Shown here: positions 1 to 37,328 of the stretch, one piece after another
Layout: the number at the start of each line of letters is the position of its first letter
Numbering within the stretch: the first letter of the stretch is position 1
Source of the DNA: Thermoanaerobaculia bacterium
GTDB taxonomy: Bacteria; Acidobacteriota; Thermoanaerobaculia; UBA5066; DATFVB01
Assembly (NCBI GenBank): GCA_035717485.1
Contig: DASTIQ010000039.1
Coordinates: forward strand, 1 to 37,328
Length of the DNA stretch: 37,328 nt
Reading direction: 5' to 3'
Translations under genes and position numbers: made by a program
Notes under the pieces: generated by a model
What the model saw: only the letters and a program-made list of their open reading frames with translations
What the model was told of the DNA's origin: nothing
The model's database searches: none

Positions 1-690
1 GAGGAGCAGCCGCTTTTCGCGCAGGAGCCCGGTCCGCTCCTTGTACCGCTCCGCCTTCGATGCCTGCCGCTTCAGCGACGCGCACGCTCGGTCGACTTCC
101 GACACGATGTCGGACAGCCGCGTGAGGTTCGCCCGCGTCTCCTCGAGTTTCAGCTCGGCGGCGCGTTTGCGCGCTTTGTATTTCGTGATCCCCGCCGCTT
201 CTTCGATGAGCTTCCGCCGATCCTGCGGCTTCGACGAGAGCACCTGGTCGATCTTGCCCTGTTCGATGATCGAGTAGGCGCGCACGCCGAGCCCGGTGCC
301 GAAGATCACGTCCTGCACGTCCTTCAGCCGCACGCGCTTGCCGTTCAGGAAGTACTCCCCCTCGCCGTCGCGATACACGCGGCGGCCGATCGCGACGCGG
401 CCGTCCGTTTCCGGAAAGTCGCCGTTGCGCGATTTGAGCGTGAGCGTCACCTCGGCCATTCCGAGGGGCCGGCGTTTCCCCGATCCGTTGAAGATCACGT
501 CGTCCATCTTTTCGCCGCGCAGGACCCGCGCGCTCTGCTCTCCGAGCGCCCAGGCGACCGCGTCGCAGATGTTCGATTTTCCGCAGCCGTTGGGGCCGAT
601 GACCGCCGTGATCGCCCCCGGAAAGGTCAATTGGGAGGTCTCATGGAAAGACTTGAAGCCCGAGATCTCCAAACGTTCTAAATGGAACAT
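1..690 (-). CDS. smc: Chromosome segregation protein SMC, N-terminal part (runs off the window)
   Basis: N-terminal 230 residues of the SMC ATPase, which compacts and helps segregate chromosomes. The protein opens MFHLERLEISGFKSF, the usual SMC start, with Walker A GPNGCGKSN at about residues 32-40, followed by the typical stretch on ALGEQSARVLRG and the EEAAGI...KYKARK motif that leads into the first coiled-coil arm. The C-terminal arm, hinge and second ATPase half lie beyond base 1. The ATG at 690 has no Shine-Dalgarno sequence but has an extended -10-like box (TGTTACCCT) ending 6 bases upstream, so the mRNA is probably leaderless. It is divergent from the FHA regulator, and the shared intergenic region carries two NrdR-like palindromes. 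Identity is secure. Confidence 0.95.
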   Translation of the reverse strand, partial: MFHLERLEISGFKSFHETSQLTFPGAITAVIGPNGCGKSNICDAVAWALGEQSARVLRGEKMDDVIFNGSGKRRPLGMAEVTLTLKSRNGDFPETDGRVAIGRRVYRDGEGEYFLNGKRVRLKDVQDVIFGTGLGVRAYSIIEQGKIDQVLSSKPQDRRKLIEEAAGITKYKARKRAAELKLEETRANLTRLSDIVSEVDRACASLKRQASKAERYKERTGLLREKRLLL

Positions 691-696
691 GGGGCG

Positions 697-702
697 AGGG
701 TA
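697..702 (-). promoter_or_regulatory. smc -10 box (leaderless)
   Basis: Minus-strand TACCCT preceded by TGT (extended -10 form TGnTANNNT), six bases before the smc ATG. The predicted transcription start falls on or next to the start codon. No good -35 is seen; its expected place overlaps the NrdR-like box at 723-738. Confidence 0.5.
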
Positions 703-722
703 ACAGACGTTTCCGGGAAAAT

Positions 723-769
723 CCACTACATCTTGTGGGGGGCGGGACGCGGCGCACAATTCCCAGTGC
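723..769. promoter_or_regulatory. Tandem NrdR-box-like palindromes
   Basis: Two 16-bp imperfect palindromes of form CAC-N8-GTG: CCACTACATCTTGTGG at 723-738 and GCACAATTCCCAGTGC at 754-769. They are separated by 15 bp, so centres are 31 bp apart. The known NrdR repressor consensus is RCACWWTATATWGTGY, and functional sites come as pairs with 15-16 bp linkers on one DNA face. Box 1 matches 6 of 8 core positions and box 2 matches 4 of 8. Box 1 covers the expected -35 of smc; box 2 ends 28 bp before the -35 of the FHA regulator gene. The assignment is by pattern only. Confidence 0.5.
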
Positions 770-797
770 TCCGACGGGGTCCGGATCGGTCGCGGAA

Positions 798-826
798 TTG
801 CGTTTTCGGGGAGTGTGTTCTATCTT
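798..826 (+). promoter_or_regulatory. Sigma-70-type promoter of the FHA regulator gene
   Basis: TTGCGT at 798-803, 17-bp spacer, TATCTT at 821-826. The predicted start near 833 leaves a leader of about 80 bases before the ATG at 914, unlike the leaderless genes around it. Nothing recognisable as a riboswitch is seen in the leader. Confidence 0.55.
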
Positions 827-913
827 TGTGTTCTTAAAGGCAAAGCTGCTTCCGGAGTCCCGGCCAGTGGACTTGCACGTTACCCGCGAAGTTCCCAAGG
901 GAAGGATTCGACA

Positions 914-2728
914 ATGTTGAGCCTGGAAGTACGAAAGAAGACCGGCGAGGCGGAGGTTCGACGCGTCACCGGCCCGCTCGTGACGATCGGCGCGTCGTCG
1001 GGGAACCAGGTCGTCGTCCGGGCGAGGGGCGTTTCGGGGCGGCATGCCCGGATTGTCGAAAAAGACGGCGGTTACTTTTTGGACGTTTTTCGCGGGGTCG
1101 AACCGGTCTTCGTGAACGGGAAGGAAACACTGGGCGGTCCGCTCGGGATCGGCGATCGGATCACGATCGGCGAAGCTTCGGTCACGCTTCTGAACGGTCG
1201 CCCCGCGGGTCGCATCACGCCGGTGGCGGAGACCGAAACCGCCGCCGAGGTCGAGGAGGTTCCCCCGGCCGGCCGCCAGACCGCGGCCGTCCCGACCGTC
1301 GCGCCCTCCGGTTTCTCCGAAGCGGAATACCGCGGGCTCCGGCTCGACGTGTTCCGCCGGCTCAAGCGAGAACCGGAAATCGAGCGCGCGGCGCGGGAGA
1401 TCGCGAAGTTCCTCTCGGAGGAGCTCGGGCCCGAGGAGTGGGCGGTCGGCATGCTCGAACCGGACGGCACCTTCCGTCGGCTCGCCTCGACTTTCCACGA
1501 GCCTTTCGAGTTCCCGGCGCGCACGGCCGACGATCTCCGGCGCGCGATGGGGCCGGTGCGGATCGACGAGGAGCGGGGTCCTCTCGCGCTCTTCGCCTCT
1601 CCCGGCAAGAGCGGCGAGCGGAAGGTCGTCTTCGCGGCGCGCGAGACCCTCCGTCTTCCCCCGCGCGCCGCGGGGTTGGTCGAAGAGGTCGCCCAGCTCG
1701 CCGATCTCGCCTGGTCGTCGGTGAACGCACCGGCGGGCGAACCCGCGACGGCGCCGCCGGCCGCCTCGATCGAACCGCCCCGCGAAGTGGAAATCGTCGC
1801 GGCGTCCGACGTGATGCGGCGGCTGATGCTCGACCTGCCGCGGATCGCGCGCTCGAACGCGCCCGTGTTGATCTCGGGCGAGGTGGGAACGGGCAAGGAC
1901 CTGATCGCGGCGGCGATCCATCGGCAGAGCGACGCGGCGGCGGGGCCGTACGTCGTCGTCGACTGTTCCTCGATGAACCGGCTCGAGGACGAGATCTTCG
2001 GCCGCGCGGGCACCCGCGGAGATCGCCGGCACGGCGGCCGGCTGGAGGACGCGCTCGGCGGGACGCTGGTTCTCAACGAAGTGGGGTATCTGCCCTCCGC
2101 GGCTCAGTCGCGGCTCCTCGACACGATGGCCGCCATGGCGGGGGAGGAAGGGGTCCGCGGCCGCATCCGCTGGATGGCGACGAGCTCGACGAACCTCCTT
2201 CCGGCGGTCGAGAGCGGCGGATTCCGGCGCGACCTCTACTTCCGTCTCGCCGTGCTCACCGTCCGGCTCCCTTCGCTCGCCGAGCGGCGCGAGGACATCC
2301 CGGCCCTCTTCGAGCATTTCGCGCGGCGGCATGCGCCTTCGGGACTCGGCCCGATCGAGCCCGACGCTCTGAACGCGCTGCTGACCTATCGCTATCCCGG
2401 CAACGCCCGCGAGCTCGAGAACGAGGTCGTCCGCCTCGCCGCGGTCTGTGGCCCGGACGACCCGATCGGGCTCGAGCGCCTCGACCCGAAATTCCGCGAG
2501 GCCGAAGCCGGGCTCGTCCTCCACGAGGTGGACGACCTGAAGAAGATCGTCGAGTCGGTCGAGCGCCAGGTGATCGATCGCGTGATGCGGAAGGTCGAGG
2601 GGAACCAGAGCAAGGGCGCCGAGCTCCTGAACATCTCTCGGGGGTCGCTGATCGCGAAGATGGCGGAGTTCGCGATCCGGGATTATCGGTACCTGCGCCG
2701 CGAGCGCAAGCGCAGCGCCACCGCGTAG
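914..2728 (+). CDS. FHA domain / sigma-54-activator-like AAA+ / Fis-type HTH regulator lacking GAFTGA
   Basis: 604-residue predicted transcription regulator. Residues 1-95 form an FHA phosphothreonine-binding domain (SGRH at 41-44, VNG at 67-69). About 135-265 looks GAF-like. The AAA+ domain follows, with Walker A GEVGTGKD at about 322-329, an arginine-finger region FRRDLYFRL, and a C-terminal Fis-like helix-turn-helix (GNQSKGAELLNISRGSL). Two key parts of sigma-54 activators are altered: the GAFTGA loop is missing (EIFGRAGTRGDRRHGG stands in its place), and Walker B reads LVLNEV instead of LFLDEI. It therefore probably does not open sigma-54 promoters in the standard way. The ATG at 914 is chosen for AAGGGAAGG at 897-905, 8 bases upstream; an in-frame ATG at 815 lies before the promoter. 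A histidine kinase gene follows. Confidence 0.85.
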   Translation: MLSLEVRKKTGEAEVRRVTGPLVTIGASSGNQVVVRARGVSGRHARIVEKDGGYFLDVFRGVEPVFVNGKETLGGPLGIGDRITIGEASVTLLNGRPAGRITPVAETETAAEVEEVPPAGRQTAAVPTVAPSGFSEAEYRGLRLDVFRRLKREPEIERAAREIAKFLSEELGPEEWAVGMLEPDGTFRRLASTFHEPFEFPARTADDLRRAMGPVRIDEERGPLALFASPGKSGERKVVFAARETLRLPPRAAGLVEEVAQLADLAWSSVNAPAGEPATAPPAASIEPPREVEIVAASDVMRRLMLDLPRIARSNAPVLISGEVGTGKDLIAAAIHRQSDAAAGPYVVVDCSSMNRLEDEIFGRAGTRGDRRHGGRLEDALGGTLVLNEVGYLPSAAQSRLLDTMAAMAGEEGVRGRIRWMATSSTNLLPAVESGGFRRDLYFRLAVLTVRLPSLAERREDIPALFEHFARRHAPSGLGPIEPDALNALLTYRYPGNARELENEVVRLAAVCGPDDPIGLERLDPKFREAEAGLVLHEVDDLKKIVESVERQVIDRVMRKVEGNQSKGAELLNISRGSLIAKMAEFAIRDYRYLRRERKRSATA

Positions 2729-2737
2729 GATCGAGAT

Positions 2738-2753
2738 GCGCCGTCGTCGGCGC
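2738..2753 (+). terminator. GC hairpin after the FHA regulator gene
   Basis: GCGCCG-TCGT-CGGCGC, a perfect 6-bp stem with 4-base loop, 10 bases after the stop codon. It has no T-run, so it may be a weak or factor-dependent terminator. It separates the gene from the histidine kinase promoter. Confidence 0.35.
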
Positions 2754-2828
2754 CTCGCCGCGCGCCGGTGACGTCCACGAGGAACGATCGCCCGCCGGCG
2801 GGTGTCCGTGCCGGGAAGGCAAACGCTC

Positions 2829-2834
2829 TATGAT
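2829..2834 (+). promoter_or_regulatory. Histidine kinase -10 box (leaderless)
   Basis: TATGAT six bases before the GTG at 2841, with no Shine-Dalgarno sequence. Transcription would start at or very near the GTG. Confidence 0.5.
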
Positions 2835-2840
2835 CCTCCC

Positions 2841-4151
2841 GTGACCGCCGAAGCCGGCTCCGCCCGACGGCTCCTCGCCGTCGCCCTCGTTTCGGGCGGA
2901 TTGTTCCTCCTCGTTCTCGGGCTCTTCGCGCTGCTCATCTTCCGTTCGCTCTCTTCGAGGCTGACGGAAACCGTTCTCGCCGAATCGCGCGCCGACGCGG
3001 AATCGATCGCCCGGAAGCTCGCGGCCGGGAGCCCGCCGCCGCTCCGCGTCTCGGAGACGACGAAGGCGACGGAGCTCTACCTCCACTCGGTGCTCCAGGA
3101 GAAGAGGACGGTCGAATACATCACGGTGACCGATCGCGAGGGGCGCCGGCTCTTCGAGGGACGAGCGGAAGGGCGGCGGACGTTCTTCGACGAGCCGCCG
3201 ACTCCCGCCCTCGACCTGCCGGACGGAACGGGCCGGCGTTCGACGCAGACGTCGTCGGACTACGACATCGCGGTTCCCATCGAGAACATCGGATTCCTCC
3301 ACGTCGGCGTGTCCAAGGATGCCGTCGCCCGCCGGCTCGAGGCGCTGCGCGCCGATCTCGCCCGCAAGACGGGGCTCGCCGCGCTCGTCGCCCTCGCGGC
3401 GCTCGCGGCGACCGACGTGTTCGTCTGGCGGCTGCTCGAGCGGAACCGCCGGCTCGAGGAGGCGAGGCTCGAGGATCGGCGCCTGTCGGAGCTCGGCACG
3501 GTCGCCGCGGGGCTCGCGCACGAGATCCGGAACCCGCTCCACGCGCTCGGCCTGACGCTCCAGAACCTCGAGGAGCGGTTTCCGGCGGAAGAACCCCGGT
3601 TCGCCGGCGCCCGCTCCGAGGTCCGCCGGCTGGACCGCCTCGTCTCCGATTTCCTGCTCTATGCCCGCCCGACGCCGCTTCGCGTCGAAGAGCAGTTCCT
3701 TCCGGCGTTCCTGCGGGAAGCCTGCGCGCTCGCCGCCGTCGAAGCGCGGCAGAAGGGAATCGCCGTCGACGTCGGAGCCGTCCCGGAGACGGCGGTCCGG
3801 TGGGACCCCGCCAAGATGCGCCAGGTCGTCTGGAACCTCGTCCGGAACGGCGTCGAAGCGAGCGCCGCGGTTCCCCCCGAGCGCCGCCGGATCGTCCTCG
3901 AAGCGGAATCCGGCGGCGGGGAAACGATCCTCCTGCGGGTCCGCGACGCGGGCGAAGGGATTCCGCCGGCGCTCCTCGCCGAGCTCCCGGCGCTCTTCCG
4001 CACGACCCGGAAGGGGGGCACCGGTCTGGGCCTGATGGTCGCGAGCCGGATCGTGAAGGAGCACGGCGGAACGCTGGTCCTCCGCTCGCGCGAAGGGGAG
4101 GGGACGGCGGTCGAGCTCACGCTTCCGCGCGAAGCGCCGGTCCCGGCCTGA
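2841..4151 (+). CDS. Membrane sensor histidine kinase, NtrB-like
   Basis: 436-residue two-component sensor kinase. An N-terminal membrane helix (about residues 12-38) is followed by a roughly 130-residue sensor region, a second hydrophobic stretch (LAALVALAALAATDVFVW), then the HisKA dimerisation domain with the phosphorylated histidine in GLAHEIRNPLHALG (His227). The ATPase domain has the N box WNLVRNGVEAS, GEGIP, and GTGLGL at about 393. The GTG at 2841 is preferred over in-frame GTGs at 2802 and 2808 because TATGAT lies 6 bases before it and none of the three has a Shine-Dalgarno sequence. No cognate receiver gene is adjacent. Candidate partners are the NtrC-type regulator at 13052 or a regulator elsewhere. 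It is convergent with the thioesterase gene. Confidence 0.88.
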   Translation: MTAEAGSARRLLAVALVSGGLFLLVLGLFALLIFRSLSSRLTETVLAESRADAESIARKLAAGSPPPLRVSETTKATELYLHSVLQEKRTVEYITVTDREGRRLFEGRAEGRRTFFDEPPTPALDLPDGTGRRSTQTSSDYDIAVPIENIGFLHVGVSKDAVARRLEALRADLARKTGLAALVALAALAATDVFVWRLLERNRRLEEARLEDRRLSELGTVAAGLAHEIRNPLHALGLTLQNLEERFPAEEPRFAGARSEVRRLDRLVSDFLLYARPTPLRVEEQFLPAFLREACALAAVEARQKGIAVDVGAVPETAVRWDPAKMRQVVWNLVRNGVEASAAVPPERRRIVLEAESGGGETILLRVRDAGEGIPPALLAELPALFRTTRKGGTGLGLMVASRIVKEHGGTLVLRSREGEGTAVELTLPREAPVPA

Positions 4152-4163
4152 GATCCCGGCGGA

Positions 4164-4628
4164 TCAGAGCGCCGTCTTCGTCTCGTCGTCCTGATCGGCG
4201 AGGATCGCGTCGGCGAGCCGGCGGAATCGCTCCGGGAGCTTGACCAGGAGCTCGCCGTCGAGGCGGGTGACGACCTGTTCGGTCGTGGCGGACGTCAGCC
4301 TCCCGCCTCCCGCCTGCCGGATCTCGTAGTCGAAGACGAACCGCGCGGTGTCCGGAGGCCGGAGCCGACCCGCGATCTCGAGCACGGCGCCGAAGCGCGC
4401 CGGTGCGTGATAGGCGATCTCCATCCGTGTGATCGGAATCAGGTACCCGGCGTCGCGCGCGGTCAGCACGCTCCACTCGTAGCGCGCGCAGACGGCGTTG
4501 CGGAGCTCCTCGAGGTACACCGCGTAACGGCCGTGCCAGACGACGCCGTACAGGTCGCATTCGGAGAACCGCACGGGAAGACGCAGCCGGAATCCGCGCA
4601 GGGGAGGAGAGCCGCGGCGGACGCTCAC
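4164..4628 (-). CDS. Hotdog-fold (4HBT, YbgC-like) acyl-CoA/acyl-ACP thioesterase
   Basis: 154-residue hotdog protein of the YbgC/4-hydroxybenzoyl-CoA thioesterase type, which hydrolyses acyl thioesters. The N-terminal signature VRFSECDLYGVVWHGRY has the Asp and Gly-Val-Val-x-His-x-x-Tyr spacing of the family. YHAPARFG and the FDYEIR strand follow as expected. The GTG at 4628 overlaps the stop of the upstream KS-like gene (GTGA), so the two are probably translationally coupled. Placement after two ketosynthase genes suggests that it releases or edits the acyl product of that set. The substrate is unknown. Confidence 0.82.
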   Translation of the reverse strand: MSVRRGSPPLRGFRLRLPVRFSECDLYGVVWHGRYAVYLEELRNAVCARYEWSVLTARDAGYLIPITRMEIAYHAPARFGAVLEIAGRLRPPDTARFVFDYEIRQAGGGRLTSATTEQVVTRLDGELLVKLPERFRRLADAILADQDDETKTAL

Positions 4629-5719
4629 GGGCGCGACAGGACGACCGAAAGGAAGTTTCCGCCCGCCCCGAAGGAGTCGACGAGCGCCGTCGAGGCGCGT
4701 CCTTCGGCGATCTCGTGGGCGGCCGCGACGAGCTGGGCCCCGCCCGCCGCCGCCATCTCTCCGATCGCCTTTTTCACTTCGATCCGGCGCTTGCCCGGTC
4801 CGAGCAGGCGCTCGAGCGCCCGTTCCTCCATCGCGTCGAGCTCCCGGCGGCCGTTCATCGACGGGAGGACCAGATCGACGGCGCCCGCGTCCGCGCCGGC
4901 GCGGTCGAGCGCCCCCCGGATCGCCGTCGCGGCCGCGTTCTCGTCGTCCGCGTAGGCGTACGGCGGGCAGGGCGACCCGGCGAACGCGTAGCCGGCGAAG
5001 CGCGCGAGCGGTCGCGCCCCCCGGGCGCGGGCGACCTCCTCGCGCTCCAGGAACAGGACGAAGCACCCTTCGCCCTGGACGATGCCCGAGGCGAGCCGCC
5101 GCCCGCGGAGCGCCCGCATCTGGTCCATGGCCGAGGAGTAGAACACGTTCCACTCGTCGACGCCCCCCGCGATCATCGCGTCGGCGCGGCCGTCCTCGAG
5201 GCATCCGGCGGCGTAGATCGCGGCGTTCAGCGCCGAAGGATCCTTCTGCGTGATGGTGACGTTGGGTCCCAGAAACTTCAGCTCGAGCGACACCTGCGAC
5301 GCCGGCGCGTTGGCGATGGTGTTCGGGAAATGGAACGGAGGGGCCGCTTCGGGTGATTCCGTGAGCAGCACGCGGATGAACTCCGTGAGCGCGCCGGATC
5401 CCGCGGACCCGGTCCCGAGCGCGATTCCGACCCGCTCGGGCCGCTCCCCGATCGGAAAACCGCTCGCGCGCGCCGCTTCGAGGCTCGCGACGACGGCGTA
5501 CTGGGAGCCGAGGTCGAGCCGGCGCGCCTTCATCGCCGGGATCTCCGGTTGAGGGGACCAGCCGTCGATGCGCGCGACCCAGCCGGCCTGACCGTCTCCC
5601 CGCTCTTCCGGGGTCATCGGCCGGACGGCCGATTCGCCGCTCCTCAACCGCCGGAGGAATTCGTCGGTGCCGCGGCCGAGGCTCGACACCGCGCCCGTGC
5701 CGGTGACGACGGCGGTCAA
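4625..5719 (-). CDS. Ketosynthase-like protein without active-site residues (chain-length-factor-like)
   Basis: 364-residue thiolase-fold protein of the beta-ketoacyl synthase family. The start (TAVVTGTGAVSSLG) and C-terminal SFGAGGNFLSVVL are typical. However, the catalytic Cys position reads TITQKDPSAL (Asp160 aligns with Cys161 of the neighbouring KS), the HGTAT segment is replaced by PSMNGRR, and the KSMIGH segment reads KKAIGE. It cannot condense by the normal route and resembles KS-beta/chain length factors, which pair with an active KS. The TTG start at 5719 overlaps the stop of the active KS (TTGA). No in-frame ATG or GTG is nearby upstream, so the two are probably coupled and form a heterodimer. 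The pairing is inference. Confidence 0.8.
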   Translation of the reverse strand: MTAVVTGTGAVSSLGRGTDEFLRRLRSGESAVRPMTPEERGDGQAGWVARIDGWSPQPEIPAMKARRLDLGSQYAVVASLEAARASGFPIGERPERVGIALGTGSAGSGALTEFIRVLLTESPEAAPPFHFPNTIANAPASQVSLELKFLGPNVTITQKDPSALNAAIYAAGCLEDGRADAMIAGGVDEWNVFYSSAMDQMRALRGRRLASGIVQGEGCFVLFLEREEVARARGARPLARFAGYAFAGSPCPPYAYADDENAAATAIRGALDRAGADAGAVDLVLPSMNGRRELDAMEERALERLLGPGKRRIEVKKAIGEMAAAGGAQLVAAAHEIAEGRASTALVDSFGAGGNFLSVVLSRP

Positions 5720-6942
5720 GCGGCCCGACCGGACTCGAAGGAGGAGAACGCCACGACCGCGCTGTTTCCGCCGAAGGCGAAGGAGCTCGAAAGGACGGCG
5801 CGAATGCGCACGGGGCGGGCGCCTTCGGTGACGTAGTCGAGGTCGCAAGCGGGATCGGGCTCCTCGAGATGGATCGTCGGTGGCGCGACCTGGTCGCGCA
5901 GCGCGAGGACGGAGATCACCCCTTCGATCCCGCCCGCCGCGCAGAGCGCGTGCCCGATCATCGATTTGGTCGAGGAAACGGGAATGGCCCGCGCGCGTTC
6001 GCCGAGCGCCGCCTTCATCGCGTTGGTCTCGGCCGAGTCGTTGGCGGGAGTCGCGGTGCCGTGGGCGTTGACGTAATCGACGTCGCCGGCATTCATGTGC
6101 GCGGAGGCGAGCGCCGCCGCGATCGTCCGCGCCCCCGCGCGGCCGGACGGCTCGGGCGCCGTCATGTGGTACGCGTCGGAGGTGACGCCGTACCCGCGGA
6201 ATTCCGCGAGGATCGTCGCGCCGCGGCGCCGGGCGCGTTCCGCCTCCTCGAAGACGAGAATGCCCGCCGCCTCGCCGATCGACAGGCCCTTCCGGTTGCG
6301 GTCGAACGGCCGGCACGGGTCGGGGTCGACGGAGCGGAGCGAATTGAAGCCGCCGTACGTCAGGCGCGCGAGCACGTCCGAGCCTCCCGTCAGCACGACG
6401 TCGGCGAGCCCCTGGCGGATCGCGTCGAAGGCGAAGCCCATCGACACGGCGGAGGAGGAACACGCGGTCGTGATCGTCGACTTGATTCCGCGGAGGCCGA
6501 AGAATTCGGCCAGCCGGTCGGTGATCGCGTCCGGCTGGTGGTTGAGGAAGCCGCTCGGCCGGGCGCGGCGGCCCGTGAGCATGCGTTCGAAGTTCGCCTC
6601 CGAATCCATGAGGCCGGAAACGCCCCCGCCGAGGATCACGCCGATGCGGGCCGGGTCCTCGCGACCGAGGTCGATCCCGGACGCCGCGATCGCCTCGCGC
6701 GCGGCGACGATCCCGATCCGGTCGGCGCGCGACATGCGGCGCCGCCGCGCGGGGTCGATGAAGCCGTCCTGGATCTCGTCGATCTGCGCCGCGGTCGTGG
6801 TCCGGTAGGCGGACGGGTCGAAGAGCGTCAGACGGCGGATGCCGCATTCGCCCGCCAGCAGCCCCCGCCACGTGGCGTCGACCGTGCCGCCGAGCGCAGT
6901 CACGGCCCCCAGTCCCGTCACGACGACGCGCCGATCCGACAT
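5716..6942 (-). CDS. Beta-ketoacyl-ACP synthase, KAS II/FabF type (KS-alpha)
   Basis: 408-residue elongating ketosynthase that condenses malonyl-ACP with an acyl primer in fatty-acid or type II polyketide synthesis. The full catalytic set is visible: Cys161 in TTACSSS, His294 in AHGTATP and His331 in KSMIGHAL, plus the C-terminal SFAFGGNSAVV loop. It heads a three-gene unit with the KS-like protein and thioesterase. No acyl carrier protein, malonyltransferase, ketoreductase or dehydratase is adjacent, so this is more likely a specialised set than the main FAS operon. The ATG at 6942 is preferred to the in-frame ATG at 6954 because the predicted -10 (TATGAT, 6955-6950) overlaps the latter. Confidence 0.88.
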   Translation of the reverse strand: MSDRRVVVTGLGAVTALGGTVDATWRGLLAGECGIRRLTLFDPSAYRTTTAAQIDEIQDGFIDPARRRRMSRADRIGIVAAREAIAASGIDLGREDPARIGVILGGGVSGLMDSEANFERMLTGRRARPSGFLNHQPDAITDRLAEFFGLRGIKSTITTACSSSAVSMGFAFDAIRQGLADVVLTGGSDVLARLTYGGFNSLRSVDPDPCRPFDRNRKGLSIGEAAGILVFEEAERARRRGATILAEFRGYGVTSDAYHMTAPEPSGRAGARTIAAALASAHMNAGDVDYVNAHGTATPANDSAETNAMKAALGERARAIPVSSTKSMIGHALCAAGGIEGVISVLALRDQVAPPTIHLEEPDPACDLDYVTEGARPVRIRAVLSSSFAFGGNSAVVAFSSFESGRAA

Positions 6943-6955
6943 ATGATCGATCATA
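6942..6955. promoter_or_regulatory. Palindrome containing two opposed -10 boxes
   Basis: The 14-bp perfect palindrome TATGATCGATCATA carries TATGAT on both strands: 6955-6950 reading toward the ketosynthase (7 bases before ATG 6942) and 6942-6947 reading toward the dCMP deaminase (21 bases before ATG 6969, leader about 15 bases). The two promoters would compete for polymerase, or a dimeric protein could control both. Confidence 0.45.
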
Positions 6956-6968
6956 ACCGAGAGATCCG

Positions 6969-7409
6969 ATGACGACGCGCGTCGACTGGCACACCTACTT
7001 CATGAACATCGCCCGGCAGGCCGCGACGCGTTCGACGTGTCCCCGCAAGCACGTCGGGGCGGTGATCGTCCGCGACCGGACGATCCTCTCGACCGGGTAC
7101 AACGGGTCGCTGCCCGGGCTCCCTCACTGCGAGGACGTCGGCTGCATGATGGAGGAGGGGCACTGCGTCGCGACGGTGCACGCGGAGGCGAACGCGGTCC
7201 TCCAGGCCGCGAAGAACGGCGTCGCGATCTCCGGAGGCGAGCTCTACACGACGGCGTCGCCGTGCTGGCCCTGTTTCAAGCTCCTCGCGACGGTCGGGAT
7301 CCGGCGGATCTACTACGCGGAGTTCTACCGGGACCCGCGCTCGCTCGAGATCGCGAAAGACGCGGGCATCGAGCTCGTCTCCCTCGCTCCGGAGCCGTCT
7401 CCGGCCTGA
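6969..7409 (+). CDS. Deoxycytidylate (dCMP) deaminase family protein, ComEB-like
   Basis: 146-residue zinc-dependent deaminase. The zinc and catalytic motif is complete: His71-Ala-Glu73 in VHAEANAV and Cys99/Cys102 in PCWPC. The N-terminal block (CPRKHVGAVIV, TGYNGSLPGLPHC) is typical of dCMP deaminases, which make dUMP for thymidylate synthesis. The extra Cys/His residues in CEDVGCMMEEGHC fit the structural zinc site seen in some members. It stands alone, divergent from the ketosynthase set, and ends 4 bases before the stop of the convergent receiver-PilZ gene. Confidence 0.9.
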   Translation: MTTRVDWHTYFMNIARQAATRSTCPRKHVGAVIVRDRTILSTGYNGSLPGLPHCEDVGCMMEEGHCVATVHAEANAVLQAAKNGVAISGGELYTTASPCWPCFKLLATVGIRRIYYAEFYRDPRSLEIAKDAGIELVSLAPEPSPA

Positions 7410-7413
7410 TGCC

Positions 7414-8082
7414 CTACTCCGCGAGCTGGCGCTCCAGCGCCGCTCTCCCCGCGGCCGTCGTGCGAAAGAACCGGCATCCCATCCCCGAACGCGGAGCCGC
7501 CTCCCAGCGGACCACGATCGCCTCGCCGACGAACATCCGCTCCTCTCCGGCGTCGGCTTCCGGGAGCGGGAACGCGACCGCCAGGCGCGATCCGATCGCC
7601 TGGGGGCGCCGGCACTCCACGAAGAAGCCGGTGCGGGAGACGTCGAGCATCCTCCCGGAGTGGGACGAGCCCTCGCGCCAGAACGTGATGGGCCAGTCGA
7701 CGGTGAGGCGCCGTTCCCCGCGCGCCTGCAGGGCGAGGAAGGCCTGGAGCGTCTCGAGGAGGGTGGGTTCGTCCACCGGCTTCCCGAGGAACTGGTCCGC
7801 GCCGCACTTCATCGCGTATTCCCGCCGCCCGTGAGAGGACACGAGTACGACCGGGACGTTTCGCCGCGCCGGGTCCGCCTTGAGGACCCGGCAGATTTCG
7901 CCGCCGTTCATCCCCGGCATCTCGATGTCGAGATAGATCAGGTCCGGGTTCGCCTCCCGGGCGAGGCTCAGGGCGGCGATCCCGTCCTCGGCCCGGACGA
8001 GCCGGCAGTCCGCGCGCTGGAGGATCACCTCGAAGAGGTCGAGGTGCGCGGGAAGATCGTCGGCGATGAGGATCGTCTTCAC
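7414..8082 (-). CDS. Response regulator: receiver domain plus PilZ domain
   Basis: 222-residue two-domain protein. Residues 1-120 form a CheY-like receiver (acidic pair DD at 8-9, phospho-acceptor Asp52 in IYLDIEMPG, Lys in LGKPVDE). Residues about 125-222 look like a PilZ domain, the c-di-GMP-binding fold: RGERR fits RxxxR and DVSRTG fits [D/N]xSxxG. It would link a phosphorelay to c-di-GMP sensing, for example in motility or surface behaviour. The GTG at 8082 overlaps the stop of the upstream membrane-protein gene (GTGA), placing it third in the operon with an M1 peptidase. No kinase is in this operon. Confidence 0.82.
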   Translation of the reverse strand: MKTILIADDLPAHLDLFEVILQRADCRLVRAEDGIAALSLAREANPDLIYLDIEMPGMNGGEICRVLKADPARRNVPVVLVSSHGRREYAMKCGADQFLGKPVDEPTLLETLQAFLALQARGERRLTVDWPITFWREGSSHSGRMLDVSRTGFFVECRRPQAIGSRLAVAFPLPEADAGEERMFVGEAIVVRWEAAPRSGMGCRFFRTTAAGRAALERQLAE

Positions 8083-9031
8083 GCCGCGGGCTCCGGCGCC
8101 GGCGTCGGAACCGCGCGGCGGAGGATGGTCTCGCGGATGCCGGCGTAGTAGCCCACCTTCAGGATCGCCCGCAGGAAGATGAAGACCTGCTGGGCGGCGA
8201 CGAGGAGCACGACGCCGCCGGTCGTCGTCGCCGCCGAGCTGACGTTGAGACGGGACCAGAGGACGTAGAGGACGGCGGTCGCCGCGGCCCAGAGCGCGAG
8301 GGTCGCGAGGATCCGCCCGAACCGGCCGAGCGCGGACCCGACGCCGACGAGATACCGGGTGACCGGCGGGAGATCGGGCCGCTCGACGAGCGCCACCCGG
8401 ATCGCGTCGGCGGCGACCTTGACGACCGTCACGACGGCGACGAGCGCGGCGAGCCGCACGAGCACGACGGCGCGCAGGGACTGCTCGGTCGCCAGATTCG
8501 CCGAGAACCCGGCGAGCGCCCTTCCGGACGCCCAGTAGACCCAGTGGTAGAGAGCGGCGACGAGTCCCGCCGCGCCGAGCGTCACGACGAGGAAGGCGGG
8601 GAGTCTCCTCGCCCCCTCGCGGGCGAAGACGGTCAGATCGGCGCCCCGGTTGGCGAGGCTTCCGAAGATCCCCCCCAGGAGGAAGGCGTGGAGGACGACG
8701 GCGAGCAGTCCGAGACCGAGGAATCCGGCGCCGATGCCGGCGGCCCCGTCGAACGCGCCGAAGCCCGAGGAGCCCTCCTCGGAGAAGAGCGCGAGGCCCT
8801 TCTCGGGAAACGTTCCGAGGAGCTCCGGATGCGTCCTCTGCTCGGTGATCCACCAGCGGGCGTTCGGCGCGGCGATCATCGCTTCGGCGGCCGGCGAATG
8901 GTTGAGCTCGGCGTGGAGGAAGTTCGAGATCGGGAGGGCGAGAACCGCCGCGAGCCCCGCCTGCACGAGCCAGATCGCGATCGCGAAGTGGGGGCGCCGC
9001 ACCGAGATCGCGAGCCCCCGTGCGAACTCGT

Positions 9032-9035
<4 letters not shown>
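8079..9035 (-). CDS. Integral membrane protein, unknown function
   Basis: 318-residue protein with about six predicted membrane helices: residues roughly 10-32, then segments around GIGAGFLGLGLLAVVLHAFL, LPAFLVVTLGAAGLVAALYH, VVLVRLAALVAVVTVV, LATLALWAAATAVLYVLW and VVLLVAAQQVFIFLRAIL. A polar loop of about 50 residues follows helix 1 and probably faces outward. It resembles poorly characterised polytopic proteins of bacterial ABC or exporter loci, but I recognise no family. GTG start and stop both overlap the flanking genes (GTGA in each case), so it is cotranslated with the M1 peptidase and the receiver-PilZ protein. Confidence 0.75.
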
Positions 9036-14461
<5,426 letters not shown>

Positions 14462-14463
14462 AA

Positions 14464-14679
14464 ATGGACCTTCCCGCCCGGGTGATCGTGTTCGCTCCGA
14501 TCATGGAGATCAAGAACAAGCCCGCGACGCTCGTGTCGGTCTCGGAGCACGGCTACTACGAGCTGCACATGGAGTTCTCGGGGCGCCGCCACACCGTTCT
14601 CGCGCCGATCCTCCAGACCGGCCTGGTGTTCAACGAGCCGGAGGAGGAGTTCGCCACCGTCGGCGAAATCGAGAGATAG
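14464..14679 (+). CDS. Small 71-residue protein, unknown function
   Basis: Starts 2 bases after the NtrC-type regulator stop, with AGGAGG at 14451-14456 giving a 7-base spacing, so it is clearly translated in the same operon. The sequence is mostly predicted beta-strand (PARVIVFAPIMEI, YYELHMEF, HTVLAPI) with an acidic end; it has no signal peptide, membrane helix or cysteine. I do not recognise a family. A small SH3- or OB-like beta barrel is possible. The context suggests a partner or modulator of the regulator. Confidence 0.7.
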   Translation: MDLPARVIVFAPIMEIKNKPATLVSVSEHGYYELHMEFSGRRHTVLAPILQTGLVFNEPEEEFATVGEIER

Positions 14680-14687
14680 CCGCCCTG

Positions 14688-14704
14688 GCGCGGATCGACC
14701 GCGC
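14688..14704. terminator. Hairpin between convergent genes
   Basis: GCGCGG-ATCGA-CCGCGC, a perfect 6-bp stem with 5-base loop, in the 46-bp gap between the convergent 71-aa gene and glmM. Lacks a T-run on either strand, so bidirectional termination is only suggested. Confidence 0.4.
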
Positions 14705-14725
14705 GGCGGCAACGGGACCGGCGCG

Positions 14726-16039
14726 CTACGCCTTCAGCTCCGCCTCCGCCACCCGGCACAGCCGCTCGGCGATCGCCTCGACGCCCGCCCGGTCCGGCCC
14801 CTCGACCATGACGCGCAGGAGCGGCTCGGTCCCGGAATAGCGCAGCAGGACCCGGCCGCGCCCGTCGAGCTCCCGCTCCGCCTCCTCGACCGCGCGGGCG
14901 AGGACGACGACGTCGTCGAGGGGCACGCGGCGGCCCACCCGCAGATTCCGGAGCACCTGCGGCGCCTTGCGGAGGTCGGCCAGCGCGGAGAGCGGCGTCC
15001 CGCCGACGACGAGGGCGGCGACCGAGAGGGCGCCCAGGATTCCGTCCCCGGTCGTCGAGAGCGCGCTCTGGATGATGTGCCCGGACGACTCCCCGCCGAG
15101 CGCCGCGCCGCGCTCCTGCATCACGCGGACGACGTGCCGATCGCCGACCGGCGTCCGGACGAGGGCGGCGCCGATCGTGGAGAGGGCCTGCTCGAGGCCG
15201 ATGTTCGTCATGACCGTTCCGACGACGACCGGCGGGACGAGCTCGCCCCGGCGATGGAGATCGCGCGCGAGGATCCAGAGGACGTCGTCTCCGTCGAGCA
15301 CGCGCCCGGTCTCGTCGGCGAGGACGAGCCGGTCCGCGTCGCCGTCGAACGCCGCGGCGAGCCGGTACCGCCCCGACGCGGCGAGCGAGGAGAGCGCCTC
15401 CGGGTGCATCGCGCCGCATCCCTCGTTGATGTTCGTGCCGTCGGGAGACGCCCCCCGGACCTCGACGGAGGCGCCCGCGTCGCGGAAGATCGCCGGCGCG
15501 ACCTCGAACGCCGCGCCGTGGGCGCAGTCGAGGAGCACCGGGAGTCCCCCCAGGTCGCCGGCCGCGGCGCCGACGTGCCGCCGGTAGGCCTCCGCCAGCG
15601 CGGGATCGACCGCGGGGACGGGCTCGTCCCCGGGGAGCCCGGTTTCCGAGGGGAGCGCCCGCTCGATCGCCGCCTCCTGCGCGTCGGGGAGCTTGCGTCC
15701 GTCCGCGGCGAAGATCTTGATGCCGTTGTCGCGCCACGGATTGTGCGACGCGGAGATGGCGACTCCGAAGGCCGCGCCGCGCTCCCGCACGAGGTCGGCC
15801 ACCGCGGGAGTCGGTACCACGCCGGCGTTTTCGAGCGCGACGCCCTCGGCCGCGAGCCCGCGGGCGATCGCCGCGAGGATCTCCGGGGTCGACCGCCGGG
15901 TGTCGCCGCCGACGACGCCGCGGGCCGTCCGTGCTCCGACGAGCCGCCCGAGAACGCGCCCGATCCGATAGACCGTCGCGGCGTCGAGGGGAAATTTCCC
16001 GGCCTCCGCGCGGATGCCGTCGGTGCCGAACAGCTTCAC
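14726..16039 (-). CDS. glmM: Phosphoglucosamine mutase GlmM
   Basis: 437 residues, normal length. Converts glucosamine-6-phosphate to glucosamine-1-phosphate for UDP-GlcNAc, peptidoglycan and LPS synthesis. The phosphoserine loop is ISASHNP (Ser98), the metal loop FDGDADR and the sugar loop GGESSGH are visible, and the C-terminal phosphate-binding loop reads RYSGTEPLLRVMVEG. GTG start overlaps the ybbR stop (GTGA). The order cdaA-ybbR-glmM is the classic c-di-AMP module, in which GlmM is known in Firmicutes to bind and inhibit CdaA. Confidence 0.96.
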   Translation of the reverse strand: MKLFGTDGIRAEAGKFPLDAATVYRIGRVLGRLVGARTARGVVGGDTRRSTPEILAAIARGLAAEGVALENAGVVPTPAVADLVRERGAAFGVAISASHNPWRDNGIKIFAADGRKLPDAQEAAIERALPSETGLPGDEPVPAVDPALAEAYRRHVGAAAGDLGGLPVLLDCAHGAAFEVAPAIFRDAGASVEVRGASPDGTNINEGCGAMHPEALSSLAASGRYRLAAAFDGDADRLVLADETGRVLDGDDVLWILARDLHRRGELVPPVVVGTVMTNIGLEQALSTIGAALVRTPVGDRHVVRVMQERGAALGGESSGHIIQSALSTTGDGILGALSVAALVVGGTPLSALADLRKAPQVLRNLRVGRRVPLDDVVVLARAVEEAERELDGRGRVLLRYSGTEPLLRVMVEGPDRAGVEAIAERLCRVAEAELKA

Positions 16040-16683
16040 GGGCCGGATTTCCAGCGCACGTGCACCGCGACGACTCCCTTCGGCTCGAGGATGCGGATGT
16101 TCGGCTCCGCCGCGAGCGTCGCCGAGGCGGTGAAGTCCCCGCTCCGGCCCGCGAGCGAGATGGGGTCGGTCGGAACGGCGTCGGTGCGGGCGACCTCGCT
16201 CTCCGGGCCGGCGATGCGCGCGCTCGGAGGGTCGACGCGGGCCGCGAACCTCGACGCGTCGCCGCCGCTGAACCGGGCGGCGATCCGGACCTGCTTCTGC
16301 GCGAGCCGCTCGAGCCGCACGCGGACGGTCGGCGGAGAGATCGACACGACCTCGAGATCCTCGGGGGCGTTGATGTCGTCGCCGCCGAGCTTGTAGATGC
16401 GTTCGCCTCCGGGCGCGTCCGAGAAATCCATCACCGCCTCCATCTTCGCGGGGTCGGCGATCCGGATCGCGTCGAAGGGGCCGCGCAGGCGGACGTCGAC
16501 GGTGTCCGGAACCGGCGAGGCGATCACCATGTTCGCCGGGACGTTCACGACCGTCAGGGGAATCACGTAGCCGCGCTCGGAGATGCGCTGGCGGCGCTGC
16601 CCGGAGAGGGAGAACCAGAGGAACCCGGCGAGCGCCAGCGCGAGGAGCTTCCAGCCGAGGTTTTCGAACAACCGCCGCTTCAC
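16036..16683 (-). CDS. ybbR: YbbR-domain membrane-anchored protein (CdaR-like)
   Basis: 215 residues: one N-terminal membrane helix (about 9-28, LGWKLLALALAGFLWFSLSG) and then a periplasmic or extracytoplasmic part with two YbbR-like beta repeats (PLTVVNVPANMVI...VDVRLRGP and VRIAARFSGGD). In Firmicutes the equivalent CdaR regulates the diadenylate cyclase CdaA. Both ends overlap neighbouring genes by 4 bases (GTGA), consistent with fixed stoichiometry. It has fewer YbbR repeats than the four-repeat Bacillus CdaR. Confidence 0.85.
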   Translation of the reverse strand: MKRRLFENLGWKLLALALAGFLWFSLSGQRRQRISERGYVIPLTVVNVPANMVIASPVPDTVDVRLRGPFDAIRIADPAKMEAVMDFSDAPGGERIYKLGGDDINAPEDLEVVSISPPTVRVRLERLAQKQVRIAARFSGGDASRFAARVDPPSARIAGPESEVARTDAVPTDPISLAGRSGDFTASATLAAEPNIRILEPKGVVAVHVRWKSGP

Positions 16684-17483
16684 GCGATCGACCCCTCCGG
16701 CGCGCCGCCCGAAGCGAGGTGCGACAGGATCTCCCGAAGCGCTTTACCGTCGAGCCCGTCCGTGAGCCGGCCGTCGCGCGCGAGTCCGATCGTGCCCCGC
16801 TCCTCGGAGACGACGATCGTCAGGGCGTCGGTCTCCTCCGAGATCCCGATGGCCGCGCGGTGCCGGGTGCCGTACTCCTTCGGAAGGCCGGTCCGCTGGG
16901 TCAGCGGGAGGAACGAGGAGGCGGACGCGATCCGGTGATTCGCGACGATCACCGCGCCGTCGTGGAGCGGCGTTCCCGGCACGAAGAGGTTGACGAGGAG
17001 CTCGTACGAGACCGCGGCGTCGAGCCGAACGCCGTTTTCGATGTACGTCTTCAGTCCGTCGCGGCGCTCCAGGACGATCAGGGCGCCGATCCGCTTGGCG
17101 GCGAGCGACGTCGCCGCGAGGACCACGTCGGTGACGAGGTCCTCCGTCTGCGGCGCATTGAAGAACGCGACGAGGGGATTGCGGCCGAACTGCTGCAGCG
17201 CGCGGCGGATGTCGGCGGCGAAGAGCACGATCACCGCGAACGGCAGGTAGAAGAGGACTTCCTTCAGCACGCCCCGGAGCGTCGGGAGCTTCAGCAGGAG
17301 CGCGAGCCAGTAGACCGCCAGGATCGCGAGGAGGCCCAGGATCATCTGGACGGCGCGGGTGCCGCGGATCAGAAGGAGGAGGTTGTAGATGATGACGGCC
17401 ACGACGACGATCTCGATCGCATCGCGCCACGTGAAGTGGAGCCGCGACAGCATTCCGACCCGCGAGGTCACCGTCGGGATCAT
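16680..17483 (-). CDS. cdaA: Diadenylate cyclase CdaA (c-di-AMP synthase)
   Basis: 267 residues. Three N-terminal membrane helices (within about 20-100) precede the DAC (DisA_N) domain, which makes c-di-AMP from two ATP. Catalytic motifs are intact: LHDGAVIV (DGA) and GTRHRAAIG (RHR), followed by ISEETDALTIVVSEE. The ATG at 17483 has TAGAAT 6 bases upstream and no Shine-Dalgarno sequence, so it is probably leaderless. The first three bases of that -10 box are the stop codon of folP. c-di-AMP usually controls potassium and osmolyte balance and cell-wall integrity; no c-di-AMP receptor is identifiable here. Confidence 0.94.
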   Translation of the reverse strand: MIPTVTSRVGMLSRLHFTWRDAIEIVVVAVIIYNLLLLIRGTRAVQMILGLLAILAVYWLALLLKLPTLRGVLKEVLFYLPFAVIVLFAADIRRALQQFGRNPLVAFFNAPQTEDLVTDVVLAATSLAAKRIGALIVLERRDGLKTYIENGVRLDAAVSYELLVNLFVPGTPLHDGAVIVANHRIASASSFLPLTQRTGLPKEYGTRHRAAIGISEETDALTIVVSEERGTIGLARDGRLTDGLDGKALREILSHLASGGAPEGSIA

Positions 17484-17489
17484 CGCCCG

Positions 17490-17495
17490 ATTCTA
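17490..17495 (-). promoter_or_regulatory. cdaA -10 box overlapping the folP stop codon
   Basis: Minus-strand TAGAAT, six bases before ATG 17483. Its TAG (17495-17493) is the folP stop codon. Confidence 0.5.
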
Positions 17496-18443
17496 GCCCG
17501 CATCGTCGCGATCCTCCGCCGCGGACGCGGCGATCGCCGCCTCCATCGCGGCGTACGCCTCCCGCGACGCGCCGGCCTCGGCGGCCGCGTCGGAGCCCGG
17601 ACTGCCCGCCCGGAGAGCGGCGAGAAACCGGGCCGTCGCGCCGACGTCGTGGACGCGGAGGACCGACGCGCCGCGTTCGGCGGCCGCGGCCGCGCAGGCG
17701 AGCGATCCGGCGAGCCGGAGCCGCGGGGGAGCCTCCCGAGGAACGCCGGAGTACCGCGCCGTGAAGCCCTTGCGCGACGCACCGACGACGACCGGGAAGC
17801 CCGGCTCGGAGAACCGCGCGAGGCGCGCGACGAGGAGCAGATTGTGGGCGGCGCTCTTGCCGAATCCGAGACCGGGATCGAGGGCGATCCGCTCGTCCGG
17901 GATGCCGGCCGCCCGCGCGCGCGCCGCCGCGTCGGAGAGGTGGACCGCGATCTCCTCGATCGGCGCGGAATAGAAGAGATCGTTCTGCATCGTGCGCGGA
18001 TCGGTTCCCCGCATGTGCATCAGAACGACGGCGGCGCCGGCGTCGGCCGCGACGGCGGCGGATTCCGGGTCGTGGCGGAGAGCCGTGACGTCGTTGAGGA
18101 TGGACGCGCCCGCGGAAAGCGCGGCCCGGGCGACCCGCGCTTTCCGCGTGTCGACGGAAACCGGCACCGCCGTCCCTCGCCGGAGCGCCTCGACCACCGG
18201 GACCACGCGCCGGATCTCTTCGTCCCCGGAAACCTCCCGGGCAGCCCCGTAGACCGGCGGCCGCGTCGATTCGCCGCCGACGTCGAGGATGGCCGCCCCC
18301 TCCTCGGCCAGCCGAAGACCGTGATCGACGGCGGCGTCCGGTGCGAGGAAAAGGCCGCCGTCCGAGAACGAATCGGGCGTCACGTTGACGATGCCCATGA
18401 GGACGGGCAGAACCCGGCCATCGAGGACGTCGCGCCACTCCAC
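17493..18443 (-). CDS. folP: Dihydropteroate synthase FolP
   Basis: 316 residues, slightly long because of a C-terminal Ala/Asp-rich tail (AAMEAAIAASAAEDRDDAG). Condenses 6-hydroxymethyl-dihydropterin pyrophosphate with p-aminobenzoate in folate synthesis; the target of sulfonamides. Motifs: MGIVNVTPDSFSDGG near the N-terminus, GGESTRPP, SVDTRKARVA, DPGLGFGKS and VGASRKGF. The GTG at 18443 has GATAAT 6 bases upstream and no Shine-Dalgarno sequence. The gene sits between ftsH and glmM, as in the E. coli ftsH-folP-glmM order. Confidence 0.95.
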   Translation of the reverse strand: MEWRDVLDGRVLPVLMGIVNVTPDSFSDGGLFLAPDAAVDHGLRLAEEGAAILDVGGESTRPPVYGAAREVSGDEEIRRVVPVVEALRRGTAVPVSVDTRKARVARAALSAGASILNDVTALRHDPESAAVAADAGAAVVLMHMRGTDPRTMQNDLFYSAPIEEIAVHLSDAAARARAAGIPDERIALDPGLGFGKSAAHNLLLVARLARFSEPGFPVVVGASRKGFTARYSGVPREAPPRLRLAGSLACAAAAAERGASVLRVHDVGATARFLAALRAGSPGSDAAAEAGASREAYAAMEAAIAASAAEDRDDAG

Positions 18444-18449
18444 GCGCCG

Positions 18450-18455
18450 ATTATC
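18450..18455 (-). promoter_or_regulatory. folP -10 box (leaderless)
   Basis: Minus-strand GATAAT six bases before GTG 18443; no Shine-Dalgarno sequence. Confidence 0.5.
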
Positions 18456-18527
18456 GCGGAGGTCCCGCCGAGACGGGCGCTCGGTGGGAGGGGGCGGGGT
18501 ATCGCGAAACCCGTCGTCGGGCGTTCC

Positions 18528-20441
<1,914 letters not shown>

Positions 20442-20516
20442 GTGGTCACTCCTTGCCGGATGGGCGATCGTTCCGAGGTCCGGCGCCGGCGGCGCACACG
20501 GACGCCCGCCTGGACA

Positions 20517-20522
20517 AGCATA
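20517..20522 (-). promoter_or_regulatory. Possible ftsH -10 box
   Basis: Minus-strand TATGCT in the 99-bp gap between hpt and ftsH, giving a leader of about 70 bases; no clear -35. ftsH may instead be read through from hpt. Confidence 0.25.
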
Positions 20523-20540
20523 ACGGAAGGATGCCGGCTT

Positions 20541-21092
20541 TTATTGCCCGATTTCGCCCGTCGGAGCGGGAGAAACCGAGGCGATGTGCGGCAAATGGCC
20601 ATATCGGCCGGCGAGCTCCATGCCGTATCCCACGAGGTGATTCCGATCGGTCGAGTTGAACAGCACGTAGTCGACGAGGATCGACGAGCGTCTCTCGTGC
20701 GGCCGGTCGACGATCGCCGCGAAACGGATCGAGGCGGGATCGTCGGCGCGCAGTTGATTCATTAAATACGTCTCGATCACGCCGGTGTTGACGACGTCCT
20801 TCAGGACGACGACCTCCTTGCCGGCGAGCGACAGGGGTGTCGCGAAATCGATTTCGACGGATTCCTTCCCTTCGATGTCCCGGCGCGTGACGCTGATGAA
20901 CTCGAATCCGTGGGGCCTCTCGATCCGGCGGCAGAGGTCGGCGAGGAAGAAGGCGGACCCCTTCAGGAGAGCGAGGAGGACGAGAGGGCGGTCCTCGTAG
21001 TCGCGGGAGATCCGCCGGGCGATCTCGGACACGCGCGCGGCGATTTCCGCCTCCGAATGGCGCAGAGTCAACGTCGGTTGCGTGGAAACCAC
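20541..21092 (-). CDS. hpt: Hypoxanthine/guanine phosphoribosyltransferase-like protein with altered PRPP motif
   Basis: 183-residue purine salvage PRTase by fold and position (tilS-hpt-ftsH). [15 protein letters not shown] and the C-terminal block [18 protein letters not shown] match bacterial Hpt closely. The PRPP loop, normally VEDIIDTG, reads LKDVVNTG (Lys98, Asp99, Asn102), so the first acidic residue and the catalytic-base Asp are both replaced. The flexible SYG loop is also not recognisable ([12 protein letters not shown]). It may have low or changed activity, or a regulatory role. GTG at 21092 has TAGAAT 6 bases upstream, whose TAG is the tilS stop. Confidence 0.82.
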
Positions 21093-21098
21093 CGCCGG

Positions 21099-21104
21099 AT
21101 TCTA
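21099..21104 (-). promoter_or_regulatory. hpt -10 box overlapping the tilS stop codon
   Basis: Minus-strand TAGAAT, six bases before GTG 21092. TAG at 21104-21102 is the tilS stop. Confidence 0.5.
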
Positions 21105-22073
21105 CATCGTCCGCCGGGCGGTCACGACGCCGCCCCGGCTCCGGAAATCGACGCATCGGCCCGCCTGGAAGCGGAACGGCGCGCCCGAGCGGGCGAGTTT
21201 CTCGAGCGCGAGCAGCTCGGCGCGCGAGAGCGGCCGGGCCGCGGCCCGGTGGGCCATCGCGAGGAGCGCCCTCCGGAGGGCGGCCGCCGGAAGAGCCGCG
21301 AGGAGAGCGGCTTCGGCGCGAACCGAATCGTCGTCGCCCAGCTTCGGGAGGACGTCGCGGGCGAACAGCTCTTCCATCCATTCCCGGTCCCGGGAGAGCG
21401 CCTCGGCCGACGCGGCGAGGTTGGCGGTGACGGCGTCGCCGAATCGCCGCTCGAGGAGAGGGACGACCCTCCTCCGCACCCAGTTTCGATCGAACGACGG
21501 ATCGTCGTTGGTGGCGTCCCGGCGGTACGGGATCCGGCGATCGCGCAGATACCGCATGATCGAGGGGCGCGAAACGTCGAGGAGCGGCCGGACGACCCCG
21601 TCCTCCCGCCGCCTCCGGATGCCGGCGATCCCGGCGAGAGGCCGGCCCCGAAGGAGCGCGAGGAGCACGGTCTCCGCCGCGTCGTCGCGGGTGTGGCCGG
21701 TCGCGACGACGGAGGCGCCGACGCGCTCGCGCATCGCCGCGAGAGCGCGGTACCGGAGGTCGCGCGCGGCCTCCTCGCGCGACCGTCCCCGCGGAGGAGA
21801 GGGGAGCCGCTCGGAGAGGAACTCGAGATGCTGCCGGGCGCACCATCGCGCGACGAACTCCGCGTCCCGGCGCGACCGCTCGCCGCGCCAGCCGTGGTCG
21901 ACGTGGGCGGCGACGACCACGGTCGTGTGAGCGGGCGCGACGGCGGCGAGCGCCGCGAGGAGCGCCATCGAGTCCGGTCCGCCCGAGACCGCGGCCAGGA
22001 CCACGCCCGCCCGCGGGAGATCGCCGGCCTCGAAAGCGCGCGAAACGGCCGGTTCGGGCGCGTCGGACCGCAC
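21102..22073 (-). CDS. tilS: tRNA(Ile)-lysidine synthase TilS
   Basis: 323 residues. Attaches lysine to C34 of tRNA-Ile(CAU) so that it reads AUA. The PP-loop [12 protein letters not shown] near residue 30, then [29 protein letters not shown] and RPLLDVSR are diagnostic of the N-type ATP pyrophosphatase core. It is short because it lacks the full C-terminal domains of E. coli TilS (about 430 aa). The GTG at 22073 is chosen because TACAAT lies 6 bases upstream; the open frame extends further but across the divergent promoter. Confidence 0.92.
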
Positions 22074-22079
22074 GACCGG

Positions 22080-22100
22080 ATTGTATCCGTCGCGTATAAT
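22080..22100. promoter_or_regulatory. Back-to-back -10 boxes of tilS and the B12-binding gene
   Basis: Minus-strand TACAAT (22085-22080), 6 bases before tilS GTG 22073, and plus-strand TATAAT (22095-22100), 9 bases before ATG 22110. The boxes are 9 bp apart, so the -35 region of each promoter would lie over the other gene's start and the promoters should exclude one another. Confidence 0.5.
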
Positions 22101-22109
22101 CGCCGCCGC

Positions 22110-22514
22110 ATGGATCCGCTCCGCATCCTGATCGCGAAGCCCGGTCTCGACGGCCATGACCGGGGCGCGAAGGTCGTCGCCCGGGCGCTCCGGGACGCGG
22201 GGATGGAGGTGATCTACACCGGGCTCCGCCAGACCCCCGCGCAGATCGCGGCCGCCGCGATCCAGGAGGACGTCGACTGCGTCGGCATCTCGATCCTTTC
22301 GGGGGCGCACAACGTCCTCGTCCCGGAGGTGATCGACGAGCTCGCGGCGCGCGGAGGAGCCGATATCCCCGTCTTCGTCGGGGGGATCATCCCCGACAAG
22401 GACATCGAGGCCCTCGTCGCGCGGGGCGTCCGGAAGATCTTCCTTCCGGGATCCTCGACCCGCGACATCATCGCGTTCATCCAGGAGGAGATCGGACAGC
22501 GCGAACGGGCGTAG
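22110..22514 (+). CDS. Cobalamin-binding domain protein (methylmalonyl-CoA mutase small/C-terminal subunit type)
   Basis: 134 residues, a complete stand-alone B12-binding flavodoxin-like domain. The cobalamin signature [14 protein letters not shown] contains the axial-ligand His of the DxHxxG motif, and GISILSGAH and FVGGIIP are also typical. Such subunits pair with a separate TIM-barrel subunit in methylmalonyl-CoA or related mutases, which carry propionate-type substrates to succinyl-CoA. No large subunit or MeaB chaperone is in the window. TATAAT 9 bases upstream suggests a near-leaderless mRNA. A crotonase-like gene follows 25 bases on. Confidence 0.88.
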
Positions 22515-22539
22515 GGGGGACCCCGACCCCGCGGAGGCC

Positions 22540-23163
22540 ATGAGCGGATCGTGGCGGGTATCCCGCGAAGGCGCCGTCGCGCGTTTCGTCCTGGACACCG
22601 GCCGGGAGACGCCGACTCTCTCCCCGGAAATCCTGGAGGATCTCGCCGCCGGGATCGAGCGTCAGGCGGAAACGGGAGCCTCGGCCGCAATCGTCGCCTC
22701 CTCGACACCGGGAATCTTCGCGGCGGGGGCGGACCTCCGCGCGATTCGCGCCCTTTCGGCGGCGGAAGGCTACCTGTACGCGCGGACGGGGCAGGAAGCG
22801 CTCTCGCGCGTCGCCCGGGCCGCCTGCACCACGATCGCCGAGATCGATGGCGCGTGTTTCGGGGGAGCGCTCGATCTGGCGATGGCGTGCGACATCCGGA
22901 TCGCGAGCGACCGGGCGCGGTTTGCGCACCCGGGGCCGCGCCTGGGGATCGTGACGGGCTGGGGAGGGACCGTGGACGCCCCCCGCCGAATCGGGACGGC
23001 CCGGGCCCGGCGGCTCTTCCGCTCGGGAGAGGTCTTCGACGCGGGCGGCGCCCTCCGGCTGGGACTCGTCGACGAAGTGACGCCATCCGGAGAGCTCCGG
23101 GAGCGGGTCCGCGCAGCGGCGGTAATTGCCGCCCAAGGCCATTGCTGTCAATGGCTTCGCTGA
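22540..23163 (+). CDS. Short crotonase-superfamily (enoyl-CoA hydratase-like) protein, probably truncated
   Basis: 207 residues, against about 260 for the family. The oxyanion-hole segments are present (FAAGADLRAIRAL and DGACFGGALDLAMACD), but the two hydratase glutamates are not: the GGGxEL position reads GGALDL, and PE in the next motif reads HPGPRLG. The C-terminal helical segment that normally follows is missing. The last dozen codons run through a hairpin and stop one base before the 3' CCA of a convergent tRNA-Leu. It could be a degraded gene or a different crotonase activity. GGAGG lies only 2 bases before the ATG. Probably cotranscribed with the B12-binding gene. Confidence 0.7.
   Translation: MSGSWRVSREGAVARFVLDTGRETPTLSPEILEDLAAGIERQAETGASAAIVASSTPGIFAAGADLRAIRALSAAEGYLYARTGQEALSRVARAACTTIAEIDGACFGGALDLAMACDIRIASDRARFAHPGPRLGIVTGWGGTVDAPRRIGTARARRLFRSGEVFDAGGALRLGLVDEVTPSGELRERVRAAAVIAAQGHCCQWLR
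23119..23155. terminator. Two adjacent inverted repeats in the tRNA-Leu trailer / crotonase 3' end
   Basis: GGCGG-TAATTG-CCGCC (within 23119-23134) and GCCATTG-CTGT-CAATGGC (23138-23155, 7-bp perfect stem). On the minus strand the second hairpin begins 8 bases after the tRNA CCA. They may terminate tRNA-Leu and the convergent crotonase mRNA; no T-run. Confidence 0.4.
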
Positions 23164-23250
23164 TGGTGCCGGAGGTCGGAATCGAACCGACATGCCCTTG
23201 CGGGCGGGGGATTTTGAGTCCCCTGCGTCTACCAGTTTCACCACTCCGGC
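23164..23250 (-). tRNA. tRNA-Leu (anticodon CAA)
   Basis: 87-nt tRNA with the CCA end encoded. Acceptor stem GCCGGAG (23250-23244) pairs with CTCCGGC (23174-23168). The anticodon stem GGGGA/TCCCC encloses loop CTCAAAA, giving anticodon CAA (reads UUG). A long variable arm (CGCCCGCAAGGGC) marks a class II tRNA, and the T arm is GTCGG-TTCGATT-CCGAC. All parts expected of tRNA-Leu are present. Confidence 0.97.
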
Positions 23251-23261
23251 GAAGGCCGGGG

Positions 23262-23291
23262 ATTATCGGCCCCCCTTCCCGAGGGAGTCAA
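23262..23291 (-). promoter_or_regulatory. tRNA-Leu sigma-70 promoter
   Basis: Minus-strand TTGACT (23291-23286), 18-bp spacer, GATAAT (23267-23262), about 11 bases before the mature tRNA 5' end. Back to back with the carD promoter; the two -35 boxes are 10 bp apart. Confidence 0.65.
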
Positions 23292-23301
23292 GCGCGCCGA
23301 A

Positions 23302-23330
23302 TTGACGCGGCTATCTCTTTGAGCTAGAAT
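23302..23330 (+). promoter_or_regulatory. carD sigma-70 promoter
   Basis: TTGACG (23302-23307), 17-bp spacer, TAGAAT (23325-23330): near consensus. A leader of about 20 bases carries AAGGAGG before the TTG start. Confidence 0.7.
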
Positions 23331-23356
23331 GGCGAGCTCTACGAAGGAGGGCGACT

Positions 23357-23863
23357 TTGGGCTTTCGAGTTGGCGAAAAGATTGTCTACCCGAACCACGG
23401 GGTCTCGATCGTCGAGCAGATCCGCGAATCGGAGATCGCCGGGCTTCGGAACACGTATCTTCACCTCCGGCTGATTTCGAACAATTCCAAGGTGATGGTT
23501 CCGATCGAGAACAGCGAACTGATCGGGTTGCGCCGGCTCACGATCCGCAAGGAAGTGAATTCTCTCCTCCGGACGCTCGCCAACGGGCGGGTTTCACCGC
23601 TCGCGGACTGGAAGGGGCGATACAAGCAGAATCTCGACAAGATGCGGAGCGGCCGGCTCCAGGACATCGCCGAGGTCCTCAAGGCGTTGAACCACGTCAT
23701 GCAGAAGAAGGCGCTGTCGTTCCGGGAGAAGAAGATGTACGAGCGCGCGAAATACCTCATCGTTTCGGAAATCGCCGTGATCGACGGCGCGAGCGAGGAG
23801 GAAGTCGCGCGTCGAGTGGATCGGGCGCTCGCCCGGTCGATGCAGAAGTCCCTGGCGAGCTGA
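23357..23863 (+). CDS. carD: CarD/CdnL-family RNA polymerase-binding transcription factor
   Basis: 168 residues. CarD proteins bind the RNA polymerase beta subunit and stabilise open complexes at rRNA and other promoters. The N-terminal RNAP-interaction (Tudor-like) domain opens with FRVGEKIVYPNHGVSIVE and contains the VMVPIENSELIGLR block. The C-terminal helical DNA-binding part includes SPLADWKGRYKQNLDKM and FREKKMYERAKYLIVSEIA. Starts at TTG 23357 with AAGGAGG 6 bases upstream. Its own promoter is among the strongest in the window, fitting a global factor. Confidence 0.95.
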   Translation: MGFRVGEKIVYPNHGVSIVEQIRESEIAGLRNTYLHLRLISNNSKVMVPIENSELIGLRRLTIRKEVNSLLRTLANGRVSPLADWKGRYKQNLDKMRSGRLQDIAEVLKALNHVMQKKALSFREKKMYERAKYLIVSEIAVIDGASEEEVARRVDRALARSMQKSLAS

Positions 23864-23894
23864 TCCTCTCGCGCGGACGGTCGGAACGGGCGGC

Positions 23895-24608
23895 GTGGCA
23901 GGACGACGAATCGCGGTCTGGCTCGCCGCCCTGACCATGTCCGGGGCCCTCTCCGGCGCCGCGAAAAACGACGGACTGAAGTCGCTCCTCGCGATCGAGC
24001 GCCGGACGCTCTCGGGCGAGACCCGGCGGCTCGCCGACCTCTCCCGGCGCCTCGATTCGGCGCTGAACGATCTTTCCACCGCATCCCGCGGGCTGGCCGA
24101 GGCCGCGGGACGGAGCGACGCCGCTCTCGCGGCCGCTTCGGACGCGTTTTCCCGGGCGCTGGCGTCGGTGGACGCCGCGGCGTTCGACCAGCGCCTTTCC
24201 CTCGAGCGGATCCGGCTGCTGCGCGAGCGCGTCGGCGATCTCGAGCGGGAGGCGGCGGGCGGGCGGGCGGAGCGCGAGGACCCGCTCTCGGGCGACTGGA
24301 GCATCCGGATCGATCCCGGCGCGCAGGAGGGAGACCTCCACCTGTCCCTGGACGGAACGATCGTGACGGGAAACTATTCGCTGCAGGGAGGGTTCACGGG
24401 CTCGGTCCGGGGGACTTTCGTCGGCGATCGCGTGAAGTTCGATCGGATCGACTCCCGCCTCGGATTCCTCGCCGTCTATTTCGGCAGGCTGATGCCCGAC
24501 GGGGTCAGCGTCACCGGAACCTGGGAGGGGACGGAATTGAACAACGCGGGACCCACGTCCGGCACCTGGACGGCCGCCAAGAAGCCCGAGACGGAGGAGG
24601 AACCATGA
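23895..24608 (+). CDS. Exported coiled-coil protein, unknown function
   Basis: 237 residues. The GTG start is followed by a signal-peptide-like segment (RRIAVWLAALTMSGALSGAA). Residues about 30-130 are Ala/Leu/Arg/Glu-rich and likely form a coiled coil. From about 135, Gly-rich beta-strands (SGDWSIRIDP, LHLSLDGTIVTGNYSLQGG, VTGTWEGTELNNAGP) resemble small beta-sandwich or lipocalin-like modules that report on or bind small ligands. The family is not recognised. It overlaps the following TPR gene by ATGA, so the two probably work together in the envelope. Confidence 0.72.
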   Translation: MAGRRIAVWLAALTMSGALSGAAKNDGLKSLLAIERRTLSGETRRLADLSRRLDSALNDLSTASRGLAEAAGRSDAALAAASDAFSRALASVDAAAFDQRLSLERIRLLRERVGDLEREAAGGRAEREDPLSGDWSIRIDPGAQEGDLHLSLDGTIVTGNYSLQGGFTGSVRGTFVGDRVKFDRIDSRLGFLAVYFGRLMPDGVSVTGTWEGTELNNAGPTSGTWTAAKKPETEEEP

Positions 24609-25195
24609 CGCGCGACAATTTTCTGTTCACCGTCTGCGGACTCCTCGCGGGATTCATCCTCGGCTATTTCGTGGCGACCGGCGGCGGCCACGCCCCCGCG
24701 CCCGCGAGCGCGCCGCCGGCGGCGGCGCCCTCGGGGACGGGAACCGACGCGGCCCTGACGCCCTCCTCCACGGAGATCGCGGCGCACGTGAAGGAGGCCC
24801 GGGAGGCCGTCGCGCGCGACCCGGGCAACCCGGATCTGAACCTCCAGCTCGCCAACGCCCTCTACGATGCGAGCGACTGGAAGGGCGCGGCGGAAGCGTA
24901 CGAGAAGGTGCTTCCGACGAAGCCGGGCGATCCGAACATGATCACGGATCTCGGGTCGTGCTACCGGAATCTCGGGAAGTTCGACAAGGCGCTCGAGATG
25001 TACCAGAAGGCGCAACAGATCCAGCCGTCGCACTCCCAGTCGCTCCTGAACATGACTCTCGTCTACGTCTTCGACCTGAAAGACGCGGCCAAGGCCCAGG
25101 CGGCGTTCGACCGCCTCAAGAAGGAGCACCCGGAGATTCCGCGGCTGAACGATCTGCAGTTGCGCATCTCGGAGCTCCGCGCCTCAAAAAGTTAG
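24605..25195 (+). CDS. Membrane-anchored TPR-repeat protein
   Basis: 196 residues. One N-terminal membrane helix (about 6-25, FLFTVCGLLAGFILGYFVA), an Ala/Pro linker, then about three TPR motifs (GNPDLNLQLANALYDASDW, GDPNMITDLGSCYRNLGKF, SHSQSLLNMTLVYVFDL) and a C-terminal helix. TPRs mediate protein-protein contacts; here probably on the periplasmic face. GGAGGAGG lies just before the ATG, which overlaps the stop of the coiled-coil gene. The overall plan recalls CcmH/NrfG-like TPR proteins, but no cytochrome-maturation genes are nearby. Confidence 0.8.
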   Translation: MTRDNFLFTVCGLLAGFILGYFVATGGGHAPAPASAPPAAAPSGTGTDAALTPSSTEIAAHVKEAREAVARDPGNPDLNLQLANALYDASDWKGAAEAYEKVLPTKPGDPNMITDLGSCYRNLGKFDKALEMYQKAQQIQPSHSQSLLNMTLVYVFDLKDAAKAQAAFDRLKKEHPEIPRLNDLQLRISELRASKS

Positions 25196-25197
25196 CA

Positions 25198-25249
25198 GGC
25201 GCGCCGATACGCGCCGTTATGCGAGCCCGTCGGGACCGGCGGCGGGCTC
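25198..25249 (+). terminator. Two hairpins after the TPR gene
   Basis: GGCGCG-CCGATA-CGCGCC (25198-25215) and GAGCCCG/CGGGCTC (25223-25249, 13-base loop) lie in the 194-bp gap before rarA. No T-run follows, so intrinsic termination is uncertain. The rest of the gap shows nothing recognisable except the rarA -10. Confidence 0.35.
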
Positions 25250-25376
25250 AACGTACTCCCCGGTACGCCGCGCCCGCCGCCCGGTCCCGCCGGGGCTCAC
25301 CTTCCGACACGTCTCGACGCGCCTGATCGTTTCCTCGATCGGCACCGCGGGACAACGGAGCGCCATGACGCTCTGC

Positions 25377-25382
25377 TATCGT
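25377..25382 (+). promoter_or_regulatory. rarA -10 box (leaderless, extended)
   Basis: TGCTATCGT extended -10 form, ending 7 bases before GTG 25390; no Shine-Dalgarno sequence. Confidence 0.45.
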
Positions 25383-25389
25383 TTCTTTC

Positions 25390-26748
25390 GTGAGTGACAC
25401 GCTGTTCGGCGACGAGCCGGCTCCGAAGGCGTCGGCGAATCTATCCGCTTCCGCGCCGCTCGCGGAGCGGATGCGTCCCGCCTCTCTCGACGAGATCGAG
25501 GGCGCCGAGGCCCTGATCGGTGCCGACAGCTTCCTGCGCCGCGCGATCGAGGAGGACCGGGTCCCGTCGATGATCTTCTGGGGGCCGCCGGGCGTGGGCA
25601 AGACGACCGTCGCCCGTCTGATCGCCGCGCGTACCCGGTCCCGCTTCGTGTCGGCTTCGGCCGTCGCGAGCGGCGTGAAGGAGATGCGCGAGATCCTGGA
25701 CGGCGCCAGGCGGCTCCGCGGCGCGGCCGGCCAGAGGACGATTCTCTTCCTCGACGAGATTCACCGCTTCAATCGGGCGCAGCAGGACGTCTTCCTCCCG
25801 TACGTCGAAGCCGGCGACGTCACGCTGATCGGCGCGACGACGGAGAACCCTTCGTTCGAGCTGAACGGAGCCCTCCTTTCGCGCTGCGAGACGATCGTCT
25901 TCGAGCCGTTGTCGGTCGACGCGGTCGCCCGGATCCTGCGCCGGGCGGCCGCCGACCCGGACCGCGGTCTGGGGCGCCTCGGGATCGGGCTGACCGACGA
26001 CGCCGTGGCGTTCGCCTCTCGATTCGCGGGCGGAGATGCGAGACGGGCGCTGAATCTCCTCGAAGCCGCGGCTTCCGACGTCCGTTCGGCCGAGGACCGG
26101 ACGATCACCCTCGAGCGGCTGCGCGAGATCTCGCGGAAGAAGGTGCTCCTCTACGACAAGTCCGGAGAAGAGCACTACAACCTGATCTCGGCGCTCCACA
26201 AGTCGATGCGCGACTCCGACGTCGACGCGTCGATCTACTGGCTCCTCCGCATGATCGAAGCGGGCGAGGAGCCGCTCTATCTCGCGCGGCGGATCGTGCG
26301 GTTCGCGTCCGAGGACGTCGGGCTCGCGGACCCCCGCGCCCTGCGCGTCGCGCTCGACGCGAAGGAGGCGTTCGACTTCCTCGGGAACCCGGAAGGCGTG
26401 CTCGCGCTCGTCGAGGCCGCGGCGTACTGCGCGCTGGCTCCCAAGTCGAACGCCCTGTACGTCGCCGAGAAGCAGGCGCGCTCGGACATCGAGGAATTCC
26501 CGCAGGAGCCGGTTCCGCCGGTGATCCGGAACGCCGTGACGAAGCTGATGAAGGACGTCGGGTACGGCAAGGGATACCGCTACGCGCACGACGAGCCCGA
26601 GGGGGTGGGGGGGATCGAATGTCTTCCCGAGTCGCTGCGAGGCCGCCGGTATTACGAGCCGAAGGACACGGGAGAGGAGCGGGGGATCGCCGGCCGGCTC
26701 GCCGCGATCCGGGAGATCCGCCGGCGCGCCGCGGAGCGCGGGAAGTGA
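25390..26748 (+). CDS. rarA: Replication-associated recombination protein RarA (MgsA-like AAA+ ATPase)
   Basis: 452 residues, normal for the family. A clamp-loader-like AAA+ ATPase that acts at stalled replication forks. Motifs: PLAERMRPASLDEIEG, Walker A GPPGVGKTTVA, Walker B LFLDEIHRFNRAQQD, sensor GATTENPSFELN. The MgsA C-terminal tetramerisation region contains ALHKSMRDSDVDASIYWL and KGYRYAHDEPEGVGG. Monocistronic; convergent with the degenerate GGDEF gene, with 28 bp between stops. Confidence 0.95.
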   Translation: MSDTLFGDEPAPKASANLSASAPLAERMRPASLDEIEGAEALIGADSFLRRAIEEDRVPSMIFWGPPGVGKTTVARLIAARTRSRFVSASAVASGVKEMREILDGARRLRGAAGQRTILFLDEIHRFNRAQQDVFLPYVEAGDVTLIGATTENPSFELNGALLSRCETIVFEPLSVDAVARILRRAAADPDRGLGRLGIGLTDDAVAFASRFAGGDARRALNLLEAAASDVRSAEDRTITLERLREISRKKVLLYDKSGEEHYNLISALHKSMRDSDVDASIYWLLRMIEAGEEPLYLARRIVRFASEDVGLADPRALRVALDAKEAFDFLGNPEGVLALVEAAAYCALAPKSNALYVAEKQARSDIEEFPQEPVPPVIRNAVTKLMKDVGYGKGYRYAHDEPEGVGGIECLPESLRGRRYYEPKDTGEERGIAGRLAAIREIRRRAAERGK

Positions 26749-26776
26749 TTCCCGTTCGCCGGCTCGTCGCGGTCTC

Positions 26777-27553
26777 TCAGGCGACGCCGATCCGGATGCG
26801 GCCGCCCTTGCGATAGACCTCCGCGAGGGCGTCCTGCGCCTGCAGGACGATGCGATCGGCGGACAGGACCGGAACCCCGTAGTACCCGCCCACCCTGGCC
26901 TTGCAGAAGATGCGCGAGCCGGCGTCGAACACGGGCCGCTCCGCGATCTGCTCGCAGAGCTTCTGGGGGAGCTCGTCGAGCCGGAATTGGGCGCTCGGCA
27001 GGAGGATCGCGATCTCCAGCCCTCCCCACCGCGCCAGGATCGCGTCCGGGGGAGCGATTCGCCGCACGGCCGCGGCGAGATGCAGGAGGATCGATTTCGT
27101 CAGTCCGCTCCCGTGCTCCGCCTCCGACCCGGCCGCGCCGTCGACGGCGAGGAGCAGCAGCGCGATCGGGGCCTGTTCCGCGCGCGCCTCGTCGATGACG
27201 TGCGAGAGAGCCTGACGGAACGCGGAGGGGACGAGGAATCCGGTCAGGTCGTCGTGGCGGGACTTGTTGCGGTACCAGTCGCGCCGGCGGCGGACCCTGT
27301 CGATCCGCGATCCGGCGACGGCCCCGAAGAGCGCGAGCAGAACGGTCGTCGCGGCGAACGCGAACGCATAGAAGAACGCGTGCTCCCGGATCTCGACGCG
27401 CCAGGCGACCTTCCCGATCAGGACTCTCGCGAGCAGCGCGGCCGCCGGAACCACCCATCCGAGCGCCGCGCCCGCCAGCGCGAAGTTCGCCCTGGCGGAA
27501 CGGCGGGGGCCTTCGGATTCCTCGCGATCCGAGGGTTCGCGCAAATCGGCCAT
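26777..27553 (-). CDS. Membrane protein with degenerate GGDEF domain
   Basis: 258 residues. Two N-terminal membrane helices (about 28-48 and 57-80) precede a GGDEF-type fold, identified by RHDDLTGFLVPSAFRQAL (the usual DxLTGLxNR start) and RWGGLEIAILLP. The signature is GGLEI instead of GGDEF, which removes the metal-binding Asp, so diguanylate cyclase activity is unlikely. The end (DALAEVYRKGGRIRIGV) matches the C-terminal helix and strand of the family. It may act as a nucleotide-binding sensor or be relic. The ATG at 27553 has CAGAAT 7 bases upstream and no Shine-Dalgarno sequence. Confidence 0.78.
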   Translation of the reverse strand: MADLREPSDREESEGPRRSARANFALAGAALGWVVPAAALLARVLIGKVAWRVEIREHAFFYAFAFAATTVLLALFGAVAGSRIDRVRRRRDWYRNKSRHDDLTGFLVPSAFRQALSHVIDEARAEQAPIALLLLAVDGAAGSEAEHGSGLTKSILLHLAAAVRRIAPPDAILARWGGLEIAILLPSAQFRLDELPQKLCEQIAERPVFDAGSRIFCKARVGGYYGVPVLSADRIVLQAQDALAEVYRKGGRIRIGVA

Positions 27554-27560
27554 CGTCCAG

Positions 27561-27586
27561 ATTCTGAACGCGGCCGGACGGCCGCG
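27561..27586 (-). promoter_or_regulatory. GGDEF-gene -10 box with upstream perfect hairpin
   Basis: Minus-strand CAGAAT (27566-27561) lies 7 bases before ATG 27553. Just upstream, CGCGGCCG/CGGCCGCG (27586-27569) forms an 8-bp perfect inverted repeat with 2 bases between the arms. It sits in the promoter spacer and could also help end guaB transcripts. Confidence 0.4.
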
Positions 27587-27606
27587 AAAGATGAATTCGA
27601 ACCACG

Positions 27607-27638
27607 GACCCGCCCCGACCGGCGCGTCCCGGCGGGTC
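27607..27638 (-). terminator. Hairpin downstream of guaB
   Basis: Arms GACCCGCC and GGCGGGTC (8 bp, 16-base GC-rich loop) start 8 bases after the guaB stop on the minus strand. No T-run. Confidence 0.4.
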
Positions 27639-27645
27639 TCCCGAC

Positions 27646-29160
27646 TCAATCGACGCGGTAGTTCGGCGCTTCCTTGGTGACGACCACGTCGTGGGCGTGC
27701 GATTCCTTGAGGCCGGCCGCCGAGATCCGGATGAACCTCGCATTCGTGCGGAGGGCCTCGATGTCCTTCGATCCCGTGAGGCCCATCCCGCTCCGGAGCC
27801 CGCCCGTGAGCTGATGCACGAGGCCCGACAGCGACCCCTTGAACGGGACCATCCCTTCGATCCCTTCCGGAACGAGCTTCGACAGGGTGGATCCTCCGCC
27901 GTTCTCCCCGGCGAAGCTCTCGTCGGACGTGTCCTGGAAGTACCGGTCGGAGGAGCCCGCCTTCATGGCCGCGAGCGATCCCATGCCGCGGTAGGCCTTG
28001 AACGTCCGTCCCTGGTAGAGGATCGTCTCCCCGGGAGACTCCTCCGTTCCCGCGAAGAGGGATCCGATCATCACGACGTGCGCGCCGGCGGCGATCGCCT
28101 TCGTGATGTCGCCGGAATACTTGATGCCGCCGTCGGCGATCAGCGGGACTTCGCTGCCGGCGACCGCGCGCGCGCATTCCCGGATCGCGTGGATCTGCGG
28201 GACGCCGGCGCCCGTCACGACGCGCGTCGTGCAGATCGACCCCGGCCCGATTCCGACCTTGACGGCGTCCGCCCCCAGCCGGACGAGGTCCCGGGCGCCT
28301 TCGTACGTGGCGACGTTGCCGGCCACGACCGGCGTCTCGGGAAACTTCCGCTTGAGGTCCGCGAGCGCGTCGAGAACTCCCTGGCTGTGGCCGTGCGAGG
28401 AGTCGAGGACGAGGAGGTCCGCCTGCGCGCGGATCAGCGCCGCGGCCCGATCGAGCAGGTCGGCCGCGACGCCGACCGCCGCCGCGACGCGCAGGCGGCC
28501 GAGCCGGTCCTTGCAGGCGTTCGGGTACTTGATCTGCTTCTGGATGTCCTTGACGGTGATCAGTCCCTTGAGATTCCCCTGGCGATCCACGACGAGGAGC
28601 TTCTCGATCCGGTGCTGGTGGAGGAGCTCCTTGGCGGTCTCGAGCGAGGTGCCGACGGGGGTCGTGATCAGATTTTCCTTCGTCATCCGCGAGGAGATCG
28701 GGTTGTCCAGCTTCGTCTCGAACCGCAGATCCCGGTTCGTCAGGATCCCGACGAGCTTTCCGGCATGATCCACGATCGGGACGCCGGAAATCTTGTATTT
28801 CCGCATCACCGCGAGCGCCTCGTGGATCGGCTGCTCCGGATGGCACGTCACCGGGTCGACGATCATTCCCGACTCGGAGCGTTTGACCTTGTCGACCTCG
28901 GCCGCCTGCGACTCGATCGAGAGGTTCTTGTGGACGACGCCGAGCCCGCCCTGCTGGGCCATCGCGATCGCGAGCCGCGATTCGGTGACCGTGTCCATCG
29001 CCGCGGAGACGATGGGGATGTTCAGCCCGATCTTCGACGTGATCCGGGTTCGGAGGTCCGCCTCGCGCGGATGGATCGTCGAATGCGCGGGCAGCAGGAG
29101 GACGTCGTCGAACGTGAGCGCGAAGGGAACGTCGCGGTCGGCGCCGCCCGCGTCGGTCAT
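27646..29160 (-). CDS. guaB: Inosine-5'-monophosphate dehydrogenase
   Basis: 504 residues, typical bacterial length. Oxidises IMP to XMP, the committed step to [16 protein letters not shown] and [18 protein letters not shown] open the TIM barrel. Two CBS domains are inserted (about residues 98-220). The catalytic loop GPGSICTTR has nucleophile Cys310, and the mobile flap lies around the GMGS motif. It overlaps the secA stop (ATGA), so it is probably translated from the secA mRNA; no separate promoter is visible inside secA. Confidence 0.97.
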
Positions 29161-31940
29161 GCGTTCACCCCGACCGGCGCCCCGTGGCATTTCTTGTATT
29201 TCTTTCCGGAGCCGCACGGGCACGGATCGTTGCGGCCGACCTTCGGTTCGGTGCGGTGGACCGTCTCCACGGCTTCCGTTCCCGGACCGTGGGAATAGGT
29301 GACGTTCCGCGGCGGAGGCCGGCGCGGCACGGACGCCGGAGAGGGCGCTTCCTCCGCCTCCGCCTCGTCGGGCACGGGCACGGGCTGGAGCCGGAAGAGG
29401 TACTTGACGATCTGGTCTTCGATGCGTTCCTTCAGCACCGTGAACAGCTCGAAGGACTCCTTCTTGTACTCGACGAGGGGGTCCTTCTGGCCGTAGCCCC
29501 GGAGGCCGATCCCTTCCTTCAGGTGATCGATCGCGAGCAGGTGGTCCTTCCAGAGCTGATCGACGACCTGCATCATCACGTAGCGCTCGTGGCTCCGCAT
29601 CGATTCGTCGCCGAGCAGCTTCTCCTTGGCGTCGTAGATCGCGTCGGTCTTCTCGGTCACCGCGGTGAGGAGCTCGCGCCGGGAAAGCGCCGCCGGGTCG
29701 ACCCCTTCCTTCTCCAGATCGAGTCCGAAATATTCGCGGAGCTCGACGCGCAACGCGTCGACGTCCCAGTCGCGCGGGTCCTTCTCCTCGGGGCAGCAGC
29801 GGTCGAGCAGGTAGTCGACGACCGTGTCGCGGAGCGAGAGGACGTAGTCGCGGCCCTCCTTCCCCTCGAGGATGTCGCGGCGAAGCTTGTAGATCGCTTC
29901 CCGCTGCTTGTTCATCACGTCGTCGTACTCGAGAAGGTGCTTGCGGCTTTCGAAGTTCCGCGCTTCGACCTGCTTCTGCGCGCGCTCGATCGCCCGCGAG
30001 ACCATCTTGTGCTCGAGGGGAACGCCTTCCTCCATGCCGAGGCGCTTCATGATGCTGGAGAGGCGGTCCGACGCGAAGATCCGCATCAGGTCGTCCTCGA
30101 GCGAGAGGAAGAAGCGGGATTCGCCGGGATCGCCCTGCCGCCCGGAACGCCCGCGGAGCTGGTTGTCGATGCGCCGGGACTCGTGCCGCTCGGTCCCCAG
30201 AATGAAGAGGCCCCCCTTCGAGAGGACCTCCTTCTGTTCTTCGGCGCATTTCGCGGCGAGCTCGCTCCTGAGCTTCTCGAAGGCTTCGGCGTTCTCCGCC
30301 TCCTTCGCCCGGTGCTGCGCCATCGCCTCGGGGTTTCCGCCGAGGATGATGTCCGTGCCGCGGCCCGCCATGTTCGTCGCGATCGTCACCGAGCCGGCGC
30401 GGCCGGCCTGGGCGACGATTTCGGCCTCGCGCTCGTGGAACTTCGCGTTCAGCACGACGTGCGGGACGCCGCGCCGCTTCAGGAGATTCGAGAGCCGCTC
30501 CGACTTCTCGATCGATACCGTTCCGACGAGAACCGGCTGCCGCTTCTCGTGGAGGTCCTTCACGGTGTCCGCGATCGCCTCGAACTTCTCCGGCTCGGTG
30601 CGGTAGATCGTGTCCTGGTTGTCGAGGCGGATCATCGGGCGGTGGGTCGGAATGACCGAAACGGCGAGTCCGTAGATCTCGTGGAACTCGTCCGCTTCCG
30701 TGTCGGCGGTGCCCGTCATCCCGGCGAGCTTGTCGTACATCCGGAAGTAGTTCTGGAGCGTGATCGTCGCGAGGGTCTGGTTCTCCTTCTCGATCCGCAC
30801 GCCTTCCTTCGCCTCGACCGCCTGGTGGAGGCCGTCCGACCACCGGCGGCCGGGGAGGATCCGCCCCGTGAACTCGTCGACGATCAGGACCTGCCCTTCC
30901 TTGACGACGTATTCGACGTCCTTCCGGTAGAGCGTGTGCGCCTTGAGGGCCTGTTCGACGGCGTGGAGCATCTCGACGTTGCGCATGTCGTAGAGGTTCT
31001 CGACCCCGACGATTTCCTCCGCCTTCGCGACGCCTTCCTCGGTCAGGACCGCGGTGTGGGTCTTTTCGTCGACGACGTAGTCGCCGGTCATGTACTTGCG
31101 CCCGTCCTTGTCCTGCTCCTCCGTCCCCTTCGTGAGGCGCGGGATCACGCGGTTGGCCCGATAGTAGAGATCCGGAGACTCCTCGGAAGGTCCCGAGATG
31201 ATGAGCGGCGTCCGCGCTTCGTCGATCAGGATCGAGTCCACCTCGTCGACGATCGCGAAGTTGTACCCCGGCTGCACCATCGAGGCGAGGTCGAACTTCA
31301 TGTTGTCGCGGAGGTAGTCGAAGCCGAATTCGTTGTTCGTGCCGTAAGTGATGTCGCAGCCGTACGCGACCTGGCGCTCGGGATCGGAGAGGGAGTTCTG
31401 GATGCATCCGACGGTGAGCCCGAGGAAGCGATGAACCCGGCCCATCCAGTCGGCGTCGCGGCGGGCGAGGTAGTCGTTGACGGTCACGACGTGCACCCCG
31501 CGGCCGGTGAGGGCGTTCAGGGCCGACGGAAGGGTCGCGACGAGCGTTTTTCCCTCGCCGGTCCGCATCTCGGCGATCTTCCCCTCGTGGAGGACGAAGC
31601 CTCCGATCAGCTGGACGTCGTAGTGCCGCTGGCCGAGGGTCCGCTTGGCCGCTTCGCGGACCAGGGCGAAAGTCTCTTCGGCGTACGGATCGAGCACCTC
31701 GTCGATCCGGGCCCGACGCTGGAAACGGACCTCCCGTTCGATGCCGCCGGGGAGATCGCCGAGCTTCTCCCGGACCTCGTCGCGGAACCGGGCGATCCGG
31801 GCGCGCATCTCGTCGTCGGACATCGCCGCGATCTGCGGTTCCATGGCGTTGATCCGCTCGATCCGGGGGCGGAGGCGCTTGATGTCGCGCTCTCCCTGCG
31901 TCCCGGTGATCTTGGTGAAGAGTTTCTCGATATTCAGCAT
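29157..31940 (-). CDS. secA: Preprotein translocase ATPase SecA
   Basis: 927 residues. Motor of Sec-dependent protein export. Motifs: [10 protein letters not shown] (Walker A), the [15 protein letters not shown]-type box, [11 protein letters not shown], and the [15 protein letters not shown] arginine-finger block. The C-terminal SEC-C zinc motif [17 protein letters not shown], which binds SecB or lipids, is intact. The ATG at 31940 follows minus-strand TACATA by 6 bases, again without a Shine-Dalgarno sequence. First gene of secA-guaB. Confidence 0.97.
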
Positions 31941-31946
31941 GCGCGC

Positions 31947-31952
31947 TATGTA
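31947..31952 (-). promoter_or_regulatory. secA -10 box (leaderless)
   Basis: Minus-strand TACATA six bases before ATG 31940, within a noticeably AT-rich stretch (31945-31980). A second possible box, TAGACT, lies about 10 bases further upstream. Confidence 0.4.
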
Positions 31953-32078
31953 AACGATTAGTCTATCAAATAGATTCCGCCACAGTTAGCGGCGCTTCCA
32001 TGCATCGAGCCGGCGGCCGCGGGACGGGCCGCCCGGTTCACATTCGCGAGCGGCGGGAGATCCCGGCGGGCCCAGGAA

Positions 32079-32206
32079 TGGTCGTCTGCCAGTTTCAGAA
32101 ATCGCCTGATGTCGTCGTGACGATCACGGGGACGTTCAGCGAGAATTCTTTCGGTCAAATGAACGAGGAATTCGAGCGCATCATCCGATCGTTCGAATTC
32201 AGGTAA
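32079..32206 (+). CDS. Small ORF, possible gene remnant
   Basis: The 343-bp stretch between secA and the M23 gene holds one plausible coding segment, 42 codons from ATG 32079 (the frame is open further upstream to ATG 32000 and beyond, but that part is Arg/Gly-rich and unconvincing). The peptide DVVVTITGTFSENSFGQMNEEFERIIRSFEF alternates beta-strand and amphipathic helix, like the C-terminal end of a PsbP- or DcrB-like domain, and base composition is lower in GC than in its surroundings. A T-rich-tailed hairpin follows. It may be the relic end of a lost gene or a tiny protein. Confidence 0.3.
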
Positions 32207-32260
32207 ATCGCAGTTCCCGCGGCCTCGGCAGCAGCGAGCCGCCAAAGGCAAAGACCCTCA

Positions 32261-32285
32261 GGCGCGGCGAGGCGCGCCTCTTTCT
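32261..32285. terminator. Intrinsic terminator-like hairpin
   Basis: GGCGCG-GCGAGG-CGCGCC (32261-32278) followed on the plus strand by TCTTTCT. It is the best intrinsic terminator in the window. It could end a plus-strand transcript of the small ORF, and on the minus strand it sits just after the M23 stop codon. Confidence 0.55.
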
Positions 32286-33141
32286 ACCTTGCGTCGAGGA
32301 TGTAAGGCAGGGGATTGACGGCCCGGTTGTCCAGCCGGACCTCGTAGTGCAGGTGCGGCCCCGTCGAACGTCCGGTCGTCCCGACGACGCCGATCGCCTG
32401 ACCTCGCGAGACGTGCTGTCCCTCGAAGACCTGGATCTCGTCGAGATGGCCATAGAGCGTCCGAAGCCCCAGGCCGTGAGCGACCTCCACGCAGCGCCCG
32501 TAGCCGTTGACCCACCCCGCTTTCACGACGGTCCCGTCGGCCGAGACGACGATCGAATGCCCGCGGGGACTCGAGATGTCGATGCCCGTGTGGAACGCCG
32601 GCTCCTCGGTGAACGGATCGCTCCGCTCGCCGAAGCCGCAGGTGATGAGGCCCGGAACCGGCTCGATCGAGGGGGTGTTGGAGAGGAGGGCGTTCTGCTG
32701 CGCGAGCTTCTTCTCGAGCCCGATCAGCCGCTCGTCGAGTGAGCGGCCGCGGTCCCGGAGGTCGAAGGCGCCGTTCTCGCCCGCGGGGAGGGCGCCGCCG
32801 GTTCCGCCGCGCCCCGCATCGGCGAGCGCCGGCAGCCCCGCGACGATCGCGAGCTTTCGGGTGCGCTCTTCGAAGTCGTCGAGCTTGCGGGAGAGCTGCG
32901 CCAGGCGGGTCGTCATCTTCTCCGCCGAGCTCTTCAGCCGCTCGTTCTCGAGCAGGGCGGCGCGGTACTCGCGATCCTTTCGAACCGACAGGAAGTAGAG
33001 CGTGGTGAAGGTCGCCGCGATCACGAGGAGAGCGGCGAGGGAGCTGCCGGCGGTCCAGAGGAGAGAGGAAGCCACGCGGAGCTTCCGGAACTTCGCCCGG
33101 GCGTGAGGCACGAAGATGATCGTGTTGTACTTCCGTCCCAT
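32284..33141 (-). CDS. M23-family (LytM/NlpD-like) murein peptidase, membrane anchored
   Basis: 285 residues. Short cytoplasmic N-terminus, one membrane helix (about 30-52, SSLAALLVIAATFTTLYFL), a coiled coil (about 55-100) and a C-terminal lysostaphin-type domain. Zinc ligands are intact: HTGIDIS (HxxxD) and GPHLHYEV (HxH), so it should cut peptidoglycan cross-links, unlike inactive EnvC/NlpD activators. ATG 33141 has a GGAGG 12 bases upstream and its own sigma-70 promoter. Stands alone between the small ORF and comM. Confidence 0.9.
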   Translation of the reverse strand: MGRKYNTIIFVPHARAKFRKLRVASSLLWTAGSSLAALLVIAATFTTLYFLSVRKDREYRAALLENERLKSSAEKMTTRLAQLSRKLDDFEERTRKLAIVAGLPALADAGRGGTGGALPAGENGAFDLRDRGRSLDERLIGLEKKLAQQNALLSNTPSIEPVPGLITCGFGERSDPFTEEPAFHTGIDISSPRGHSIVVSADGTVVKAGWVNGYGRCVEVAHGLGLRTLYGHLDEIQVFEGQHVSRGQAIGVVGTTGRSTGPHLHYEVRLDNRAVNPLPYILDAR

Positions 33142-33189
33142 CGTCGCTGGTGGCCTCCGGGGATCCGGGGTTTCCGGGAAAGTTCCGGC

Positions 33190-33217
33190 AGTATATCTCC
33201 CGATCGAATCGAGTCAA
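33190..33217 (-). promoter_or_regulatory. Sigma-70 promoter of the M23 peptidase gene
   Basis: Minus-strand TTGACT (33217-33212), 16-bp spacer, TATACT (33195-33190). Leader of about 40 bases to ATG 33141. The rest of the gap to comM (33218-33294) shows nothing else. Confidence 0.65.
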
Positions 33218-33294
33218 CCGAAAACCGATCGCACGATCTCCATGCAAGTCAGCCACTTAGGCGATTCGCCCCGAGCGTTCCGCGCCTTCCCCGG

Positions 33295-34833
33295 TCATCC
33301 GGACAGGCCGTCCAGAACGGCCCTGTCGAGCCCCCGGTAGCCGATCGCCTCGGCCGCGTGCGGCGCCTCGACCCGGTCGGCGCCCGCGAGATCGGCGATC
33401 GTGAGCCCCACGCGGAGCGCGCGGTGGATCGCGCGGGCGGAGAGTCCGATCTTCCGCGAGGCGAACTCCAGGATCGCGAGCGCTTCGTCGGTGGGCCGGG
33501 CGATCTTGCGGACGAGCGATCCCGGGATGGCGGCATTGCACGATATCGCCGCCCGCTTCGTGGAGCGGGCGCGGGCCCGCGCCCGGGCCCGGACGACGCG
33601 CGTCCGGATCGCGGAAGACGGCTCCGAGGAGCCGGCCGCGGCCAGGTCGCGAAACGGCACCGCCGGGACGCGCACGTGGAGATCGATCCGGTCGAGGAGC
33701 GGGCCGGAGAGCTTCGACCGGTAGCGTTCGATCTCGTATCGGGAGCAGCGGCAGGCTCGGCGCGGGTCTCCCAGATAGCCGCAGGGGCAGGGATTCATTG
33801 CGGCGATCAGCTGGAAATCGGCGGGGAAGACGCTCGCTCCCGAGGCCCGGGCGATCGTGACCCTCTTCTCCTCGAGCGGCTGGCGGACGACCTCCAGGGC
33901 ATCCCGGCGGAATTCAGGGAGCTCGTCCAGGAAGAGGACGCCCCGGTGAGCGAGGGAGGCTTCGCCGGGGCGCGGATGGGCGCCGCCTCCGACGAGCCCG
34001 GCGTAGGACACGCTGTGGTGCGGAGCCCGAAACGGCCGTTCCGGCAGCAACCCGCGACCCGGCGGCAGGAGTCCCGCGATCGAATGCACCCTCGTCGCTT
34101 CGATCGCCTCGTCGCGGCTCCAGGGAGGAAGGATCGACGTGAGGCGGCGGGCGAGCATCGTCTTGCCGGCGCCGGGCGGACCGAACAGGAGAATGTTGTG
34201 GCTTCCCGCCGCCGAGATCTCGAGGGCCCGGCGGGCGACCGGCTGGCCGGCGATGTCGGAAAAGTCGTCGGCGAACCGCGAGGGGGCGAAGTCGTTCGGG
34301 TCCGCGGGCGCCGGCGCGATCGTCTGCTCGCCGCGCAGGTGGGCGATCGCCGCGAGCAGGGAGGGCGCTCCGATCGACGCGATCCGGCCGACCGCGGCGG
34401 CCTCGCTCGCGTTCTCCTGCGGCAGGAGGACCTCCTGGAATCCCTCGTCGGCGGCGGCGGCGGCGATCGCGAGCGCGCCCCGGACCGGCCGCAGGGCGCC
34501 GTCGAGGGCGAGCTCGCCGACGAGCACGCGCCGCGTCCCGCCGGCGGGCAGGACTCCCGCGGTCGAGAGGAGCGCGGCCGCGACGGCGAGATCGAGCGCC
34601 GACCCCTCCTTGCGCCAGTCCGCCGGAGCGAGATTCACGGTCACGGCCCGGGGCGGAAAGTCGAAGCCGCAGTTTCGAAGCGCGGCGCGGACGCGATCGC
34701 GGCTTTCCTTGACGGCGGCATCGGGCAGGCCGACGATCGAGAACGACGGCAGGCCGTGGGAAACGTCCGCTTCGACGTCGAGGATGCGCGCCTCGGCCCC
34801 GTCGATCGCGGCGGAATGGATTCGAGAAAGCAT
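33295..34833 (-). CDS. comM: ComM/YifB-family AAA+ Mg-chelatase-like ATPase
   Basis: 512 residues. An N-terminal Lon-protease-like domain (FSIVGLPDAAVKESRDRVRAAL) is followed by an AAA+ domain with Walker A FGPPGAGKTMLARRL and Walker B VLFLDELPEF, and the Mg-chelatase-type C-terminal domain with the four-Cys zinc site in NPCPCGYLGDPRRACRCS. ComM is a hexameric helicase that extends heteroduplex during natural transformation, so competence is possible. ATG 34833 has GGAGGAG 6 bases upstream. Promoter TTGAAA-N17-TATCCT. Confidence 0.94.
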   Translation of the reverse strand: MLSRIHSAAIDGAEARILDVEADVSHGLPSFSIVGLPDAAVKESRDRVRAALRNCGFDFPPRAVTVNLAPADWRKEGSALDLAVAAALLSTAGVLPAGGTRRVLVGELALDGALRPVRGALAIAAAAADEGFQEVLLPQENASEAAAVGRIASIGAPSLLAAIAHLRGEQTIAPAPADPNDFAPSRFADDFSDIAGQPVARRALEISAAGSHNILLFGPPGAGKTMLARRLTSILPPWSRDEAIEATRVHSIAGLLPPGRGLLPERPFRAPHHSVSYAGLVGGGAHPRPGEASLAHRGVLFLDELPEFRRDALEVVRQPLEEKRVTIARASGASVFPADFQLIAAMNPCPCGYLGDPRRACRCSRYEIERYRSKLSGPLLDRIDLHVRVPAVPFRDLAAAGSSEPSSAIRTRVVRARARARARSTKRAAISCNAAIPGSLVRKIARPTDEALAILEFASRKIGLSARAIHRALRVGLTIADLAGADRVEAPHAAEAIGYRGLDRAVLDGLSG

Positions 34834-34890
34834 GACCGGCTCCTCCGGGAGGCGGAGGAAGAGCCGCGTTCGGATGACGAGGACCGGAAG

Positions 34891-34919
34891 AGGATAGCGC
34901 GCCGCGGCGCGCGTTTCAA
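34891..34919 (-). promoter_or_regulatory. comM promoter with palindromic GC spacer
   Basis: Minus-strand TTGAAA (34919-34914), 17-bp spacer, TATCCT (34896-34891). The spacer contains the perfect 16-bp palindrome GCGCGCCGCGGCGCGC (34912-34897). That hairpin could also terminate mltD transcripts. Confidence 0.5.
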
Positions 34920-34938
34920 ACGGGGACGCGCCGAACTT

Positions 34939-36576
34939 CTAGCGGCTCTCCGCGACGGCCAGCCGTTCCCCCGGCCGGATCGCCGCGCCGTCGCCGAGAC
35001 GGTTCCATTCGCGCAGCTTGTCGACCGTGGTGTGGTGCCGCGTCGCGATCGAGAAGAGGGTGTCTCCGCGCCGGACCCGGTAGTGGACTCGCGAGAGTCC
35101 CTTCGTTCCCGCGTCGTCGGCGCTCTTTCGCTCCTTGCGGCTCTTTCGGACCGCGTACGCGCCGGGCTCCCGGTCGGGGATCACGAGCGTCCGGCGCGGA
35201 GCGAGCCGCGGCCCGCGGGGAAGGTCGTTGGCTTCGGCGAGCGACGCTTCGGAAACGCCGTAGCGCCGCGCGAGCCGCGCGAGCGTTTCCCCCTTCCGGA
35301 CGCGGTGCTGGCGAAGGACGGGAACGGCGGCTTCCGGGAGCTCTCCGGCCTTCTTCTCGACGGCGGCGGCGAACCCGCGGGGAACGCGCAGGAGATAGCC
35401 CGAGCTCTCGCGCGGCGTGACGAACGTCCGAAGCTCGGGATTGAGCTCCGCGAGGTCGTCGTAGGCGACTCCCGAGGCTCGCGCGACCTGCCGCAGATCG
35501 ACCGGCTTCTCGAGCTTCGCCGTCTCGAAGTCGATCGGGGATTCGGGATCGACCTTGAATCCGTAATGCTCCTGATTCTTGTCGATGAGCGCGGCGGCGA
35601 TGACCGAAGGGACGTACAGGCGGGTTTCGCGGGGAAGCGCGCCGAGGCGGCAGAGCTCCCAGTAATTGTCCGTGCCGGCGCGCGCGATCGCGCGGGCCAC
35701 GCGCCCCTCGCCGGAATCGTAGGCCGCCATGGCGAGGTACCAGTCGCCGAAGAGATCGTAGAGGTCGCGGAAATAGCCGGCCGCGGCCTCCGTCGCCTTG
35801 ATCGGGTCCGAACGCTCGTCGACGATCCGCGTGCTCCGCAGGCCGTAACGGCGCCCCGTCGGCGCGATGAACTGCCAGACTCCCTGCGCCCGGGCGCGGG
35901 AGCGGGCTCGCGTCTTGAAGGACGATTCGATCATCGCGACGTAGGCGAGGTCGGTCGGCAGCCCCGCCTTCCGGAAAACCTCCCGGATCATCGGCATGTA
36001 GCGGCCGGCGCGGACGAGCCCCTCGGAGAAGCGCTCGCGCACCGTTTCCCGGGACGAAAAGCTCGCGATCATCGAGAGCACGGAGTCGTTGACCGTGATC
36101 GGGATGTCGAAGGTGCCCGCGCGTTCGTCGGTGGTGACCGCTTCCCGCGCCCGCTGCAGGTCGGCCTCCGAGGTCTGCCCGGACACTCCCTGGAGCTCGT
36201 CCGGAAGGCCGCGCGGCTCGGCCGCGTCGGGGTCGGCGGCGGAGGATGGCGCCATCGCCTCGTAGCGCTGGATCGAGTCGTAGAGAGAGGCCGAGAATTC
36301 TTCGACCTCGGGAGAGGAGGGGCGAGCCGCGCCGGGGGGGATGATCGCGTTCAGGGCGAGCTGGAACTGGGCCTCCGCGCAGTCGAAGTCGCCCGAGAGC
36401 GCGGCCTGCTTCCCCGAGTAGAAGAGCTCGGTCGAGCGGTCGATCGCGGAAGGCGGAGCGCTCTCCGGGGCCGCCGGCGCGGGGACGACGGCGCGCGGCC
36501 GCGGCGCCTGCGAGCAGGAGAGCACGAAAAGGGCGAATGCGGAAACGGAGAGAAGGGGCTTTCCGGAGGGGAGCAT
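34939..36576 (-). CDS. mltD: MltD-type lipoprotein lytic transglycosylase with LysM repeats
   Basis: 545 residues. Lipoprotein-like signal with cysteine at position 21 (LFVLSC). The family-1 transglycosylase domain has catalytic Glu in AMIESSFKTRA, then GVWQFIAPTGRRYGL and AAYDSGEGRVARA (NAGxGxV-like, with Asn-Ala-Gly changed to Asp-Ser-Gly). The C-terminus has a LysM-like segment and two clear LysM domains (HRVRKGETLARLARRYGVS and YRVRRGDTLFSIATRHHTT) for peptidoglycan binding. It cleaves murein glycan strands. ATG 36576 has extended -10 TGCTAAATA 6 bases upstream. Confidence 0.92.
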   Translation of the reverse strand: MLPSGKPLLSVSAFALFVLSCSQAPRPRAVVPAPAAPESAPPSAIDRSTELFYSGKQAALSGDFDCAEAQFQLALNAIIPPGAARPSSPEVEEFSASLYDSIQRYEAMAPSSAADPDAAEPRGLPDELQGVSGQTSEADLQRAREAVTTDERAGTFDIPITVNDSVLSMIASFSSRETVRERFSEGLVRAGRYMPMIREVFRKAGLPTDLAYVAMIESSFKTRARSRARAQGVWQFIAPTGRRYGLRSTRIVDERSDPIKATEAAAGYFRDLYDLFGDWYLAMAAYDSGEGRVARAIARAGTDNYWELCRLGALPRETRLYVPSVIAAALIDKNQEHYGFKVDPESPIDFETAKLEKPVDLRQVARASGVAYDDLAELNPELRTFVTPRESSGYLLRVPRGFAAAVEKKAGELPEAAVPVLRQHRVRKGETLARLARRYGVSEASLAEANDLPRGPRLAPRRTLVIPDREPGAYAVRKSRKERKSADDAGTKGLSRVHYRVRRGDTLFSIATRHHTTVDKLREWNRLGDGAAIRPGERLAVAESR

Positions 36577-36582
36577 TTTAAC

Positions 36583-36588
36583 TATTTA
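36583..36588 (-). promoter_or_regulatory. mltD -10 box (leaderless, extended)
   Basis: Minus-strand TGCTAAATA, with TAAATA ending six bases before ATG 36576; no Shine-Dalgarno sequence. Confidence 0.45.
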
Positions 36589-36611
36589 GCAGACGGCCGC
36601 CGGCGCGTCAA

Positions 36612-37328
36612 TCATTTTCCGGTGACGTGGAGCTTCAGGGAGACGAGGAGCTTCTCGATGTCGTGCATGTCCGAGAGCTCGATCTCGTACCGACGCTCTT
36701 CGCCGAGCGTCTTGTTCCGTCCGTCGTCCAGCTGCACCGCGAACACGAGCCGGCCGGCGCGCGTCAAGTCCTTCTTCCGGACCTCGATCTCGTAGAGCTT
36801 CTGGACTTCCTTGCGGTGGTTGAGGCCGGTCGAGAGGAGATCGTCGATCGAGAGGCTCGACCCGGTGCGCGTCCGGGGCGCCGACGGCATCGGCTTCAGG
36901 GTCGCGTTCTTCCGCAGCTTTTCGAGCTCCGAAAGGATGTCGACGTTCGACCTCACCTTCACGTGCTTGACGACGTCGGCGGCCGCAGGGGCGGCGGCCT
37001 GCTCGAAGTCGACCTGGACCGCGTCGTCGGCGGCGGCGGGCGCGGCCGCGGCTCGGCGCGGCGGCTCGGCCGGCTCCTCCCGGGCTTCGGCGAGGAATTC
37101 CGGCGAGACGGGGGGAGGCGGGGCGGCGGGAGGCATCTCGTCGATCGCCTCGGCGTTCTCGAACAGCGCGTCCGAATCGATCTGCTCCGCGAGGGCCGTC
37201 GCGGCCGCCTCGGCGTCGGCGCGGAGGTCGGAGAGCGAGACGCGCGCTTCTTCCGCGGGCGGCGGGGGCGCCGCGGGGGCGGGGACCGGCGCCGGAGCGG
37301 CCGAGGGCCGCGGGGCTTCCGCCGGGCG
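36612..37328 (-). CDS. Ala/Pro-rich protein, C-terminal part (5' end beyond the window)
   Basis: The frame is open from 36612 to the window edge, at least 238 codons; the ATG at 37136 is internal. The visible N-terminal side is a low-complexity Ala/Pro/Glu linker (about 110 residues). The C-terminal 100 residues look folded: SNVDILSELEKLRKNATL, SSLSIDDLLSTGL, LYEIEVRKKDLTRAGRLVFAVQLDD and a final YEIELSDMHDIEKLLVSLKLHV strand-helix-strand. The function is not recognised. A scaffold or envelope-linked protein with a flexible linker is plausible; base composition matches the neighbourhood. Confidence 0.65.
   Translation of the reverse strand, partial: RPAEAPRPSAAPAPVPAPAAPPPPAEEARVSLSDLRADAEAAATALAEQIDSDALFENAEAIDEMPPAAPPPPVSPEFLAEAREEPAEPPRRAAAAPAAADDAVQVDFEQAAAPAAADVVKHVKVRSNVDILSELEKLRKNATLKPMPSAPRTRTGSSLSIDDLLSTGLNHRKEVQKLYEIEVRKKDLTRAGRLVFAVQLDDGRNKTLGEERRYEIELSDMHDIEKLLVSLKLHVTGK

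Follow-up and report, generated by a model that had tools for sequence, protein, structure and literature searches.

What is made by an operon that encodes an intact ketosynthase, a second ketosynthase devoid of its catalytic residues and a thioesterase, with no carrier protein next to it? Such an operon is located in the window, the whole stretch of 37,328 nucleotides that was analysed. An earlier note on this DNA had likened the two ketosynthases to the KS-alpha/chain-length-factor (CLF) pair of type II polyketide or aryl-polyene systems and had suggested that a specialised acyl chain is made by borrowing the fatty-acid machinery. In this report the trio is termed locus A, and two further regions of the same genome (G000), on contigs C336 and C308, are termed locus B and locus C, respectively. 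"The order" denotes the acidobacterial order of the host genome (19 genomes, 11 genera compared). It is an uncultured and poorly known lineage.

The gene trio and its two ketosynthases

The features of the trio, its surroundings and the carrier protein of locus B are as follows.

5716..6942, minus strand: KS1, active ketosynthase (KS-alpha/ApeO-like) with catalytic C161, H294, K326 and H331
4625..5719, minus strand: KS2, dead ketosynthase partner, chain-length-factor-like, with D160 (codon 5242-5240), S287 (4861-4859), K316 (4774-4772) and E321 (4759-4757)
4164..4628, minus strand: TE, hotdog thioesterase (4HBT/YbgC-like), ApeK-like, with the conserved motif D-x-x-x-V-x-W-H-G-x-Y
5716..5719, minus strand: TTGA stop/start overlap of KS1 and KS2, translational coupling
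4625..4628, minus strand: GTGA stop/start overlap of KS2 and TE, translational coupling
6969..7409, plus strand: ComEB-like dCMP deaminase, divergent from KS1; order-wide synteny marker outside the pathway
2841..4151, plus strand: sensor histidine kinase, convergent neighbour; synteny marker, not assigned to the pathway
L091:9518-9778 (G000:C336): ACP of locus B, ApeE-like, stand-alone

KS1 starts with the ATG at 6942 (a second in-frame ATG is present at 6954) and its stop codon occupies 5718-5716. The TTG start of KS2 (5719-5717) lies within this stop, and the GTG start of TE (at 4628) lies within the stop of KS2 (4627-4625). Both overlaps comprise 4 nt. KS2 has 364 residues and TE has 154. 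All three reading frames and both overlaps are as the earlier note had described them. Its assignment of the third gene as a hotdog thioesterase is corroborated by 4HBT/YbgC-like profile matches (domain matches to 4HBT/4HBT_2). The operon is isolated. Beyond the histidine kinase, an FHA/sigma-54 regulator and, at the window edge, an SMC-like gene are found. Among the genes around the trio in the window there is no carrier protein, reductase or cyclase, which agrees with the earlier description.

Aligned with FabF of E. coli, KS1 has C161, H294, K326 and H331 intact, and these residues are invariant across 23 sequences. Both the N- and the C-terminal ketoacyl-synt domains are matched. The earlier description as an intact KAS II-type enzyme holds for the catalytic residues, whereas the KAS II label is only partly apt: the fabF score of 417 bits lies below the equivalog cut-off of 494, and a forced clade of KS1 and FabF is 113 log units worse and is rejected (p-AU 0.001).

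In the corresponding alignment of KS2, the Cys is replaced by Asp160, the first His by Ser287 and the second His by Glu321, and Lys316 is kept. The loss of Cys and of both His residues, claimed previously, is thereby confirmed. The aligned KS2 orthologues of the order share all three substitutions. The position of the second His is occupied by the Glu of a G-E motif in 28/28 KS2 sequences, and the Cys position by Asp in the order, by Glu in most other classes and by Gln only in L043. Since the catalytic positions are replaced in these relatives too, the dead state of KS2 is old and maintained and is no sequence error.

Both ketosynthase halves are present in KS2, which matches the N- and C-terminal ketoacyl-synt domains more weakly than KS1 does. 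The predicted model of KS2 has a pLDDT of 90.6 and a pTM of 0.91, with the weakest stretch at residues 101-140. It matches KAS II over its full length (Z about 51, 2.1 Å over 362 residues) and the ishigamide ketosynthase with a Z of 48. As the structure search scores all KAS folds alike (Z 48-51), the model confirms the ketosynthase fold and picks no family.

All three genes are under purifying selection. Compared with the congener G192, the genes of the window have dN/dS values of about 0.07 (KS1), 0.17 (KS2) and 0.20 (TE). KS2 is 82% identical to its nearest relative and KS1 92%; KS2 thus evolves faster. Nevertheless many columns of KS2 are invariant across 15 members of the order. The shared substitutions together with dN/dS rule out a sequencing error or a pseudogene.

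Pairing, phylogeny and distribution of KS1 and KS2

The KS1 proteins form one clade that includes E. coli ApeO, which has a long branch (support 100/99 in the first tree and 98/72 in the second). The second tree also places the KS half of a KS-CLF fusion from Streptomyces inside this clade. The KS2 proteins likewise form one clade (100/99 and 99/99, respectively). FabF, FabB and ApeR fall outside both. Forcing the KS2 proteins of the order together with FabF is 159 log units worse and is rejected (p-AU 1.08e-8). Thus the possibility raised in the earlier note, that the second protein groups with active FabF or that its changes are sequencing errors, did not hold. Lost catalytic residues and the rejected clade rule out KS2 as an active FabF. 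In the first tree KS2 is the sister of the CLF half of the Streptomyces fusion (100/99), but not in the second, and this CLF half is long-branched. The phylogeny thus places KS1 with ApeO and neither ketosynthase with FabF, while the position of KS2 relative to known CLFs varies between trees.

KS2 orthologues were found in 17 of the 19 genomes of the order, covering all 11 genera; the other two, in which none was found, are MAGs of about 690 and 670 contigs. Wherever the contig permits a check, the genomes of the order have KS1 immediately upstream of KS2. TE adjoins KS2 or is near it in 13 of the 17, is not found nearby in L082, L083 and L087, and could not be placed in L086, where the sequence ends too early. 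The trio thus recurs in other genomes, and chance as its origin is ruled out by the 17/19 orthologues.

Outside the order, KS1 and KS2 are neighbours in nearly all named relatives, and the pair is also present in Desulfuromonadales. In other acidobacterial classes the pairs are mostly found beside genes for ACP, dehydratase, KR, GT2, LPLAT, B12-radical SAM or MMPL-like proteins. L043 has the pair alone, without such neighbour genes. The KS1 and KS2 distance matrices of 24 genomes correlate with r 0.948 (Mantel 0 of 2000) and those of the deep lineages with 0.90, a correlation that partly reflects shared species history. Elsewhere, an active and a dead ketosynthase are naturally fused, namely at a plasmid locus of Streptomyces and in an assembly from Thermodesulfovibrionia. 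Furthermore, when the PDB is searched with the KS2 profile, the top match is chain C of 9s5h (3-oxoacyl-ACP synthases), which is dead and has the same GE motif. It was deposited with chain B, an active ketosynthase with intact residues, and the entry is among the best profile matches of KS1 and KS2. The proposed resemblance to a KS-alpha/CLF pair is borne out by the rejected FabF clade, the correlated distances, the conserved adjacency and the fusions. A KS/chain-length-factor pair is thus well supported, and the two proteins are predicted to form a heterodimer.

A carrier protein and tailoring genes at separate loci

Stand-alone ACP matches in the host genome are limited to AcpP beside fabF on C288, one protein on C336 and a doubtful one on C197. 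The remaining carrier-protein matches sit in long NRPS/PKS-like frames. The ACP on C336 belongs to a gene run (L091) with the order GT2, polysaccharide deacetylase, FabD-like AT, KR, ACP and FabZ-like dehydratase. In the regions that were read, this run is conserved across the order, mostly next to nuo genes, and its dehydratase is present in 18 of the 19 genomes. A profile search with PF07977 found only the FabZ of the lpx operon; the pathway dehydratase was located by reading around the ACP. It is a FabZ-like hotdog protein with an HxxPF motif; its scores with FabZ models stay under the cut-off, and no Pfam model is matched.

Several of these proteins have counterparts in aryl polyene systems. 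Searches with phmmer matched the ACP to ApeE (E 2e-18), KR to ApeQ (5e-49) and TE to ApeK (1e-12), and separate GT2 and LPLAT genes each matched ApeJ. These comparisons covered loci A and B of the host genome or a congener and locus C of the congener. Neither ApeI nor ApeP was matched to the dehydratase of locus B by phmmer. With KS1 grouping with ApeO and with ACP, KR and TE homologous to ApeE, ApeQ and ApeK, the suggested kinship to the aryl-polyene family is substantiated.

A distant dedicated ACP, which the earlier note had envisaged, is accordingly found on C336, where it is ApeE-like and kept beside KR and the dehydratase across the order. It would serve KS1-KS2 in the host organism. The idea of borrowed fatty-acid machinery, on the other hand, is not supported: a dedicated AT-KR-ACP-DH operon is present elsewhere in the host genome and throughout the order, separate from the fatty-acid AcpP.

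Two genes of locus C on C308, for a B12-radical SAM enzyme and a lipid-A-type acyltransferase, are 70% and 62% identical, respectively, to genes located between KS2 and TE in G176. In Geobacter-type loci (L160, L161), LPLAT, ACP, B12-radical SAM, AT, TE, KR, KS1, KS2, LolA and MMPL genes are found in one run; GT2 and DH genes were identified in that of L161. By its gene content, this single cluster connects the three loci of the acidobacterial genome as parts of one pathway, in which they would act jointly. A literature search retrieved no paper on the acidobacterial or Geobacter version of the pathway, nor on 9s5h.

The aryl polyene systems of E. coli CFT073 and Xenorhabdus doucetiae share with these loci an ApeO-type ketosynthase and homologues of the ApeE ACP, ApeQ KR, ApeK TE and ApeJ; LolA and MMPL genes also accompany the Geobacter version. 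KS2, in contrast, is a full-length ketosynthase, whereas ApeC has roughly half the size and a single thiolase fold (PMC8358021) and gives no phmmer match in KS2. The loci were seen without an ApeR-type or aryl-ligase gene, and an aryl-loading ligase (ApeH-type) was found neither in loci A-C of the order nor in the Geobacter cluster. Additional to the aryl polyene gene set are the FabD-like AT, the polysaccharide deacetylase and the B12-radical SAM enzymes, and the acidobacterial genes are dispersed instead of clustered. With the Geobacter MMPL protein as query, no close exporter was found in the host genome or in 3 of 5 relatives, and weak partial matches were found in the other two; a divergent exporter is possible. 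The system appears to function in the manner of an aryl polyene or polyene type II PKS. Because of the lack of a half-sized ApeC and of such an exporter, it is not filed as a member of the aryl polyenes.

Iga11-Iga12 of the ishigamide pathway, an actinomycete reducing polyene type II PKS, similarly combines a ketosynthase with a dead partner; KR and DH are discrete proteins, and an enoyl reductase is likewise not seen. By sequence, Iga12 (6kxd chain B) is nevertheless matched only weakly (42 bits), the residues at the Cys position differ, and the acidobacterial system, unlike the ishigamide type, is accompanied by envelope-lipid genes. The KS-CLF fusion of the reducing-type Streptomyces locus has a K...GE motif in its second half as well. 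In actinorhodin-type systems (1tqy) an active KS is also followed by a dead one. The aromatic CLFs compared, however, have Gln at the Cys position, which is absent there in KS2, and are located elsewhere in the tree, and actinorhodin-type pathways contain cyclases and aromatases. An aromatic type II PKS is ruled out by this residue and the tree position.

Proposed pathway and its alternatives

Most likely (probability roughly 0.7), KS1-KS2 is the KS/CLF heterodimer of a reducing, aryl-polyene-like type II PKS that is spread over at least three conserved loci. The analysis itself establishes which genes are present, the state of the catalytic residues, selection and conservation, the co-evolution and phylogeny of the two ketosynthases, the fusions and the single cluster in Geobacter relatives. 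From these we infer the heterodimer, its pocket and chain-length role, the polyene chemistry and the attachment to a lipid, as well as the product and starter unit. The FabD-like AT of locus B would load the carrier protein of C336, on which KS1 would condense malonyl units. KR and dehydratase of locus B would process the chain in each cycle. The loci show no enoyl reductase, so that these cycles would leave an unsaturated chain (polyene). KS2, unable to form an acyl-enzyme, would contribute half of a shared pocket and limit the chain length. The ApeK-like TE may release or proofread acyl-ACP, as is thought for ApeK (PMC8253772). The glycosyltransferase of locus B and the lipid-A-type acyltransferase of locus C could then attach the chain to a lipid or glycolipid, with a further modification possibly added by the B12-radical SAM enzyme. 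The probable product of the three-locus pathway is an unusual unsaturated chain destined for a lipid of the outer membrane. The proposed scheme is supported by published type II PKS (PMC10132072), aryl polyene (PMC8253772, PMC8358021) and reducing systems (PMC10698177).

Alternatively, the trio could be an auxiliary fatty-acid elongation system that borrows AcpP, FabG and FabZ, with KS2 setting the length and TE freeing the acid. The absence of a carrier protein and reductase beside the trio would be explained in this way, and the sequence of KS1 is close to KAS II and that of TE is YbgC/FadM-like. Yet the trio is accompanied throughout the order by the dedicated AT-KR-ACP-DH operon, homologues of these genes form one stretch with KS1-KS2 in relatives of Geobacter and in other acidobacterial classes, and the ACP of locus B is ApeE-like, not AcpP-like. 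Borrowing is thus quite improbable.

A dead partner with a role other than length control, either as an AmcG-like cyclising factor or as a malonyl decarboxylase that primes the chain, is rather unlikely. It has a precedent in the AmcF-AmcG pair of the cispentacin pathway, in which a ketosynthase, a partner without ketosynthase motifs and a discrete ACP occur and the motif-less partner is able to steer one round of elongation and the cyclisation (PMC10698177). A positive function is also suggested by the Cys position, which is acidic in nearly all KS2 relatives, and by the invariant Glu at the second His. KS1 scores 240 bits with the AmcF model, which is under the cut-off of 325, and the other genes of the cispentacin pathway differ. 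Furthermore, AmcG is described as lacking known motifs, whereas KS2 is a full ketosynthase by profile and fold, and the gene set includes KR and DH, as polyene systems do. That KS2 is instead a functionless, decaying duplicate of KS1 hitch-hiking in the operon is consistent with its faster evolution, but this explanation is already refuted by purifying selection (dN/dS about 0.17) and by the depth of conservation, as seen in the many invariant columns, in the similar substitutions found in different classes and in the age of the KS2 clade, which lies apart from its KS1 neighbours.

The conservation of the gene set throughout the order points to a core role in the envelope and not to an accessory metabolite. 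Tentatively, the dispersed set could make an undescribed envelope lipid, neither aryl polyene nor known polyketide, that is near-universal in the order and common to Geobacter relatives; the radical SAM enzyme might alter the chain and the Asp160/Glu321 pair might be catalytic or priming. Nearly all genomes of the order have the complete type II polyketide-like pathway with its genes distributed over unlinked loci, so that cluster-based mining is expected to miss or mis-assign it. The gene set connects Acidobacteriota, Desulfuromonadales and proteobacterial aryl polyene systems, and the split pair, the operon and the fusion form a natural series in which the control of a live ketosynthase by a dead one can be studied. 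KS-CLFs from Acidobacteria were listed earlier in a catalogue covering 14 phyla (PMC10132072).

Neighborhood of the ketosynthase trio

About 14–26 bp separate the start of the active ketosynthase gene KS1 from that of a ComEB-like dCMP deaminase gene, which runs divergently (window positions 6942–6969). A consensus scan found no sigma-70-like promoter here. The deaminase is kept as a neighbor of KS1 across the acidobacterial order of the window genome.

In several members of this order the trio of KS1, its dead partner KS2 and the thioesterase has an exosortase-like membrane gene, together with a partner gene, immediately after it or close by. Unlike in these genomes, the trio of the window has no such adjoining genes.

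Exosortase-like membrane gene (called by eye) with partner gene (locus:positions)
L039:11143-12220
L080:7439-8562
L081:7624-8818
L089:16343-17447

Further ketosynthases and carrier domains

Genome G176 carries a second, diverged KS1-KS2 pair adjoining an LPLAT gene (L203:2278-3743). In a Thermodesulfovibrionia locus, one protein joins an active ketosynthase to a dead one that bears a GE motif (L156:4058-6433), and a separate KS1-KS2 pair lies beside it.

The window's own genome encodes an additional stand-alone ketosynthase with intact active residues, located at a contig end and adjoining a moeA-like gene (L053:13817-15019). PP-binding domains occur in large frames on its contigs C138, C217, C101 and C97 (e.g. 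loci L058–L063). These frames probably represent NRPS or modular PKS and are unrelated to the trio locus.

Genes following the locus B dehydratase

Across the order, the FabZ-like dehydratase gene of locus B is directly followed by PilZ-like or STAS-like genes, which are possibly regulatory.

PilZ-like or STAS-like genes, called by eye (locus:positions)
L091:8414-9064
L116:8959-9330
L117:8835-9895

Follow-up and report, generated by a model that had tools for sequence, protein, structure and literature searches.

Between tilS and ftsH, the genome of a Thermoanaerobaculia bacterium carries an hpt-like gene whose product has an altered PRPP motif. Does this protein still act as an HPRT, and if not, for what is it retained at this position? 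Thermoanaerobaculia (Acidobacteriota) is a class of soil and sediment bacteria. We analyzed a 37,328-nucleotide stretch of DNA from one member (hereafter, the window) together with related genomes (G and L numbers below denote our genomes and loci, respectively).

The hpt-like gene and its altered active site

The genes tilS, hpt-like, ftsH, folP, and cdaA-like all lie on the minus strand of the window (Table 1), which agrees with the tilS-hpt-ftsH position noticed earlier from the letters of this DNA (the sequence-only reading). The names of the neighboring genes (tilS, ftsH, folP, and cdaA-like) are those we presume from their sequences. A scan of positions 20400-22250 for promoters and terminators found none, and the inverted repeats within the 99-nt hpt-ftsH intergenic region were short and unremarkable. 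TilS of the window is short, lacking the C-terminal RxGD..LK block that many relatives have; among the loci compared, the block and the hpt-like gene showed no consistent pattern of occurrence.

Table 1 Features of the hpt-like locus in the window.
Feature	Position	Strand	Remarks
Putative K-type HPRT-like pseudoenzyme gene	20541..21092	minus	183 aa, GTG start, between tilS and ftsH
Altered PRPP motif, residues 97-107	20772..20804	minus	signature throughout the class: Lys98, Asp99, and Glu107
Loop I LLKG, residues 42-45	20958..20969	minus	retained in the window; replaced by VGG/LSG in some clade members
Flexible loop II, residues 68-84	20841..20891	minus	without the Ser-Tyr of HPRTs
C-terminal block, residues 152-165	20598..20639	minus	His152, Glu159, and Gly165 instead of Phe, Asp, and Arg
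tilS, upstream	21102..22118 (start approximate)	minus	9 nt between its end and the start codon of the hpt-like gene
ftsH, downstream	18528..20441	minus	
hpt-ftsH intergenic region, 99 nt	20442..20540	minus	
folP, next in the cluster	17493..18443	minus	name presumed from sequence
cdaA-type diadenylate cyclase, next in the cluster	16680..17483	minus	name presumed from sequence

The window protein is a genuine HPRT homologue. It scored 54.3 bits with Pfam Pribosyltran (cut-off 26.3) and was approximately 31-34% identical to several bacterial HPRTs. AlphaFold2 predicted one PRTase domain (pLDDT 89.2, pTM 0.85; 19 aligned sequences), whose alignment to HPRT starts at about residue 5, and both the score and the predicted fold place it in the PRTase fold of HPRTs. 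Among the listed solved structures, which are limited to those ranked by Foldseek, the best match to the model was B. anthracis hpt-2 (3o7m; Z 25.4, rmsd 1.5 over 165 residues, 32% identity). The protein thus resembles the HPRT/Hpt family TIGR01203 in fold, identity, and gene position, whereas its score with this NCBIfam HGPRTase model was 111.7 bits, under the curated cut-off of 150, and the residues described below differ.

Residues were compared by counting alignment columns. The PRPP motif, LKDVVNTG, departs from the HPRT consensus VEDIIDTGxT, with Lys98 in place of Glu and Asn102 in place of the catalytic Asp; the set of two PRPP-motif acids (E/D-D) plus the catalytic Asp was absent from the window protein and its clade. 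The sequence-only reading had pointed out the replaced acidic ligand and catalytic Asp as well as an atypical flexible loop, and the minus-strand ORF bore out both. Loop II lacked Ser-Tyr, and Tyr71 occurred in none of the 95 orthologues of the K type (see below), compared with Y in 95% of the unlinked intact copies; loop I kept its LKG. The same reading had taken the C-terminal base-binding block to be intact, which proved wrong: GYG is retained, but the columns of His152, Glu159, and Gly165 hold F in 93%, D in 100%, and R in 100% of the unlinked canonical copies. In HPRTs, we take Phe152 to stack on the purine, Asp159 to bind Mg2+, and Arg165 to contact pyrophosphate, roles partly supported by PMC6783271.

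Judged by its residues, the window protein is not a functional HPRT. Because Glu98, Asp102, Tyr71, Phe152, Asp159, and Arg165 are all replaced, it very probably does not catalyze the HPRT reaction, and the loss of this activity is well supported by the alignment. We also considered binding of (p)ppGpp, for which HPRT uses Glu99, Phe152, and Arg165 (B. anthracis numbers), as described in PMC6783271. In the alignment, Glu99, Asp100, Lys131, Phe152, and Arg165 of the (p)ppGpp-HPRT site correspond to Lys98, Asp99, Arg130, His152, and Gly165 of the window protein. The protein is therefore unlikely to bind (p)ppGpp in the way known for HPRT, since the equivalents of Glu99, Phe152, and Arg165 are lost, and this candidate was rejected. 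The identity as PyrR was also rejected, the best NCBIfam PyrR model giving 24.3 bits against a cut-off of 218.

Conservation in the class and the second hpt

Orthologues with Lys or Arg at position 98 (K-type) were found in 95 of 148 Thermoanaerobaculia genomes (class taken from record titles); these form the upper score tier (E <= 2e-41, counted by hand), and all further matches listed had E values of 3e-38 or weaker. For the motif reading, a single lower-tier row (G486) was deliberately included, and it was canonical. All 95 K-type genes adjoin ftsH and/or tilS (both, 84; FtsH only, 9; TilS only, 2), counts that are affected by some loci being cut by contig ends, and the order tilS-hpt-ftsH was observed in 20 of 20 K-type loci viewed over several kilobases.

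Instead of the canonical E/D/D residues, the 95 orthologues have Lys (92) or Arg (3) at position 98, and the catalytic Asp102 is retained in one (G435). Asp99 and the new Glu107 are invariant, and position 104 is occupied by G (92) or A (3). Position 102 varied widely (H 37, S 18, R 12, A 12, T 10, N 2, V 2, D 1, and G 1). Of the Lys and Asn whose conservation among relatives had been at issue, Lys or Arg held throughout, but Asn did not, being found in 2 of 95. Arg165 was found in none and Asp159 in two, and the loop-I Lys44 was retained in 69 and lost in 26. The signature K/R-D-x3-[TS]-[G/A]-x2-E, common to all 95, is therefore more than chance, and an isolated mutation or assembly error was ruled out.

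Two kinds of variant were seen within the clade. The G435 copy (L266) reads VKDVVDTGVTE, combining Lys98 with the catalytic Asp, and is possibly an intermediate or a reversion. In a subgroup (L084-L087 and L089), the LKG of loop I is also lost (VGG), a further step from PRPP/pyrophosphate binding. A contig scan with KDVVxTG[VI]I gave 56 pattern matches, among which 18 loci were confirmed; all 18 were labelled Acidobacteria, Acidobacteriota, or Thermoanaerobaculia, although this single pattern is uninformative on other sequence variants outside Acidobacteriota.

The K-type gene was absent from 53 of the 148 genomes, 51 having lower-tier matches only and 2 having none. The surroundings of ftsH were inspected in 11 genomes without it. 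In nine (G007, G039, G048, G057, G280, G346, G354, G362, and G393; translated frames read by eye), a tilS frame immediately precedes ftsH without an intervening hpt, and the K-type gene is therefore dispensable there. In the other two, another gene precedes ftsH (G004) or no ftsH match was found at E 1e-100 (G008).

Where present, the gene is under purifying selection and not decaying, as judged from a dN/dS of 0.125 against a sister species, compared with 0.177 for TilS, 0.034 for FtsH, 0.074 for CdaA, and 0.305 for the canonical hpt (Nei-Gojobori method, our own script; one sister pair, in which the window-type proteins are 88% identical). A 49-nt stretch of the hpt-ftsH intergenic region showed one difference between the sister species (window and L014/L091; by eye), despite a dS of 0.5-0.8 for this pair and differences at approximately 38-48% of synonymous sites in the genes compared; an element upstream of ftsH therefore seems to be under constraint. 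As a separate observation, TGGCAYG...GCAT is conserved before ftsH, often with a surrounding inverted repeat, in 11 K-type loci (L033, L034, L035, L037, L039, L040, L041, L054, L060, L075, and L088; by eye). Its GG/GC spacing is that of the sigma-54 promoter consensus. This element was absent in the genus of the window.

If the K-type copy is not an HPRT, the reaction would be left to another gene. The window genome (3.8 Mb, 97% complete) carries an ordinary hpt on another contig (C320), with the motif VEDVVDTGRT, as the sequence-only reading had suggested checking. At least one further hpt-like match was found in 90 of the 95 K-type genomes, and the E/D-D-D acids were intact in the second copy of all 18 K-type genomes whose motif was read. 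No second hpt was found in five genomes (G003, G012, G452, G474, and G495), four of which are <=90% complete; the fifth, G003 (L027), is 96% complete and has the K-type copy with no canonical hpt found. Neither TilS nor FtsH lay near any of 20 canonical copies, of which 16 belong to K-type genomes and the other 4 to members of the class that lack the K type. Conservation of K/R98 together with a canonical hpt elsewhere makes a non-catalytic protein likely, as had been proposed.

Copies at the same position in other Acidobacteriota

Subsequently, copies at the tilS-ftsH position (slot copies) were examined outside the class. The non-class genomes were hand-picked (26 having two matches and 30 a single match; in most cases one genome per family), and the motif had been seen before picking in 11 of the 56 (G061, G064, G068, G115, G117, G128, G144, G160, G299, G319, and G400). 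An hpt with an intact motif often lies between tilS and ftsH (L064-L069, L070, L071, and L072), and slot copies that have lost PRPP-motif acids, in many different ways, are also frequent (for example, IGDVLD, ISDIID, VGTVID, VYGVMG, VSTVLD, LVGVTD, VQGLLE, and VGGILD). At least one of the three motif acids was missing in 12 of 31 slot copies versus 3 of 61 among the unlinked copies (p 8e-5 by Fisher test, which ignores kinship). These rows were de-duplicated from all fetched non-class loci, a non-random sample, and rows spanning under approximately 120 residues were left out.

An intact unlinked copy was present in seven genomes with a degenerate slot copy (G079, G087, G111, G127, G128, G256, and G299); the neighbor seen was TilS only in G128 and FtsH only in G079. 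A second copy was not found in the degenerate-slot genomes G064, G074, G080, and G104, and G077 has an intact slot copy plus a degenerate copy adjoining FtsH. Altered motifs with neither tilS nor ftsH seen nearby also occurred outside the class (L187 in G107, VGGILDTG; L190 in G067, ADNIIDTG; L220 in G160, VEDVAGTG).

Trees were inferred from 125 of 165 rows, after rows of <150 residues and near-duplicates (>=72% identical) had been dropped; the 'quick' method was used, and with several long branches among the slot copies the deep branching order is uncertain. When the motif and loop-I columns were left out, a single branch (SH-aLRT 99) separated the 33 K/R-type rows from all others, corresponding to one change. 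Motif loss took at least six changes of state on the best tree, and the starred branches force fewer. With all columns, a further group with support (98) comprised 68 mostly unlinked rows, and the slot rows lay outside it except one. An independent-pairs comparison of slot position and decay yielded 2-3 pairs only, so the association is not independent of ancestry.

Taken together, the alignments indicate a conserved subfamily of HPRT-fold pseudoenzymes whose genomic position is fixed, and the tendency of hpt copies at this position to lose enzymatic residues extends beyond the subfamily. No paper describing this subfamily was found among open-licence full texts. The sequence-only reading was mostly right, although the phenomenon is broader than a single sequence could reveal, and the regulatory role that it suggested is one we also infer.

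Possible roles of the protein

The nearest known parallel comes from B. subtilis, in which a complex of TilS and HprT binds DNA upstream of ftsH and activates ftsH (Lin et al. 2014, as reviewed in PMC8152036). The window locus has the same tilS-hprT-ftsH order, and its product may likewise be an HPRT-family protein with a second, non-enzymatic job. The two differ in that B. subtilis HprT is an active enzyme, whereas in the window genome catalysis has apparently moved to another gene; for the window protein, complex formation with TilS and DNA binding are putative.

By this analogy, we consider that the window protein is an HPRT-fold pseudoenzyme retained for a non-catalytic role at tilS-ftsH, likeliest as a partner of TilS in the control of ftsH, and we assign this reading a probability of roughly 0.45. 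The hpt copy of a tilS-hpt-ftsH cluster would be the ancestor of the window gene, encoding a protein with two jobs. The enzymatic job would have been left to the unlinked paralogue, and the window protein would no longer make IMP or GMP, because the second, canonical hpt supplies them. The retained job would be to help control ftsH expression as the TilS partner, as in B. subtilis. The reworked pocket (Lys98/Asp99/Glu107) would be either a structural salt-bridge core or a site for an effector, and Lys98 and Glu107 may pair in a salt bridge within the protein or contact a new ligand. That the copy at this position has decayed repeatedly in other lineages speaks for a role at the tilS-ftsH locus more than for any single ligand. 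On the other side, K98, D99, and E107 are so strictly conserved that they could instead mark a new site for catalysis or for a ligand, and the 53 class genomes without the gene also count against this reading, as do the five K-type genomes in which no second hpt was found. The K-type family is acidic (median net charge -5), giving no hint of DNA binding.

A less likely explanation is that the altered pocket binds a nucleotide or phosphorylated metabolite, not PRPP and a purine, with TilS, FtsH, or transcription as the target of its signal. The invariance of K/R98, D99, and E107 around the former ribose-phosphate site in all 95 orthologues suggests that the pocket is under selection and not drift. 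PyrR combines the PRTase fold with a regulatory role, which is putative in the window protein. PMC8789054 describes Bacillus PurR as a case in which a PRTase pocket became purely regulatory, without enzymatic activity. PurR, however, has a winged-helix DNA-binding domain, whereas the window protein is a single PRTase domain with no fused DNA-binding domain. The lost equivalents of the (p)ppGpp-contacting residues, which are those named in PMC6783271, also argue against a sensor. So do the other slot copies, which decayed differently and therefore kept no common ligand site.

An active phosphoribosyltransferase (or hydrolase) with altered chemistry or substrate is improbable. It would account for the new invariant pair of Lys or Arg and Glu and for the mostly retained D99, loop-I Lys (K44), and phosphate loop [TS]G; HPRT of T. 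cruzi with its invariant Asp substituted, including to Asn, still folds, as seen in solved structures among the matches listed, and these mutants reportedly have partial activity. Human PRTFDC1 (2jbh), which we take to be an HPRT paralogue altered at the catalytic Asp that keeps low HPRT activity, is eukaryotic, unlike the window protein. An active enzyme in the window is difficult to reconcile with the joint loss of Glu98, Asp102, the loop-II Tyr, Phe152, Asp159, and Arg165, and with the loss of the loop-I Lys as well in 26 of the 95 orthologues.

Slightly less probable still is a non-catalytic subunit that hetero-oligomerizes with the canonical HPRT and tunes its activity. The predicted HPRT fold and the co-occurrence of at least two hpt-like copies in 90 of the 95 genomes would suit it, but the genes are unlinked, 51 class genomes carry hpt copies without the K type, and the fixed tilS-ftsH position is left unexplained. 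A decaying remnant of a redundant hpt, a pseudogene in progress, would fit the presence of the canonical copy and the absence of the gene in part of the class, but is hardly credible given the dN/dS of 0.125, the frames open in relatives across the class, and the invariant new residues, and conservation already disfavors it.

It is possible, although doubtful, that the hpt of the Acidobacteriota slot was repeatedly turned from an enzyme to a non-catalytic regulator, physically separating from catalysis a moonlighting role described to date in B. subtilis, and that in the Thermoanaerobaculia subfamily the K/R-D-x3-[TS]G-x2-E pocket reads a signal, linking tRNA-modification or nucleotide state to FtsH membrane quality control. 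A conserved pseudo-HPRT fixed at this site across the class would also caution against reading purine salvage from every 'hpt' annotated at the tilS-ftsH locus of Acidobacteriota. Such a protein would amount to a separation-of-function experiment made by nature, bearing on the puzzling finding that HprT and TilS together control ftsH.
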